A program made the position numbers and the translations under genes. Below, in pieces: positions 1 to 64,000 of a stretch of 64,000 bases of DNA. Below the pieces are notes generated by a model, which did no database searches, was not told the DNA's origin, and worked only from the letters and a program-made list of their open reading frames with translations. Source of the stretch: Rhizobiales bacterium 64-17 (GTDB lineage Bacteria; Pseudomonadota; Alphaproteobacteria; Rhizobiales; Xanthobacteraceae). The stretch lies in contig MKWA01000009.1 of the NCBI GenBank assembly GCA_001899285.1, forward strand, positions 131,776 through 195,775. Direction: 5' to 3'. The stretch's first letter is position 1. Every line of letters starts with the position of its first letter.

Positions 1-1350
1 ATCGCCGCCGGCTTCCTGCGCCTCGGCACCTATGTGAAATTCCTGCCGTTCCCGGTCACGGTCGGCTTCACCGCCGCGATCGCGGTGATCATCGCCGCCA
101 GTCAGGTGAAGGATCTGCTCGGCCTCACGCTGACCGGAAAAGAACCCGGACCGCTGCTGCAGAAAATCCCGGTACTGGCGCAGGCGTCCGGCACGCTCAA
201 TCCCGCTGCGCTCGGCCTCGCCGTTCTCACCATCGTCATCATCGCGGCGCTGCGCAAATGGCGGCCGCATTGGCCCGGCATCCTGATCGCGGTTGCGGCG
301 GCGACGCTCGCCACCACGCTGTTCGGGCTGCCGGTGCAAACCATCGGCACGCAGTTCGGCGGCATTCCCAACAGCCTGCCGGCGCCGGCGCTGCCGGTCT
401 TCTCGCTTGCGCGGATGCAGGCGGTGCTGCCCGATGCCGCTGCCTTTGCGCTCCTTGGCGCAATCGAATCCCTGCTCTCCGCCGTGGTCGCCGACGGCAT
501 GACCGGCCGCCGCCATCGCGCGAATTGCGAGCTGGTGGCGCAGGGCATCGCCAATATCGGCTCGGCGCTGTTCGGCGGCATCTGCGCCACCGGCACCATC
601 GCCCGCACTGCCACCAATATCCGCGCCGGCGCGCGCGGCCCGATCGCCGGCATGGTGCATTCCGCCGTGCTGCTCGGCTTCATGCTGGTCGCCGCGCCGC
701 TCGCCCACGACATTCCGCTCGCCGCGCTCGCCGGCGTGCTGATCACCGTCGCCTGGAACATGGTGGAGCGCGACGCGCTGGTGACGCTGTTCCGCTCCTC
801 GCGCGGCGACACCGTGGTTTTGCTCGCGACCTTCCTGCTCACCGTGTTCGACGACCTGATGACCGGCATCGTCGTCGGCTTCGGCATCGGCACGCTGCTG
901 TTCGTCAGCCGCATCGCGCAGGCAACCGGCGTTGCCGCGGAAACGCCGTTCGCGCCGCAGGACACGGCCGATCACGGTGACGGCGAGCGCACGCCCTACG
1001 ATGCGTCGCTCGCCACCGACCCGCGCGTCATCGTCTATCGCATTACCGGCGCGTTCTTCTTCGGCGTCGCGTCCGCTGTCGGCGAGGCGCTTGACTTCAT
1101 GAGCGACGACCGCTGCAAGGTGCTGATCGTCGATTTCTCCGGCGTGCCGTTTCTGGATTCCACCGCCGCCAACACCATCGAGGGCATCGGCCGCAAGGCG
1201 CGCCAGCGCGGCGTGACGATGATCGTCACCGGCGCCTCACCGGCGCTGCGGCGCACATTGACCGCGCACGGCGTGACGCCACCGCTCGCGACTTACGAGA
1301 GCACGATCGACAGCGCGCTCGAAACCGCGCGGACGCTGATGCCGGCGTAA
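1..1350 (+). CDS. SulP family anion permease, 5' end outside window
   Basis: Inner-membrane anion (sulfate or related) transporter. The reading frame is open from base 1, so the N-terminal part lies upstream; the GTG at 34 is an internal codon. About 450 residues are present. The first part is the hydrophobic SulP core, starting in the conserved segment GTYVKFLPFPVTVGFTAA. From about base 1015 to 1330 a soluble STAS domain follows, with VLIVDFSGVPFLDSTAA as its phosphate-loop-like stretch. The family is clear, but the substrate (sulfate, bicarbonate, dicarboxylate) cannot be read from the sequence. The gene converges on the YqhA-family gene, whose stop lies 30 bases away. Confidence 0.9.
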   Translation: MAAGFLRLGTYVKFLPFPVTVGFTAAIAVIIAASQVKDLLGLTLTGKEPGPLLQKIPVLAQASGTLNPAALGLAVLTIVIIAALRKWRPHWPGILIAVAAATLATTLFGLPVQTIGTQFGGIPNSLPAPALPVFSLARMQAVLPDAAAFALLGAIESLLSAVVADGMTGRRHRANCELVAQGIANIGSALFGGICATGTIARTATNIRAGARGPIAGMVHSAVLLGFMLVAAPLAHDIPLAALAGVLITVAWNMVERDALVTLFRSSRGDTVVLLATFLLTVFDDLMTGIVVGFGIGTLLFVSRIAQATGVAAETPFAPQDTADHGDGERTPYDASLATDPRVIVYRITGAFFFGVASAVGEALDFMSDDRCKVLIVDFSGVPFLDSTAANTIEGIGRKARQRGVTMIVTGASPALRRTLTAHGVTPPLATYESTIDSALETARTLMPA

Positions 1351-1380
1351 CCTCGCTAACGCAGCGGCGATTTCCGACGT

Positions 1381-1998
1381 CTAGTGCTTGCGGTGCTTGA
1401 TGGGCTTGCCGTCCTCGCCGTGCGGCTGCGTCTCGGCGAGCTGGCCGAGCCGGTCCACATAGGCGATACCGACCGCCGACAGGATGAACACGATGTGGAT
1501 GATGGTCTGCCACATCACGCCTTCGGCGGTGTAGTTGGTGGTGCGCCCGGCGCCGCCGAGATTGCCCGCCTCGATGAAGGTGCGCAGCAGGTGGATCGAC
1601 GAGATGCCGATGATCGCCATCGCCAGCTTGATCTTCAGCACGCTGGCATTGACGTGCGACAGCCACTCCGGCTGATCGGGATGACCGTCAAGATCGAGCC
1701 GCGACACGAAGGTCTCGTAGCCGCCGACGATGACCATCACCAAGAGGTTGGAGATCATCACCACGTCGATCAGCCCGAGCACCACCAGCATGATCTGCTG
1801 CTCGGAGAAATCGAACGAGTGGTTGACCAGGTGCCACAGTTCCTTGAGGAACAGGATGACATAGACGCCCTGGGCGATGATCAGCCCGAGATAAAGCGGC
1901 AGCTGCAGCCAGCGCGACGAGAAGATCAGCGCCGGCAGCGGCCGCAGTTGCCGCGCCAGCGCAGGCGGAGGCAGCGGCGTTTCGGGTGTCATCGACAT
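1381..1998 (-). CDS. YqhA/TIGR00645 family inner membrane protein
   Basis: A 205-residue membrane protein of the UPF0114 (YqhA, TIGR00645) family, whose function is unknown. It has an N-terminal Pro-rich tail, then about four hydrophobic segments: near residues 30-50 ([19 protein letters not shown]), 70-90, 125-140 and 165-185. The segment between helices 2 and 3 holds the family-like [21 protein letters not shown]. The charged tail ends in [11 protein letters not shown] at 1998 has GGAGAA about 9 bases upstream, and a TATAAA at 2023-2028 could be its -10 element. Length fits the family. Confidence 0.85.
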
Positions 1999-2712
1999 GC
2001 GGGTGGTTCTCCTTTGCGCCGATTTATATGCGATTCGCGTGTGACGGCTGTGTGGACTTCGGGTGCCACATCAACCGCCGCGATGTCGCAGGTGCAGGAG
2101 CCGCTGAGGTCGCACGCGCTCCATGGGAAGAAGTGAAAAACCGCGCTTTCGTCGTCCGATGCGATTGTCAAACAGCCCGCCTGTTTTCGGACAAGCGTGA
2201 TCGCCCCTGTTGTTTGCGGCGCGGGGACGCCGAAGTTCTGTTTCGTCCCTCATTCCATGAATGAGGGGGACGGAGCGCCGCGAAGCGCAACGTCTTAGCC
2301 ACCGCTCACACGTCACCGCGTGAACGGAGCGCATCTCTCCTGCGAAAGAGAGACACGCGCGCCTTGCGGCGCTCCACCCAGCCAAGCTTGCGCAGGCTGG
2401 GCTTTGTCATGGGCGGCGATTTCGCTCCCCGGGACCGTGCTTCCGGGGCGCGGACAGATGGAGTTGTCGATCCTTGCGGGATCGGACCCCACCGGTTCCC
2501 GCGGGCTTTGGCCCGCCTTCGTCCTACCCCGTCCAGCCCTTGCGGGCGGCCCCACTTAGTTGGGGCGGACGGCAAACCCAAGGCGTCCCGGACGCAGGGT
2601 GCGAGACCTGCGCGCGGGCGCCGCCTCTCTCACACCCTCAAGACGCCTCATGAGAGCGCCCCTCAGCAGAGAGAATAGGAATATATACCGAAATATTATG
2701 TTTGTCAATCTT
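1999..2712. other. 714-base gap: array of short hairpins, no convincing gene
   Basis: No open frame here looks coding on either strand. The left third holds the YqhA promoter region. From about 2247 to 2600 many short perfect inverted repeats follow one another, several with a TTGC or TTGCG loop: 2247-2267 (CCCTCATTC arms), 2334-2353 (TCTCTC/GAGAGA), 2359-2372 (GCGCC-TTGC-GGCGC), 2378-2400 (CCAGCC/GGCTGG), then a GATCC-TTGCG-GGATC unit, a GCGGGC/GCCCGC unit, GCCC-TTGC-GGGC, and GCCCCA/TGGGGC. The right edge (about 2670-2712) turns abruptly AT-rich and leads into the orphan gene. It could be a structured non-coding element or the remnant of a mobile one. Confidence 0.55.
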
Positions 2713-3402
2713 TTAAAATAGCGTCCCGCTCTCCTCCTTACGACGGCGTACGCGCGGTGGTCGCCGCTGATATTCATCCCACGCCGCAACGAAACGCGCC
2801 CAAAACCTCATCAAGTCCCCTTCATCGAGAGGGTGCGCACGTTTCCAGTCTAGGCATGAAAATCTCCGAGTATTGGCTTTTTCTTCCATCGAAACTGACA
2901 CAAAATCCAAATCGTAGGATTTAAATTCTTTTTGCCGATCAAGTAATGCCATCCTCAATATTGCAGCTACCGCACTTACCTGATGATCATTCAATGGCTT
3001 CATCCAAAAATACAGAACCAACAACCGAGGCTGGGGCAACTCTCGAACCCAGATAGGCGCAATACGAAGTTTCATTCCGTTGGGAATTGTTGTCGACAGC
3101 CCAATCTTTGAAACACGTGATCTCGGTTGTTTAAGCAAGAAATCCCGAGAATGGTTCAGTACATCAACAGCGCAGCCTCGTTCTCTTCCATCGAGTCTCT
3201 CCGCCTCCTCTATCGCACGCTCCCACGAGAGATCTCCTGAAAGAACTGAACAGAACAACCGCCGAGCAGGCTCATACACAGGCGGAGATGGTTTCTCTGC
3301 CTTAAAAAGCAAATCGATTGTCTTTTCTCGATCGTCAAAAACCATCGACGCAGTTGAAAGAAACGAAGGCAACTCCCGCAACTTCTTACCGTAAGCCACC
3401 AT
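2713..3402 (-). CDS. hypothetical protein, AT-richer orphan gene
   Basis: A 229-residue protein I do not recognise. It looks soluble, with no signal peptide or membrane span, a middle beta-like stretch (IAPIWVRELPQPRLLVLYFW), and a basic C-terminal tail (RRPPRVRRRKEESGTLF). ATG at 3402 has GGAGAG 7 bases upstream. Codon and base use are clearly more AT-rich than all neighbours, which suggests horizontal acquisition. The promoter side has a perfect TATAAT -10 hexamer overlapped by a 17-base palindrome, so expression is probably repressed by a DNA-binding protein. It is flanked by a hairpin array on one side and a short selenoprotein-like gene on the other. Confidence 0.7.
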   Translation of the reverse strand: MVAYGKKLRELPSFLSTASMVFDDREKTIDLLFKAEKPSPPVYEPARRLFCSVLSGDLSWERAIEEAERLDGRERGCAVDVLNHSRDFLLKQPRSRVSKIGLSTTIPNGMKLRIAPIWVRELPQPRLLVLYFWMKPLNDHQVSAVAAILRMALLDRQKEFKSYDLDFVSVSMEEKANTRRFSCLDWKRAHPLDEGDLMRFWARFVAAWDEYQRRPPRVRRRKEESGTLF

Positions 3403-3431
3403 TTTGTCTCTCCGACTCGATGCGCAATTGA

Positions 3432-3460
3432 ATTATACGCATTCCGTATATATCGGAGCA
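3432..3460 (-). promoter_or_regulatory. promoter with palindromic operator for the 2713-3402 gene
   Basis: Reading the minus strand, a consensus -10 TATAAT lies at 3437-3432, about 30 bases before the ATG. The hexamer 17 bases upstream (3460-3455, TGCTCC) is a poor -35. A perfect inverted repeat TATACG-N5-CGTATA spans 3434-3450 and overlaps the -10 element and the spacer, which is where a repressor or a spacer-binding activator would sit. No matching regulator is encoded next to it. Confidence 0.6.
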
Positions 3461-3605
3461 CGCGGCCGATCCTCTTCGAAGGGTGGCATGGCAGATGGAG
3501 CGATCATTCGTCAGCGTCTAAAAATTGGGTCATCTCGACCAGATCGCTGTGCTAACTTTCCCAGCAGCTATTTCAGTTTCATGATCCACGTTGCGGATAT
3601 CGTCC

Positions 3606-3821
3606 ATGCTCATCACCATCCACTACTGCGGCAGTTGAGGCTACGAGCCCAAAGCCCTCCGTGCGGGGGCCAGACTGCGGGAACGAACCGGCGCCGAGAT
3701 CGAGCTGATCCGCTCGTCGGGCGGCGTATTCGAGATCGCCGTGAACGGCGAATTGAAATTTTCCAAACAGGCGCTCGGCCGGTTTCCGGCCGATGCGGAG
3801 ATCGACGCGATCGCGCGATGA
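3606..3821 (+). CDS. SelW/Rdx-family selenoprotein with in-frame UGA (CxxU)
   Basis: Translation from ATG 3606 gives MLITIHYCGS, then TGA at 3636-3638, then GYEPKALRAGARLRERTG and on to a TGA stop at 3819-3821: 71 codons. Read as selenocysteine, the TGA completes a CGSU redox motif just after the first beta strand. This matches the SelW/SelT/SelH (TIGR02174, thioredoxin-like Rdx) fold, and the later FEIAVNGELKFSKQALGRFP matches the family's second half. The frame stays coding-like on both sides of the TGA. A SECIS-like hairpin follows the UGA. An upstream in-frame stop at 3582 limits the start to ATG 3606 or TTG 3591; the Shine-Dalgarno is weak. No sel genes are in the window. The alternative is a CxxC homologue with a nonsense mutation, which I think less likely. 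Confidence 0.82.
3639..3673 (+). promoter_or_regulatory. candidate bacterial SECIS hairpin
   Basis: Directly 3' of the UGA the RNA can fold with G3654-C3670, C3655-G3669, C3656-G3668 and C3657-G3667, a bulged U3658, then C3659-G3666 and C3660-G3665, closing a GUGC loop at 3661-3664. Features known for bacterial SECIS elements are present: a small apical loop that starts with G (here GU), a bulged U on the 5' side, and a UGA-to-loop distance of 22 bases. It would be bound by SelB to insert Sec. The fold is worked out by hand, not computed. Confidence 0.65.
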
Positions 3822-3834
3822 GAGCGTCCTCGGC

Positions 3835-4920
3835 TTACGCCGCTAGTTCGATCCGGTTACGCCCGGCCTGTTTGGCGCGATAAAGCCCGGCATCGGCCGC
3901 GCGCATCAGCTTGGCGATGTCGTCGAGACGGTGCGTGCTGTGCGTCATGCCGCCCGACAGCGTGACCGAGAACCGGCTGCCGTGGCTGACGATCTCCTGC
4001 GCCTCGACGGCGCCGCGTACGCGCTCGACCACATCATAGGCATCCTGCGACGACAGATCCGGCAGGATCGCCGCGAATTCCTCGCCGCCGATCCGTGCCA
4101 CGAAATCCGACGGTCGCAGCGTGCGCAGCATGGTCTCCGCACAGGCGCAGAGCGCGGCGTCGCCGGCAGCGTGACCATAGCGGTCGTTGACCGCCTTGAA
4201 ACGATCGACGTCGAGGAACACCACCGCGAACGGCTCGTCGGCCGCCATGTGCTGCTGCAGGCGCCGCTCGAACGCGCGGCGATTGTAAAGCCCGGTGAGC
4301 GGATCGCGCAGCGCCGCCTCGCGTAGCACGCGCGCGCCACGCTCATAGGCGATCGACAAGGCGAACGCACCGCTCCCGACCGTATGGAATAGGCCGCCGA
4401 ATACACCGATCAGCAGCATGATGTCGTCCGGCAACGCACCCGCGATCGGCGCACCGAACACGATGCCCTGCCCGGCGCGAACGGTGAACGCGACCGCGAG
4501 CATGCCGTAGGCCGCGATCAGACCGTAGCGTGACGGCAGCCGGTCGCCGCGGTCGCGCAGGAATTCGTAGGTGATGGCGATGCTCCAGGCGGCGAACGTG
4601 CCGTTCACCAACAGGAAGCGGAGACCGTGATCCACCAGCGACGGCACCGGATAGAGGCTCAACGTCAACAATGCCGGGAGGAAGACCGTCCGCAGCGGCG
4701 CGGCGCGCCCGCCGAATTGACGCGCGGCGCGCCAGCGAAACCCAAGCCCGAGCACCAGCAGGCTGTTGGCCAAAGCCAGCGCGATACTGAACCGGTCTGC
4801 CGGCAGCAGCATGAAGCACACCATGGACATCACCATCACCAGATTGGCGATGATCCACGACAGCCAGCAGCGCTCCTGCCGCCGACTGAGCCAGGCGGTG
4901 AAAAACGCCAGCGCCATCAC
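3835..4920 (-). CDS. membrane GGDEF diguanylate cyclase
   Basis: Probable inner-membrane c-di-GMP synthase, at least 361 residues. The N-terminal half is hydrophobic (about five or six spans) with no known sensor motif. The C-terminal GGDEF domain starts near RDPLTGLYNRRAF and has the active-site GGEEF and an RPSD inhibitory (I-site RxxD) motif five residues before it, so product feedback is likely. The start is uncertain: the frame is open and hydrophobic back to a stop at 5050-5052 (for example QAAILALFAANAVILAV), but the only ordinary start codons are GTG 4923 and ATG 4920, which would cut into the first membrane helix. The gene converges on the selenoprotein-like gene, with 13 bases between them. 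Confidence 0.88.
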   Translation of the reverse strand: MMALAFFTAWLSRRQERCWLSWIIANLVMVMSMVCFMLLPADRFSIALALANSLLVLGLGFRWRAARQFGGRAAPLRTVFLPALLTLSLYPVPSLVDHGLRFLLVNGTFAAWSIAITYEFLRDRGDRLPSRYGLIAAYGMLAVAFTVRAGQGIVFGAPIAGALPDDIMLLIGVFGGLFHTVGSGAFALSIAYERGARVLREAALRDPLTGLYNRRAFERRLQQHMAADEPFAVVFLDVDRFKAVNDRYGHAAGDAALCACAETMLRTLRPSDFVARIGGEEFAAILPDLSSQDAYDVVERVRGAVEAQEIVSHGSRFSVTLSGGMTHSTHRLDDIAKLMRAADAGLYRAKQAGRNRIELAA

Positions 4921-5114
4921 GGCCAGAATGACCGCATTCGCCGCGAACAGTGCGAGGATGGCCGCCTGCGTGATGTTGCCGGAAACAGGAATGACGCGCG
5001 AGACCGCTGGAACAGATGGAAAGGCTGCTCCGGTGATAGACGCGACGCGCTAAGATTGCTTTACGAGTTTGGGTAAAAGCCGCGCTAACCATGCGCGCGC
5101 ATGGTGCAAAAACT

Positions 5115-6737
5115 CTAACTGCGCAAGCCCGGCGCTTCCTGGCCGGTGCGCGCGACATATTCGGTGTAGCCGCCGCCGTAGGCGTGCACGCCCTCCGGCG
5201 TCAGCTCCAGCACGCGGTTCGACAGCGCGGCGAGGAAGTGCCGGTCATGCGAGACGAACAGCATGGTGCCCTCGAAATCCGCCAGCGCCTTGATCAGCAT
5301 CTCCTTGGTCGCCATATCGAGATGGTTGGTCGGCTCGTCGAGCACCAGGAAATTCGGCGGATCGTAGAGCATCAGCGCCATGACGAGTCGCGCCTTCTCG
5401 CCGCCGGACAGAACGCGGCAACGCTTCTCGACATCGTCGCCGGAAAATCCGAAGCAGCCGGCGAGCGTGCGCAGCGAGCCCTGCCCAGCCTGCGGAAACG
5501 CATCCTCCAGCGCCTCGAACACGGTGCGCTCGCCGTCGAGCAGGTCCATCGCATGCTGCGCGAAGTAACCCATCTTGACGCTGCCGCCGACCGCGACGCT
5601 GCCGGCATCGGGCTCGGCGGTGCCGGCAATCAGCTTCAGCAGCGTGGATTTGCCCGCGCCGTTCACGCCCATCACGCACCAGCGTTCGCGGCGGCGTATC
5701 TGGAAGTCGAGCCCGTCATAGATGCGCAGCGCGCCATAGCTCTTGTTGACGCTTTTCAGCGTCGCGACATCCTCGCCGGAGCGCGGCGCCGGCGGAAAGT
5801 CGAACTGCACGGTCTCGCGCCGGCGCGGCGGCTCGACCCGCTCGATCTTCTCCAGCTTCTTGACGCGGCTCTGCACCTGCGCGGCGTGCGACGCGCGCGC
5901 CTTGAACCGCTCGATGAATTTGATCTCTTTCGCCAGCATCGCCTGCTGGCGCTCGAACTGCGCCTGCTGCTGTTTCTCCGACAGCGCGCGCTGCTGCTCG
6001 TAGAATTCATAGTCGCCGGAATAGGTGGTGAGCGTGCCGGCGTCGATCTCGATGATCTTGTTGACGATCCGGTTCATGAACTCGCGGTCGTGCGAGGTCA
6101 TGAGCAGCGCACCCTCATAGCCTTTGAGGAACTGTTCGAGCCAGATCAGGCTTTCGAGGTCGAGATGGTTCGACGGTTCGTCGAGCAGCATCGCATCCGG
6201 ACGCATCAGGAGAATGCGGGCGAGGCCGACGCGCATCTTCCAGCCGCCGGAGAGCGCGCCGACATCGCCCTCCATCATCTCCTGCGAGAAACCAAGTCCG
6301 GCGAGCACTTCGCGGGCGCGCGCATCAAGCGCATAACCGTCGAGATCCTGAAAGCGCGCCTGCACCTCGCCATAACGTTCGAGGATCGCTTCCATCTCGT
6401 CGGCACGGTCGGGATCGGTCATCGCCGCTTCGAGGTCGCGCAGTTCGGCGGCGACACCCGAAACCGGGCCGGCGCCATCCATCACCGCAGCGACGGCGCT
6501 CTGGCCCGCCATCTCGCCGATATCCTGGCTGAAATAGCCGATGGTGACGCCGCGATCGACCGAGACTTGTCCTTCGTCGGGCTGATCCTCGCCGGCGATC
6601 ATGCGGAACAGCGTCGACTTGCCGGCGCCGTTCGGGCCGACCAAGCCGATCTTCTCGCCGCGCTGCAACGCCGCCGATGCCTCGATGAACAGGATCTGGT
6701 GGCCGTTCTGCTTGCTGATGGTGTCGAGGCGGATCAT
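5115..6737 (-). CDS. ABC-F family ATPase
   Basis: Cytoplasmic ABC-F protein (540 residues) with two ATPase cassettes and no membrane domain; relatives act on the ribosome. Cassette 1 has GPNGAGKST near residue 35, signature LSGGWKMRVGLARILL and Walker B LLDEPSNHLD. A charged coiled linker (about 240-300, EQQRALSEKQQQAQFERQQ) follows. Cassette 2 has GVNGAGKST, LSGGEKARLVMALML and [11 protein letters not shown]. The LSGGW signature and linker resemble the Uup/YheS type rather than EttA. A role in rescue of stalled ribosomes or in translation is inference. It is downstream of tam in the same direction, with about 54 bases between them. Confidence 0.88.
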   Translation of the reverse strand: MIRLDTISKQNGHQILFIEASAALQRGEKIGLVGPNGAGKSTLFRMIAGEDQPDEGQVSVDRGVTIGYFSQDIGEMAGQSAVAAVMDGAGPVSGVAAELRDLEAAMTDPDRADEMEAILERYGEVQARFQDLDGYALDARAREVLAGLGFSQEMMEGDVGALSGGWKMRVGLARILLMRPDAMLLDEPSNHLDLESLIWLEQFLKGYEGALLMTSHDREFMNRIVNKIIEIDAGTLTTYSGDYEFYEQQRALSEKQQQAQFERQQAMLAKEIKFIERFKARASHAAQVQSRVKKLEKIERVEPPRRRETVQFDFPPAPRSGEDVATLKSVNKSYGALRIYDGLDFQIRRRERWCVMGVNGAGKSTLLKLIAGTAEPDAGSVAVGGSVKMGYFAQHAMDLLDGERTVFEALEDAFPQAGQGSLRTLAGCFGFSGDDVEKRCRVLSGGEKARLVMALMLYDPPNFLVLDEPTNHLDMATKEMLIKALADFEGTMLFVSHDRHFLAALSNRVLELTPEGVHAYGGGYTEYVARTGQEAPGLRS

Positions 6738-6791
6738 GGACAGGTCCGGGAGCGCGCGCGGCGCGCCGTTTGAAGATGACAGAGGGTGGCG

Positions 6792-7558
6792 CTACTTCAC
6801 CGCCACGAGGAACAGGCGCGGAAACCGCAGCAGACACTTGCCGTCATATTGCCGCGGATAGGCCGTGGCGAGGCGCGCCTGATAGGCGGCAAGGAAGTCG
6901 TCGCCGCGCTCCTTGAGCGCGTCGAGATAGGGCCGCAGCCGCGAGCCCTTGAACCATTCGACGATGCCGGCGGCACCGTCGATCGGATGCTCATAGAGCG
7001 TGTGCCAGATGTCGAAGCCACGGCAGCGCGGCCGCAACCGGTCGTAATAGACCGACACCGGCGGCAGGTCGTCGCGCAGCACGGCGGCGGACGCGAGCGT
7101 GTCCCGCCACGGCGCCGCGCCGGCGAGATCGCGCAGCAGCGCGTGCGACGGCTCGGCGCCATTGTCGGGCATCTGTACGGCGAGCACGCCGCCCGGCGGC
7201 AGCGCGTCGATCAGCCGTTCCAGCACCGCCAGATGGTCCGGCACCCACTGGAACGTGGCGTTGGAATAAAACAGGTCGGCGTCGCGCGGCGGCGTCCAGG
7301 TGGCGAGATCCGCTTGCAGAAAATCGACGCCGGGCAGCCGCGCCCGCGCCTTCGCCAGCATGTCGGGCGAGGAATCGACGCCGGTCAGCGCCGCATCCGG
7401 CCAGCGCGCGCGCAGGATCTCGGTGGAGTTGCCGGGGCCGCAGCCGAGATCGAAGACGCGCCGCGGCGCCGCGAGCGGCACCTGTGCGGCGAGGTCGCGC
7501 GCCGGGCGCGACCTCTGGTCCTCGAACTTGAGATATTGCTGCGCGCTCCAGTCGGCCA

Positions 7559-7559
<1 letters not shown>
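6792..7559 (-). CDS. tam: trans-aconitate 2-methyltransferase
   Basis: SAM-dependent methyltransferase of 255 residues, cytoplasmic. It begins [19 protein letters not shown], the characteristic Tam start. The SAM-binding motif I is [13 protein letters not shown] (about residues 36-48), with GVDSSPDML as the acidic second motif and [13 protein letters not shown] following. Tam methylates trans-aconitate, an inhibitor of the TCA cycle formed from cis-aconitate. The start codon overlaps the ettA stop (TGATG at 7561-7557), so translation is probably coupled to ettA. A longer reading frame upstream is ignored because it runs inside ettA. Confidence 0.88.
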
Positions 7560-9214
<1,655 letters not shown>

Positions 9215-9538
9215 CGCAACCTCTCGACAACTTTTGACCCACCGGACCGGCGCTCGCGCAGGTCCGTCAGGCGCCGGTCGCGCACCGGCGCGGGTTCCGG
9301 GCGGCGCTCTGTCGGGGAATGGCGCTGATGTAACGGCGCCGGTGCGCAGGCGCAAGTTTCATAGGGCAAGTTTCAAAGCGGCTTTTCGGCCACAGTCGAA
9401 CACCAAATGGAAAGCCTGTGCGTCAAAACACACGGCCGCGGGCGCGCCGGCGACCGGGCGTTAAGACCTGTCGCATTAGGGTTGACGCCATGAACCTCGG
9501 CCGCGCCCGGCGCGACCAAGATAGGGTGACGGCATGGG
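9215..9538. other. intergenic region before ettA
   Basis: This 324-base gap separates ettA (leftward) from a small rightward ORF. It holds the ettA Shine-Dalgarno (GAGAGG) and, farther up, a direct repeat GCAAGTTTCA at 9352-9361 and 9366-9375. On the minus strand this reads TGAAACTTGC twice with a 14-base period and lies in the likely promoter zone. I see no gene, terminator or RNA structure that I can name. Confidence 0.4.
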
Positions 9539-9769
9539 ATGATGACCATGCCAGCCACCGAACGCATCAGTGTTGTGGGTGTTGCGATGACCGCAGCGAG
9601 ACTGGCCGTGAGCTTTTTCATCCACCTGCCGCGCCCGCTGGCGCGGGCTGCCGGCCAGATCGGCCGCCTTCTGACCCGCGTGGTCGACCCCTACCGGCCT
9701 GAGAAGCATTACATGCGCGGCCCCGGCCCGAAGTGCCGCTCCCGCGGCTATCCGCCCGCCTCGCGCTGA
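9539..9769 (+). CDS. small hypothetical protein
   Basis: A 76-codon frame starting in MMTMPATERISVVGVAMTAA. It has a moderately hydrophobic amphipathic stretch (AARLAVSFFIHLPRPLARAAG), then a basic tail with PYRPEKHYMRGPGPKCRSRG. Several ATGs (9533-9550) could start it. Its 3' end overlaps the 3' end of nrdB on the other strand by 22 bases. I do not recognise the family. The Tyr/Lys/Gly-rich end looks like a real small protein rather than noise, but codon evidence is thin. Confidence 0.4.
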   Translation: MMTMPATERISVVGVAMTAARLAVSFFIHLPRPLARAAGQIGRLLTRVVDPYRPEKHYMRGPGPKCRSRGYPPASR

Positions 9770-10866
9770 GCGGCGATCCCGCCGCCGGTCGCCTGCCTGC
9801 GGCCGAACTCGGCCCAGACCCCGCCGTCGCCATCCCAGCTTCCCCGGCTCGCGGCCTTTGAATATTCCGTCGCCCGTTGCTCGAAGAAATTGGCGTGCTC
9901 GACGCCGTTGAGGATTTCCACCAGCCACGGCAGCGGGTGAGGCTTGATTTGCCGGTAACCACCCTCGGCGGTCTCGAAGTAGCCGAACACCGGGGTCAGC
10001 TTGAGTTGCGTCAGCCGCCAGTCGGCGACGTAGCGGACATAGGCGTGAATCTCCGCCGCCGTCATGCCCTCGATCCCGCCGAGCCCGAAGGCAAGATCGA
10101 CGAAATTCTCCTCGAGCTGCACCATCGTCCTGGCGACATCGATGATGTCGTCGCGCACCGAGTTTGTGACCGCGCCGGTCTCGCGATGCCATTCGTGGAA
10201 CAGCCTGATCAGGCCTTCGCAATGCAGGCTTTCGTCGCGCACCGACCAGCTGACGATCTGGCCCATGCCGTTCATCTTGTTGTGGCGCGGAAAGTTGAGC
10301 AGCATCGCGAAGCTGGCGAACAGCGCCATGCCCTCGGTGAAGGCACCGAACATCGCCAGCGTGCGCGCCACATCCGACACCGTATCGACGCCGAACTGGT
10401 GCATGTAGTCGGCCTTGGCGCGCATTTCCGAATAGTCCCGAAACGCCTCGAACTCCGTCTTCGGCATGCCGAGCGTCTTCAACAGCAGCGCATAGGCGTC
10501 GATGTGCACCGTCTCCATATTGGTGAAGGCGGCCATCATCATCTGCACAGTCAGCGGCTGGAAGATCGGGATATAGCGCTTGAGATAATTGTCGCCGACC
10601 TCGATGTCTGACTGCGTGAAGAACCGGAAGATCTGCGTCAGCAGCGCCCGCTCGTTTTCCGTGACCCGCTCGGACGCCCAGTCCTTGAGATCGCTCCCGA
10701 GCGGCACCTCCTCGCCCATCCAGTGCGTCTGCTGCTGACGCTTCCAGAATTCATAGGCCCAGGCATACCGATCGACATCGTAGGTGCCGGTGGCGTCAAG
10801 CAATCCGACCCGGCCTTTGCCGATCAGCGTGCGCGGATCGACGTGTCCCAAACCCGTCACTGACAT
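9748..10866 (-). CDS. nrdB: class Ia ribonucleotide reductase beta subunit
   Basis: Radical-generating small subunit, 372 residues, which with NrdA reduces ribonucleotides to deoxyribonucleotides. The diiron/tyrosyl-radical pattern is visible: METVHIDAYALLL supplies E-x2-H-x3-Y, so the radical Tyr is present, and SVRDESLHCEGL supplies the second Glu/His set. The start MSVTGLGHVDPRTL at 10866 overlaps the nrdA stop by 10 bases, giving translational coupling. The longer frame to 11058 lies inside nrdA and is not used. The pair is probably controlled by the cobalamin riboswitch upstream of nrdA. Confidence 0.93.
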   Translation of the reverse strand: MSVTGLGHVDPRTLIGKGRVGLLDATGTYDVDRYAWAYEFWKRQQQTHWMGEEVPLGSDLKDWASERVTENERALLTQIFRFFTQSDIEVGDNYLKRYIPIFQPLTVQMMMAAFTNMETVHIDAYALLLKTLGMPKTEFEAFRDYSEMRAKADYMHQFGVDTVSDVARTLAMFGAFTEGMALFASFAMLLNFPRHNKMNGMGQIVSWSVRDESLHCEGLIRLFHEWHRETGAVTNSVRDDIIDVARTMVQLEENFVDLAFGLGGIEGMTAAEIHAYVRYVADWRLTQLKLTPVFGYFETAEGGYRQIKPHPLPWLVEILNGVEHANFFEQRATEYSKAASRGSWDGDGGVWAEFGRRQATGGGIAAQREAGG

Positions 10867-12815
10867 GCGAGGCACTCCTCGTAATCGGTGCGGGCCGGCG
10901 CGGACAACACGTTCTCGGCATTCTCGGCGTTCGTGGTCTTTCCGGTCTTCTCCAACTGACCGGCGAAGCCCGCACGCGAGATCGACTTGGAGCGGCAGTA
11001 GTAGAGGCTCTTCACGCCGCGCTTCCACGCGCTCCAGTGCAACATGTGCAGATCCCACTTCTCGACATCTGCGGGAATGTAGAGATTGATCGACTGGCTC
11101 TGGCAGATGAACGGCGAACGGTCCGCCGCCAGTTCGACCACCCAGCGCTGATCAATCTCAAACGCGGTGCGATAGGTCGCGCGCTCGTGCTCGGTCAGCG
11201 CATCGAGATGCGCCACCGAGCCTTCATGCTCGATGATCGACTGCCAGACGTCCGGCGTGTCCATTCCCTTGGCGGCGAGCAATCGCGCGAGATGCGGGTT
11301 GCGCACCGAGATCGCGCCGGACAGCGTTTTGTGCGTGTAGATGTTGGCGGGGATCGGCTCGACGCAGGCGCTGGTGCCGCCACAGATGATGCTAATCGAC
11401 GCGGTCGGCGCGATCGCGATCTTGTGGCTGAACCGCGCCATCACGTTGCGCTCCAGCGCATCCGGGCACGGCCCGCGCTCGTGCGCCAGTTCCACCGAGG
11501 CGGCATCGGCGTCGCGGCGGATTTTCCGGAACATGGTCAGGTTGAACGACTTGGCCATCGCGCTTTCAAACGGGATGCCCTTCGCCTGCAGGAACGAGTG
11601 GAAGCCCATCACGCCAAGCCCGACCGAACGCTCGCGCAAAGCGGCATATTTCGCACGCTTCATGCCGTCCGGCGCCACCGTGATGAAATGCGTCAGCACG
11701 TTGTCGAGGAAACGCATCACGTCCTCGATGAAACCGGGCTTGTCCTTCCACTGGTCCCAGGTTTCGAGATTGAGCGACGACAGGCAACAGACCGCCGTGC
11801 GCTCCTCGTCGCGGTGGTCGAGGCCGGTCGGCAGCGTGATCTCGCTGCACAGATTGGACGTGGTGACTTTCAGCCCGAGTTCGCGCTGATGCTTCGGCAG
11901 CGCCCGGTTCACCGTGTCGATGAACAGCAGATAAGGCTCGCCGGTCTGCAACCGCGTTTCGAGGATGCGCTGCCACAGTTGCCGCGCATCGACCTCGCGC
12001 ACCACCTCGCCGCTTTTCGGACTGCGCAGCGGAAAACTCGTCCCGGCCCCAACCGCCTCCATGAATTCGTCGGTGACGTTGATGCCGTGATGCAGATTGA
12101 GGCTCTTGCGGTTGAAATCGCCCGATGCCTTGCGGATTTCGAGGAACTCCTCGATTTCCGGATGATGGATGTCGAGATAGACGGCGGCCGAGCCGCGTCG
12201 CAGCGAGCCCTGGCTAATCGCCAGCGTCAGCCCGTCCATCACATGGATGAACGGGATGATGCCCGACGTGACGCCGCCCTTCACCTTCTCGCCGAGCGAG
12301 CGCACGCGGCCCCAATAGGTGCCGATGCCGCCGCCGTTCGACGCCAGCCAGACATTCTCGTTCCAGGTGCCGACGATACCGTCGAGCGAGTCCGAAACGG
12401 AATTGAGGAAGCAGGAGATCGGCAAGCCGCGCGTCGTGCCGCCGTTCGAGAGAACAGGCGTCGCCGGCATGAACCAGAGTTGCGACATCGCGTCGTAAAG
12501 CCGATGCGCATGCGCCACATCGTCGGCGAAGGCGCAGGACACGCGGGCGAACATGTCCTGGAAGCTTTCGCCGTCGAGCAGATAGCGGTCGGTCAAGGTC
12601 ATCTTGCCGAACGCGGTCAGCAGGCCGTCGCGCGACCGGTCGAGTTTCAGATCGGACGGCTTCGGCTGTCCGCCGAGCGGCCCCGGCAGCGGCGCGGGAT
12701 GGCGCTCCGCCACCAGCCGCAATTCAGGTGGTGACGCTTTCGGCCCCGGAGATACCGGGACGGATTTGGTGGAGATCAGATCACCTTGGTGATCGAAGTC
12801 GTAGGACAGAGACAT
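10857..12815 (-). CDS. nrdA: ribonucleoside-diphosphate reductase alpha subunit, no ATP cone
   Basis: Catalytic large subunit, 652 residues. Active-site and radical-path elements are present: LPISCFLNSVSDSLDGI (first redox Cys), TSNLCSEITLPTG (thiyl-radical Cys), CCLSSLNLE (second redox Cys) and a C-terminal CLACQ tail for re-reduction by thioredoxin or glutaredoxin. The two Tyr near SLYYCRSKS fit the radical path. The N-terminal 60 residues are Pro-rich with no ATP-cone motif, so the overall dATP on/off switch seems absent. ATG 12815 (MSLSYDFDHQG) is chosen over an upstream extension because the extension runs into riboswitch leader sequence. It overlaps nrdB. Confidence 0.93.
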   Translation of the reverse strand: MSLSYDFDHQGDLISTKSVPVSPGPKASPPELRLVAERHPAPLPGPLGGQPKPSDLKLDRSRDGLLTAFGKMTLTDRYLLDGESFQDMFARVSCAFADDVAHAHRLYDAMSQLWFMPATPVLSNGGTTRGLPISCFLNSVSDSLDGIVGTWNENVWLASNGGGIGTYWGRVRSLGEKVKGGVTSGIIPFIHVMDGLTLAISQGSLRRGSAAVYLDIHHPEIEEFLEIRKASGDFNRKSLNLHHGINVTDEFMEAVGAGTSFPLRSPKSGEVVREVDARQLWQRILETRLQTGEPYLLFIDTVNRALPKHQRELGLKVTTSNLCSEITLPTGLDHRDEERTAVCCLSSLNLETWDQWKDKPGFIEDVMRFLDNVLTHFITVAPDGMKRAKYAALRERSVGLGVMGFHSFLQAKGIPFESAMAKSFNLTMFRKIRRDADAASVELAHERGPCPDALERNVMARFSHKIAIAPTASISIICGGTSACVEPIPANIYTHKTLSGAISVRNPHLARLLAAKGMDTPDVWQSIIEHEGSVAHLDALTEHERATYRTAFEIDQRWVVELAADRSPFICQSQSINLYIPADVEKWDLHMLHWSAWKRGVKSLYYCRSKSISRAGFAGQLEKTGKTTNAENAENVLSAPARTDYEECLACQ

Positions 12816-13150
12816 CAGCAACCCCGTGATGTGAGGGCTGAGGCCAATCGGACACTTGCGGGCGATCCGGACGGTCAGTCCGGCTGCAAGCGACCCGCGA
12901 GGCACCCCGCCCGAGGACGTTCATCGATCACGGCAGGTCTCCTGGCTCGCGGGTCGCAGCGGCTGTCGGTCTTCCCGGCGCATTCGCACCAGTGACGCTG
13001 ATGACAGCCGCTCGCCGCTGACAGTTGCGGGGGCAGCTCCGGCTTGGCCTTCTGGCCTGTGTCTGGCCGTCGGGCGTCCCGGATTCCCTCTTAGCTTCCC
13101 TTCCAGTCCCAGCCAAAATGACTAGGAATAGGTCGGAAAGACCGTGATGA
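12816..13150 (-). promoter_or_regulatory. cobalamin riboswitch and leader of nrdAB
   Basis: On the minus strand the leader carries the hallmark cobalamin-aptamer blocks in order: GGGAAGCTAAGAGGGAATCC near 13100-13080, GCTGCCCCCGCAACTGTCAG near 13040-13018, GTCACTGG near 13000, CCGGGAAGACC, and GCCAGGAGACCTGCC ending near 12930. The aptamer spans about 13114-12928. In the expression platform, GCGACCCGCGAG (12957-12946, overlapping the aptamer) is perfectly complementary to CTCGCGGGTCGC (12901-12890), and a CCGGAC/GTCCGG hairpin lies at 12867-12883. High B12 should switch off this B12-independent enzyme, as known for class Ia nrd operons in Streptomyces. Confidence 0.93.
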
Positions 13151-13187
13151 CCTATATATAGGGGGCCAGCATTACGGATTCGTCAAG
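13151..13187 (-). promoter_or_regulatory. candidate promoter of the nrdAB leader
   Basis: Minus-strand TTGACG at 13186-13181 is followed after 18-20 bases by an alternating CCTATA/TATATA stretch (13162-13153), giving a sigma-70-like promoter with a long spacer. The start site would fall near 13145, just before the riboswitch aptamer. Upstream of it the divergent dehydrogenase gene begins at 13384. Confidence 0.5.
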
Positions 13188-13383
13188 CCCGCTTCCCCGC
13201 AAATCCCGAAAATCACACCCCCTCGGGATCGGAAATCCGACACGGCAACCGCATGAAAAGCCAACCGGGGAGACCTTCCGGATTGTGCTTAGGAACCTCC
13301 GGCGCGCTGTGCGAGAAATGACGCACCGTCCCTGTCGGCGGCGACGACCTCCGTAACACTCCCTTGCAGACCGGAAGATCCCC

Positions 13384-14340
13384 ATGGCCAAGCTTCGCGC
13401 AGCGATCCTCGACGACTATCAGAATGTGGCCCTGCGGCTCGCCGACTGGAGCGCGCTTCCCGGCGTCGACATTCAGGTCTTTACCGAACCGTTTGCCAGC
13501 CCGCAGGCGGCGATCGCGGCACTCAAGGATTTCGAGATCGTCGTCGGCATGCGCGAGCGCACGCCGTTTCCCCGCGCGACCATCGCCGCGCTGCCGAAGC
13601 TGAAACTGCTGATCACTACCGGGGCCAAGAACAACTCGTTCGATCTCAAGGCCGCCGCCGAACACGGCGTCACCGTCTGCGGCACCGGCACGGTCGGCGC
13701 GCCGACCGTCGGCATCGCCTTCGGACTGATGCTGGAGCTGACGCGCCGCATCGGCTTCGAGAACCAGCGGATGAAAGCCGGCGAGCCATGGCAGGTGACC
13801 GTCGGCCGCGATCTCGAAGGGCTGACGCTGGGCGTGGTCGGTTTCGGCAAGCTCGGCCATCGCGTCGCCAGCGTCGCGCAGGCGTTCGGCATGAAGGTGA
13901 CCGCCTGGAGCCAGAACCTGAAGCCCGAGGACGCGGAGAAGGCCGGCGTCGGCTACGCCACCAAGGAGGCGCTGTTCCGCGAGGCCGATATCGTCACGAT
14001 TCACTACGCGCTGTCAGACCGCTCGCGCGGCGTGGTCGGCGCCGCCGATCTCGGCCGGATGAAGCGCGACGCCTGTCTGATCAATACCGCGCGCGGGCCG
14101 CTGGTGGATGAGGCTGCGTTGCTCGCGGTGCTGCGGGACAAGAGAATCGCCGGCGCCGGGCTCGACGTGTTCGACGTGGAGCCGCTGCCGGTGGACCACC
14201 CGTTCCGCTCACTCGACAATGTCGTGCTGACGCCGCATCTCGGCTACGTCAGCGAGCAGAACTATCGCGTCTATTTCCGCGACATCGTCGAGGATATTCG
14301 GGCGTTCGTGGATGGAAAGCCGGTGCGGGTGATTTCGTAG
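13384..14340 (+). CDS. D-2-hydroxyacid dehydrogenase family protein
   Basis: NAD(P)-dependent oxidoreductase of 318 residues, cytoplasmic. It has the split catalytic domain around a Rossmann fold: VVGFGKLGHRVA gives GxGxxG (about 152-157), and the catalytic triad is in NTARGPLVDE (Arg), DVEPLP (Glu) and TPHLGY (His). The substrate (glyoxylate, phosphoglycerate-like or another 2-keto acid) cannot be told from the motif set. It stands alone, divergent from nrdA, and is followed by a dispersed palindromic element. ATG 13384 follows a GGAAGATCCCC stretch. Confidence 0.85.
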   Translation: MAKLRAAILDDYQNVALRLADWSALPGVDIQVFTEPFASPQAAIAALKDFEIVVGMRERTPFPRATIAALPKLKLLITTGAKNNSFDLKAAAEHGVTVCGTGTVGAPTVGIAFGLMLELTRRIGFENQRMKAGEPWQVTVGRDLEGLTLGVVGFGKLGHRVASVAQAFGMKVTAWSQNLKPEDAEKAGVGYATKEALFREADIVTIHYALSDRSRGVVGAADLGRMKRDACLINTARGPLVDEAALLAVLRDKRIAGAGLDVFDVEPLPVDHPFRSLDNVVLTPHLGYVSEQNYRVYFRDIVEDIRAFVDGKPVRVIS

Positions 14341-14365
14341 GCGGCATTATCTCGGCCCTTGCGAT

Positions 14366-14456
14366 CGTCATGGCCGGACTTGTTCCGGCCATCCACGCCT
14401 TACTTTTCTGCACACAAAGCAAGACGTGGATGCCCGCGACAAGCGCGGGCATGACG
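14366..14456. repeat. dispersed palindromic repeat, copy 1
   Basis: A 91-base element with two hairpins: ATGGCCGGACTTGTTCCGGCCAT at the left and ATGCCCGCG-acaag-CGCGGGCAT at the right, joined by ATCCACGCC...GACGTGGAT. It is the same element, in reverse orientation, as 20823-20912. Such GTCATG-bounded double hairpins are common non-coding repeats in Bradyrhizobium-type genomes. It lies between the 3' ends of the dehydrogenase and amidohydrolase genes. Confidence 0.85.
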
Positions 14457-14469
14457 GCTGCACTTTGCC

Positions 14470-15420
14470 TCACACCCCCAACAACTTCGCCGCGTTGTTG
14501 AAGGCCACATCGGCGCGCACGCCTTCATCGAGCGGCACGGTATCCATGAAGTGGCACGCCTCGCGTGCGTCCTCGAACGGGAAGTCGGCCGAGAACATCA
14601 CCCGGTCGCGGCCGAGCGCGGCGAGCGCGCAATCGAGCGGCTCCTTGGAATACATGCCGGAGATCGTCACCCAGATATTGTCCTTGATGTATTGCGACGG
14701 TTCGCGGCCGAGCTTGACGTTGTAGAGCTTGGCGCGGCTGTCGAACCGCCACAGCAGGAACGGCAGGGTCTCTCCGGTGTGGCCGAGCGCGAATTTCGCC
14801 TTCGGGAAACGGTCGAACAATCCGCTGAACACGAGCCGCAGCGCGTGCGAGCCGGTCTCCACGCCCCAGCCCCAGGTGGCGCGCTGCAACGACTTGTAGC
14901 CGGCGAGCGCCGGATAGACCGCTTCCGGATCGGCCGGATGCAGATAGACCACCGCGCCGAGCGCCTCGGCGCGCTCCCAGAACGGATAAAGCGCCGGATC
15001 GTCAAGATAGCGGCCGTGGGTCTGGCCGTTGATCATCGCGCCGCGGAACCGGTAGTCGCGCATGCAGCGCTCGAGCTCGTCGGCCGCGGCCTTCGCATCC
15101 TGCATCGGCAGATGCGCGAAGCCGGAATAGCGGTCCGGACGCTTCGTCACTTCGTTGCCGAGAAAATCGTTGGACGCGCGCGCGTTGCGGATCGCGGTCG
15201 CGGTATCGCGCTCTGCCTGCACGCCGGGACCGGACGCGGCGAGCACGCAATGCGCAAGACCGCATTCATCCATCAGCTTCAGCCGCTGCTCGCCGAAATC
15301 CGACAGCGCGGCGATCAGCTTTTCCACGAACGGCGCCGGAACCTCCGACATGGTCGGCCGCCAGTAATCAAACGTGGCCGGGTCGATGAAATGCTCTTCG
15401 AGCGCAATCTTGCGAACCAT
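14470..15420 (-). CDS. amidohydrolase-family decarboxylase/hydrolase
   Basis: A 316-residue TIM-barrel amidohydrolase 2 protein related to gamma-resorcylate, dihydroxybenzoate and ACMS decarboxylases. Metal-site candidates are the N-terminal IALEEHF, VYLHPADPE in the middle, GHTGETLPFLLWRFDSR and the late FSADFPFED Asp. Most such enzymes are metal-dependent and act on aromatic or cyclic carboxylates. The gene is divergent from an IclR regulator and sits beside cyclase, cupin, SDR and hydroxyacyl-CoA dehydrogenase genes, suggesting a role in degrading an aromatic or alicyclic acid. The exact substrate is unknown. Confidence 0.85.
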   Translation of the reverse strand: MVRKIALEEHFIDPATFDYWRPTMSEVPAPFVEKLIAALSDFGEQRLKLMDECGLAHCVLAASGPGVQAERDTATAIRNARASNDFLGNEVTKRPDRYSGFAHLPMQDAKAAADELERCMRDYRFRGAMINGQTHGRYLDDPALYPFWERAEALGAVVYLHPADPEAVYPALAGYKSLQRATWGWGVETGSHALRLVFSGLFDRFPKAKFALGHTGETLPFLLWRFDSRAKLYNVKLGREPSQYIKDNIWVTISGMYSKEPLDCALAALGRDRVMFSADFPFEDAREACHFMDTVPLDEGVRADVAFNNAAKLLGV

Positions 15421-15555
15421 CGGGTGTCCTCCGGACTTTCACTCTCGCGGTTATAGCCGCTGTTCCACCACCTCTTTGGCGAGGGGCTTGCCTGTACCAT
15501 TCCATGGGTTAAGCTGTCCCACAATACAAACATAATAAAACAGGGTGGAAACAGG
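15421..15555. promoter_or_regulatory. divergent promoter region with candidate IclR sites
   Basis: The 135 bases between the amidohydrolase and iclR-type genes contain related half-sites: CTGTTCCACC near 15460-15469, CTGTCCCACAA near 15514, and the inverse GGGTGGAAACAG at 15543-15554 directly before the regulator's ATG. The arrangement suits a regulator that controls both divergent genes. It is a by-eye pattern; no binding site is documented. Confidence 0.4.
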
Positions 15556-16341
15556 ATGCGGCCGTCACGGGACGCGAAGCTTCAAGTCAGCGAAAACAGT
15601 CAGGTTCAGGTGATCGCGCGCGCCGCCTGCATCCTGCGGGCGCTGGAGGATGAGACCCATGGTCTCAGCCTCGGCCAGATCGCGCAACGTGTCGGGCTGG
15701 CCCGCTCTACGGTGCAGCGGATCGTCGCCGCGCTGGAAGGCGAAAAACTTTTGATCGCCGCGACACCGAACGGCCGCGTGCGCCTCGGCCCGGCGATCCT
15801 GCGGCTCGCCGCCTCAGTGCGCAGCGACTTCGTGCATCAGGCGCGGCCATTCCTGACGCGGCTGTCGCAGGAGCTGCAGGAGACGGTCGATCTCGCCACG
15901 GTGAAGAAGGATCATCTGATCTTCATCGATCAGGTGGTCGGCTCGCAGCGCCTGCGCACCGAAGCCGCGGTCGGCGAGACCTTTCCCCTGCACTGCACGG
16001 CGAACGGCAAAGCCTATCTCGCCAAGCTGACCAACGAGCAGGTCGAGGCGCTGATCGGCCGCGACTATGCCGAACGGACGCCAAAGACCATCACGCGGCT
16101 CGATCCGCTGCTCGCTGAACTCGCGACCATCCGCAAGATCGGCGTCGCGTTCGACCGCGAGGAACACACGCTCGGCATCAGCGCCGTCGGCGTTGCGATG
16201 CACGATCCGCTCGGCAATCCGGTGGCGATCTCGGTGCCGGTGCCGACGCCGCGCTTCGTCAACCGCCAGACGCAGATCGCCGAACGGCTGATGGCGACCA
16301 AGCGCGCGCTGCTCGCGCAACTCAACGCCAAGGCGGCCTAG
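15556..16341 (+). CDS. IclR family transcriptional regulator
   Basis: DNA-binding regulator of 261 residues. The N-terminal winged helix-turn-helix (about 20-80) has LSLGQIAQRVGLARSTVQRI, and the C-terminal IclR effector domain includes HCTANGKAYLAKL and EEHTLGISAVGVAMHD. It probably senses a small carboxylic or aromatic compound and controls the divergent amidohydrolase gene and the downstream cyclase-cupin genes. ATG 15556 is followed by a Lys/Ser-rich lead. Candidate operator half-sites lie directly upstream. Confidence 0.9.
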   Translation: MRPSRDAKLQVSENSQVQVIARAACILRALEDETHGLSLGQIAQRVGLARSTVQRIVAALEGEKLLIAATPNGRVRLGPAILRLAASVRSDFVHQARPFLTRLSQELQETVDLATVKKDHLIFIDQVVGSQRLRTEAAVGETFPLHCTANGKAYLAKLTNEQVEALIGRDYAERTPKTITRLDPLLAELATIRKIGVAFDREEHTLGISAVGVAMHDPLGNPVAISVPVPTPRFVNRQTQIAERLMATKRALLAQLNAKAA

Positions 16342-16421
16342 TTGGCCGCCTGACCGGCGACAGCCGCACTCCGCCGCCCGCGCGGCGGCCACATCGATCA
16401 CCATTCAAGGGAGTAAACCGC

Positions 16422-17267
16422 ATGGCCAAGAAAATCCGCGGCATCATGTTCGAGGAAAACCTCAAGAACGACATGGGGCTCGAATTCTACAATCTCTCGC
16501 ACCGGTTCGGTTACCAGTCGCCGAACTGGCCGTATTTCGAGGACGTGAAGATCGAGCGCATCCACTACATGGCGAAGTCGGGCGTGCTGTCGCAGCGCAT
16601 CACCACCTCGATGCACAACACCACGCATATCGACGCGCCGGCGCATGTGGTCGAGGGTACGCCGTTCATCGACGAGGTGCCGCTGCCGCACTTCTTCGGC
16701 TCCGGCATCGTCGTCTCGATCCCGAAGAAGCAGTGGGAGCCGATCACCTATGACGATCTGGAGAAAGCCGCCGGCAAGATCGTGCGGCCGCGCGACGTCG
16801 TCATCGTCAACACCGGCTGGCATCACAAATACGAGGACAGCGAGGACTATTTCTGCCGCGCGCCCGGATTCGTGAAGTCGGCCGGCGAATGGTTCGTCGA
16901 GAAGAAGGTGAAGGTGGTCGGCCACGACACGCAGGCGAACGACCACCCGCTCGCCACCGCGATCGGCCCGCAACGCAACGGCCCGCTGCATCCGCATCTC
17001 GAAAAGGAATATTTCGAGTGGTCCGGCGGCCGCAACTGGAAGGACGACTTCCCGGAATGGGAGCCGGTGCACCGCATCCTGTTCAAGAACGGCATCCTCG
17101 GCATCGAGAATATCGGCGGCGATCTCGACAAGGTCACCGGGCGGCGCTGCACCTTCGCGTTCTTCCCGTGGAACTGGGATCGCGGCGACGGCTGCATCAT
17201 CCGCCTCGTGGCGATGGCCGACCCGAGCGGCAAGTATCGCATCGAGAGCGGCAAGAAGTTTGCTTGA
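16422..17267 (+). CDS. cyclase family protein (kynurenine-formamidase-like)
   Basis: A 281-residue metal-dependent hydrolase of the cyclase/KynB family. The metal-binding signature is SMHNTTHIDAPAHVVEG (H-x3-H-x-D-x3-H), followed by a GHDTQANDHPLA segment carrying further His/Asp residues. Family members hydrolyse formamides, lactones or cyclic imides. GTAAACCGC precedes ATG 16422, with GGGAG a few bases earlier. It is first of a same-strand pair with the cupin gene 12 bases downstream. The context suggests a ring-cleavage or lactone hydrolysis step, but the substrate is unknown. Confidence 0.88.
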   Translation: MAKKIRGIMFEENLKNDMGLEFYNLSHRFGYQSPNWPYFEDVKIERIHYMAKSGVLSQRITTSMHNTTHIDAPAHVVEGTPFIDEVPLPHFFGSGIVVSIPKKQWEPITYDDLEKAAGKIVRPRDVVIVNTGWHHKYEDSEDYFCRAPGFVKSAGEWFVEKKVKVVGHDTQANDHPLATAIGPQRNGPLHPHLEKEYFEWSGGRNWKDDFPEWEPVHRILFKNGILGIENIGGDLDKVTGRRCTFAFFPWNWDRGDGCIIRLVAMADPSGKYRIESGKKFA

Positions 17268-17279
17268 GGAGCACGCGCC

Positions 17280-17621
17280 ATGATCGTCCGCAAATTCTCC
17301 GAGGCGAAGCCCTACGACGCGCCGAACCACCGCGACTACAAATCGTTTCGCGTGTTCGGCGCCGAGATGGGCGGCTCGCAAGCCCTCGTGTTCGGCATCT
17401 CGCATTTTCTGCCCGGCGGTGGTGCCGGCCCGGACGCCTCACCGCCGGAGAAAATCTATTACGTACTGGCCGGCGAACTGACAGTGATCGCCGGCGGCAA
17501 GGAGCAGGTCATCAAGCAAGGAGACAGTTGCTACATCGCGCCGAATGAAAGCCGCGAGATCATCAATCGCGGCCATGAGGTCTGCACCATCGCGGTGGCG
17601 GTGGCGGCACCGCCCAAATGA
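17280..17621 (+). CDS. cupin domain protein
   Basis: A 113-residue single cupin barrel. Motif 1 is degenerate (GGGAGPDASPPEKIYYVLAGE, with no His pair), and motif 2 is weak (GDSCYIAPNESREIINRG). Without the usual His ligands, metal binding is doubtful, so it may bind or isomerise a small molecule or act with the cyclase. The gene has GAGGAG before ATG and is tightly linked to the cyclase gene. A dispersed palindrome follows it. Confidence 0.85.
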   Translation: MIVRKFSEAKPYDAPNHRDYKSFRVFGAEMGGSQALVFGISHFLPGGGAGPDASPPEKIYYVLAGELTVIAGGKEQVIKQGDSCYIAPNESREIINRGHEVCTIAVAVAAPPK

Positions 17622-17640
17622 AGTTGAAGTGAAGAAGCTT

Positions 17641-17762
17641 CCCTCGCCCCGCGCCAGCGGGGAGAGGGTGGCGAACTGTGAAACAGTGAGCCGGGTGAGG
17701 GGCAAGTTTCCTGCCTCTTCCGGCCCCTCACCCCGACCCTCTCCCCGCATGCGGGGAGAGGG
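17641..17762. repeat. dispersed palindromic element (CCCTCTCCCCGC type)
   Basis: A 122-base non-coding element bounded by CCCTCGCCCCGC and GCGGGGAGAGGG. It has hairpins at both ends (CCCCGCgccaGCGGGG at the left, CTCTCCCCGCATGCGGGGAGAG at the right) and inner CCCTCACC/GGTGAGGGG arms. Elements of this sequence type are scattered through many alphaproteobacterial genomes. It separates the cupin gene from the SDR gene and may act as a processing or attenuating structure. Confidence 0.8.
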
Positions 17763-17788
17763 AGCGCACCGAGTCAAAGGGTAGAACC

Positions 17789-18607
17789 ATGTCCGACGCC
17801 TTCCTGAAAAATCCGCTGTCGCTGTTCGACGTCAAGGGACAGACCGCCATCGTCACCGGCGCGTCGGGCGCGTTCGGCGCGCTCGCCGCGAAGGTGCTGG
17901 CCGGCGCCGGCGCCAACGTCGTGATCGCCGCCGGCAAGGCGGACGAACTGAAACAGGTTGCGGCGGAATGCGCCGCGCTTGGCGGCGGCAAGGTCGAGAC
18001 CGCGGCACTGCGACCCTCCTCCGAGGCGAACTGCGACAAGATCGTCGACGCCGCGGTCAAGGCGTTCGGCCGCGTCGATATCCTCGTCGTCGGCTCCGGC
18101 AAGAACGACGTGGCGAAGATCACGGAGATGGCGCCGGAGCGCTTCCTCGACGTGATGGACGCCAACGTCACGCAGTCCTGGCTGATGGCGCGCGCCGCCG
18201 GCAAACAAATGTTGAAGCAAGGCAAGGATGGCAAGACCAGCGGCAAGATCGTGCTGATGTCCTCGGCGCGCGGCCTGCTCGGCCATCCGGCCGGCTACAC
18301 CGCCTATTGCGCCTCGAAGTCGGCCGTGGACGGCATCACCAAGGCGCTCGGCTGCGAATGGGGCGACACCGGCATCACCGTGAATGCCATCGCGCCGACC
18401 GTGTTCCGCTCCGCGCTCACCGCGTGGATGTACGAGGACACCGAGAAAGCGCGCGACGTGCGCAAGGGCTTCCTTGCCCGCGTGCCGAAAGCGCGCCTCG
18501 GCGAACCGGCGGACCTTGCCGGCCCGCTCCTGTTCCTCGCCTCGCGCGCGTCGGATTTCTACACCGGCCACATTCTCTACGCGGACGGCGGCTACACGGC
18601 AGGGTGA
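17789..18607 (+). CDS. SDR family oxidoreductase
   Basis: Classical short-chain dehydrogenase, 272 residues, cytoplasmic. The cofactor site is TGASGAFGALAA (about 23-30), the catalytic Ser is in VLMSSARG, and the YCASK motif gives catalytic Tyr and Lys. The C-terminal YADGGYTAG closes the fold. It probably oxidises a hydroxyl intermediate to a ketone. It is followed after one base by the hydroxyacyl-CoA dehydrogenase gene, so the two are co-transcribed. Confidence 0.9.
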   Translation: MSDAFLKNPLSLFDVKGQTAIVTGASGAFGALAAKVLAGAGANVVIAAGKADELKQVAAECAALGGGKVETAALRPSSEANCDKIVDAAVKAFGRVDILVVGSGKNDVAKITEMAPERFLDVMDANVTQSWLMARAAGKQMLKQGKDGKTSGKIVLMSSARGLLGHPAGYTAYCASKSAVDGITKALGCEWGDTGITVNAIAPTVFRSALTAWMYEDTEKARDVRKGFLARVPKARLGEPADLAGPLLFLASRASDFYTGHILYADGGYTAG

Positions 18608-18608
18608 C

Positions 18609-19514
18609 ATGAGCAAAGCCCGCATCGCCGTCGTCGGCGCCGGCCTGATGGGCCACGGCATCGCCCAGGTGTTCGCGCTCGCCGGGCACGCCGTCACCAT
18701 CACCGACACGTTCAAGCCGGCGCTCGACGCCGCGAAGGACCGCGTCCTCGCCAATCTGAAAGATCTCGGTGAAGACCAAGCGGCGCTCGACCGCATCACG
18801 CCGGTCGCCGACCTCGCCGACGCGGTGCGCGACGCGGACTACGTGGTCGAGGCGGTGCTGGAAGACCTCGACCTGAAACAGTCTTTGTTCGCCGAGATCG
18901 AACAGCATGTGCGGCCGGACACGATCCTCGCCAGCAACACCTCGGTGATCCCGATTACCGCGATCATGCAGGGCCTGAAGCAGCGCGAGCGCGCGCTCGG
19001 CACGCATTTCTGGAATCCGCCGTTCCTGGTGCCGCTGGTCGAGGTGATCGAGACCGAATGGACGTCGCCCGATGTGGTGGCGTGGACCATGGCGCTGCAT
19101 CGCGACGCCGGCAAGACGCCGGCGCATGTGAAGAAGGACGTGCCGGGCTTCATCGGCAACCGTCTGCAACACGCGCTGTGGCGCGAGGCGATCGCGCTGG
19201 TCGAGAACGGCATCTGCGACGCAGAAACTGTCGACGCGGTGGTGAAAGCCTCGTTCGGGCGGCGGCTTGCCGTGCTCGGCCCGCTGGAAAACGCCGATCT
19301 GGTCGGCACCGACCTGACGCTGGCAATTCACAAGACGGTGCTGCCGGCGATCGACAGCCGCCCCGCGGCATCGCCATACCTTGAAAAGCTCGTCAACGAC
19401 GGCAAGCTCGGCTTCAAAAGCGGCGAAGGATTTCGTGCCTGGACGCCGGAGCAGCGACAGGCGCTGCGCCAGCGCGTCGTGCAACATCTCAAGAACGCGC
19501 GCAGTCTCGACTGA
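18609..19514 (+). CDS. 3-hydroxyacyl-CoA dehydrogenase family protein
   Basis: NAD-dependent dehydrogenase, 301 residues, single-function form without a crotonase domain. VVGAGLMGHGIAQVFALAGH is the Rossmann dinucleotide site at the N terminus. SNTSVIPI and GTHFWNPPFLVPLVEV carry the catalytic region (His in GTHF). ATG 18609 starts one base after the SDR stop; a longer frame reading back through the SDR gene is rejected. It likely performs a beta-oxidation-like oxidation in the cluster's pathway, although close relatives can act on free hydroxyacids. Confidence 0.88.
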   Translation: MSKARIAVVGAGLMGHGIAQVFALAGHAVTITDTFKPALDAAKDRVLANLKDLGEDQAALDRITPVADLADAVRDADYVVEAVLEDLDLKQSLFAEIEQHVRPDTILASNTSVIPITAIMQGLKQRERALGTHFWNPPFLVPLVEVIETEWTSPDVVAWTMALHRDAGKTPAHVKKDVPGFIGNRLQHALWREAIALVENGICDAETVDAVVKASFGRRLAVLGPLENADLVGTDLTLAIHKTVLPAIDSRPAASPYLEKLVNDGKLGFKSGEGFRAWTPEQRQALRQRVVQHLKNARSLD

Positions 19515-19537
19515 CGCGCTCAAACCGGGAGGACGAC

Positions 19538-20812
19538 ATGAGCGACAAGACCTTTTCCCGCCGCACCGCGCTGCAAGGCGGCGCGAGCCTGATCGCGGCG
19601 CCGGCGATCCTGCGCGTCATCCCCGCACATGCGCAGGGCAAGACCATCAAGATCGGTCACGTCTCGCCGCGCACCGGGCCGCTCGCCGCGTTCGGCGAGG
19701 CCGATCCGTTCATTCTCGAACAGATCAACAAGCTGCTGGCGAACGGCATCCAGAACGGCGGCAAGACCTACAAGGTCGAGATCATCTCCAAGGACAGCCA
19801 GTCGAACACCGCGCGCGCGTCGGAAGTCGCCTCCGAACTGATCCTGCGCGACAAGGTCGATCTGATCGTCGCCGCCTCGACGCCGGACACCACCAATCCG
19901 GTGGCGGATCAGGCGGAAGTCAACGAGGTGCCCTGCATCACCACGGACTGCCCGTGGCAGGCCTATTTCTTCGGCCGTAAGGGCGATCCGAAGAAGGGCT
20001 TCAACTGGACCTATCATTTCTTCTGGGGCGCGGAGGATCTGCTCGCCGCATTCACCGCGCTGTGGGATTCGATGCCGACCAACAAGGTGGTCGGTGGCAT
20101 GTTCTCCAACGACGCCGACGGCAACGCCTTCGCCGATCCGGTGATGGGCTTCCCGCCGGCGCTCGCCAAGGCCGGCTACAAACTGGTCAATCCCAGCCTC
20201 TACCAGCCGCTCTCCAACGACTTCACCGCGCAGATTTCCGCGTTCAAGGCGGCGAATGTGGAGATCGTCACCGGCGTGTTCATCCCGCCGGATTTCGCCA
20301 CGTTCTGGTCGCAGGCGGCGCAGCAGGGCTTCAAGCCGAAGATCGTCACCGTCGCCAAGGCGCTGCTGTTCCCGTCCGCCGTCGCGGCGCTCGGCGATCG
20401 CGGCGAAGGGCTGACCAGCGAAATCTGGTGGACACCGACGCATCCGTTCAAGTCCGGCCTCACCGGCCAGACGCCGAAACAGCTCACCGATGCCTATACC
20501 GCCGCGACCGGCCGGCCGTGGACGCAGCCGATCGGCTTCAAGCACGCTTTGTTCGAGGTGGCGATCGACGTGCTCAAGCGCACCAAGAAGCTCGACGATC
20601 CAGCCTCGATCCGCGACGCCATCGCCGCGACCAACTACCAGTCGATCGTCGGTCCGGTGCAATGGACCGGCCAGCCGGTGAAGAACGTCACCAAGACGCC
20701 GCTGGTCGCCGGCCAATGGCAGAAGAAGGACGGCAAGCTCGACCTCGTCGTCACTACCAACAAGCCCGCGCCGCAGATTCCGGTCGGCGGGACGTTGAAG
20801 CCGCTCGCGTAA
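19538..20812 (+). CDS. ABC transporter periplasmic substrate-binding protein (LivK-like)
   Basis: A 424-residue binding protein of the Peripla_BP_6 family. It starts with SRRTALQGGASLIAAPAIL and an AHAQ cleavage site, a Tat-like leader (the RR is followed by T-A-L, not the full SRRxFLK). The mature part begins KTIKIGHVSPRTGPLAAFGE. Ligand chemistry is unknown, though its place after catabolic dehydrogenases suggests an aromatic or alicyclic carboxylate. The ATPases and permeases of the importer follow, after a dispersed repeat. ATG 19538 has GGGAGGA upstream. Confidence 0.9.
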   Translation: MSDKTFSRRTALQGGASLIAAPAILRVIPAHAQGKTIKIGHVSPRTGPLAAFGEADPFILEQINKLLANGIQNGGKTYKVEIISKDSQSNTARASEVASELILRDKVDLIVAASTPDTTNPVADQAEVNEVPCITTDCPWQAYFFGRKGDPKKGFNWTYHFFWGAEDLLAAFTALWDSMPTNKVVGGMFSNDADGNAFADPVMGFPPALAKAGYKLVNPSLYQPLSNDFTAQISAFKAANVEIVTGVFIPPDFATFWSQAAQQGFKPKIVTVAKALLFPSAVAALGDRGEGLTSEIWWTPTHPFKSGLTGQTPKQLTDAYTAATGRPWTQPIGFKHALFEVAIDVLKRTKKLDDPASIRDAIAATNYQSIVGPVQWTGQPVKNVTKTPLVAGQWQKKDGKLDLVVTTNKPAPQIPVGGTLKPLA

Positions 20813-20822
20813 CGTCACACGC

Positions 20823-20912
20823 CGTCATGCCCGCGCTTGTCGCGGGCATCCACGTCTTTCCTTCCGTTTAACAGGAAAGGCGTGGATGGCCGGGACGAGC
20901 CCGGCCATGACG
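20823..20912. repeat. dispersed palindromic repeat, copy 2 (inverted relative to copy 1)
   Basis: A 90-base double-hairpin element, CGTCATGCCCGCG...CGCGGGCATCCACG, then GGCGTGGATGGCCGGG...CCCGGCCATGACG. Its reverse complement matches 14366-14456 closely. It lies between the binding-protein gene and the first ATPase gene of the importer, where a hairpin could separate mRNA levels of the abundant binding protein from those of the membrane components. Confidence 0.85.
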
Positions 20913-20923
20913 TGGAGAGAATC

Positions 20924-21644
20924 ATGCCCACCCTCCTCGCCCTCGAACAGATTTCCAAACGGTTCGGCGCGGTTGTCGTCGCCGACCAGATTGATCTCGC
21001 GCTGGCGCCGGGCGAGGCGCTCGGCATCATCGGACCGAACGGCGCCGGCAAGACCTCGCTGTTCGGCATGGCGACCGGCACGCTCTCACCCGACAGCGGC
21101 CGCGTCATCTTCGATGGCGCGGACATCACGACACTGCCGCCGGAGCGGCGCTGCCGGCTCGGCCTCGCGCGCTCGTTCCAGATTCCGCAGCCGTTCGGCG
21201 GCATGACCGTGTTCGAGAATGTCGTCGTCGCCGCCGCCTTCGGCACTGGCGCGCGCGAACGCGACGTCTATGCGCCCTGCGCCGACATTCTCGACCGCTG
21301 CGGCTTGTCGCAAAAAGCCAACCGCCCGGCCGGCGCGCTGACCCTGCTCGATCGCAAGCGGCTCGAACTGGCGCGGGCGCTGGCGACCAAGCCGCGCGTG
21401 TTGCTGCTCGATGAAGTGGCCGGCGGGCTCACCGAGCACGAATGCACGGCGCTGGTGGCGCTCATCAAGGATATCCGTGCCGACGGCGTCTCGGTGATCT
21501 GGATCGAGCACATCGTCCATGCGCTCGTCTCGGTGGTCGACCGGCTGGTGGTGCTGCACGGCGGACGCTTCATCGCGCAGGGCGAGCCGCACAGCGTCAT
21601 CAAGAGCGCGCCGGTGCAGGAAATCTATATGGGGATTCCCGCCG

Positions 21645-21652
<8 letters not shown>
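20924..21652 (+). CDS. ABC transporter ATP-binding protein (LivG-like)
   Basis: Importer ATPase, 242 residues. Walker A is GPNGAGKTS, the Q-loop lies in RSFQIPQPFGGMT, and Walker B is VLLLDEVAGGL. The ABC signature is unusual: ALTLLDRKRLELARAL stands where LSxGQ/LPYGxQ is expected, so the Ser and Gly of the canonical motif are absent. ATG 20924 (MPTLLALEQ) is preferred over a frame that reads through the repeat. Its end overlaps the next ATPase gene by 8 bases. Confidence 0.9.
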
Positions 21653-22349
<697 letters not shown>

Positions 22350-22353
22350 CGCC

Positions 22354-23220
22354 ATGCAGTGGGTCAATGCCATCGTGCAAGGCGTGTTGATCGGCGGGCT
22401 TTACGCGCTGTTCGCCGCTGGTCTCTCGCTGATCTTCGGCGTGATGCGGCTCGTCAACATCGCCCACGGCGACCTGATCGTGCTCGCATCATACCTGGCG
22501 CTGGTGGTGGTGACGACGCTCGGCCTCGATCCGCTGACGTCGCTGGTCATCGTCGTGCCGGCGATGGCAGTGATCGGCTATGCGCTGCAACGGCTGATCC
22601 TCAACCGCACGCTCGGCGACGATCTGCTGCCGCCGCTGCTCGTCACTTTCGGCCTGTCGGTGATCATCCAGAACGGCCTCCTCGAATGGTTCACCGCCGA
22701 CAGCCGCAAGCTCACCGCGGGCGCGATCGAGGTGCAAGCGTTTCAGGCCCTGCCCGGCGTCTGGATCGGGCTGCTGCCGCTGCTCCAATTCGCCGTGACC
22801 ATCGCAATCATCGGTGGACTTCAACTGCTGTTCTACCGCACCGCGTTCGGCCGCGCGTTCCGCGCCACCTCGGACGATCCGTCGGTCGCGCAACTGATGG
22901 GGCTCGACACGCGGCACGTCTTCGCGCTGGCGATGGCGCTGTCGCTCGCAGTGGTCGCGGTCGCCGGCGTGTTCCTCGCGGTGCGCGCCAATTTCGATCC
23001 GGCCATCGGCCCGGCGCGGCTCATTTACGGCTTCGAGGCCGTCATCATCGGCGGCCTCGGCAGCCTGTGGGGCACGCTCGCCGGCGGCATTATCCTCGGC
23101 GTGGCGCAGGCGATCGGCGCGCAGATCGACCCCGGCTGGCAGGTGCTGGCCGGGCATCTCGTCTTCATCGCGATCCTCGCGGTGCGGCCGCAGGGCCTGT
23201 TTCCGAAGGTGCAGGGATGA
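22354..23220 (+). CDS. ABC transporter permease (LivH-like)
   Basis: A 288-residue inner-membrane permease with about eight hydrophobic segments. It begins MQWVNAIVQGVLIGGLYALF, the LivH-type start, and includes GLSLIFGVMRLVNIAHGD and the EAA-like loop YGFEAVIIGGLGSLWGTLAG. It starts 4 bases after the LivF-like gene. Its stop overlaps the LivM-like start (ATGA at 23217-23220). Confidence 0.92.
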   Translation: MQWVNAIVQGVLIGGLYALFAAGLSLIFGVMRLVNIAHGDLIVLASYLALVVVTTLGLDPLTSLVIVVPAMAVIGYALQRLILNRTLGDDLLPPLLVTFGLSVIIQNGLLEWFTADSRKLTAGAIEVQAFQALPGVWIGLLPLLQFAVTIAIIGGLQLLFYRTAFGRAFRATSDDPSVAQLMGLDTRHVFALAMALSLAVVAVAGVFLAVRANFDPAIGPARLIYGFEAVIIGGLGSLWGTLAGGIILGVAQAIGAQIDPGWQVLAGHLVFIAILAVRPQGLFPKVQG

Positions 23221-24230
23221 GCGATGCCGCGATCCGTGTCGAGCATGCCACGCGTGCGAGCCGCATCGGCATGACGCTGCTGGCGCTGCTGGTGGTGGCA
23301 CTCGCCGCCGCCCCGCTCTGGGCCGACCGCGCGTCGCTGCGGCTCATGGGCGAGATCTTCACCTTCGTCGCGCTGGCGAGCCTGTGGAATCTGCTGGCGG
23401 GCTATGCCGGTCTGGTCTCCGTCGGGCAACAAGCCTATGTCGGCTTCGGCGGCTATGTGCTGTTCGCAGCGGCGATCCTGTTCGGCGTGCCGCCGATCGC
23501 GGCGATCATCGTCGCCGGCGCGCTCGCCGCGTTGCTAGCCGTGCCGGTGGCCGCACTGATGTTCCGCCTGCGCGGGCACTATTTCGCCATCGGTACCTGG
23601 GTGGTGGCGGAAATTTTCCGGCTGGTCGCCGCGCAGATCGGCGTGCTCGGCGGCGGCTCCGGCGTCAGCCTGCCGGCCGGCGTCATCACCGGCATCGCCG
23701 CGACGCGCGCCATGCGCGAATACATCATCTACTGGCTGGCGCTCGGCCTCGCGGTGCTGGTGGTCGGCGGCATCGTCCTCCTGCTGCGCTCGCGTTACGG
23801 ACTGGCGCTGACCGCGATCCGCGACAACGAGACGGCGGCGCGCTCGAACGGCATCAGCGTCATGCGGATCAAATATCTGGTCTATGTCGTGACCGCGGCC
23901 GGCACGGCGATGACCGGCGCGCTGATTTTCCTCACCAAGCTGCGCATCTCGCCGGACACGGCGTTCAGCGTCAACGACTGGACTGCGTTCGTGATCTTCA
24001 TCACCGTGATCGGCGGCATCGGCCGCGTCGAAGGCCCGCTGATCGGCACAATCGTGTTCTTTCTGCTGCGCGAGACGCTGGCCGATCTCGGCAGCCTCTA
24101 TCTCCTGATGCTCGGCGCCGTCGCCATCGTGGTGATGCTGTTCGCGCCGAAAGGATTATGGGGCTTCGTCGCCGACCGGTTCGGCTGGCAGGCGTTTCCG
24201 CTCGAGCGGCGGCTGGCGCATAAGCCATAA
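23217..24230 (+). CDS. ABC transporter permease (LivM-like)
   Basis: Second permease, 337 residues, with around nine hydrophobic segments. Family marks are NLLAGYAGLVSVGQQAYVG, RLRGHYFAIGTWVVAE and the cytoplasmic loop AIRDNETAARSNGI. ATG 23217 overlaps the LivH-like stop. It completes a Liv-type HAAT importer; a strong terminator-like hairpin follows the stop. Confidence 0.92.
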   Translation: MSDAAIRVEHATRASRIGMTLLALLVVALAAAPLWADRASLRLMGEIFTFVALASLWNLLAGYAGLVSVGQQAYVGFGGYVLFAAAILFGVPPIAAIIVAGALAALLAVPVAALMFRLRGHYFAIGTWVVAEIFRLVAAQIGVLGGGSGVSLPAGVITGIAATRAMREYIIYWLALGLAVLVVGGIVLLLRSRYGLALTAIRDNETAARSNGISVMRIKYLVYVVTAAGTAMTGALIFLTKLRISPDTAFSVNDWTAFVIFITVIGGIGRVEGPLIGTIVFFLLRETLADLGSLYLLMLGAVAIVVMLFAPKGLWGFVADRFGWQAFPLERRLAHKP

Positions 24231-24240
24231 CCGAATAGAA

Positions 24241-24265
24241 AAGCCCGCGCTTGCGGCGCGGGCTT
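24241..24265 (+). terminator. hairpin terminator after the importer operon
   Basis: Perfect 10-base stem AAGCCCGCGC / GCGCGGGCTT closing a TTGCG loop, 10 bases after the LivM-like stop. The run of T after it is short (TTCG), so on the plus strand it is a weak intrinsic terminator. On the minus strand it would also follow the 24285-24464 gene, with AAAA/TTTT next to it, so it may work in both directions. Confidence 0.7.
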
Positions 24266-24284
24266 CGCCAAAACGCAATCGGCG

Positions 24285-24464
24285 TTATTTGGTGTTGTCG
24301 TTCTCGCCGGTCGGGCCTTTCACCGGTGTGAAGCTCGGCGGATCGGACGCCGGAAAACTGTCATCCGACTGCTGGGTGACTTCATCTTCCTGCTTCTTGA
24401 TCCGGTGGCGCTCCTTTTCGACCCGCTCGCGCGGTTTTTCCGGCGCTCTGGTCTGCTGATCCAT
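24285..24464 (-). CDS. small protein with SFPASDPPS tail
   Basis: A 59-residue, highly charged protein that starts MDQQTRAPEKPRERVEKERH and ends in DDSFPASDPPSFTPVKG plus a polar tail. ATG 24464 follows CAGGAGG. The basic, helical-looking first half (about residues 8-28) is joined to the conserved acidic-Pro motif. The same motif ends the neighbouring 24546-24893 protein, in the same orientation 81 bases upstream, so the two genes look paralogous at the C terminus. I know of such tails in hypothetical proteobacterial proteins but of no assigned function. Confidence 0.75.
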   Translation of the reverse strand: MDQQTRAPEKPRERVEKERHRIKKQEDEVTQQSDDSFPASDPPSFTPVKGPTGENDNTK

Positions 24465-24545
24465 GATCCATCCTCCTGTTCCTGAAGGAAAACGGCCCAG
24501 ACGCGGGTCCGTTCCATCAGGTTCCAGGGCGCAGAGGGATCGCCG

Positions 24546-24893
24546 CTATTTTTCCCCGGTCACGGGCGTCCAGCTCGGCGGGTCGGAGGCCGGGAAGCTC
24601 TCGTCGGAATTGATATCGACGCTGTCCCCGTGCTGCTCGATCTGGCCGCGCGCGCGAGCCGTCTTTTCGCGGACAGGCTTTGCAGCCGGTTTCCGAGCCG
24701 ATGACGACCGCCGGGCGGCGGTCTTTTTCGCCGCCGCTTTTCGGACCGGCCGACGGACCTTCTTCGCGCGCGACTTTTTGGCGCGCGAGGTTTTCGCCGC
24801 GGCCTTCGCTTTCTTTGCTGATGCGCGCTTCGGTGCGCGTTTCTTGGATTGACGCTTGGGCGCTTTAGCCTTGGCCTTTTTCCGTTTCGCCAT
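24546..24893 (-). CDS. histone-H1-like basic protein with SFPASDPPS tail
   Basis: A 115-residue protein. The first 85 residues are Lys/Ala/Arg repeats (MAKRKKAKAKAPKRQSKKRA and onward) like bacterial H1/KAP-rich nucleoid proteins. The last part switches to DINSDESFPASDPPSWTPV and ends TGEK. A charge-based nucleic-acid interaction through the basic part is inference. The acidic SFPASDPPS end is shared with the next gene downstream. The basic part is low-complexity, so homology searches by that part would mislead. Confidence 0.8.
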   Translation of the reverse strand: MAKRKKAKAKAPKRQSKKRAPKRASAKKAKAAAKTSRAKKSRAKKVRRPVRKAAAKKTAARRSSSARKPAAKPVREKTARARGQIEQHGDSVDINSDESFPASDPPSWTPVTGEK

Positions 24894-25018
24894 GCCCCTC
24901 TCCCTGATGCCGGTGATATCCGGCGCGAACAGGATGATGCTGCGGTGACAGGGCGAAGCGCAAGCGCCACGTTGGCTCAGGCGGTCTTGCTCAGGCGGTT
25001 TTGCTTAGACGATTTTGC

Positions 25019-25606
25019 TTAGACTTGCGGGACGAGGCCCAGTTCGATCTCCAGCGCGCCGCACAGCATCTGCCCGAGCATGATGTGCAGTTCCTGGATG
25101 CGCGCGGTGGTGTCGGAGGGCACCAGCAGCGCATGGTCGCAGAGCGGCGGCAGCTTACCGCCGGTGCGGCCGCTGAAGCCCACGGTGACGAGCTTCATGG
25201 CGCGGGCCTCTTTCAGCGCCGCCAGCACGTTCGGGCTGTTGCCCGAGGTGGAGATGCCGATGGCCACGTCCCCGGCGCGGCCGAGCGCGGCGATCTGCCG
25301 GGCGAAAATCTGCTCGAAGCCGAGATCGTTGCCGGCCGCCGTCAGCGACGAACTGTCGGTCGTCAGGGCGATGGCGGCGATCGGCGCGCGATCCTTGCGG
25401 TAGCGGATGGTCAGTTCGGTGGCGAGATGCTGGGCGTCCGCCGCGCTGCCGCCATTGCCGAAGAACAGGATCTTGCCGCCGCCCTTGATCGACTGAACAC
25501 AGGCTTTGACCAGTCCGGCAAAAGCCGGACCCAGGTTCGCCTCGGCGCGCGCCACGGTGTCGCGATGTTCGGCAAATTCCGATGCGAAGAAGGCGGCGAG
25601 ATCCAT
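25019..25606 (-). CDS. gmhA: SIS-domain phosphoheptose isomerase
   Basis: A 195-residue SIS protein. GmhA converts sedoheptulose 7-phosphate to D-glycero-manno-heptose 7-phosphate, the first step of LPS heptose synthesis. Motifs seen: FFGNGGSAADAQHLATEL, TTDSSSLTAAGNDLGFE, GISTSGNSPNVL and the C-terminal ELHIMLGQMLC. Length matches GmhA. ATG 25606 overlaps the stop of the sugar dehydratase gene by one base (TGATG), so it is coupled to the polysaccharide operon. Here it could feed heptose to a surface polymer. Confidence 0.88.
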   Translation of the reverse strand: MDLAAFFASEFAEHRDTVARAEANLGPAFAGLVKACVQSIKGGGKILFFGNGGSAADAQHLATELTIRYRKDRAPIAAIALTTDSSSLTAAGNDLGFEQIFARQIAALGRAGDVAIGISTSGNSPNVLAALKEARAMKLVTVGFSGRTGGKLPPLCDHALLVPSDTTARIQELHIMLGQMLCGALEIELGLVPQV

Positions 25607-27555
25607 CAGCGGGCTCCGGTCGAAGGGGCAGCGGCCGGCACCGTATCAGACGCGGCAGGACCAGCACCATGCCCGGCAAATTCCGGCACGGCGGCGCGCA
25701 GCACCGCATCGCAGGCGGCGCGGTCGCCCTGCGCCACGCCGCGCTCCAGCGCCGCGAGCCAGTCGCGGATCGCAGCCAGCGATGGCTGCAACGGCCGCGC
25801 CGCGACGATGCCGGGAATGCCGACCTCGCCCGTCTCCTCCTCGCGCGCGAACAGGATTTCGTGCATGCGCTCACCCGGACGAACGCCGGTGAAGGTGATC
25901 TCGATGTCGCGGTTCGGCTCGAGGCCCGAGAGACGGATCATGCGTTCGGCAAGGTCGAGAATCTTCACCGGCTGACCCATGTTCAGGGTGTAGACCGACA
26001 CGCCGTCACGGTTCGGACCGAGCGCATGAGTCGACGCGGTGATGACGAGATCGCAGGCTTCGCGGATGGTCATGAAGTAACGCACCATGTCCGGATGCGT
26101 CACCGTCACCGGGCCGCCGGCCTCGATCTGCGCCTTGAACTTCGGCACCACCGAGCCGTTCGAGGCCAGCACATTGCCGAACCGCACGGAAATCAGCCGC
26201 ATCGGCGAGACGCGCTCGGCATCGAGGGCGTGGCAGTACATTTCCGCGAAACGCTTGGTGACGCCGAGGATCGACACCGGGTCGATCGCCTTGTCGGTGG
26301 AGATCATCACCATCGCCGTGGCGCCGGCGGCAGCCGCCGCGTCAGCGACGTTCACCGAGCCGAAGATGTTGGTCTTGATGCCCTCGGCCCAGTCGCGCTC
26401 CAGCACCGGCACATGCTTGAGCGCCGCCGCGTGGAACACGACGTCAGGCTTGAACGCGGCCATCACTTCCATCACGCGCGCGCGGTCGCGCACGTCGGCG
26501 ATATGGCCCTCGACCACGGCCGCCGTTTCCGCCGCCGCGAGCTGTTCCTGGATCGCGTACATGGCCGGTTCGGAGTTCTCGATCACGAGCAGCCGCGCCG
26601 CGCCGAACGCCGCCACCCGGCGACAGATTTCCGAGCCGATCGAGCCGCCGCCGCCGGTCACGACGACGGCCTTGCCGCTGACGAACTGCTCCAGCCGGCC
26701 GTAATCGATCTCGACGCTCGGCCGCAGCAGCAGATCCTCCACCGCCACCGGGGCAAGCTGCACCGCCTGCCCGCCCGAGGTGAGCGACGGCATCTGGCTC
26801 AACGGAATGCCGAGCCGGCGCGTGCGGATCAACATCTGCTCCGGTTTCTCTTCCGCCGCCAGCGCTGACGGCGTCAGGATCACGCGACCGACGCGGGTAC
26901 CGCGATTGGCGAGATCGGCGACGATGCGCTCCAGATCCTCGGCATAGCCGAGCACCGGCACATTGCGGATCGTCTGGCCGCGATCCGCCGCCGACGACGA
27001 CAGGATCGCCACCGGGCTGATCTTGCGCACCGCGCCGCTTTCGATGGCGCGCAGCAGCACTTCGGCGTCCGCCGCGCGACCGATGACGATGGTCGGCTGC
27101 GTGCCCTCGGCGCGCGCCTGCTGCAAGGTGCGGGCATAGCGGAAATAACGGTAGGCGACGCGCGAGCCGCTGAGGAAGAAGATCTCCAGGAACCAGAACA
27201 GGACGATGGTGATCTTGCCGAAGAAGAACGTGCCGTAGAACGCCGGCGACAGCATCACGTAGTCGGCGATCAGCAGCGACACCGCGAGTACGGTCGCGGC
27301 CTTGACGATGCTGAACAGGTCGGGGATCGAAATGAAGCGCCACTTCGAGCGCTCCAGCTTGAAGATGAAGAAGACGATCACCGCGTAGATCAGGATCCCC
27401 GGCAGAAACAGGACGAGGCTGCCGAGCCGGTCGACCAGCGTATAGTCGTCGAACCGCATCACGAAGGTGACGATCAGCGCGGCGGCGGTGGCGATGAGAT
27501 CGTGCAGCACGATCAGCATCTGGCGCGGCGTCAGGCTCGGAATGGGGATCATCAT
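25606..27555 (-). CDS. nucleoside-diphosphate sugar dehydratase/epimerase (CapD/FlaA1 type)
   Basis: A 649-residue inner-membrane enzyme. Four hydrophobic segments lie at the N terminus (about 10-130), then a CoA-like binding domain, then an extended SDR catalytic domain with VVTGGGGSIGSEICRRVAAF and ISTDKAIDPVSILGVTKR (Lys in TKR; Met/Ile-type replacement of the usual Tyr as in WbpM-like enzymes). It probably makes a UDP-4-keto-6-deoxy sugar. The C-terminal 60 residues are Ala/Pro-rich. It overlaps gmhA at the 3' end and the glycosyltransferase gene at the 5' end. Confidence 0.9.
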   Translation of the reverse strand: MMIPIPSLTPRQMLIVLHDLIATAAALIVTFVMRFDDYTLVDRLGSLVLFLPGILIYAVIVFFIFKLERSKWRFISIPDLFSIVKAATVLAVSLLIADYVMLSPAFYGTFFFGKITIVLFWFLEIFFLSGSRVAYRYFRYARTLQQARAEGTQPTIVIGRAADAEVLLRAIESGAVRKISPVAILSSSAADRGQTIRNVPVLGYAEDLERIVADLANRGTRVGRVILTPSALAAEEKPEQMLIRTRRLGIPLSQMPSLTSGGQAVQLAPVAVEDLLLRPSVEIDYGRLEQFVSGKAVVVTGGGGSIGSEICRRVAAFGAARLLVIENSEPAMYAIQEQLAAAETAAVVEGHIADVRDRARVMEVMAAFKPDVVFHAAALKHVPVLERDWAEGIKTNIFGSVNVADAAAAAGATAMVMISTDKAIDPVSILGVTKRFAEMYCHALDAERVSPMRLISVRFGNVLASNGSVVPKFKAQIEAGGPVTVTHPDMVRYFMTIREACDLVITASTHALGPNRDGVSVYTLNMGQPVKILDLAERMIRLSGLEPNRDIEITFTGVRPGERMHEILFAREEETGEVGIPGIVAARPLQPSLAAIRDWLAALERGVAQGDRAACDAVLRAAVPEFAGHGAGPAASDTVPAAAPSTGAR

Positions 27556-28316
27556 GCGGTCGGCGTGACAGTGCGGTCGGAACGAAGTGGAACGGTGCTG
27601 GCCGGACGTCGCAACCAGGTGGTGGCGAAGGCGTAGAGATACCAGCGCAGATAGGCCGGCAGCCAGCGCAGAACGCGAAACCGGCTCTGCCCCGCCTGCC
27701 GCTCGAACCAGCGCGCCGGAACCTCGCCGATCTTGAGCCCCAGACGGTGGCTTTTGACCAGGAGTTCGATGCTGTAGCAGAAGCCGCGGTCGGATTCGAT
27801 GACGATCGTGTCCAGCACCCGGCGGGAAAACAGCCGGAAGCCGTTGCTGGCGTCATGGGTCGGCAGTCCGGCCAGATGATAGAGCGTGAAATTTGCGCCG
27901 CGCACCAGCGTCGCCTTGAGCCACGGGCAGCCGACCATGGACCCGCCGGCCATGAAACGGCTGGCGCAGACGATGGCGCAACCCGCCTCCGCCTTGGCCA
28001 CCATGGCGTCGAGCATGCCGGCATTATAGTCGTCGTCGGCGGGGAACATCAGCACCTGCGGCGCCTGCGCGGCGGCAAAGCCCGTCAGCACCGCGCCATG
28101 CGCGCCGCGTCCGGCATTGCGTACGAACACGATGTCCATGGTCGTCATCAGATCGGGATGTGCGCGGATCGTCGTCAGCGTGTCGTCGTCCTCGCGGTCG
28201 TAACAGATCAGCACCCGGAACGGCGTCTTCAGCCCCGCACGCAGCGAGGTCAGCGTCGGGACGATGACGCCGCCTTCGTTGTAGACCGGGATGACGATGT
28301 CGAGCCGCGGCGTCAT
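27552..28316 (-). CDS. family 2 glycosyltransferase
   Basis: A 254-residue GT-A fold transferase. It begins LDIVIPVYNEGGVIVPTL, with FPADDDYNAGMLDAMVAKAE as the DxD region and GFRLFSRRVLDT later. A basic hydrophobic segment (LPAYLRWYLYAFATTWLRR) near the end could touch the membrane. Polyprenyl-phosphate or lipid-linked sugar synthesis is possible. It overlaps the dehydratase gene by 4 bases and is preceded by the UDP-sugar dehydrogenase gene. Confidence 0.88.
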   Translation of the reverse strand: MTPRLDIVIPVYNEGGVIVPTLTSLRAGLKTPFRVLICYDREDDDTLTTIRAHPDLMTTMDIVFVRNAGRGAHGAVLTGFAAAQAPQVLMFPADDDYNAGMLDAMVAKAEAGCAIVCASRFMAGGSMVGCPWLKATLVRGANFTLYHLAGLPTHDASNGFRLFSRRVLDTIVIESDRGFCYSIELLVKSHRLGLKIGEVPARWFERQAGQSRFRVLRWLPAYLRWYLYAFATTWLRRPASTVPLRSDRTVTPTA

Positions 28317-28325
28317 GACCGAGGG

Positions 28326-29543
28326 TCAGTAGACGACGTTGGCGCGTTGCAGGAAGCCCCAGACATCGACCACCGGCTTGCCGCCGAGCGGATGCGCCTT
28401 GTACGCCGAGTGTGGCGTGCACAGGATCATGAGATCGCTGCGCGCGATCACCTCGTCGAGCGGCAAGAGGTCCGTGTCGGTGGTGACGAACGGATCGGTG
28501 GCGATCACGTCGCGCGCCACGGTGCGCAGCGACTTCTTCACCTTGTAGCTCAGCGAGGCGCGGGTGTCGTCGATATCCGCCTTGAACGCCATGCCGAGCA
28601 GACCAACGGTCATCGCGCCGAGGTCGAACTGGCGGCGCAGATCCTCGACCATGTGCAACGCCAGGCCCTCGTTGACATGCATCGCCGCGTGGCCGATGCC
28701 GAACTGATTGCGCGCGAACGAGGCAAGCTGCATCGTATCCTTGAACAGGCACGGACCGGCGGCGAAGCCCGGCCCCGGCACAGTGCGGGCACGCGGATAG
28801 TTCTGCTTCATCGCCTTCATGATCTGCTGGTAGTCGGCGCCGGCCGACTTGGCGATCATGTAGAACTGGTTGGTCGCGGCGAATTCGATGTAGCGGTAGG
28901 CGTTGTTGAACAGCTTGGCGAACTCCGCCTCGAGCGGCTTCACCGTGACGATCTCCGGCGCGAGCTTCGCGAACAGCGCCGCCGCCTCCCGCTCCGCTTC
29001 CGGCGTAGTACCGGAGACGATCTGCGGCATCTCGCGCAATTCCTTGACGCCGTAGCCCTGCACGATCCGCTCCGGGCAGAACGCCACCTTGATGTTGCGG
29101 CCGACGCGCTTGAGATACTCGTCCACCCACGTGGTGGTGCCGGGATAAACGGTCGAGCGCAGGATCAGCAACTGTCCGTCGACCATGTGCGGCAGCAGCG
29201 AGTCGATGCAGGCTTGCACCGCCTGCTGCACCGGATTGAAAAACTCATCGACCGGCGTGCCGATGGTGACGATCACCGGCCCCGGCGCGCTGATGCCGGC
29301 CGGCGACGACGAGAACACCAGCCGGTTCCTGGCCAGCGCATCCTTGAGCAACGGTTCGGCGTCGTATTCGATGAACGGCAGCTTGCCGGACTTCAGCGTC
29401 GCGATCGATTGCTGATTGAGATCGTTGATGTTGACGGTGAGGCCCGCATGGGTGAACGCGAGCACCAGCGGCACGCCGACATGACCGGCGCCGCCGACCA
29501 CCGTCATATCCGCGACGGGTGCGGATGAATTGGCACTGCTCAC
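28326..29543 (-). CDS. nucleotide sugar dehydrogenase
   Basis: A 405-residue UDP-glucose/UDP-ManNAc dehydrogenase-type enzyme that oxidises a UDP-sugar C6 to a uronic acid with two NAD. The Rossmann site is VVGGAGHVGVPLVLAF (a GxGxxG variant), the ERIVQGYGVKELREMP loop is present, and the catalytic Cys is in PGPGFAAGPCLFKDT. A central LLGMAFKADIDDTRAS joins the two domains. It is closer to WecC/VpsB than to Ugd by its FCPER...G pattern, but the sugar specificity is not certain. It overlaps the methyltransferase gene by 4 bases. Confidence 0.88.
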   Translation of the reverse strand: MSSANSSAPVADMTVVGGAGHVGVPLVLAFTHAGLTVNINDLNQQSIATLKSGKLPFIEYDAEPLLKDALARNRLVFSSSPAGISAPGPVIVTIGTPVDEFFNPVQQAVQACIDSLLPHMVDGQLLILRSTVYPGTTTWVDEYLKRVGRNIKVAFCPERIVQGYGVKELREMPQIVSGTTPEAEREAAALFAKLAPEIVTVKPLEAEFAKLFNNAYRYIEFAATNQFYMIAKSAGADYQQIMKAMKQNYPRARTVPGPGFAAGPCLFKDTMQLASFARNQFGIGHAAMHVNEGLALHMVEDLRRQFDLGAMTVGLLGMAFKADIDDTRASLSYKVKKSLRTVARDVIATDPFVTTDTDLLPLDEVIARSDLMILCTPHSAYKAHPLGGKPVVDVWGFLQRANVVY

Positions 29544-30265
29544 AGCTTCTCTCCCGATGTCAGCACGAAGGCGCGCATCGGAGCCAACGGCGGCAGATTG
29601 AAAATCATGGAATCGAGCCAGTTGTAGACCGGCAGAAACAATCGCGCGCGCGAGGACGCGACATACCGATACGACAAGCCTGACAGATAATCGGTCTCGA
29701 CCTTGAAACCAGCGGCAGAAAACAGCGCCGCCACCTCGCCGGCGACGATCGGCCGCTCGTTCTCGGTGACGCCGACCGGGCTGTAGAACGGCGATGAGCG
29801 GTCGCGGTAGAGATACATGAACGGATTGCGGCGGTTCGGATCGAACGCCATGAAGCGCCCGCCCGGCCGCAGCACGCGCTGCACCTCGGCGATGCAGCGG
29901 CGCGGATCGGGGAAATGGTGGATCACCCCGGACAGCAGCACGCCGTCGAGTTCGCCGTCCTTGAACGGCAGATGCTCGATGTCGCCCTCGATCAGCTCCA
30001 GACCCGGATATTTCCGCCGGCCGACCTCCAGCAGCTTCGGGCTGATATCGATGCCGGCGGCGCGATAGCCGCGCTGACGCAGGAGATCGGTGAACAGGCC
30101 GGAGCCGCAGCCGAGATCGGCGACCCGCGCGCCCGGCGCGAGGCCGGTGAGCCGCGCGAAGCTGTCGATCAGCAACGCGTTCGAGGCTTCCGTGAATACG
30201 TTGTAGTCGTCGGCCGCAGCGTGGCCGTCGAAAAACGCGATTTCCTTGGCCTTATCCTGCGCCAT
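29540..30265 (-). CDS. class I SAM-dependent methyltransferase
   Basis: A 241-residue methyltransferase. VADLGCGSGLFTDLLRQ is motif I, followed by GIDISPKLLE, then EGDIEHLPFKDGELD and VLSGVIHHFPDPRR. The C-terminal part (LFLPVYNWLDSMIFNLPPL) is hydrophobic and could bring it to a lipid-linked sugar. MAQDKAKEIAFFDGHAA at 30265 is the likely start; an upstream in-frame ATG at 30343 adds 26 Pro-rich residues. It is first in the polysaccharide operon: methyltransferase, dehydrogenase, glycosyltransferase, dehydratase, gmhA. Confidence 0.82.
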   Translation of the reverse strand: MAQDKAKEIAFFDGHAAADDYNVFTEASNALLIDSFARLTGLAPGARVADLGCGSGLFTDLLRQRGYRAAGIDISPKLLEVGRRKYPGLELIEGDIEHLPFKDGELDGVLLSGVIHHFPDPRRCIAEVQRVLRPGGRFMAFDPNRRNPFMYLYRDRSSPFYSPVGVTENERPIVAGEVAALFSAAGFKVETDYLSGLSYRYVASSRARLFLPVYNWLDSMIFNLPPLAPMRAFVLTSGEKL

Positions 30266-30400
30266 CAATCCGCGCCATGCCCCGACCACCGGCACCGGAG
30301 CCGGCGGCGCGCGGGTCTTACCGGCAATCGTCCGTGATTTCAACGGCCTGCGGGCTTTGGACTGGGCGCGGGAGCAGTCTTCGGGCGCCGCCCGCCGGGA

Positions 30401-30523
30401 TCAGGCGTCGGGACGCCGGCCGGCCTGGGCGTTGACATAGGCGAGCGCCGCGCCGAACGCCAGAAAGGCGACGGCGATCAGCGCCAGGAACATGGTTTCG
30501 CCGGATGAGAGGTGAGCGAGCAT
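30401..30523 (-). CDS. 40-residue single-span membrane protein behind an FNR/FixK box
   Basis: A short frame: MLAHLSSGETMFLALIAVAF, then LAFGAALAYVNAQAGRRPDA. It has one hydrophobic helix (about 11-30) and a short basic-polar tail, typical of small respiratory-complex accessory proteins. GGAGAA precedes the ATG at 30523. A perfect FNR/FixK palindrome is centred 60 bases upstream, and if it sits at -41.5 the transcript would start near 30542, 19 bases before the ATG. A role in microaerobic respiration is inference from the box and neighbours. Confidence 0.72.
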   Translation of the reverse strand: MLAHLSSGETMFLALIAVAFLAFGAALAYVNAQAGRRPDA

Positions 30524-30567
30524 GGATCGTTCTCCGCAAGATGAACCTGATCTTGCGCAACCGGCCG

Positions 30568-30792
30568 CTAATCGCCTTGATCCGGATCAAGCGCGGTGAG
30601 ACCGCCATTGGCCAGACGGCGGATCGCCAACATGTGCACCCGGCCGCAAGCGATGCATTTGATCGCGTGATGAGTGCCGAGATCGCCAATATCGTCCGCC
30701 TCGTCCTGGGCCACGAAGTCCTGCACCGTCATCCCGGTGGTCGGACACCGGAACAGGAACGGAGCCATGACATCGCGTGCGGGTTCACCCAT
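30568..30792 (-). CDS. small Cys-containing protein
   Basis: A 74-residue protein beginning MGEPARDVMAPFLFRCPTTG, with three Cys (16, 46, 49) and nearby His in HHAIKCIACGRVHMLA. The CP-x-T plus C-x2-C layout resembles a zinc-ribbon-like fold, though a fourth ligand would have to be His. ATG 30792 has GAGGGA upstream; a TTG at 30813 would extend it by 7 residues into the cytochrome gene and is less likely. It follows cytochrome c closely and may be co-transcribed from the fixK side. Its 3' end holds the FNR box of the next gene. Confidence 0.72.
   Translation of the reverse strand: MGEPARDVMAPFLFRCPTTGMTVQDFVAQDEADDIGDLGTHHAIKCIACGRVHMLAIRRLANGGLTALDPDQGD
30577..30590 (-). promoter_or_regulatory. 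FNR/FixK box (TTGAT-N4-ATCAA)
   Basis: TTGATCCGGATCAA is a perfect 14-base palindrome that matches the CRP/FNR-family FixK/FNR consensus. It lies at the end of the preceding gene, 60 bases from the 40-residue membrane protein's ATG. That is the right geometry for a -41.5 class II activator site. A fixK gene is encoded 2 kb away. Confidence 0.82.
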
Positions 30793-30809
30793 GACTCGAT
30801 CCCTCGCGC

Positions 30810-31145
30810 TCAACGTTCGAGCGACTTCAGGAAGGCGATGAAATCGCCAATCTGATCCGGCTCCAGCCGGAATTCCGGCATGCTCGGATGACCGGTGACG
30901 ATGCCTTCGGCCAGCGCCTCATCGAGCGTTTCCACCGGATAGCGCTGATGCAGCGTGCGGAACGGCGGCGCGAGCGACAAGGGGCTCGGACTAACCTTGT
31001 CGATCGCATGACACCGCGCGCAGTTGGCGAGCGCGAACGCACGCCCGCGCTGCTCACCCGGCGAAAGCTGCGCGCTGGCGCCGGCCGACGCGACGGTGAG
31101 TATCGCCGCCGCCAGTACCGTCATCCGCCAACCGATTACGGACAT
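30810..31145 (-). CDS. small periplasmic c-type cytochrome
   Basis: A 111-residue monoheme cytochrome with an N-terminal signal peptide (MSVIGWRMTVLAAAILTVAS, cleavage near AGASAQ). The heme-binding CARCH is at 42-46, and a Met in GHPSMPEF is the likely sixth ligand. The C-terminal helix IGDFIAFLKSLER fits class I cytochromes. It overlaps the DUF6455 gene by 10 bases upstream and the small Cys-protein gene follows closely. Electron transfer in microaerobic respiration is likely but unproven. Confidence 0.85.
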   Translation of the reverse strand: MSVIGWRMTVLAAAILTVASAGASAQLSPGEQRGRAFALANCARCHAIDKVSPSPLSLAPPFRTLHQRYPVETLDEALAEGIVTGHPSMPEFRLEPDQIGDFIAFLKSLER

Positions 31146-31540
31146 GACGCCTGATGCGCCTTGTCGTCCTTCAGGGACTGCAAGGTCGTCTCGTTGCCGC
31201 AGTAAGTCCGGCCGGCCTCGACATCGTGGTGGGCGAGATCCTTGGCGCAGCGGCGTTGCGAATGACACATGGCGCAGGTGTGTTCGAGATCGCGCACGAC
31301 CGCCGGACCGGCCTTCGCGAGATCCTGACGATCGAGACCGAGTTCGCGCAGGCGGTCGTACAGCAGTTGCGGCGACTGCGGGCCTTTCCGGGCCAGCATC
31401 TTCAATTCGGATTCCGTCAGACCCAGATCATGGGCGATGCGGGACAACTCTCCACCCTCCTCCAGATCGTGAGGGAGCGCACGCACGGCAAACACATTGC
31501 GAAGCCAGGCCGAGACGGATTGGAAGGGAGCGGATTGCAT
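31136..31540 (-). CDS. DUF6455-type Cys-rich protein
   Basis: A 134-residue protein. It begins MQSAPFQSVSAWLRNVFAVR, and its Cys-rich C-terminal half has HTCAMCHSQRRCAKDL then TYCGNETTL. This CxxC-x4-C...C pattern is found in small alphaproteobacterial proteins of unknown function, often beside cytochromes. CxxCH here could suggest heme attachment, but there is no signal peptide, so metal binding is more likely. ATG 31540 has AGGAGA; ATG 31591 would add 17 residues (MSDHPRIVSTHDHQETV). It overlaps cytochrome c. Confidence 0.75.
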   Translation of the reverse strand: MQSAPFQSVSAWLRNVFAVRALPHDLEEGGELSRIAHDLGLTESELKMLARKGPQSPQLLYDRLRELGLDRQDLAKAGPAVVRDLEHTCAMCHSQRRCAKDLAHHDVEAGRTYCGNETTLQSLKDDKAHQASCP

Positions 31541-31605
31541 GACAGTCTCCTGGTGGTCGTGGGTCGAAACGATACGCGGGTGGTCGGACATGATTTCCGG
31601 GCTCG

Positions 31606-32454
31606 CTAGTGCGCCATCAGCACTGGCTGGGTTGCCTGCTCGATGACCTGACGGGTGACGCCGCCGAACAGCATCTGGCGGACATGGCCGTGGGTGTAGG
31701 CGCCCATGACGATCAGACCGGAGCGGCGGGCGCGCGCCTGCCACAGCAAGGCATCGCCGATACCGGGGGCGTCGCTCCGCGGCGTCAGCGCCGCGACCAG
31801 GCCGTGCCAATGCAGATAACCGAGCAGCGCATGCGGATCGGCATCGCGGCGCGGTTCGTCGACCGCAAACACTTCGACCGCATCCCGGCTTGCGGCCAGG
31901 AGCGGCAGCGCGCCCTTGATCGCCTGCGAGGCTTCCAGGCTGCCGTTCCAGGCAATGATGGGCCGATAGAACAGATCGGCGCGCGGTCCTTCCGGCACCA
32001 TCAGCACCGGACGGTGCGATTCAAACAGCGCGGTCTCCAGCGCCAGCGCCCCGGCCACGGTGGCACGGTCCGGTTTCGCCATGATCGTGAGGTCGGTGAG
32101 CCGCGCCGCGGCGGCGAGCAGATCGGATTCCCACCCGACCAGTTCGCGCCAGCAGAAGACACAGCCGGCGGGCGCGGCCTCTCCCTCGATCAGTTCGTTG
32201 GCCCGCAGCCACCGGTCGAAATGATCGCGCGCGCGCAGCGCCGCTTCGTTGGCATATTCTGCCACCAGCGCGTCGAGACCGGCACCGGCTTTCGGCTTGA
32301 ACGAGGTCAGCCGGGTCGCATCGGCCGGCGCGAACCGGCAATGCAGCACATCGACATGCGCCGACAGCTTCGCGGCGACCATCAGCGCATAATCGAGCAC
32401 CGCGATATCGGCCGGAGAACCGTCGATCCGGGCGAGGATATGCTTGATCGCCAT
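31606..32454 (-). CDS. universal stress protein, tandem UspA domains
   Basis: A 282-residue protein of two UspA-like halves. Half 1 begins MAIKHILARIDGSPADIAVL and ends near VLMVPEGPR. Half 2 begins FYRPIIAWNGSLEASQAIKG and ends GLIVMGAYTHGHVRQMLFGG then VTRQVIE; the second half contains the ATP-binding-like GxxxHx9G pattern. Tandem USPs of this type are common in FixK/FNR regulons. It starts 24 bases after the fixK stop on the same strand and probably shares its transcript. Confidence 0.88.
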   Translation of the reverse strand: MAIKHILARIDGSPADIAVLDYALMVAAKLSAHVDVLHCRFAPADATRLTSFKPKAGAGLDALVAEYANEAALRARDHFDRWLRANELIEGEAAPAGCVFCWRELVGWESDLLAAAARLTDLTIMAKPDRATVAGALALETALFESHRPVLMVPEGPRADLFYRPIIAWNGSLEASQAIKGALPLLAASRDAVEVFAVDEPRRDADPHALLGYLHWHGLVAALTPRSDAPGIGDALLWQARARRSGLIVMGAYTHGHVRQMLFGGVTRQVIEQATQPVLMAH

Positions 32455-32478
32455 GATCCCCTCCCTCGGGACATCGCG

Positions 32479-33165
32479 TCAGGCGGCAAGACCGCGCAGC
32501 GCGGCGGCGTTGCGCAGCACGACGCGGCGTGCGCTCGGCAGCGCGATGGTCGCGGTGCTTTCAAGCTGCGTCAGCGTGCGCGACACCGTCTCGATGGTGA
32601 GGCCGAGATAGTCGGCGATATCCTGCCGCGACATCGGCAGCACGACTTCGGTGGCGCTGCCTTCGCGCTTGGCGAGCGCGAGCAGGAAGCCGGCGACCCG
32701 CTCGGCGGCGCTGCGCACCAACAGGCCGATGTGGTCCTGCGCCCGGCGCAATTCGCCGCAGGTGAGATCGAGCAACAGCCGCGCGACCGAGGCGTCGCCG
32801 GCGGCGCGGGCAGTGAGCGCCGCGCGCTTCACCACCTGAACGGTGCCGGACACGATCGCTTCCGCCGAGAGGCTGTGGGCGTCATCCGCCTCGAAGCCGA
32901 ACACATCGCCCGGCAGATAGAACGAGCCGATCTGGCGGCGGCCGTCCGCCGAGACCGTATAGGTGCGCACGCAGCCGGACTTCACCTTGTAAAGATAGTC
33001 CGCCGGCTCGCCCGCGCCGTACACTTCCTCGTTGCGCGCGAACTGCATCGGCACGCCCATCACATCGAACAGATCGCCGACCGTCGCCGTTGCGCGGCGC
33101 GGTGGCGGCACCGACACCATCCTGCGCGCGGCGGGAGCGTGGAACGGGAGGGTCTCCGTGTGCAT
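32479..33165 (-). CDS. fixK: Crp/Fnr family regulator FixK
   Basis: A 228-residue CRP/FNR-type regulator. It has the cyclic-nucleotide-binding-fold domain (about 40-140, YLYKVKSGCVRTYTV, GDVFGFEA), a dimer helix, and a C-terminal HTH with SRQDIADYLGLTIETVSRTL. The FNR-type Cys cluster for an Fe-S centre is absent, as in FixK. ATG 33165 (MHTETLPFHAPAARR) has CGGAGAT; an upstream ATG at 33210 adds 15 residues. Divergent to fixL with a FixJ-like site between, it is the likely second tier of the oxygen cascade. Confidence 0.88.
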   Translation of the reverse strand: MHTETLPFHAPAARRMVSVPPPRRATATVGDLFDVMGVPMQFARNEEVYGAGEPADYLYKVKSGCVRTYTVSADGRRQIGSFYLPGDVFGFEADDAHSLSAEAIVSGTVQVVKRAALTARAAGDASVARLLLDLTCGELRRAQDHIGLLVRSAAERVAGFLLALAKREGSATEVVLPMSRQDIADYLGLTIETVSRTLTQLESTATIALPSARRVVLRNAAALRGLAA

Positions 33166-33240
33166 GACGATCTCCGATGAGTGGCGGTTCTGATTCCGTG
33201 CCGACACCATCGCGCGCGGGGGAGACCGCGAAAATTCCGA

Positions 33241-33270
33241 TAATCACCCTAAGGGAAACTACGTAGTCGG
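33241..33270 (-). promoter_or_regulatory. FixJ-like binding site in the fixK promoter
   Basis: The minus strand reads ACTACGTAGTTTCCCTTAGG (33267-33248), containing an ACTACGTAGT palindrome next to CCCTTAGGG. It closely resembles FixJ-binding sequences I recall in rhizobial fixK/nifA promoters (ACGTAG then TTTCCCTWAG). It sits about 85-100 bases before the fixK ATG, consistent with a FixJ-activated promoter. Evidence is by similarity, not a profile score. Confidence 0.62.
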
Positions 33271-33393
33271 CGACGGCCGCCGCCATTGGGGGTTGACCGG
33301 ACCACACAACCGGCCATGAGATGCGGGTAAATGTGATGTGGCGGCGCGGTGCGGCTGCGTGACGCCGCGACCGATCAGGACGAACCCGTTTCA

Positions 33394-34917
33394 ATGCTCG
33401 CAGCGCCGGCCCCTTCCCCGCCCGATGCCACGTCCTCCGCGGCGTCGCCGCGCCGCGCGCGGCTGCTGCGGCCGGCCCTGAGCTATCCGATCGCCGCGGC
33501 GCTGGCGGCGGCCGCCTTTGGCCTGCGCCTCCTCCTCGAACAGAGCCTGCAAAGCGAAATCCGCTATCTGCTGTTCATCCCGGCGGTGCTGGCGGCGAGC
33601 CGGCTCGGCGGCCTTGGTCCGGGGCTGCTGGCCACGGCAGCCAGCGCGCTGCTGGCGCTCGACCCGTCGGATTTTCCGCTGACCCCGGCGAAGACGCTGG
33701 CGCTCACCGTATTCGTGGTGATCGGCGCCGGGATCGCCTGGTTCGGCGAGCGGCTGCTGCGCACTCGCGATGCCATCGTCGCCAGCAACGCCGACCTGCG
33801 CGCCCGCGAGGCGCACCTGCAATCAATCCTCGACACCGTGCCGGATGCGATGATCGTCATCGATCCGCGCGGCACCATCCGCAATTTCAGCGCCGCGGCC
33901 GAGCGGCTGTTCGGCTATCAGGCCGCCGAAGTGATCGGCAAGAACGTCAAGATGCTGATGCCTGATCCCTATCGCGAACGGCACGACGGCTATCTCGAAC
34001 GCTACAACCGCACCGGCGAGCGGCGCATCATCGGCATCGGCCGCGTCGTCGTCGGCGAGCGCAAGGGCGGCTCGACCTTCCCGATGGAGCTTGCGGTCGG
34101 CGAGATGCGCTCCTCCGACCAGACCTATTTCACCGGCTTCGTGCGCGACCTCACCGAGCGGCAGCGAACCGAGACGCGGTTGCAGGAACTGCAATCCGAA
34201 CTGGTGCATATGTCGCGCCTCACCGCCATGGGCGAGATGGCTTCCACGCTCGCGCACGAACTCAATCAGCCGCTCGCCGCGATCGCCAATTACCTGAAGG
34301 GATCGAGCCGGCTGATCGAACACCGCACCGACGAGGATGCGGTGATGCTGCGCGAGGCGATGCAGAAGGCGACCGATCAGGCAATCCGCGCCGGCCAGAT
34401 CATCCGCCGGTTGCGCGACTTCGTCGCGCGCGGCGAAAGCGAGCGGCGGGTGGAGAGCGTCACCAAGCTGGTGGAGGAAGCCAGCGCGCTCGCCCTTGTC
34501 GGCGCGCGCGAGCAGAGCGTGCATGTGCGCTTCCGGCTCGATCCGGCCTGCGACCGGGTATTGGCCGACAAGGTGCAAGTGCAGCAGGTGCTGGTGAACC
34601 TGATCCGCAACGCCATCGAAGCGATGGCCGACAGGCCGGTGCGCGAACTAACTATTACCTCGACGCCGGTCGCCGGCGGTTTCACCGAGATCAGTGTCGC
34701 CGATACCGGCTCCGGCATCGCGCCGGAAGCGGCGGCGCAACTGTTCCAGCCGTTCTTTACCACCAAGCGCTATGGCATGGGCGTGGGCCTGTCGATCTGC
34801 CGCACCATCGTCGAGGCGCATGGCGGCAAGATCGCCGCCGAGCCCAATCCAGGCGGCGGTACGCGCTTCCGGTTCACCTTGCGCATGGTGGACGAACGGG
34901 ATCTCGACGATGAGTAA
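33394..34917 (+). CDS. fixL: FixL-like PAS sensor histidine kinase lacking the heme His
   Basis: A 507-residue kinase. There are about three hydrophobic segments near 30-110, a PAS domain (about 135-250, with [18 protein letters not shown] and [14 protein letters not shown]), then HisKA with the phospho-acceptor His288 in [13 protein letters not shown], and HATPase ([25 protein letters not shown]). The domain order and many residues match FixL. At the position of the heme-ligating His (before IIGIGR in known FixL) the sequence is [10 protein letters not shown], with Arg211 (CGC at 34024-34026). Either this kinase does not bind heme there, or it uses another ligand. ATG 33394 is likely; a GTG at 33349 adds 15 residues. 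It overlaps fixJ by 8 bases. Confidence 0.85.
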
Positions 34918-35533
34918 GCTGGCCGACACGGTACTGGTGGTCGATGACGACGACGGCGTGCGCCAGTCGCTGGCGTTCCTGCTGAAGAGCGCGCGGCTGC
35001 CGGTGGAGACCTATGCCTCCGCCACCGAACTGATCGCCAAGCTGCCGGCGGATCACGCCGGCTGCATCATCACCGACGTGCGCATGCCCGGCATCAGCGG
35101 CATCGATCTGCTGCGCCATGTGCGCGCCTTGCCGCAGCCGCTGCCGGTGATCGTCATCACCGGTCATGGCGACGTGCCGCTTGCGGTCGAGGCGATGAAA
35201 TACGGCGCGGCCGATTTCCTCGAAAAGCCGTTCGACGACGATGCCCTGCTCAACGCGGTGCGCGCCGCGCTCGACACCCGCCATATCGCCGAGCGGCAGG
35301 ACAGCGAGCGCGCCGACATTCTCGGCAAGCTCGCAAGCCTCACCGCCCGCGAACGTCAGGTGCTCGACGGACTCGTCGCCGGCCGCGCCAACAAGATCAT
35401 CGCCTTTGACCTGTCGATCAGCCCGCGCACGGTGGAGATCTACCGCGCCAATGTGATGACGAAAATGCAGGCGCAGAGCCTGTCCGACCTGGTGCGCATG
35501 GCGCTCTCGGCCGGGCTGCTGGACCGCGGATAG
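34910..35533 (+). CDS. fixJ: response regulator FixJ
   Basis: A 207-residue two-domain regulator. The receiver domain (about 1-125) has Asp56 in [10 protein letters not shown], conserved VITGHGD and LEKPFD. The C-terminal LuxR-type HTH contains [19 protein letters not shown] and [18 protein letters not shown]. It should be phosphorylated by FixL and activate fixK. ATG 34910 overlaps the fixL stop, so the pair is coupled. Confidence 0.9.
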
Positions 35534-35572
35534 CGTCGGACACAAACGCGTGATGCCATTGCCGGCGCGGCC

Positions 35573-35586
35573 TTGACCTCCCTCAA
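35573..35586 (+). promoter_or_regulatory. FNR/FixK-like half-matching box before the universal stress gene
   Basis: TTGACCTCCCTCAA has the outer TTGA-N6-TCAA of FNR/FixK boxes, but C instead of T/A at positions 5 and 10, so it is weaker than the 30577-30590 box. It is centred 95 bases before ATG 35674, with a possible start near 35621. FixK control of the USP gene is plausible. Confidence 0.4.
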
Positions 35587-35673
35587 TGGCTGCCATGCAG
35601 GCGGACCTATCCTCGCAGGCGCGACCCGGCGCAAAGATAGCCGCCGCAGAGAGCCGTCCAACAGGAGCGCATC

Positions 35674-36504
35674 ATGATCAAGGACATCGTCCTCAACATC
35701 CCGGTCGGACAGGACAAGGCGCCGGCGACGCCGTTCGCCGTCGCGCTCGCGGCCCTGTTTCAGGCGCATCTCGCCGGCGTCGCGTTCCAGTTCGAGCCAA
35801 CCTTGCCGCCGGTCGACATGGGCGCATCGCTGTCGGGCCGCTATCTCGAACAGGCGCGCGATATGGCGCGCCAGCAGGCGGATACGGCGATCACGCGGTT
35901 CGACGAACTGGCGCGACGCGAGGGCATCTCCGCGGAATCGCACCGCTTCGACGTCACCACGGCCGGCGCGCCGACGCGCTTTGCCGAGATCGCGCGCCGG
36001 TTCGACCTCGCCGTGGTTCAGCAGATCGAACCCGATCAGGACGCGATGGACGAGATCATCGCCGAGTCGGCGCTGTTCGACAGCGGACGGCCGATCCTGC
36101 TGGTGCCGTATATCCAGAAAGGCGGACTGACGCTGAACCGGGTGAGCGTATGCTGGGACGGCAGCCGCGCGGCGACCCGCGCCGCCGCCGACGCCATGCC
36201 GCTGCTCAAGCGCGCCAAGGCGGTGGACCTCATCGTGATCGAGAACGATCGCCCGAAGAGCGAGGACTTCCCCGGCATCGACATCGCGCAGCATCTCGCC
36301 CGTCACGATCTGAAAGTCGATCTCAAGCGGCTGCCGATGACGACGGACGTTCCCACCACGATCCTGAATTTCGCCGCGGACGCTGCCACCGACCTCGTGG
36401 TGATGGGCGGCTACGGCCATTCCCGCCTGCGCGAATTCGTGCTCGGCGGCGCGACGCGCGGCATCATGCAGGCGATGACGGTGCCGACGCTGATGTCGCA
36501 CTGA
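35674..36504 (+). CDS. universal stress protein, tandem UspA-like domains
   Basis: A 276-residue protein starting MIKDIVLNIPVGQDKAPATP. The second half has NRVSVCWDGSRAATRAAADA and DLVVMGGYGHSRLREFVLGG then ATRGIMQ, the ATP-binding-like end. It differs in sequence from the 31606-32454 USP but has the same tandem plan. GGAGCG precedes ATG. It stands alone downstream of fixJ, behind a weak FNR/FixK-like box, and is probably part of the same low-oxygen response. Confidence 0.87.
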   Translation: MIKDIVLNIPVGQDKAPATPFAVALAALFQAHLAGVAFQFEPTLPPVDMGASLSGRYLEQARDMARQQADTAITRFDELARREGISAESHRFDVTTAGAPTRFAEIARRFDLAVVQQIEPDQDAMDEIIAESALFDSGRPILLVPYIQKGGLTLNRVSVCWDGSRAATRAAADAMPLLKRAKAVDLIVIENDRPKSEDFPGIDIAQHLARHDLKVDLKRLPMTTDVPTTILNFAADAATDLVVMGGYGHSRLREFVLGGATRGIMQAMTVPTLMSH

Positions 36505-36531
36505 CGCGAACCAACCATCCGCGGATGGCGA

Positions 36532-37533
36532 TTATTTCTTGATCAATCCCGCCGCTTCGGCGGCGGCGTGATAGATCGGCAGATCGGTCTGGATCGCCGC
36601 CGCCAGCCCCTCCGGCGTGGTAGTGACGGAATCGACGCCGAGCTTTGCCATGGCCTGGATCACCTCGGGCTCCCGGCCGATCTCGCCGAGTGCCTTGGAC
36701 AGGCGCTCGATGATCGGCCTCGGTGTTCCCGCCGGCGCGAAATAGCCGTTCCAGGCCGTCACGACGAAACCCGGCACCGTCTCCGCCATGGCCGGCACAT
36801 CGGGAAATTCCGCAAGGCGTTTCTCAGTGGAGATGCCCAGCACGCGCACCTTGTCCGACCGCATGATGCTGACCACGTCCGACACATTGCCGAAGAACAT
36901 CTGGATGTTGCCGCTCAAGAGGTCGGTGATGGCCGACGGCGCGCCGGTATAGGGAACCTCGACGAATTTCAACCCGACCTTGAGCGCAAAGGCCGCCGGA
37001 ACCAGCGAGCTGCTGGCGCCGCGACCAACCGAGCCGTAGTTGATCTTGCCGGGATTGGCGCGCGCGTAGTCGATGAACTCCTGAACGTTCTTCACCGGCA
37101 GGCTGCGATTGACCACCAGCGCCATGCCATTGCTGGTGATCATGCTGATCGGTGTCAGATCCTTGAGCGGATCGTATGACAGCTTCTGCATCAACGGCAC
37201 GACGGAGAACTGTGCGCCACCGGCTTCGTAAAGCGTATAGCCGTCGGCCGGCGAGCGGGCCACATATTCCGTCCCGATGGCGCCGTTGGCGCCGGGACGC
37301 GCTTCCACGACGAAGGATTGGCCGAACTTCTTGCTTAACCGCTCGGCGGTGATGCGCCCGATCACATCGGAAATTCCACCGGCGCCGTAAGGCACCACCA
37401 CCTTCACGTAACGGCTTGGCCATTCCTGCGCGGCAGCGGGATGGCACCCGACCGCTACGGCTATTGCGCATGCCGTCATCGCAACAATATGCAAGTGCCT
37501 ATCGGTCAGAGAGATTGAAGAAAAACAAATCAT
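36532..37533 (-). CDS. Bug-family (TctC-like) solute-binding protein
   Basis: A 333-residue extracytoplasmic binding protein. It has a signal peptide ending near HPAAAQEWPSR, then VKVVVPYGAGGISDVIGRIT (the Bug motif), PGANGAIGTEYVARSPADGY, and late PDVPAMAETVPGF. Bug proteins bind small carboxylates and related compounds. No TctA/B membrane genes are beside it, so transport partners are elsewhere. It follows an M20 peptidase gene with 76 bases between. Confidence 0.9.
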   Translation of the reverse strand: MICFSSISLTDRHLHIVAMTACAIAVAVGCHPAAAQEWPSRYVKVVVPYGAGGISDVIGRITAERLSKKFGQSFVVEARPGANGAIGTEYVARSPADGYTLYEAGGAQFSVVPLMQKLSYDPLKDLTPISMITSNGMALVVNRSLPVKNVQEFIDYARANPGKINYGSVGRGASSSLVPAAFALKVGLKFVEVPYTGAPSAITDLLSGNIQMFFGNVSDVVSIMRSDKVRVLGISTEKRLAEFPDVPAMAETVPGFVVTAWNGYFAPAGTPRPIIERLSKALGEIGREPEVIQAMAKLGVDSVTTTPEGLAAAIQTDLPIYHAAAEAAGLIKK

Positions 37534-37609
37534 CGTGAGCCCCCATATGAGAATTCCCGTGTGATCGATTCAAGTCTTTCCAACGAACTCCGGCTTTAAC
37601 CACCGCATA

Positions 37610-38947
37610 TCAGGCTGATCGCTTTTGCACCTCCGCCGCGATGTCGGCGTTGACGTGACATCCGAGCGGCAAGCCGCGCGGACGGTCCTGATTGCAGAGA
37701 TCCATTGCGATCCGGGCGTAGACGATGGACGCGTTCACCAGATCCTCGATCTTGAAGCTTTTGCTGGAGGCATGGCTGGCGGAACGCGGCGCGTAACTCA
37801 GCGCGGGAATTCCAAGCTCGTTGAAGGCATTGGCATCGCGCCACATGCTCGACACCGACGGGCTGACGGTCTGCGGCGGCGTCGGAAAGACCTGCGCGTG
37901 ACAGCGCCGCACCGTATCGACGAACGGCTCGATGCCTTTCGCTTCAAATCCCGGCCGATACAAAAACAGTTCCACCTCGCCCGGAACGCCGACGTCCTTG
38001 AGCAGCTTTTTCAGATCGTCGCGCACGTCCAGCGGATTGGCCCCCGGCAAAATGCGGGTGTCGACATAGAAGCTGCAAAGCTGCGGCGTGCTGGTCAGAT
38101 TGTAGGGATAGCCGGAACGCACCGCATTGACGCTGGCCTTCGGGATCACCGTGCCGCTTTGTCCCTTATAGGTGTTGCGCTGCTCGTATTCGTAGGCCCA
38201 CTTTTCGAACGCCTGGATCACCGCCGTCGTCCGCACGATGGCGTTCGGCGCATCGACGATCCCCGTCGGCCGCGGCAGATACGGCGAATAGTAGCGCGGC
38301 TGATCGGAATAGACCGTCACCTTGAAGTGTGCCTTGCCCGGCTCGATCCAGACGATGCCGAACCCCGTGCCTTCCGCGATCAGGCAGAAATCCGCGACCG
38401 CGCCGTGGGTCACCATGAAGCGCGCACCGAGATCCTTGCTCAGATATTGCCAGCCCTGAAATTCCTCGACCGGCTCGCGCGAAATCTCGCCGGCTGCCGC
38501 GCTGACGATCAGATCGCCCTTCAAAGGATAACCGGCGTCCTTGATCGCTTTTGCCGCGACCAAAAATGCAGCCATCGGCCCCTTGTCGTTGACGAGACCG
38601 TCGCCGTGCAATTCGTCACCCTGGATCCACGCCGAATGATAGAGCGGATCATTGGGGTTGCGTGCCGACCAGATCGCATCCGGCCGCAGCGTCGTATCAA
38701 GATGACTGTTGAAGATCAGATTGTAGCCGCCGCCGCTGCCGTTCAGCCAGGCCGCGACGTTGAAGCGCTCCGGCGTCAGCGCGAATTTCTTCGGCTTGAA
38801 GCCATTCTGATGGAGCCAGTCGTAGACATATTGTCCGGCCACGCCTTCGCTGCCGTTCGGGCTATCAATGTTGCCGAGCGCGAGCGCGAGATCGATCACC
38901 TCCTGGCGATTGATCCGTTTCACGACGTCATCCGGGGTCATGTCCAT
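37610..38947 (-). CDS. M20 family metallopeptidase/amidohydrolase
   Basis: A 445-residue dizinc hydrolase. Metal ligands are FNSHLDTTL (His/Asp), ELHGDGLVNDKGPMAAFLVA (Asp) and VSAAAGEISREPVEE (catalytic Glu pair); a late ASHASSKSFKIED carries the final His. M20 enzymes cut amide bonds in peptides, acylated amino acids or related compounds. With the Bug protein downstream it may act on an imported amide. It is divergent from an IclR regulator. ATG 38947 (MDMTPDDVVKRIN) fits. Confidence 0.87.
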   Translation of the reverse strand: MDMTPDDVVKRINRQEVIDLALALGNIDSPNGSEGVAGQYVYDWLHQNGFKPKKFALTPERFNVAAWLNGSGGGYNLIFNSHLDTTLRPDAIWSARNPNDPLYHSAWIQGDELHGDGLVNDKGPMAAFLVAAKAIKDAGYPLKGDLIVSAAAGEISREPVEEFQGWQYLSKDLGARFMVTHGAVADFCLIAEGTGFGIVWIEPGKAHFKVTVYSDQPRYYSPYLPRPTGIVDAPNAIVRTTAVIQAFEKWAYEYEQRNTYKGQSGTVIPKASVNAVRSGYPYNLTSTPQLCSFYVDTRILPGANPLDVRDDLKKLLKDVGVPGEVELFLYRPGFEAKGIEPFVDTVRRCHAQVFPTPPQTVSPSVSSMWRDANAFNELGIPALSYAPRSASHASSKSFKIEDLVNASIVYARIAMDLCNQDRPRGLPLGCHVNADIAAEVQKRSA

Positions 38948-39511
38948 TGCCTCGTGCCAGAGTTGAAACCATGCCGTTCAGAAACATCGCCGTGCCATCG
39001 TGACCGGATGCGCATCGCGCGCGGGCCACGCTTCTTCGGTATCGTTTTGGATTTTCCGTTGGCGCGCTCTGCAACTTTAACCGCGCGCATTCACCTCGTG
39101 ATCGGGTCAGCGTGTCGATAGGCAGGCAGCAATTTTCCCGAAAATGATATTCCTACGGGAAGCCCCGTCAATCAGGATTATTGTTTTTTGAGTATTTTCA
39201 TAAATCTCATTTTGTAGGAATTTTATTGGTTTGGAGTCGGGGAAGTTCCGGATGCTGGAATGAAGGCGTGGGACGGCAGATTGGCCGTGTCCGCTGGCGC
39301 GCGATTTTCGACCGCGGCCGGACGCTCTCTGAACCCAGGCGATGTCGCTTAAGGCCTTGCGCCGCCGGCGACACGACATCACCCACACTCGGCCAAATGT
39401 CGCGGATTGCGTTGGGATCGGCACCTTGCCAAAAGGGTACAGCTATTGCGTCGATGCCATGCTCCGGCCGCGCGCGCCCTTCAACCCGCACGACCCCGGC
39501 CAATTCACGAC
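38948..39511. other. 564-base intergenic region with AT-rich centre and inverted repeat
   Basis: Between the M20 peptidase and the IclR regulator, 39130-39240 is much more AT-rich than its surroundings and probably holds the divergent promoters. It contains ATTCCTAC at 39149-39156 and the inverse GTAGGAAT at 39214-39221, an 8-base inverted repeat 57 bases apart that could be bound by the regulator. The rest (38948-39120 and 39260-39500) shows no gene or RNA that I can identify. Confidence 0.45.
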
Positions 39512-40273
39512 ATGAAGAAGAATACCAGCCGCCAGATCATGATCCTGCAACTGTTCGATCGGCGCCGGCCGGCCTGGACGGTCGAGCAGATGCGCCGCAC
39601 GCTCAAGATTCCGACCAGCACGATCTACCGGCACGTCAGGAACCTGGTCGGTGCGCAGTTTCTGGCTCCCGTCACCGGCGCGGCCTATGCGCTCGGTCCG
39701 GCTTTCATCAAATACGAAAGCATCATCCACGATACCGATCCCCTGATCCGGCACGCCGACCCGATCATGAACGCGCTGCTGGCGCGGTCGGGGGCGGACT
39801 GCACCGTCATGATCAGCAAACGATTCAAGGACTGCGTCATGTGCGTTCATGAGGTGCACGGCGCCAAAGCGGTCCCCTCCGGTTACGGGCGCGGCGTGGA
39901 GATGCCGATCTTTGCCGGCGCGACCTCCAAGGCGATCCTGGCGCAATTATCGGCACGCGCCCTCAAGTCGCTCTATCTGGAGAACCATGTCGCCATTCGC
40001 CGCCGGCTAAAAATCCGCGACTGGAACGAGTTTGCGGCGATCGTCAAACAGATCCGCAAAGCGGGTTACGTGGTGACCAAAGGGGAAGTCACCGCCAACC
40101 GGGTCGGGATTGCCGCGCCGATCACACGTCACGGCCGGCCGGTGGCGAGCCTGACCCTGAGCGGGAACAAATGGGGCGAGCGGCGCATCGCCGAGGCCGT
40201 TCCGGTGGTCCGCAAGGCGGCGGACGAGATTTCCGCATCGCTGTCGCGCGACCGGACCCTGATTTCACGCTGA
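39512..40273 (+). CDS. IclR-like transcriptional regulator
   Basis: A 253-residue regulator. The N-terminal HTH has WTVEQMRRTLKIPTSTIYRH. The C-terminal effector domain is IclR-like (GYGRGVEMPIFAGATSKAIL, ITRHGRPVASLTLSGNKW). MKKNTSRQIMILQLF at 39512 is the likely start; the upstream 35 codons are Arg/Pro-rich. It probably controls the divergent M20 peptidase and Bug protein genes. Effector unknown. Confidence 0.85.
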   Translation: MKKNTSRQIMILQLFDRRRPAWTVEQMRRTLKIPTSTIYRHVRNLVGAQFLAPVTGAAYALGPAFIKYESIIHDTDPLIRHADPIMNALLARSGADCTVMISKRFKDCVMCVHEVHGAKAVPSGYGRGVEMPIFAGATSKAILAQLSARALKSLYLENHVAIRRRLKIRDWNEFAAIVKQIRKAGYVVTKGEVTANRVGIAAPITRHGRPVASLTLSGNKWGERRIAEAVPVVRKAADEISASLSRDRTLISR

Positions 40274-40341
40274 ACGCCGCGCCCGGCAGGCGCCTTGGCG
40301 ATATCCGATGAAGGGCGGGGGCTGGAAGGCTATTCCAGCGA

Positions 40342-40416
40342 TGGTGGGCGCGACAGGGATCGAACCTGTGACCCCTACCATGTCAAGGTAGTGCTCTTCC
40401 GCTGAGCTACGCGCCC
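40342..40416 (-). tRNA. tRNA-Val (anticodon GAC)
   Basis: The minus strand reads GGGCGCGTAGCTCAGCGGAA at the 5' end, with matching 3' CGCGCCCA and an encoded CCA. The anticodon arm is CTACCTTGACATGGTAG, giving GAC in the loop (reads GUC/GUU, Val). The T-arm is CAGGTTCGATCCCTG. D-arm, variable loop and acceptor stem all pair. A small hairpin (GCTGGAA/TTCCAGC) follows 3' at about 40321-40339. Confidence 0.95.
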
Positions 40417-40495
40417 GTTGCGCTGTCTCTTATCGGCTCCGCCCCAAGCAGGCAACCCCGCCCAGCAAACCCGGCAGACCCGTCGCGACGGCCGG

Positions 40496-40873
40496 TCAGG
40501 CCGCCAGCATCTTGTTCACTTCCGAGACCAGTTCGCGCAGATGGACCGGCTTGGACAGCACCTTGGCGTGCTTGGGGGCGGCCGAATCGGCATTCAGGGC
40601 CACGGCGGCAAAGCCGGTGATGAACATGATCTTCATGTCCGGGTCGAGTTCCGCCGCCCGGCGCGCCAGCTCGATCCCGTCCATTTCCGGCATGACGATA
40701 TCGGTCAACAGCAGTTCGAATGGCTCCTCGCGCAGCCGCTGATAGGCGGACAGCCCGTTGTCGTAGGAGGTAACCTCGAATCCGGCGTTCTGCAGGGCTT
40801 TCACCAGAAACCGGCGCATGTCGGTATCGTCTTCAGCCAGCAGGATTTTTGCTTGAATCGCCCGGTTGTCCAT
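40496..40873 (-). CDS. cpdR: response regulator CpdR
   Basis: A 125-residue single-domain receiver. It begins MDNRAIQAKILLAEDDTDMR, has Asp58 in LLLTDIVMPEMDG, and KVLSKPVHLRELV. CpdR is phosphorylated in the CckA-ChpT pathway; in its unphosphorylated form it directs ClpXP to substrates and thus controls the cell cycle. The protein ends NKMLAA, and two terminal Ala are required for CpdR's own ClpXP turnover in Caulobacter. ATG 40873 is used; upstream in-frame codons are not family-like. It sits alone after tRNA-Val. Confidence 0.9.
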   Translation of the reverse strand: MDNRAIQAKILLAEDDTDMRRFLVKALQNAGFEVTSYDNGLSAYQRLREEPFELLLTDIVMPEMDGIELARRAAELDPDMKIMFITGFAAVALNADSAAPKHAKVLSKPVHLRELVSEVNKMLAA

Positions 40874-40998
40874 TGCGTCCCTGAAACCCCAATTCCCCGG
40901 CCTCCATTTGCGCCGTTCCGGGTAAATATGCGGTGAACTCCGAGGCGTCCATGGCGTTCCCTGACACACCCGGCGTGGTATCAGGGGTCAATCTTGCT

Positions 40999-41030
40999 AT
41001 CCTGACGGACGCCCCGAGAGCTGTCAGGAT
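40999..41030. promoter_or_regulatory. inverted repeat before the N-formylglutamate amidohydrolase gene
   Basis: ATCCTGAC at 40999-41006 and GTCAGGAT at 41023-41030 form an 8-base inverted repeat with a 16-base spacer. It ends 29 bases before the GTG start. It could be an operator or a weak hairpin in the leader; no regulator is adjacent. Confidence 0.4.
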
Positions 41031-41059
41031 CGGGCGGCGAGTAAACGGCTGGAGTTGGT

Positions 41060-41974
41060 GTGGATCGGAACGAGATGCGTCAAGATACGCGCCTTGCGAG
41101 CGATGAGTTCGATCCGCCGTTCGAGATCCACGAACCGCAGACCTTGCGCGCGCCGGTTTTCTTCAATTCGCCGCACAGCGGCTCGGTCTATCCAGCGCGG
41201 TTTCTCGAGAGCGCACGGCTCAGTCTCGCCACCTTGCAACGCTCCGAGGACAGCTTCGTCGACGACCTCGTCACAGGCGTGGTGGCGCGCGGCTATCCGC
41301 TGATGCGCGCGCATTTCCCGCGCTGCTATGTGGACGTCAACCGCGAGCCCTACGAACTCGACCCGCGCATGTTCGACGGCCAACTCCCCTCCTTCGCCAA
41401 CACCCGTTCGATGCGGGTGGCTGGCGGGCTCGGGACCGTTGCCCGCGTGGTCGGTGACGCGCAGGAAATCTACGACCGGCGCATTCCGGCGGACGAGGCG
41501 CTGCAGCGGATCGAAAGCCTGTACAAACCCTATCACCGCGCGCTGCGCCGGCTGTTCGGCCGGCTGCACCGCGACCACGGCGCCGCGATGCTGATCGACT
41601 GTCATTCGATGCCGTCGACCGCCAGCAGCCGCGACGAGCGCAGCCGTCCCGATTTCGTGCTCGGCGACCGCTACGGCACCAGTTGCGTTGGGATGATTTC
41701 GGAAACCGTCGAGCAGACGCTGCGCGGCTGCGGCTACAGCGTCAACCGCAACAAGCCTTATGCCGGCGGCTTCATCACCGAGCATTACGGCAACCCGGCC
41801 GCCGGGCTGCATACGCTGCAACTCGAGATCAATCGCGCGCTCTACATGAACGAACGCAAGCGCGAGCGCACCGCCGGCTTCGCCCGGCTCGCCGCCGATC
41901 TGGAAACCCTGGCTGACCGACTCGGCGACATTCCGCTCGCCGAAATCCGTCCGTATCGCGCCGCGGCTGAATAG
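41060..41974 (+). CDS. N-formylglutamate amidohydrolase
   Basis: A 304-residue enzyme of the N-formylglutamate amidohydrolase family, which releases formate or a related acyl from N-acyl-glutamate in histidine breakdown or related pathways. Motifs: FFNSPHSGSVYPARF at about 35-49, YVDVNREPYELD, LIDCHSMPS with metal His/Asp, and GGFITEHYGNPAAGLHTLQL. The GTG start at 41060 has GGAG 6 bases upstream; ATG 41075 is the alternative. No hut genes are nearby, so it may act on other N-acyl amino acids. Confidence 0.85.
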   Translation: MDRNEMRQDTRLASDEFDPPFEIHEPQTLRAPVFFNSPHSGSVYPARFLESARLSLATLQRSEDSFVDDLVTGVVARGYPLMRAHFPRCYVDVNREPYELDPRMFDGQLPSFANTRSMRVAGGLGTVARVVGDAQEIYDRRIPADEALQRIESLYKPYHRALRRLFGRLHRDHGAAMLIDCHSMPSTASSRDERSRPDFVLGDRYGTSCVGMISETVEQTLRGCGYSVNRNKPYAGGFITEHYGNPAAGLHTLQLEINRALYMNERKRERTAGFARLAADLETLADRLGDIPLAEIRPYRAAAE

Positions 41975-42014
41975 GCCGTCCCGGCCTGCAGGGGCGAACC
42001 CAGGAAACCGACAA

Positions 42015-42099
42015 GAAAAAAGGGCCGCCTGCGAAAGCAAGCGGCCCAAGTCTAGGGAGGAAACGCCCAAGGAGGGCAACGATAGCTCTCGCTACCGCA
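42015..42099 (-). ncRNA. suhB/MmgR-type small RNA
   Basis: On the minus strand: hairpin GGTAGC-GAGA-GCTATC (about 42105-42080), hairpin GCCC-TCCTT-GGGC (about 42078-42066), an unpaired UUUCCUCCCU stretch, then a strong terminator stem GGGCCGC/GCGGCCC followed by TTTTTT at 42021-42016. CU-rich, anti-Shine-Dalgarno-like loops plus an intrinsic terminator next to an inositol-monophosphatase-family gene match what I know of the suhB (Rfam) / MmgR (alpha-r8) sRNA of Rhizobiales. A promoter candidate CTTGCC-N17-TATGTT lies at 42135-42107. It is divergent from the downstream phosphatase gene, so it is not that gene's leader. Confidence 0.68.
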
Positions 42100-42375
42100 T
42101 TGCGGTAACATACAGTGCGACGCACAAAAGGCAAGCCCTCTTACGCGATTACCTCTGTTGTTTTTGCATGGCTGGATCGAGTTTTTTGCCACCGACCAAC
42201 GGCGGAATTCTTACGACAGCTATTTTCTGACCACTCCCGGTTAAAACGCGGGCAATTTGCCGCATCTTGCAGTGCAACAAACGCATGGCATCGGGCCAAA
42301 GTACAACCAGACGGGAGTCCGTTGCCGGCCCCGCGGTTCTCCGATAGTCGAAACCGGCAGCCAACGGGGACCGGC

Positions 42376-43167
42376 ATGACCGCGATCGACTTCACCGCTT
42401 TCGTGGATCAACTGGCCGCCACCTCGGGCGACCTGATCCTGCCGTTCTTCCGCACGGCGCTCAGTGTCGAGAACAAGAAGCCGGGCGACTTCGATCCTGT
42501 GACCGCCGCCGACCGCGCGGCCGAGAACGGCATGCGAGCGCTGATCCGCCGGAATTTCCCCGACCACGGCATCGTCGGCGAGGAATACAGCGACGAGCGC
42601 GCCGACGCGGAATATGTCTGGGTGCTCGATCCGATCGACGGCACCAAATCCTTCGTCAGCGGCATGCCCGCCTGGGGCACGCTGATCGGGCTGATGCGGT
42701 TCGGCGAACCGGTGTTCGGCATGATGCACCAGCCATTCACCCGCGAGCGCTTCACCGGCGACGGCGCGGCGGCGCATTATCGCGGCCCTGCCGGCACGCG
42801 CGACCTGCGCGTGCGGGAGTGCGCACAGCTCTCCGAGGCGGTCGTCTACACGACCAGCCCGCGGCTGATGCAGCCGGACGAGCGTGCGGCCTTCGCCACG
42901 GTCGAGGACGCGGCGCGGCTGTCGCGCTACGGCGGCGATTGCTACGCCTACTGCATGCTGGCGGCCGGCCATGTCGATCTGGTGATCGAAACCGGCCTGA
43001 AGCCACATGACATCATGGCGCTGATCCCGATCATCTCCGGCGCCGGCGGCATCATCACCACCTGGGACGGCGGACCGCCGCAAACGGGCGGGCGCATCGT
43101 CGCCGCCGGTGACGTGCGCGTGCATCGCGCGGCGATGGCGATGCTCAAGGCCGGGATGGTCGGATAA
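42376..43167 (+). CDS. hisN: histidinol-phosphatase, inositol monophosphatase family
   Basis: A 263-residue Mg-dependent phosphatase. Metal-site motifs: GIVGEEYSDE, VLDPIDGTKSFVSGMPAWGT, and GGDCYAYCMLAAGHVDLVIE. The DGTKSFxSG form is typical of HisN, which dephosphorylates L-histidinol phosphate; SuhB-type activity on inositol phosphate cannot be excluded. ATG 42376 (MTAIDFTAFVDQLA) is chosen; the open frame upstream (to 42115) overlaps the sRNA promoter region and is not protein-like. Confidence 0.85.
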   Translation: MTAIDFTAFVDQLAATSGDLILPFFRTALSVENKKPGDFDPVTAADRAAENGMRALIRRNFPDHGIVGEEYSDERADAEYVWVLDPIDGTKSFVSGMPAWGTLIGLMRFGEPVFGMMHQPFTRERFTGDGAAAHYRGPAGTRDLRVRECAQLSEAVVYTTSPRLMQPDERAAFATVEDAARLSRYGGDCYAYCMLAAGHVDLVIETGLKPHDIMALIPIISGAGGIITTWDGGPPQTGGRIVAAGDVRVHRAAMAMLKAGMVG

Positions 43168-43225
43168 GGCTTTTATCGTTCGCCGTTCCGGACGGAAAAC
43201 CGCTTCACACTTTTCCTGGAACGGT

Positions 43226-44164
43226 TCAGTAGAGCGGCGTGCCCGGCACGAAGGCGTCGAACGCCGCCCAGAACTGTTTGCGGTAGAGATCCTGCTCCTG
43301 CAGGATTTCGTGACGCGCGCCCGGCACGATGACATGCGAACCGGCGAGCAGATGCACGCCGAATTCCTCGATCGCCGGCGTCGACACCACATCGTCCTGC
43401 CCCGCCGCCGCGATCAGGATCGGCTGGCGGATGCGCGACGGATAGGACGGCATCCGGAAGCGGCGCATCTGCTTCATCGCCGCCTGCGCCCAACTGATGG
43501 TCGGCGCGCCGAGGCCGAGTTGCGGCTCCGCTTCCAGCACCGCGCGATTGCGCGCGAACCGCACCGGATCGGAGGTGAGCACGTTGCCGACGAAATCGGT
43601 GATGTCGAAGCTCGCCGCCGACGGCACGAACCCGCTGCCGCGTCCCATCAGCCGCATCAGGCCGAGCGCAGGCCCGGCGAAACCATGAAACGGCTGCCGC
43701 GGCAGGCCGATCAGCGGCGCGCTCAACACCACGCGATCGAACCAGCGGCGGCCTTGCGCGCAGGCTTCGATCAGCACCGCGCCGCCCATGGAATGCGCCA
43801 GCGCGAATAGCGGCGGCGGGCAGTCGGGCAGCACGACCTGCTCCATGATCGCGTCGAGATCGACACCGTATTCGCTGAAGCGGCGCACATGGCCCTTGCG
43901 GCGATCGGACAGCGCGCGGTCGGACATTCCCTGCCCGCGCCAGTCGAACGTCGCCACCGCGAAACCCCGCGCGCGCAGGTCGCGCGCCGTCTCGAAATAC
44001 TTTTCGATGAATTCGGCGCGGCCCTGCAGCAGCAGCACCGTTCCCTTGCGGCCCGGCGGCGGCGCGAACCGCGCATAACGCAGATTGACGCCGTCGCGCG
44101 TGCGGATGGTGCCGCTCACGGCGTCGTCAGGGGCGGGATTGGCCGGGATGGAAACGAGTGTCAT
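43226..44164 (-). CDS. alpha/beta hydrolase (lysophospholipase/monoacylglycerol lipase type)
   Basis: A 312-residue serine hydrolase. The nucleophile is in FALAHSMGGAVLIEA (GxSxG-like HSMGG), the N-terminal oxyanion region is GTVLLLQGRAEFIEKYFE, FDWRGQGMSDR follows, and the late GQDDVVSTPAI and GARHEILQE give Asp and His. FIEKYFET and RGQGMS are typical of the PldB-like subset that acts on lysophospholipids or monoglycerides. A 9-base inverted repeat (44202-44210 / 44225-44233) lies in its promoter region. Confidence 0.87.
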   Translation of the reverse strand: MTLVSIPANPAPDDAVSGTIRTRDGVNLRYARFAPPPGRKGTVLLLQGRAEFIEKYFETARDLRARGFAVATFDWRGQGMSDRALSDRRKGHVRRFSEYGVDLDAIMEQVVLPDCPPPLFALAHSMGGAVLIEACAQGRRWFDRVVLSAPLIGLPRQPFHGFAGPALGLMRLMGRGSGFVPSAASFDITDFVGNVLTSDPVRFARNRAVLEAEPQLGLGAPTISWAQAAMKQMRRFRMPSYPSRIRQPILIAAAGQDDVVSTPAIEEFGVHLLAGSHVIVPGARHEILQEQDLYRKQFWAAFDAFVPGTPLY

Positions 44165-44286
44165 GCGGAATGCCGGTTGCGGTCCTTATAGCAGCACCGC
44201 CGATTCCGCCACCGGGGTTGGCACGGCGGAATCAATGGGTCTTAAAATAATAATATCGGTCAAAGACTTAGGAAAATATCGCCGCT

Positions 44287-44314
44287 CTTGAAATCGCTTT
44301 CGGCACGCCCATAT
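44287..44314 (+). promoter_or_regulatory. RpoH (sigma-32) promoter of hsp20
   Basis: CTTGAAA at 44287-44293 is followed after 14 bases by CCCATAT at 44308-44314. This matches the sigma-32 consensus (CTTGAAA, 13-15 bases, CCCCATnT). Start of transcription is expected near 44321, giving a leader of about 90 bases that holds a ROSE-like thermometer. Confidence 0.82.
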
Positions 44315-44320
44315 CGAACC

Positions 44321-44413
44321 CGTGCAGGCCATTCCGGCTGCACACGGGAACAAGCCCGGCCATTTCGGCGGGCGAAACCCGCATGTCGCTCAACCCAAGA
44401 GGATATGCCAATG
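44321..44413 (+). promoter_or_regulatory. ROSE-type RNA thermometer in the hsp20 leader
   Basis: The leader folds into hairpins CCCGUGCAG/CUGCACaCGGG and GCCCG/CGGGC, then a terminal hairpin that masks the Shine-Dalgarno. In it U44386-C-G-C-U-C44391 pairs with G44399-A-G-G-A44403 and bulges G44388, around an AACCCAA loop. U(U/C)GCU opposite the SD with an unpaired G is the hallmark of ROSE elements of rhizobial small heat-shock genes. Heating would open the SD. The pairing is hand-built. Confidence 0.72.
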
Positions 44414-44860
44414 CGTACCTTTGATCTTGCTCCGCTCTATCGTTCGACCGTCGGCTTCGACCGTCTGTTTTCCATGCTGGACGGTTTCGACAACGCCGCG
44501 CCGGGCTACCCGCCCTACAATATCGAACGCACGGGCGAGAATGACTACCGCATCTCGGTCGCCGTCGCCGGCTTCGGCGAGAAGGATTTGTCGATCGAGG
44601 CGAAAGAGAACACCCTGACCATCAAGGGCGATAAATCCAAGGAAGACACCAGCAAGGGCGAGGTGCTCTATCAGGGCATCGCCGCGCGCGCCTTCGAGCG
44701 CGTCTTCCAACTCGCCGACCACGTCCAGGTAAAGGGCGCCACCATCGAGAACGGTCTGCTGCACGTCGATCTCGTCCGGGAAATCCCCGAGGCGAAGAAG
44801 CCGCGTCAGATTCCGATCGGCAATGGCAAGCCCACGCTGGTCGAAGCGCAGGCAGCCTGA
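44411..44860 (+). CDS. Hsp20 family small heat shock protein
   Basis: A 149-residue alpha-crystallin-type chaperone that holds unfolding proteins. It begins [20 protein letters not shown], and the crystallin domain runs from about 38 to 130 with [20 protein letters not shown] and [17 protein letters not shown]; the family IxI-like tail is [12 protein letters not shown] 44411 is used because the masked GAGGA Shine-Dalgarno lies 7 bases upstream, while ATG 44405 would be too close. It is heat-controlled by an RpoH promoter and a ROSE element. Confidence 0.92.
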
Positions 44861-44890
44861 TCAGCATCGATTGACGCCCCCTCGATGCGA

Positions 44891-44920
44891 ACGCCCCGGA
44901 CCTGTGTCCGGGGCGTTTTT
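44891..44920 (+). terminator. intrinsic terminator of hsp20
   Basis: A 10-base stem ACGCCCCGGA / TCCGGGGCGT with a CCTGTG loop is followed by TTTTT at 44916-44920. It ends the hsp20 transcript 31 bases after the stop. Confidence 0.92.
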
Positions 44921-44948
44921 CGTTTCGGGCCCGTTGATGTCGATCGCG

Positions 44949-45728
44949 TTACAAGAGCGGATTGACTGGCGTGGTTGGCGCGCCGTTGTCAGGCTGGTCG
45001 ACAGGCTTCGCGTCTGCCGGTTTGGCTTCGGCAGGATTGGCAGCCTCCGCTGGTGTCGCTGCTTTGTCTTCCGGCGTCTTGTAGAGCTCGATCTTGCGGA
45101 TCTCCTTGTGCTCGGCGGACGCGCTGCCGGTGGTCTGCGCCTGCTGCGTCGCCGGCGATTTCACACTCTTGTCCGCTTGCGGTTTCGCCGCTTCGGACTT
45201 CATCGTCGTGTCGGGCTTCGCCGTCGGCGACGGCACCGTCGCTTTCGCCGACTGCGCCGGCTTGACGACAGGTTTCTTCCGAACCGGCTTGTGCGGATCG
45301 GTTGCGGGCGGCGCCAGCGCCACGCGACGCTGCGGCGGCACGGCATGGGTTCCGCGCGGCAGCGGCGGCACCACCGGCTCGACCGTGTCGTATTGCTCGC
45401 GCACCACATAATCGCGCGGACCGTAACCGCGCTCGCCCGGCTCGAAATACCCGCGGGCCAGCGGCCGCACCGCCAGCACCGAGCCGTCATAGGCATCGAG
45501 CACAACGCGCATCTCGCGGCCATCGTCGTCGGTGGCGAGCAGCACATAGCGACCGTTGCGCCACACCGGCCCGCCGAGCGGATCAAGCCCCATGGAGCGG
45601 GTGATCGTCACCGCCTCGAACGCCGGCATCGCGCCGCCGGGAGCCGGTATGGCGCGCAGCGGCTCTGCATTGGCTCCGAGCGATCCGAACAGCGAAATGG
45701 CGGTGGCGAGAATAGTCGCACGTTTCAT
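44949..45728 (-). CDS. exported hypothetical protein, Pro/Ala/Lys-rich
   Basis: A 259-residue protein with a signal peptide (MKRATILATAISLFGSLGAN, AE cleavage). A short conserved-looking globular part follows (about 30-110, with WRNGRYVLLATDDDGREMRV and VLDAYDGSVLAVRPLA), then a long low-complexity tail rich in Pro, Lys, Ala. I do not recognise it by name. The globular part parallels that of the 45896-46945 protein (ARDPRGIETRMVVEADSGQI), so the two may share a small envelope domain. ATG 45728 has GGGAGGG upstream; the longer frame is rejected. Confidence 0.75.
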   Translation of the reverse strand: MKRATILATAISLFGSLGANAEPLRAIPAPGGAMPAFEAVTITRSMGLDPLGGPVWRNGRYVLLATDDDGREMRVVLDAYDGSVLAVRPLARGYFEPGERGYGPRDYVVREQYDTVEPVVPPLPRGTHAVPPQRRVALAPPATDPHKPVRKKPVVKPAQSAKATVPSPTAKPDTTMKSEAAKPQADKSVKSPATQQAQTTGSASAEHKEIRKIELYKTPEDKAATPAEAANPAEAKPADAKPVDQPDNGAPTTPVNPLL

Positions 45729-45895
45729 GACAGCCCTCCCGATTAACCCGATGTGCCGCGACGCGGCGCGCGCACAAGCTCGGCGGGGATTGGGGCGTTC
45801 GACGGGCGAAACGACAGCTTTTTGCGGCGAAATGGCGAAAAGATGATGACCCGGCTGGAGCGATTCCAACCGGGCCGGGCTCTCGTTCGCGGACG

Positions 45896-46945
45896 TTATC
45901 GCGACGGCGTGTCGAGCGTCACCGTGCCGGGCGGGACTTCCTCGGGCGGCATCTCGCTCGCATTCGCATGCGCGTCGGCGGCTTGCGGCATCGGCACGCC
46001 TGCCGGCTCGGACACCGGCACGGCTGGCGGCGCCCCAGGGATCGACGGCAAGCCCGGTTGAACCGCCGCATGCCGGTCGCTGCCGGGCAGCGTATCGGAC
46101 GCATTCGTCTCCGGCAGCGCGGGCGGCATGTCGCTCTGCGCGGGGGCAAAGCGTTTGCTGTCGCGATGATAAAGCGGCTTGAGCGGCGTCGGACCTTCCG
46201 CATAAGGCGGCGGCGCGAGCACCGTGCGCGGCCGCGTCCGCGGAGTCGGCGGCACGGGCGCGGCTTGCGGCGATATCGCAACGTCAGACGGCACAACAGG
46301 CGGCGTCACGCGTGGCGCGGGATCGGTTGGCGGCAGCGGTATCGCAGCAGGACGATAAGGTTGCCGATAGGGCTGTTCGCGCGGCGGCACGACCTGACGC
46401 ACCACGCGGCGCGGCGGCACCGGCTCCGCCATCGGCTCCTGAACCGGCGCGCGGCCGGCGGTTCGCTGCGGACGTTGCGGTGCAGAGGCACGCGGCGCGC
46501 GATCATGTTCGCGCGTCACATGTTCACGATTCACATGTTCACGGTTCACATGGGCCTGACGCTGCGGCACCGGCAGGTCGTCAGCCTGCGGGATCGAAAT
46601 GATGCGCGGGCTGGCGTCGTAATACGGTGAATAATCCGGCGGCCGGACCGCGGTCGTCACCGGCGTTGCCGAGACGATCTGGCCGCTGTCGGCCTCGACC
46701 ACCATGCGGGTTTCGATGCCGCGCGGATCGCGCGCGCGCACCAGATAGTAAGGCCCTTGCCGCAAGGGCGCATCGAGCATCGCGAAGCCATAAGGACGCA
46801 GTTGCGCGTCGAGCGTCGCCGGATCGGCTGCGCGTGCGGCTGGCGCAATGCTCCCGGTCTGCTGCGCCGGTGCGCGCACCGCCAGGAGCGCGACGGCGCC
46901 GCCGATGCAGAACAGGCCGAAGATCAGCTTGGCGCGCACGGCCAT
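45896..46945 (-). CDS. exported proline-rich protein with tandem HVNRE repeats
   Basis: A 349-residue protein with an N-terminal membrane/signal segment (AKLIFGLFCIGGAVALLAV). A globular part (about 40-100, with YYLVRARDPRGIETRMVVEA, DSGQIVSATPV) is followed by a Pro/Arg-rich tail. The tail includes a 15-base tandem repeat near 46515-46558 encoding HVNREHVNREHVTREH. Function unknown; it may span the periplasm or coat. It starts 8 bases after the DoxX stop and is probably in the same operon. Confidence 0.72.
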   Translation of the reverse strand: MAVRAKLIFGLFCIGGAVALLAVRAPAQQTGSIAPAARAADPATLDAQLRPYGFAMLDAPLRQGPYYLVRARDPRGIETRMVVEADSGQIVSATPVTTAVRPPDYSPYYDASPRIISIPQADDLPVPQRQAHVNREHVNREHVTREHDRAPRASAPQRPQRTAGRAPVQEPMAEPVPPRRVVRQVVPPREQPYRQPYRPAAIPLPPTDPAPRVTPPVVPSDVAISPQAAPVPPTPRTRPRTVLAPPPYAEGPTPLKPLYHRDSKRFAPAQSDMPPALPETNASDTLPGSDRHAAVQPGLPSIPGAPPAVPVSEPAGVPMPQAADAHANASEMPPEEVPPGTVTLDTPSR

Positions 46946-46953
46946 GCCCCCGG

Positions 46954-47640
46954 TTACCGCCGCGTCGCCCAGCGGATCAGATGATCGAGCGACAGCGTGC
47001 CCGGTCCCGCCGACATCAGCGCGGTGAGAATGACGATCCAGTAGATGTGCGTGGTCCACAGCGCATCGGGATAGACGAACAACTGGATCATCATGGTGAT
47101 GACCAGAAGACCGAACGCCGAGAACCGCGTCGCCAGGCCGAGCACCAGCAGCACCGGCAGCAGGAACTGCGCGAAGCTGACGAGATAGGCGCCGATCGTC
47201 GGCGGCACCGGCACGGCGGAGAACTGGTTGGCGAACATCGCGAAGGTTTCCGCCTTCACGCCGGTCGGCACGACGAACGACCATTCGAACGGTAGGTACT
47301 GGCTGACCGGCGCCGGCGGGGTCAGCGCGACGCGCGGCCCCTCGATCATGGTCTGGCCGGCGAGGAAGAACACCCGCGCGATCACCAGCCGCAGCGCCAG
47401 CGCCACCAGCGCATAAGGCACCACGCCGACGCCGCGCAGGGTATTTTCGATCAGCTTGCCAACAAAGGAGCGGCGGTCGGCGCGCCGGGTCGCCACCGCG
47501 ACCCGCGCCCGGCTCTTGCGCAGCGCGGCTTCCACCGCAGCCGAGCGGCCGGGTTGCGCTGGCGGCACCAGGGCATTCAGCCGGTCGGCAAGATTGTCGA
47601 GGGGATGGGCGGACGGTCCGTTGGCGGCGACGTCGGTCAT
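46954..47640 (-). CDS. DoxX family membrane protein
   Basis: A 228-residue DoxX-type quinone/thiosulfate-associated membrane protein. The N-terminal 75 residues are cytoplasmic and basic (KSRARVAVATRRADRRS). Four spans follow: about 85-105 (VPYALVALALRLVIARVFFL), 150-170, 175-195 and 200-220. ATG 47640 (MTDVAANGPSAHPL) has AGGGAG. DoxX proteins are linked to oxidative-stress complexes, but the exact role here is unknown. A proline-rich exported gene follows directly. Confidence 0.82.
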   Translation of the reverse strand: MTDVAANGPSAHPLDNLADRLNALVPPAQPGRSAAVEAALRKSRARVAVATRRADRRSFVGKLIENTLRGVGVVPYALVALALRLVIARVFFLAGQTMIEGPRVALTPPAPVSQYLPFEWSFVVPTGVKAETFAMFANQFSAVPVPPTIGAYLVSFAQFLLPVLLVLGLATRFSAFGLLVITMMIQLFVYPDALWTTHIYWIVILTALMSAGPGTLSLDHLIRWATRR

Positions 47641-48102
47641 GACACTGGCTCCCTGCATCACGCGCAGTTGGGTTCGTGTCACCTTCGCGAAGCGGCTTGC
47701 TGGAATCAACGAAACGCAGCCTTTGACGCGGGTTTTATCGAATTGACGATTAAACGGTTAACCCGGCGCGTCATTCGCCTGACGCAACGGCGTTGCAGGT
47801 TGACGGTGGTCGAGCACCGGTTCGTTGCCCACACCGGGGGCACCCGCGCAACATTCAGGCGGAAAGTCGCGATTCATCCGTAGACCCGCCTTGTGTGGCG
47901 GTGCAAAATTTGGCAAGGTTCTAAAGGACAGTACTACTGTCCTATTGGGCTTATTGCCGCAAGGCGACCCAAGAATGCGGGTTTGGCCGATAGCCGAACC
48001 TCGCAGTGCCGGACGACCGCAGACAGACGAACTGCCGCCACTCGCGGCAATGGGTGAAACTTCGGACCTCCCGGGCGACGAGCCTGGGCGAGGATGGGAC
48101 AG
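47641..48102. other. intergenic region before gltB with a 19-base palindrome
   Basis: A 462-base gap between DoxX (leftward) and gltB (rightward). A perfect inverted repeat AGGACAGT-ACT-ACTGTCCT spans 47925-47943. A TTGGCA at 47911-47916 lies 17 bases from the ACTACT centre, so the palindrome overlaps a possible -10 and looks like an operator for gltB. I see no gene; the region 47960-48090 is a leader with no recognised RNA. Confidence 0.5.
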
Positions 48103-52812
<4,710 letters not shown>

Positions 52813-52823
52813 GGAGAAGCACC

Positions 52824-54263
<1,440 letters not shown>

Positions 54264-54269
54264 ACGCGC

Positions 54270-55865
54270 TTATCTGAAAATATCGAACAGGCCACCGCCG
54301 CGCGGCGGTGGCGGCGCCGGCCGCTGTTGCGGCGGGCGTTGCTGCATCGTTGCCGGCGGGCGCTGATGCGGCTCGCCGCTGGCGCGGCGTTCCGGCGTCG
54401 CCGCAGGTGTGGACCGGCGGCTGCGCCCGTCCGGCGTTTCCGTCGTCGCGGGATTGGATGACGTGCGCGCGGCAGCCGGCGAGGCGGACGCGGGCGTGGC
54501 CGCCACCGGCGGCGGCGCGGTCGATGCCGGCGTGGTGCCGGGCAAGACGCGCGGCCAGGCGAAGTTGTCGGCGCGGCCGGGCGGCGGCGCGACCGGTTCG
54601 CCCTTGACCAGAACCTGCGCGGCAACCGGATCAGCGGCGGATGGACGTCCGCCACCGGCCAGCTCGCCCGCGTTCTGCGGCGCAGCGGTGAGCGACACCA
54701 CCGGCCCGGCGAGCGGACGCGCGGCCGGGCCTGACGGCGCGGCGAGTTCGGGCGTCGGCGTGCCGGACGGCAGCGCGATCGGCGCGGTGCCGCGACCCGA
54801 CATCAGACGGCGGATTTCCCGGTCGACATAGTGCGCGAGTTTGCGCGCGCCGTAGGAGGTGAAGTGTACGCCGTCATAAGCGCGCAAACGCCGCGTCTGG
54901 CCTTCGACGTCGGGACCATGCAGCGAATAGCGGTTGTTCTCGTCGACGAAGCCGTCCCAGACATCGACATAGACGACGCCCGCCTTCTGCGCGCGGCTGC
55001 GGAACAGATCGTTGAGATAAAGCGCGTCCGAGGTCGAGCGCGTGCCGCGGATCGACGGCAGGCCGACCCAGATCACCGGCACACCGCGCGATTTCGCCGC
55101 GGCGATCATCTCGTCGATCTTGCGCGAATAGAGTTCCGCCCAGCGGTCGCTGCGGAATTCGGCGCTGCCGCCCGGCGCACGGGTCGTGCGCTCCGGCGCG
55201 GCGATATTCGGCTGCTCGCCCTCGTCGTCGTCATTGGCGGCTGCGGCCGGCTTGTCGTCGGCGGCCTCCTTCTTGGCCTCTTTGTCGTCCTTGGCCTTGT
55301 CGTCTTTTTTGGTGTCCTTCTTCTCGTCTTTCTTGGTCTCTTCTTTTTTGCGCGCCGCTTCGCGGATCGCCTGACGATCACTCAGGCCGAGCATGATGAC
55401 GACGTAGTCGGCCTTCTCCTTGGCGAGCGTGTCGCGCACGACATTGGGCCAGTCGAGATCGCCCCGCGCCTCGTAGCGGATCAAACCGGAATAGGTTTTG
55501 TTCTTGCGCACCACGCCGACTTCCGGCGTGTCGGAGAAAGAATCCTCGAGGCCGTAACCGAGCCAGTCGGCAAACGAGTCGCCGAACACCATCACCGTGG
55601 TCGTAGGCGGTGTGTCCGACTTGTCGCTCTTGCGCGGTGGTGGCGCACGGCTCGAATCCGTCTGCTGCGGCTGTGACGAATGCGTCTGCGGGCGCTGCTG
55701 GTATTGTGGCGGCGGCTGCTGGAAACCGCCACCGCCGAACAGCTGCTCGAGGAAACTCGGTCGGCGGTACTGCGCCTGCGCGTCACCGACCACGCACAGC
55801 ATCCCCGCCGCCGCGACCAGAACGGTCGCAGCAACGGTCGTGAAGCAGGAGCGAATCTGACCCAT
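54270..55865 (-). CDS. DUF459/SGNH-hydrolase protein with a Lys-rich insertion
   Basis: A 531-residue exported protein with a signal peptide (CFTTVAATVLVAAAGMLCVV, cleavage near DAQAQ), a Gln/Pro-rich stretch, and an SGNH hydrolase domain. Block I is VMVFGDSFADWLGYGLED, and the His block is YDGVHFTSYGARKLAHYV. Between them, after LGLSDRQAIREAA, a roughly 45-residue run of Lys/Asp/Glu/Ala (KKEETKKDEKKDTKKDD and on) interrupts the fold. The tail after 380 is Pro/Ala/Arg-rich. The family (DUF459) acts on envelope polymers in known cases, but the substrate is unknown. Start MGQIRSCFTT is at 55865. Confidence 0.82.
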   Translation of the reverse strand: MGQIRSCFTTVAATVLVAAAGMLCVVGDAQAQYRRPSFLEQLFGGGGFQQPPPQYQQRPQTHSSQPQQTDSSRAPPPRKSDKSDTPPTTTVMVFGDSFADWLGYGLEDSFSDTPEVGVVRKNKTYSGLIRYEARGDLDWPNVVRDTLAKEKADYVVIMLGLSDRQAIREAARKKEETKKDEKKDTKKDDKAKDDKEAKKEAADDKPAAAANDDDEGEQPNIAAPERTTRAPGGSAEFRSDRWAELYSRKIDEMIAAAKSRGVPVIWVGLPSIRGTRSTSDALYLNDLFRSRAQKAGVVYVDVWDGFVDENNRYSLHGPDVEGQTRRLRAYDGVHFTSYGARKLAHYVDREIRRLMSGRGTAPIALPSGTPTPELAAPSGPAARPLAGPVVSLTAAPQNAGELAGGGRPSAADPVAAQVLVKGEPVAPPPGRADNFAWPRVLPGTTPASTAPPPVAATPASASPAAARTSSNPATTETPDGRSRRSTPAATPERRASGEPHQRPPATMQQRPPQQRPAPPPPRGGGLFDIFR

Positions 55866-56008
55866 CGGGACCGGCCGGTGATGTGCCGGCGGCGCCGGCA
55901 CCAGAAAAACCAGGATTTAAACCAAGGTCATCAGCCCGATAAAAATGTCAACTTGAAGATCGGCACTCCCCGGCCATGTCTTTGGCCGACCTGTCTTTTT
56001 GTCGCTGG

Positions 56009-57379
56009 TTAACGCCCGCGCAGCATGTCGAGAACGCTCGCGGAGGCAAATCCGTCCGGCACCCGGCCGGTGCGGCTTTGAAACGCCCGGATCGCCGCGC
56101 GGGTCTCGCCGCCGAGCCGGCCGTCCGGCTCGCCGATATTGAACCCGTGGTTCGCCAGCAACTGCTGCAGTTCCAGCCGTTCGGCCCGCGACAGCACGCG
56201 CTCGTAGCGCGGCCAGTCCTGCACGAACGCCGCCCCCCCGCGCAGCCGGTCGGCGAGATGGCCGATGGCGAGCGCATAGGCTTCGGCCGGATTGTATTTC
56301 ATGATGACGCGGAAGTTGTGCGTCATCAGGAAACCCGGCCCCTGCACGCCGGCCGGCACCAGCAGGAACGCGTGGTCATCCGGCCGCGGGAACGCCGCGC
56401 GGTTGACGCGATGCACGCCGAGTTGTTCCCACTGCCGCATGCTCAGCATGCGCGCCTTGTCGGCCAGCGAGAAATCCAGCGTCGCCGGCACCACCACCTC
56501 ATAGCCCCAGCTATGGCCGGCCTGCCAGCCGTTCCTCTTCATCATGTTCGCCGTCGAGGCGAGCATGTCGGGAATGGAATCAACCGTGTCGCGATGCCCG
56601 TCGCCGTCGAAGTCCACCGCGAACCGCTTGAACGCGCGCGGCATGAACTGGGTAGGCCCGAACGCGCCGGCCCACGAGCCGACGAAATGCTCCGGCGCGA
56701 TGTCGCGGCGATGCAGGATCTCCAGCGCGATCAGGAATTCATCGCGGAAATAAGCCTGGCGGCGGCCGATACAGGCGAGCGTCGCCACCGAGCGCAGCAC
56801 CGGCCGGTCGCCGGCGAGCGTGCTGTAATTGGTTTCGACGCCCCAGATCGCCGCGAGGATGTGCCGGTCAACGCCGTAAGCGTGCTCGACCCGATCAAAG
56901 ACGGGACGGTATTTCTCCAGAAGCTCGCGGCCTTTCTGGATGCGCGCATCGGTGATGAGCACATCGAGATAATCCCAGAACGACTTGGTGAACTCCGGCT
57001 GGCTGTCCATCAGGTCCATCAGCCGCAGGTCCGGCTTCAACCCGTTGGTCAGGGTCTCGAAGCTGGCCCGGCTGACACCATGACGCGCGGCCTGCGGCCA
57101 CAGGCTCTGGATGCAGCGGGGAAAATCGTCGGCCGCCGCGCGGATCGCCTCGGCGGTCATCTCCGGATGCCCCGACGCGCCCGATTCGCCGCTCCACGGC
57201 TTGGCAGCCGGCATCTTGGTATTGGCCGGGATCGAGCCGGTGACGAGCCGGTCGGCCTTTGGCTGAGCGGCAGCCAGCGTCAGGCTACCGCCGGCCGCCA
57301 GAGCGGCCATAGCCAGCGAAAGAATGAACCCGCGGGGTGTCCGCGAGCGGGTTGGTCTCATTGGCACCATGAGCCTCAA
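56009..57379 (-). CDS. lytic murein transglycosylase (MltB family) with peptidoglycan-binding domain
   Basis: A 456-residue exported enzyme that cuts glycan strands with anhydro-muramyl formation. The signal-like N terminus (FILSLAMAALAAGGSLTLAA) precedes the SLT_2 domain, with catalytic Glu in AAIWGVETNYSTLAGD and substrate motif GSWAGAFGPTQFMPRAFKRF. The C-terminal PG_binding_1 domain contains NIGEPDGRLGGETRAAIRAF. The N-terminal ATG at 57379 or 57361 could start it. It sits between the SGNH gene and galU among envelope genes. Confidence 0.9.
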   Translation of the reverse strand: MRLMVPMRPTRSRTPRGFILSLAMAALAAGGSLTLAAAQPKADRLVTGSIPANTKMPAAKPWSGESGASGHPEMTAEAIRAAADDFPRCIQSLWPQAARHGVSRASFETLTNGLKPDLRLMDLMDSQPEFTKSFWDYLDVLITDARIQKGRELLEKYRPVFDRVEHAYGVDRHILAAIWGVETNYSTLAGDRPVLRSVATLACIGRRQAYFRDEFLIALEILHRRDIAPEHFVGSWAGAFGPTQFMPRAFKRFAVDFDGDGHRDTVDSIPDMLASTANMMKRNGWQAGHSWGYEVVVPATLDFSLADKARMLSMRQWEQLGVHRVNRAAFPRPDDHAFLLVPAGVQGPGFLMTHNFRVIMKYNPAEAYALAIGHLADRLRGGAAFVQDWPRYERVLSRAERLELQQLLANHGFNIGEPDGRLGGETRAAIRAFQSRTGRVPDGFASASVLDMLRGR

Positions 57380-57567
57380 TCCGTCCTTATTTCCCGCCTC
57401 TATGGGTGCCCGGTTATCGTTTCGGTGACGTTAACAGCTCCCGCTGTTCCGCCGGCAGGATTATCATCAAGATATCATCAAGGCCGACGGATTAGAGACA
57501 TAGCCACCAAATCGGGCGAGGCCACGGCCAAGCCCTCCGCGTCCCTGTTCTGGAACCTCGGATTTTC

Positions 57568-58443
57568 ATGACCCGTATTCGCAAGGCCATCTTCCCGGTT
57601 GCCGGCCTCGGCACCCGTTTCCTTCCCGCGACCAAGGCGATGCCCAAGGAGATGCTCACCGTCGTCGACCGGCCGCTGATCCAGCACGTCGTCGACGAGG
57701 CGCGGCAGGCCGGGATCGAGCATTTCATCTTCGTCACCGGCCGCAACAAGAACGTCATCGAGGACCACTTCGACCGGCAGTTCGAACTGGAGATGACGCT
57801 CGACGAACGTGGCAAGCGGAACGAACTCTCGGCGCTGGAGAACGATCTGCCGGGCGCGGGCAACACCAGCTTCACCCGCCAGCAGTCGCCGCTCGGCCTC
57901 GGCCATGCGGTGTGGTGCGCGCGCGAACTGGTCGGCCGCGAACCGTTCGCGCTGCTGCTGCCGGACGTGCTGGTGCAGCATCCGCGCGGCTGCCTCGCGC
58001 AGATGATCGACGCCGCCAACGAGATCGGCGACAAGGCGAACATCATCGCCGTCGAGGAAGTGCCGCACGATCGCGTGTCGAGCTACGGCGTGGTCGGCGT
58101 CGGCGAGGCGAAGGGCAAAGCCTTCGCCATCACCAAGATGGTGGAGAAGCCGAAACCGGCAGACGCGCCGTCCAACCTGATCATCACCGGCCGCTACATC
58201 CTGCAGCCCGAGGTGTTCGACATCCTTGAAAAGCAGGAGCGCGGTGCCGGCGGCGAGATCCAGCTCACCGACGCGATGCTGCAGCTCATGGCGAAGCAGA
58301 AATTCTACGGACTGAAATTCGACGGCCGCAGCTTCGATTGTGGCTCGAAGATCGGCTTCCTGTCCGCCAACGTCGCCTATGCGCTGGAGCGGCCGGACAT
58401 TGCCCCGGAATTCCGCGACGAGATCAGGAAGCTGCTAGGGTGA
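57568..58443 (+). CDS. galU: UTP-glucose-1-phosphate uridylyltransferase
   Basis: A 291-residue nucleotidyltransferase that makes UDP-glucose from UTP and glucose 1-phosphate. It begins MTRIRKAIFPVAGLGTRFLP (the GxGTRFLPATK signature), with MPKEMLTVVDRPLIQ and QQSPLGLGHAVWCA. Length and sequence match bacterial GalU. UDP-glucose feeds the polysaccharide and uronic-acid genes in this window. ATG 57568 has no strong SD; the upstream sequence carries TATCATCAAG twice. Confidence 0.94.
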   Translation: MTRIRKAIFPVAGLGTRFLPATKAMPKEMLTVVDRPLIQHVVDEARQAGIEHFIFVTGRNKNVIEDHFDRQFELEMTLDERGKRNELSALENDLPGAGNTSFTRQQSPLGLGHAVWCARELVGREPFALLLPDVLVQHPRGCLAQMIDAANEIGDKANIIAVEEVPHDRVSSYGVVGVGEAKGKAFAITKMVEKPKPADAPSNLIITGRYILQPEVFDILEKQERGAGGEIQLTDAMLQLMAKQKFYGLKFDGRSFDCGSKIGFLSANVAYALERPDIAPEFRDEIRKLLG

Positions 58444-58639
58444 TCATACTCGACAGCCTCATGGCGAGGAGCGATGCCAACGGGTCCGCGCTAAGCGCGG
58501 CCCGATGACAGGCTTCGCATCGCGTCTCGGACCATGGGCGTTAGCACTGTGGCCACTTCCTCCTTCGAGACGCGCGCCTTCACTCCGCGAGCTTAGGCGT
58601 ACTTATCAGGATGAGGTGGATAAAGAGCGCAACATGCTG
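58444..58639. repeat. probable degenerate dispersed palindromic repeat
   Basis: Between galU and the outer-membrane barrel gene, motifs of the TTCGAGACGCGC / CATCCTGAGGAG-type element are visible in decayed form: CTCATGGCGAGGAGCG near 58458, CGCGTCTCGGACCATG near 58525, TCCTTCGAGACGCGCGCC near 58560 and ATCAGGATGAGG near 58605. The hairpin arms are imperfect. No gene is apparent. Confidence 0.45.
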
Positions 58640-60283
58640 CTACTTCTGTAGCCGCAGGCCGAGCAGGAACACGTTGGCGTCGTAGTTGTAGCCGGTGACG
58701 TTCGAGCGCAGCCATTCGCGCCGCACCTCGCCCTTGAGCCACAACTCGCGGCTGAGTTTGTAGGTCAAGCCGAAGCCGAGCGCATAGCGCTGGTCCTCGC
58801 GGTCGGAATCGATGCCGAACGCCGCCGCGCTGCCCTGATAGAGATCGAAGCCGAAGCCGAATTTCACCGTGGCGATCAGCCAGCGACGCAGCGCGTGATC
58901 GACCTGCAAACCGACATCGCGATACAGCACACCGGAAATGCCGGGCACGGTGGATTCGCCGACGCTGGTCTTGCCCGTGAGCTTCACATTGGTCAGCGAT
59001 GTCGCATTCCACAACAGCGATGCATCGAACAGCAGACCTTTCACATCCGGCAACCGCGGATCCTGATAGGTGCGCTTGGTATAGCCGATCGACACGTCGC
59101 CGGTGAGCAGACGGCTCAGTTCGAACGTGGTGCCGACACGACCGAGCCACGCTTTGGAATCGCGCTGGTAGCCGAAATAATCCGTCGTCAGGTCATGCAC
59201 GCGCGTGTCGTAGCCACCTTCCACATAGGGCGTGACGCCGGGCCGTAGTTCGTAGCCGGCGCGTAGAGTGCCGCCGTACTGGTTGAGGTTGCGGTCGTTG
59301 TTGTCCGACGTCGTGCCATCGACCAGCGACGACGACTGCCAGACGGTGCGGTCAACCGTTCCCTTCACGCCGAGTTCGAGCCGGTTGAAGCGATGCGCGA
59401 TGCCGGCAACGCCGCCGAACGTCGTGAAGATCGGCAACCGCGACAGGCCCGCCTGCAGGTTCGGGCTGTTCGGATAATCGGTGCCGACCAGCAACCGGCC
59501 GCCGAGATCGATGCGCGTGTCGCGCGTCACATCAATGCGGCCATCGACGCTGCCGGTCGCCTGCGGGCGGCTGATCGACGGCGTGAGATCGTCGCGATAC
59601 CAGTTATAGCTGCCGCGCAGATCGGCTTTGAGTTCGTGACGCACCCAGTTCGACTGCGCGCGCAGTTCCGGCGCGACGGTGACCAGCGCCGACCCGCTGC
59701 CGCTGCTGCGCGCGCCGGGATTGGTGTCAAAGCCGCCATAGGCTTCAACAGCGGGAAACACATCGAAGGTGCCGAGCCGCAGGCCGAGCGGTTCATAGGG
59801 GTCGCCCTCGGCCGCAAGCTTCTTGCGCTTGACGATCGGCGCGGGCTGCACGCCGACCGGCGTCACCGGAATGCGCGCGGCCATCGCCTGCTCGGCGAGC
59901 GGCGGGATCGGCTTCTGATAGGACGACGGCGCGGGCGCGGCGACGGAGGGCGCGGCATCGGATGCAGGCGCACCACCGGGAGAAGACATTTGCGGCGGAG
60001 CGGCGGGTTTCTTCGCCGGACGGCTCGCGGCGTCCTTCTTGCGCGCATTGGTCGAGTCGAAGCCGGTACGGCCGGCGCCGGACGGAACCGGCGTGAAGCC
60101 GCGCGTCGAGGGGCCGAGCGGCGCCTTGCCCGCGGGTTTGAAGCCCGGCGTCACCTTCAGCGCGTCGCGCGACGCCGGCGCGAACGGATCAGCGGACGGC
60201 ACGGCGGTCTGGGCGGGCGCTGACGCGGCAAATCCGAAGCATGCGGCAGCGACCGCCGCGGCACCCACGCCGCACGGCCACAT
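58640..60283 (-). CDS. outer membrane beta-barrel protein
   Basis: A 547-residue secreted protein. Signal peptide: MWPCGVGAAAVAAACFGFAA then SAPAQTAV. A long Pro/Ala linker (about 60-150) precedes a barrel (about 170-547) of alternating beta strands ending YDANVFLLGLRLQK, with strand-like stretches such as RHELKADLRGSYNWYRDD and WLIATVKFGFGFDLYQG. This resembles the BBP2-type barrels found near polysaccharide export genes, but the specific function is not clear. ATG 60283 has GGAG; the upstream in-frame part is Arg/Pro-rich. It is divergent from kdsD. Confidence 0.82.
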   Translation of the reverse strand: MWPCGVGAAAVAAACFGFAASAPAQTAVPSADPFAPASRDALKVTPGFKPAGKAPLGPSTRGFTPVPSGAGRTGFDSTNARKKDAASRPAKKPAAPPQMSSPGGAPASDAAPSVAAPAPSSYQKPIPPLAEQAMAARIPVTPVGVQPAPIVKRKKLAAEGDPYEPLGLRLGTFDVFPAVEAYGGFDTNPGARSSGSGSALVTVAPELRAQSNWVRHELKADLRGSYNWYRDDLTPSISRPQATGSVDGRIDVTRDTRIDLGGRLLVGTDYPNSPNLQAGLSRLPIFTTFGGVAGIAHRFNRLELGVKGTVDRTVWQSSSLVDGTTSDNNDRNLNQYGGTLRAGYELRPGVTPYVEGGYDTRVHDLTTDYFGYQRDSKAWLGRVGTTFELSRLLTGDVSIGYTKRTYQDPRLPDVKGLLFDASLLWNATSLTNVKLTGKTSVGESTVPGISGVLYRDVGLQVDHALRRWLIATVKFGFGFDLYQGSAAAFGIDSDREDQRYALGFGLTYKLSRELWLKGEVRREWLRSNVTGYNYDANVFLLGLRLQK

Positions 60284-60569
60284 CCGACTCCGCCTGCTAC
60301 CCCGACGCGGCACCCGCGATCCTCCTGTGCCGGCTCGCGCCCCTTCCGGCGCGAGCAACGGCCCGCAGCCCACCGGCGACGCGCCGGCAGGCTTTGGTTA
60401 AGGGAGTAGAAAAGGTTATGGTTAACGAGGCGTTGAGATCGGCTAGCCCCCGCCTTGCCGGGTCGCGACCGCTTCCACCCCGTGCTAAGGAGGCGCGGCG
60501 CCGTGACCCCTGCTTCGTTCCATCGAAGCGGAATGGAACCCGGTGCCGAGCCCCGATACCCAGGTCCCG

Positions 60570-61574
60570 ATGACCCAGACCAAAAGCCCGACCCGTTCAA
60601 TGACCGACTCATTCGACTCCATCGCCTCCGCCGTGCGCGCCCTGGAGGTCGAGACCGATGGCCTCAAGGCGCTGTCGGCGGCGCTGGGAAACGGGCTCGG
60701 CGGCGCGTTCTCCGCGGCGGTCGAGCGGATCCGCGAAGCGCCCGGCCGGCTGATCGTCACCGGCATGGGCAAGTCCGGCCATATCGGCCGCAAGATCGCG
60801 GCGACCCTCGCCTCGACCGGCACGCCGGCGTTCTTCATCCATGCCGGCGACGCCGGGCACGGCGATCTCGGCATGATCACCACGCAGGACGTGGTGCTGG
60901 CGCTGTCGTGGTCCGGCGAGACCACCGAACTGCAAAGCCTGATCGACTATACGCGGCGCTATCGCATCACCCTGATCGCGCTGACCGCTGGCGTCGGAAG
61001 CACGCTCGGCAAGGCCGCCGACATCACGCTGGCGCTGCCAGAAGCGCGCGAAGCCTGCCCGCACAACCTGGCGCCGACCACTTCCTCGCTGATGCAGCTC
61101 GCGCTCGGCGACGCGCTGGCGATCGCGCTGCTGGAGAGCCGCGGCTTCACCGCCATCGACTTTGGCGTGTTCCATCCGGCCGGCAAGCTAGGCGCGGCGC
61201 TGAAATTCGCCCGCGACCTGATGCACACGGGCGCGCGCATTCCGCTGGTGCCGCTCGGCACGCGCATGTCCGATGCCGTGGTGGAGATGACCGGCAAGGG
61301 CCTCGGCTGCGTCGGCATCGTCGATGCGCACGACATGCTCGCCGGTATCATCACCGACGGCGATTTGCGGCGGCATATGCGACCCGATCTGCTGTCAGTA
61401 AGCGTCGATGACGTGATGACGCGCCAGCCGAAGACCGTGCGCCCGGATCAGCTTGCCAGCGAGGCATTGGAAATTCTCAACTCGTCGAAGATCACCGCAC
61501 TGATCGTCGCCGAGGGCAAGCGCCCGGTCGGCATCCTGCATCTGCACGACCTGCTACGCGCCGGCGTGGCGTAA
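60570..61574 (+). CDS. kdsD: arabinose-5-phosphate isomerase (KdsD/KpsF type)
   Basis: A 334-residue isomerase with an SIS domain and two CBS domains. It interconverts ribulose 5-phosphate and arabinose 5-phosphate for KDO, used in LPS. SIS: VTGMGKSGHIGRKIAATLAS (about 60-79), LSWSGETTEL, LAPTTSSLMQLALGDALA; CBS: DVMTRQPKTVRPDQLASEAL and KRPVGILHLHDLL. ATG 60570 (MTQTKSPTRSMTDSF) or ATG 60600 could start it; 60543 is less likely. It converges with the nfeD-like gene. Confidence 0.9.
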   Translation: MTQTKSPTRSMTDSFDSIASAVRALEVETDGLKALSAALGNGLGGAFSAAVERIREAPGRLIVTGMGKSGHIGRKIAATLASTGTPAFFIHAGDAGHGDLGMITTQDVVLALSWSGETTELQSLIDYTRRYRITLIALTAGVGSTLGKAADITLALPEAREACPHNLAPTTSSLMQLALGDALAIALLESRGFTAIDFGVFHPAGKLGAALKFARDLMHTGARIPLVPLGTRMSDAVVEMTGKGLGCVGIVDAHDMLAGIITDGDLRRHMRPDLLSVSVDDVMTRQPKTVRPDQLASEALEILNSSKITALIVAEGKRPVGILHLHDLLRAGVA

Positions 61575-61576
61575 GG

Positions 61577-62023
61577 CTAGTTGTCCCGCGCGACCGTCAG
61601 TGTCGCGCCATCGGCGGCGGTGACGCGCACACGCGTGCCGGCCGGCATATCGGGACCGTGCACCTGCCACAGCGTGTCATCGACGCGCAGCCGTCCGGTG
61701 CCCTCGACGATCGGCTGATCCAGCACATAAGAATGTCCGACCAGCGCGTCGGCGCGACGGTTGAGAAACGGCTGGTCGCTGCGCGGCCCGACGGCGCGGC
61801 CGAACCGCCGCCACAGCGGGATCGACGCCACGCTCAGAAGCGCGAACACCACGAACTGCGCCTGCCACGACCAGTCGATCGTCAGCGAGACGATGCCGAC
61901 GACCAGCGCGGCGAGGCCGAGCCACATCATGAAGGCGCCGGGCGCCAGCACTTCCAGGATCAGCAGCGCAAGACCGGCGACGATCCAGCTCCAGCCACCG
62001 AGCGAAACGACCAGTGACGTCAT
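61577..62023 (-). CDS. NfeD family membrane protein
   Basis: A 148-residue protein with three or four hydrophobic segments (about 10-75: WSWIVAGLALLILEVLAPGA and AQFVVFALLSVASIPLW), followed by a C-terminal OB-fold-like domain (about 85-148, LRVDDTLWQVHG then TRVRVTAADGATL). NfeD partners with SPFH proteins in the membrane; here the band-7 gene is 9 bases upstream, in the same direction. It overlaps no neighbour and converges on kdsD. Confidence 0.88.
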   Translation of the reverse strand: MTSLVVSLGGWSWIVAGLALLILEVLAPGAFMMWLGLAALVVGIVSLTIDWSWQAQFVVFALLSVASIPLWRRFGRAVGPRSDQPFLNRRADALVGHSYVLDQPIVEGTGRLRVDDTLWQVHGPDMPAGTRVRVTAADGATLTVARDN

Positions 62024-62032
62024 GACCCGTCC

Positions 62033-63004
62033 TTATGCTTTCGGCACCGGCGGGACCGACGCGGAGCCGGGACGCGCCGCCGGCCGCGTGTCGCCGGAGA
62101 ACGCCGACTTCGAGAGATCGGCGATGCCGGCGAGCGCGCCGAGAATACCGGTCGTCTCCATCGGCACCATGACCAGTTTCTGGTTCGGTGAACCCGCGAT
62201 CTCGCCGAACGCCTTGAGGTATTTCTCTGCGATGAAATAGTTGAGTGCCTGCACGTCGCCCTGCGCCACCGCGGCGCTGACCATCTCGGTCGCCTTCGCC
62301 TCGGCCTGCGCCAGGCGCTCGCGGCCCTCGGCATCGCGGAACGCCGCCTCGCGACGTCCTTCGGCTTCCAGAATCTGCGCCTGCTTCTCGCCCTCGGCGC
62401 GCAGGATCGCCGCCTGCCGCTGGCCCTCGGCGGTGAGAATTTCCGCGCGCTTCTCGCGCTCGGCCTGCATCTGCTTGCTCATCGAGGCGACGAGATTCGC
62501 CGGCGGCACGATGTCCTTGATCTCGATGCGGTTGACCTTGACGCCCCACGGCGACACGGCCGCGTCGACTACGCGCAGCAGCCGTTCGTTGATCTCGTCG
62601 CGATGCGACAGCATCTGGTCGAGATCCATTGCGCCCATCACCGAGCGGATATTGGTCATGGTCAGCTTGATGATCGCCTGATCGAGATGCGCGACCTCGT
62701 AGCTCGCCTTGGCGGCGTCGAACACCTGATAGAAGGCGAGCCCGTCGACGGTGACGGTGGCGTTGTCCTTGGTGATGACCTCCTGCTGCGGCACGTCGAC
62801 CGCCTGCTCCATCACATTCACTTTGTGACCGATCCGGTCGAAGATCGGGATGATCAGGTTGAGGCCCGGCCCGAGCGAGCGCGTATATTTGCCGAAACGC
62901 TCGACGGTCCAGGAATAACCCTGCGGCACCGTCTTCACGCCGCTGACCACCAGCACGATCGCCAGCAGAACGATCGCGATTACGAACACATCGAATCCGG
63001 ACAT
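62033..63004 (-). CDS. SPFH/band 7 paraslipin-type protein (QmcA-like)
   Basis: A 323-residue membrane scaffold protein. One N-terminal anchor (VFVIAIVLLAIVLVVSGVKT) precedes the band 7 domain (VPQGYSWTVERFGKYTRSLG, NIRSVMGAMDLDQMLSHRDE). A coiled-coil rich in Ala/Glu (about 190-240) and a C-terminal Pro-rich tail follow. It oligomerises in membrane microdomains and is likely helped by NfeD. GGGCGA precedes ATG 63004. Confidence 0.9.
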   Translation of the reverse strand: MSGFDVFVIAIVLLAIVLVVSGVKTVPQGYSWTVERFGKYTRSLGPGLNLIIPIFDRIGHKVNVMEQAVDVPQQEVITKDNATVTVDGLAFYQVFDAAKASYEVAHLDQAIIKLTMTNIRSVMGAMDLDQMLSHRDEINERLLRVVDAAVSPWGVKVNRIEIKDIVPPANLVASMSKQMQAEREKRAEILTAEGQRQAAILRAEGEKQAQILEAEGRREAAFRDAEGRERLAQAEAKATEMVSAAVAQGDVQALNYFIAEKYLKAFGEIAGSPNQKLVMVPMETTGILGALAGIADLSKSAFSGDTRPAARPGSASVPPVPKA

Positions 63005-63091
63005 CTCGCCCTCGTCACTGGCTGAATTGCCAGACTCATTGTGATGGGTTGCGTCGGCGGCGGCAAGCAGACCACCGTTTTGATGTGACGC

Positions 63092-64000
63092 TTACAACCA
63101 GCCGCCCAATTCGCGGCGGACCACTCCGGCAATCACGCGCAGGCCGTCCTCGCTGTCATTGAGACACGGGATCGCGGCAAAGGCTTCGCCGCCTGCCGCG
63201 CGAAAGATGCCGGCATTTTCCATGGCGATTTCCTCGAGCGTTTCCAGACAATCGGCGGCGAAACCGGGCGTGACCACGGCGAGCCGCTTCACGCCCTTGC
63301 GCGCCAGCTGTTCCACCGTCTTGTCGGTATAGGGTTTGAGCCATTCCGCCGGCCCGAACCGCGACTGGAACGTCAGGCGCAACCGCTGCTCGTCAAGCCC
63401 GAGCCGCGCACGCAGCAGCCGCGTCGTCTCGGCGCACTGGCCGGCATAGGGATCGCCCTGGCGCACATACTCTTCCGGCATGCCGTGGAACGAGGCGAGG
63501 AACACCTCCGGCTGAAAGTCGAGCGTCGCCAGATGCCGCTCGATCGAGCGCGCCAGCGCGTCGATATAGACCGGATCGTCGTAATAGGCCGGCGCGACGC
63601 GCAGCGCCGGTTGCGCGCGCATCGCGGCGAGCGCGTCGAACGCCTTGTCGCACACCGTCGCCGTGGTCGCCGCCGCATATTGCGGATAGAGCGGCACCAG
63701 CAGGATGCGGTCGCAGCCGGCGCGTTGCAGCGCGTCGAGCTTCAAGGCGATCGACGGATTGCCGTAACGCATCGCCCAGTCGACCGTCAGCCTGTTATCG
63801 TCGAGGAGCGGCGCAAGCTTCTCCGCCTGCGCGCGGGTGATGGTCATCAACGGCGATTCATTGCGCGCGCGATTCCAGATTTTCTCGTAATCGCGGCCCT
63901 TGCGGCCGGGACGCACCGACAGCACGATCAGGTTGAGCACCAGCCACCATTTCAGCCGGTTCTCCTCGATCACGCGCCGGTCGGAAAGGAATTCCTTGAG
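63092..64000 (-). CDS. hemH: ferrochelatase, N-terminal part outside the window
   Basis: 302 residues present; the frame stays open to the window edge (LKEFLSDRR), so the true start is beyond 64000 and the GTG at 63973 is internal. Ferrochelatase inserts Fe2+ into protoporphyrin IX, the last heme step. Seen: LKWWLVLNLIVLSVRPGRKG near the start, ILLVPLYPQYAAATTAT, ASFHGMPEEYVRQGDPY with the catalytic His, and TFQSRFGPAEWLKPYTD. The C-terminal LEEIAMENAGIF is typical. No Fe-S Cys cluster is apparent. Confidence 0.93.
   Translation of the reverse strand, partial: LKEFLSDRRVIEENRLKWWLVLNLIVLSVRPGRKGRDYEKIWNRARNESPLMTITRAQAEKLAPLLDDNRLTVDWAMRYGNPSIALKLDALQRAGCDRILLVPLYPQYAAATTATVCDKAFDALAAMRAQPALRVAPAYYDDPVYIDALARSIERHLATLDFQPEVFLASFHGMPEEYVRQGDPYAGQCAETTRLLRARLGLDEQRLRLTFQSRFGPAEWLKPYTDKTVEQLARKGVKRLAVVTPGFAADCLETLEEIAMENAGIFRAAGGEAFAAIPCLNDSEDGLRVIAGVVRRELGGWL

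Follow-up and report, generated by a model that had tools for sequence, protein, structure and literature searches.

SelW-like proteins are established selenoproteins of bacteria. They formed the most abundant selenoprotein family in the Sargasso Sea set, with 48 genes (PMC1088965), and 427 SelW-like genes with a CxxU motif were counted in GOS (PMC2398784). The family is listed in a 2026 review (PMC13188914), and bacterial SelW-like CxxU selenoproteins are already in print in several reports (PMC1088965, PMC2398784, PMC1794560, PMC9312934, PMC13188914). For the Alphaproteobacteria, a 2006 survey gives one selenoprotein family, FdhA, with three selenoproteins, and describes FdhA as the sole selenoprotein of the members with selA-selB-selC operons (PMC1794560). 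In a 2025 table, Afipia carboxidovorans, an alphaproteobacterium, is listed as having three known selenoprotein genes (PMC12013277). For the animal SELENOW, an intramolecular selenylsulfide in the CXXU motif and a glutathione-dependent protection have been reported (PMC8508763). Searching the literature for Pseudolabrys together with selenocysteine, we found no report, and a search for SelW selenoproteins in Rhizobiales gave nothing on the group, the only match being on ticks; earlier print is possible, subscription papers being mostly outside the coverage of these searches.

We analyzed a 64,000-nucleotide stretch of DNA (the window), which is a part of contig 9 of Rhizobiales bacterium 64-17 (genome of 4.63 Mb, 26 contigs, completeness 100). 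On the + strand, the window carries a selW-like coding sequence at 3606..3821, consisting of 71 codons and a TGA stop (3819-3821). The ATG start (3606-3608) and the Cys8 codon (3627-3629) were read from the sequence. The initial annotation had described a 71-codon frame from this ATG with an in-frame TGA, and we confirm both the frame and its coordinates, the internal TGA being codon 11 (3636..3638). With this TGA read as selenocysteine (Sec), the product is MLITIHYCGSUGYEPKALRAGARLRERTGAEIELIRSSGGVFEIAVNGELKFSKQALGRFPADAEIDAIAR. The TGA had also been placed at the second redox position of a CxxU motif. This holds: the motif is Cys8-Gly-Ser-Sec11 (3627..3638), and neither redox column varies across all 22 aligned rows, with Sec written as Cys. 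We are highly confident that this is a functional SelW-like (Rdx) selenoprotein gene whose TGA is decoded as Sec.

The gene appears to stand alone at its locus. The upstream 229-aa ORF (2713-3402) and the downstream GGDEF protein (3835-4920) both lie on the opposite strand. Inspecting the region by eye, we saw no clear ribosome-binding site before the ATG, a sigma-70-type promoter scan of window positions 3400-3900 gave none before the ATG, and an Rfam search of the gene gave no match at E values up to 5.

Substituting Cys for Sec, we scored the read-through product against family models. The Pfam Rdx model PF10262 matched residues 3-67 (E 4.5e-15, 56 bits versus a cut-off of 22.6), which is beyond what chance would give. 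The proposed comparison with TIGR02174 proteins placed the product in the Rdx / SelT-SelW-SelH family (48.2 bits versus a cut-off of 34.2). The top-scoring NCBIfam model was SelTWH_Campy (NF041051), but its 78.2 bits stayed below the equivalog cut-off of 88. In the AlphaFold model (pLDDT 95.9, Sec modelled as Cys), a strand covers residues 2-8 and a helix residues 14-28; Cys8 ends strand 1 and Sec11 sits in the loop preceding helix 1. By sequence, model and PDB matches, the CxxU motif follows the first strand of a thioredoxin-like fold. The 71-residue product is predicted to be a minimal thioredoxin-like domain.

We checked whether the TGA was private to one strain, and found a TGA at the same codon in 15 loci, including congeners, with the frame kept on both sides. 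By record titles or groupings, these loci belong to Alphaproteobacteria, Gammaproteobacteria and Neomarinimicrobiota. The congener G016 has a copy 94% identical to the window gene, and a MAG titled Pseudolabrys sp. gave a match of equal identity and identical translation (L050 and L019). Among 43 congeners, four have selW; the codon is TGA in three of them and TGC in G015. Across 391 genomes of the family, the protein query and the Pfam model retrieved an identical set of 32 holders, nine with TGA and 23 stop-free. We read 22 of these 23 as TGC; the codon of the remaining one, G378 (L049), was not read, as tblastn missed it.

A single base separates TGC from TGA, and the family also includes Cys forms, so one may ask whether the gene is a Cys-type Rdx pseudogene, its frame still readable, produced by a nonsense mutation or a sequencing error. 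We consider this very improbable. Besides the recurrence of the same TGA across these three groups, all in-match stops were TGA, with no TAA or TAG, and selection persists downstream of the TGA, where dN/dS was 0.17-0.30 in five comparisons. Upstream, the values ran from 0.17 to 2.53 with one undefined, 10 codons being too few for a judgement. A covarying hairpin downstream of the TGA also speaks against such a pseudogene.

This bacterial SECIS hairpin, GCCCUC[CGUGC]GGGGGC, occupies 3654..3670 on the + strand, 21 nt past the TGA. Its stem of 6 bp (3654-3659/3665-3670) encloses a 5-nt loop (CGUGC, 3660-3664), and it folds alone with -9.0 kcal/mol. The bSECIS rules given in the 2026 review ask for a loop of 3-9 nt, a stem of 4-16 bp, a G as the first or second base of the loop, a distance of 16-37 nt from the TGA and an energy of at most -7.5 kcal/mol (PMC13188914). 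The window hairpin lies within all four published constraints. Among the uninterrupted hairpins passing the spacing, loop and G rules after the codon-11 TGA, only the one at 3654-3670 reaches the energy limit; after the terminal TGA, no uninterrupted hairpin passing the other rules does so. Folding of the window sequence by itself was uninformative, its hairpin having no unusual stability (z 0.34, -0.31 and -0.46; second run, -1.44 and -0.90).

Applied to MFE folds, a generic SECIS-like hairpin rule failed to separate TGA from TGC genes (12/15 versus 13/22) and was rejected. At a fixed position, at least five pairs together with a G as loop base 1 or 2 were found in 14 of 14 distinct TGA sequences versus 0 of 22 TGC sequences, the 14 being the 15 TGA rows less one that duplicates another over 60 nt. 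When these proteins were recoded synonymously, 1.02 such sequences were expected, and none of 10000 trials gave more than 7. The strict version, with G at the second loop base, retained 12 of the 15 rows, two of them identical. The fixed position was picked after viewing the folds of these very sequences, so the test leans towards its result. This bias is offset by the covariation and by a later-found hairpin of Thermomicrobium roseum at the same 21 nt. Double-sided changes occurred in three of the six stem pairs (8 cells, reached by 0 of 500 shuffles), and the covariation score was 0.412 versus 0.174 for shuffled alignments (0/500). Two of five covariation measures were weak, namely pairs with a double change (14/500) and further pair types (45/500). 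All six slid registers were poorer than the fixed one, and the outermost stem pair forms in 5 of the 14. The T. roseum hairpin, CCACC[CGUGC]GGUGG, was found after the test was set; its CGUGC loop is shared by 7 of the 14 distinct sequences.

Searching the whole window with Rfam at gathering scores, we obtained a cobalamin riboswitch, suhB/mmgR and tRNA only. The riboswitch (12927-13148, - strand, 105.2 bits) lies directly upstream of a long same-strand ORF (10857-12905) that resembles a ribonucleotide reductase large subunit. The suhB/mmgR small RNA match lies at 42007-42084 on the - strand (72.5 bits).

The T. roseum sequence came as the one match of a plasmid search (L130; NC_011961.1, T. 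roseum DSM 5159, 408173-408409), and RefSeq names it 'Rdx family protein' TRD_RS11105. Its annotated start lies downstream of an in-frame TGA (CTSU). Judged from the residues upstream of this start and from the equally spaced SECIS-like hairpin, TRD_RS11105 may be a truncated selenoprotein annotation. Following the RefSeq start, one could suppose that the true product of the window gene too is a short protein beginning after the TGA. Such a protein would lose strand 1 and both redox residues, yet among the residues before the TGA, Cys8 never varies in the 22 aligned rows, and Ile5 and Tyr7 hardly do; we hold this possibility to be extremely small. As the T. roseum record illustrates, annotation easily shortens SelW-like genes of the TGA type.

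The selenoprotein reading calls for Sec machinery, and the initial annotation had named selA, selB, selC and selD as the genes to look for. All four are present in the same genome, each above its family cut-off. On contig 13, we located selA (27725-29062; 591.8 bits, cut-off 267.9), selB (29904-31793; 423.7 bits, cut-off 242.25), the tRNA-Sec gene selC (31872-31963; 80 bits, cut-off 47; ARAGORN agrees, anticodon TCA) and selD (34647-35576; 430.3 bits, cut-off 125). Upstream of selA lies a formate dehydrogenase-N alpha subunit gene with TGA read-through (TIGR01553, 1389.5 bits). This tRNA-Sec gene lies wholly within the extended selB frame (L002 1501-1596; the frame continues to 1632), which resembles the nested selBC arrangement in Alphaproteobacteria described in Mukai 2021 (PMC8124441).

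In the family, selA occurs in 116 of the 391 genomes. All nine genomes with the TGA gene have it, versus none of the other 23 holders (Fisher 3.6e-8, genomes taken as independent). Six further TGA-gene genomes (loci L052-L057) yielded selA in five. The sixth, the MAG G391 (completeness not given), gave no selA match, and the T. roseum plasmid record, the one T. roseum replicon searched, contained no selA. Only 3 of 13 selA-positive congeners have selW, so the gene is optional even alongside the Sec machinery.

The identity of a residue is not derivable from translation alone, and the Sec machinery could serve formate dehydrogenase only. The TGA might instead be decoded through near-cognate suppression or stand for a residue other than Sec, such as Trp or Cys. 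This is again very unlikely, because the TGA genes track selA, the SECIS hairpin is present in the TGA genes and absent in the TGC genes, and the CxxU family is known to carry Sec at this position (PMC13188914).

We established the gene, its family, the conserved TGA, the Sec machinery, the SECIS hairpin and the predicted fold by computation, and these in-silico checks support the selenoprotein interpretation that the initial annotation had put forward. For decoding, SelB carrying Sec-tRNASec would bind the hairpin 21 nt downstream, and the bound complex would decode the codon-11 TGA so that Sec is inserted at residue 11. At the codon-72 TGA, which is followed by no energy-passing hairpin, translation would end. 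Judging from the family, the product is probably a small thiol/selenol oxidoreductase. In this role it would most likely cycle through a Cys8-Sec11 selenenylsulfide, perhaps reduced by glutathione.

We also looked at the history of the locus. In the window, G058, G012 and G015, selW and a UPF0114-type gene are about 0.5-1.7 kb apart in the same relative orientation; the Pfam name rests on the window copy. In G015 (L021 / L099 7216-7422), a TGC version of SelW with the motif CEPC adjoins the UPF0114-type gene. The G015 genome gave no selA match, and its SelW and the Sec relatives form a natural Sec/Cys pair. A UPF0114 search of the 43 congeners gave matches in 31 genomes, and we retrieved 30 loci, each with flanks of about 1.5 kb or as far as the contig reached. 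Of these, L111 and L127 contained selW, which in L100 (the window) and L128 (G016) lay beyond the retrieved stretch; the remaining 26 loci had no selW, with two chance-level matches (E 1.6 and 3.0). Across 16 loci, no operon partner pointed to a substrate, and the common neighbours (UPF0114, a methyltransferase and two-ABC-domain ATPases) look like background synteny.

The tree was built from rows of 22 of the 37 loci, 15 Sec and 7 Cys. A branch (95/87) sets off all 15 Sec rows, and the Cys row of G015 lies just outside them. With 10 of the 19 inner branches unsupported and long branches flagged, the tree gives no direction for the Sec/Cys change. From the single case of G015, we tentatively propose, at somewhat less than even confidence, that SelW in this family moves with the Sec trait and survives solely as a same-locus TGC version where selA is lost. 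On the same tentative reading, the 21-nt spacing kept from Thermomicrobiota to Pseudomonadota and the CGUGC loop common to T. roseum and half of the distinct sequences would point to spread of the gene together with its intact element. If true, SelW following the Sec trait would give natural Sec/Cys pairs in close relatives.

With the window gene, a group for which the 2006 survey recorded FdhA alone gains a second selenoprotein family (PMC1794560). The extension of SelW to Alphaproteobacteria is modest and may already lie within existing data sets, given the published SelW-like genes and the Afipia carboxidovorans table. The finding leaves the understanding of selenoprotein decoding unchanged. 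Having the same small protein in closely related Sec and Cys forms provides material for asking why Sec is kept.

Superposing the model on solved SelW-related bacterial proteins (2fa8, 2ojl, 2p0g, 2oka, 2obk and 3dex), we find an rmsd of 1.0-1.1 over 70-71 residues at 24-31% identity. 2fa8 has Cys at the Sec column, and presumably so do 2ojl, 2p0g, 2oka, 2obk and 3dex. Mouse selenoprotein W (2npb) is 25% identical to the product. Eukaryotic genes carry their SECIS in the 3'UTR (PMC1088965), whereas the hairpin of the window gene lies 21 nt after the TGA. The window gene shares with the bacterial SelW-like (SELENOW-like, PF10262) genes the fold family, the CxxU motif and a SECIS closely following the TGA, and it differs from those described earlier in its host, a member of the Xanthobacteraceae.
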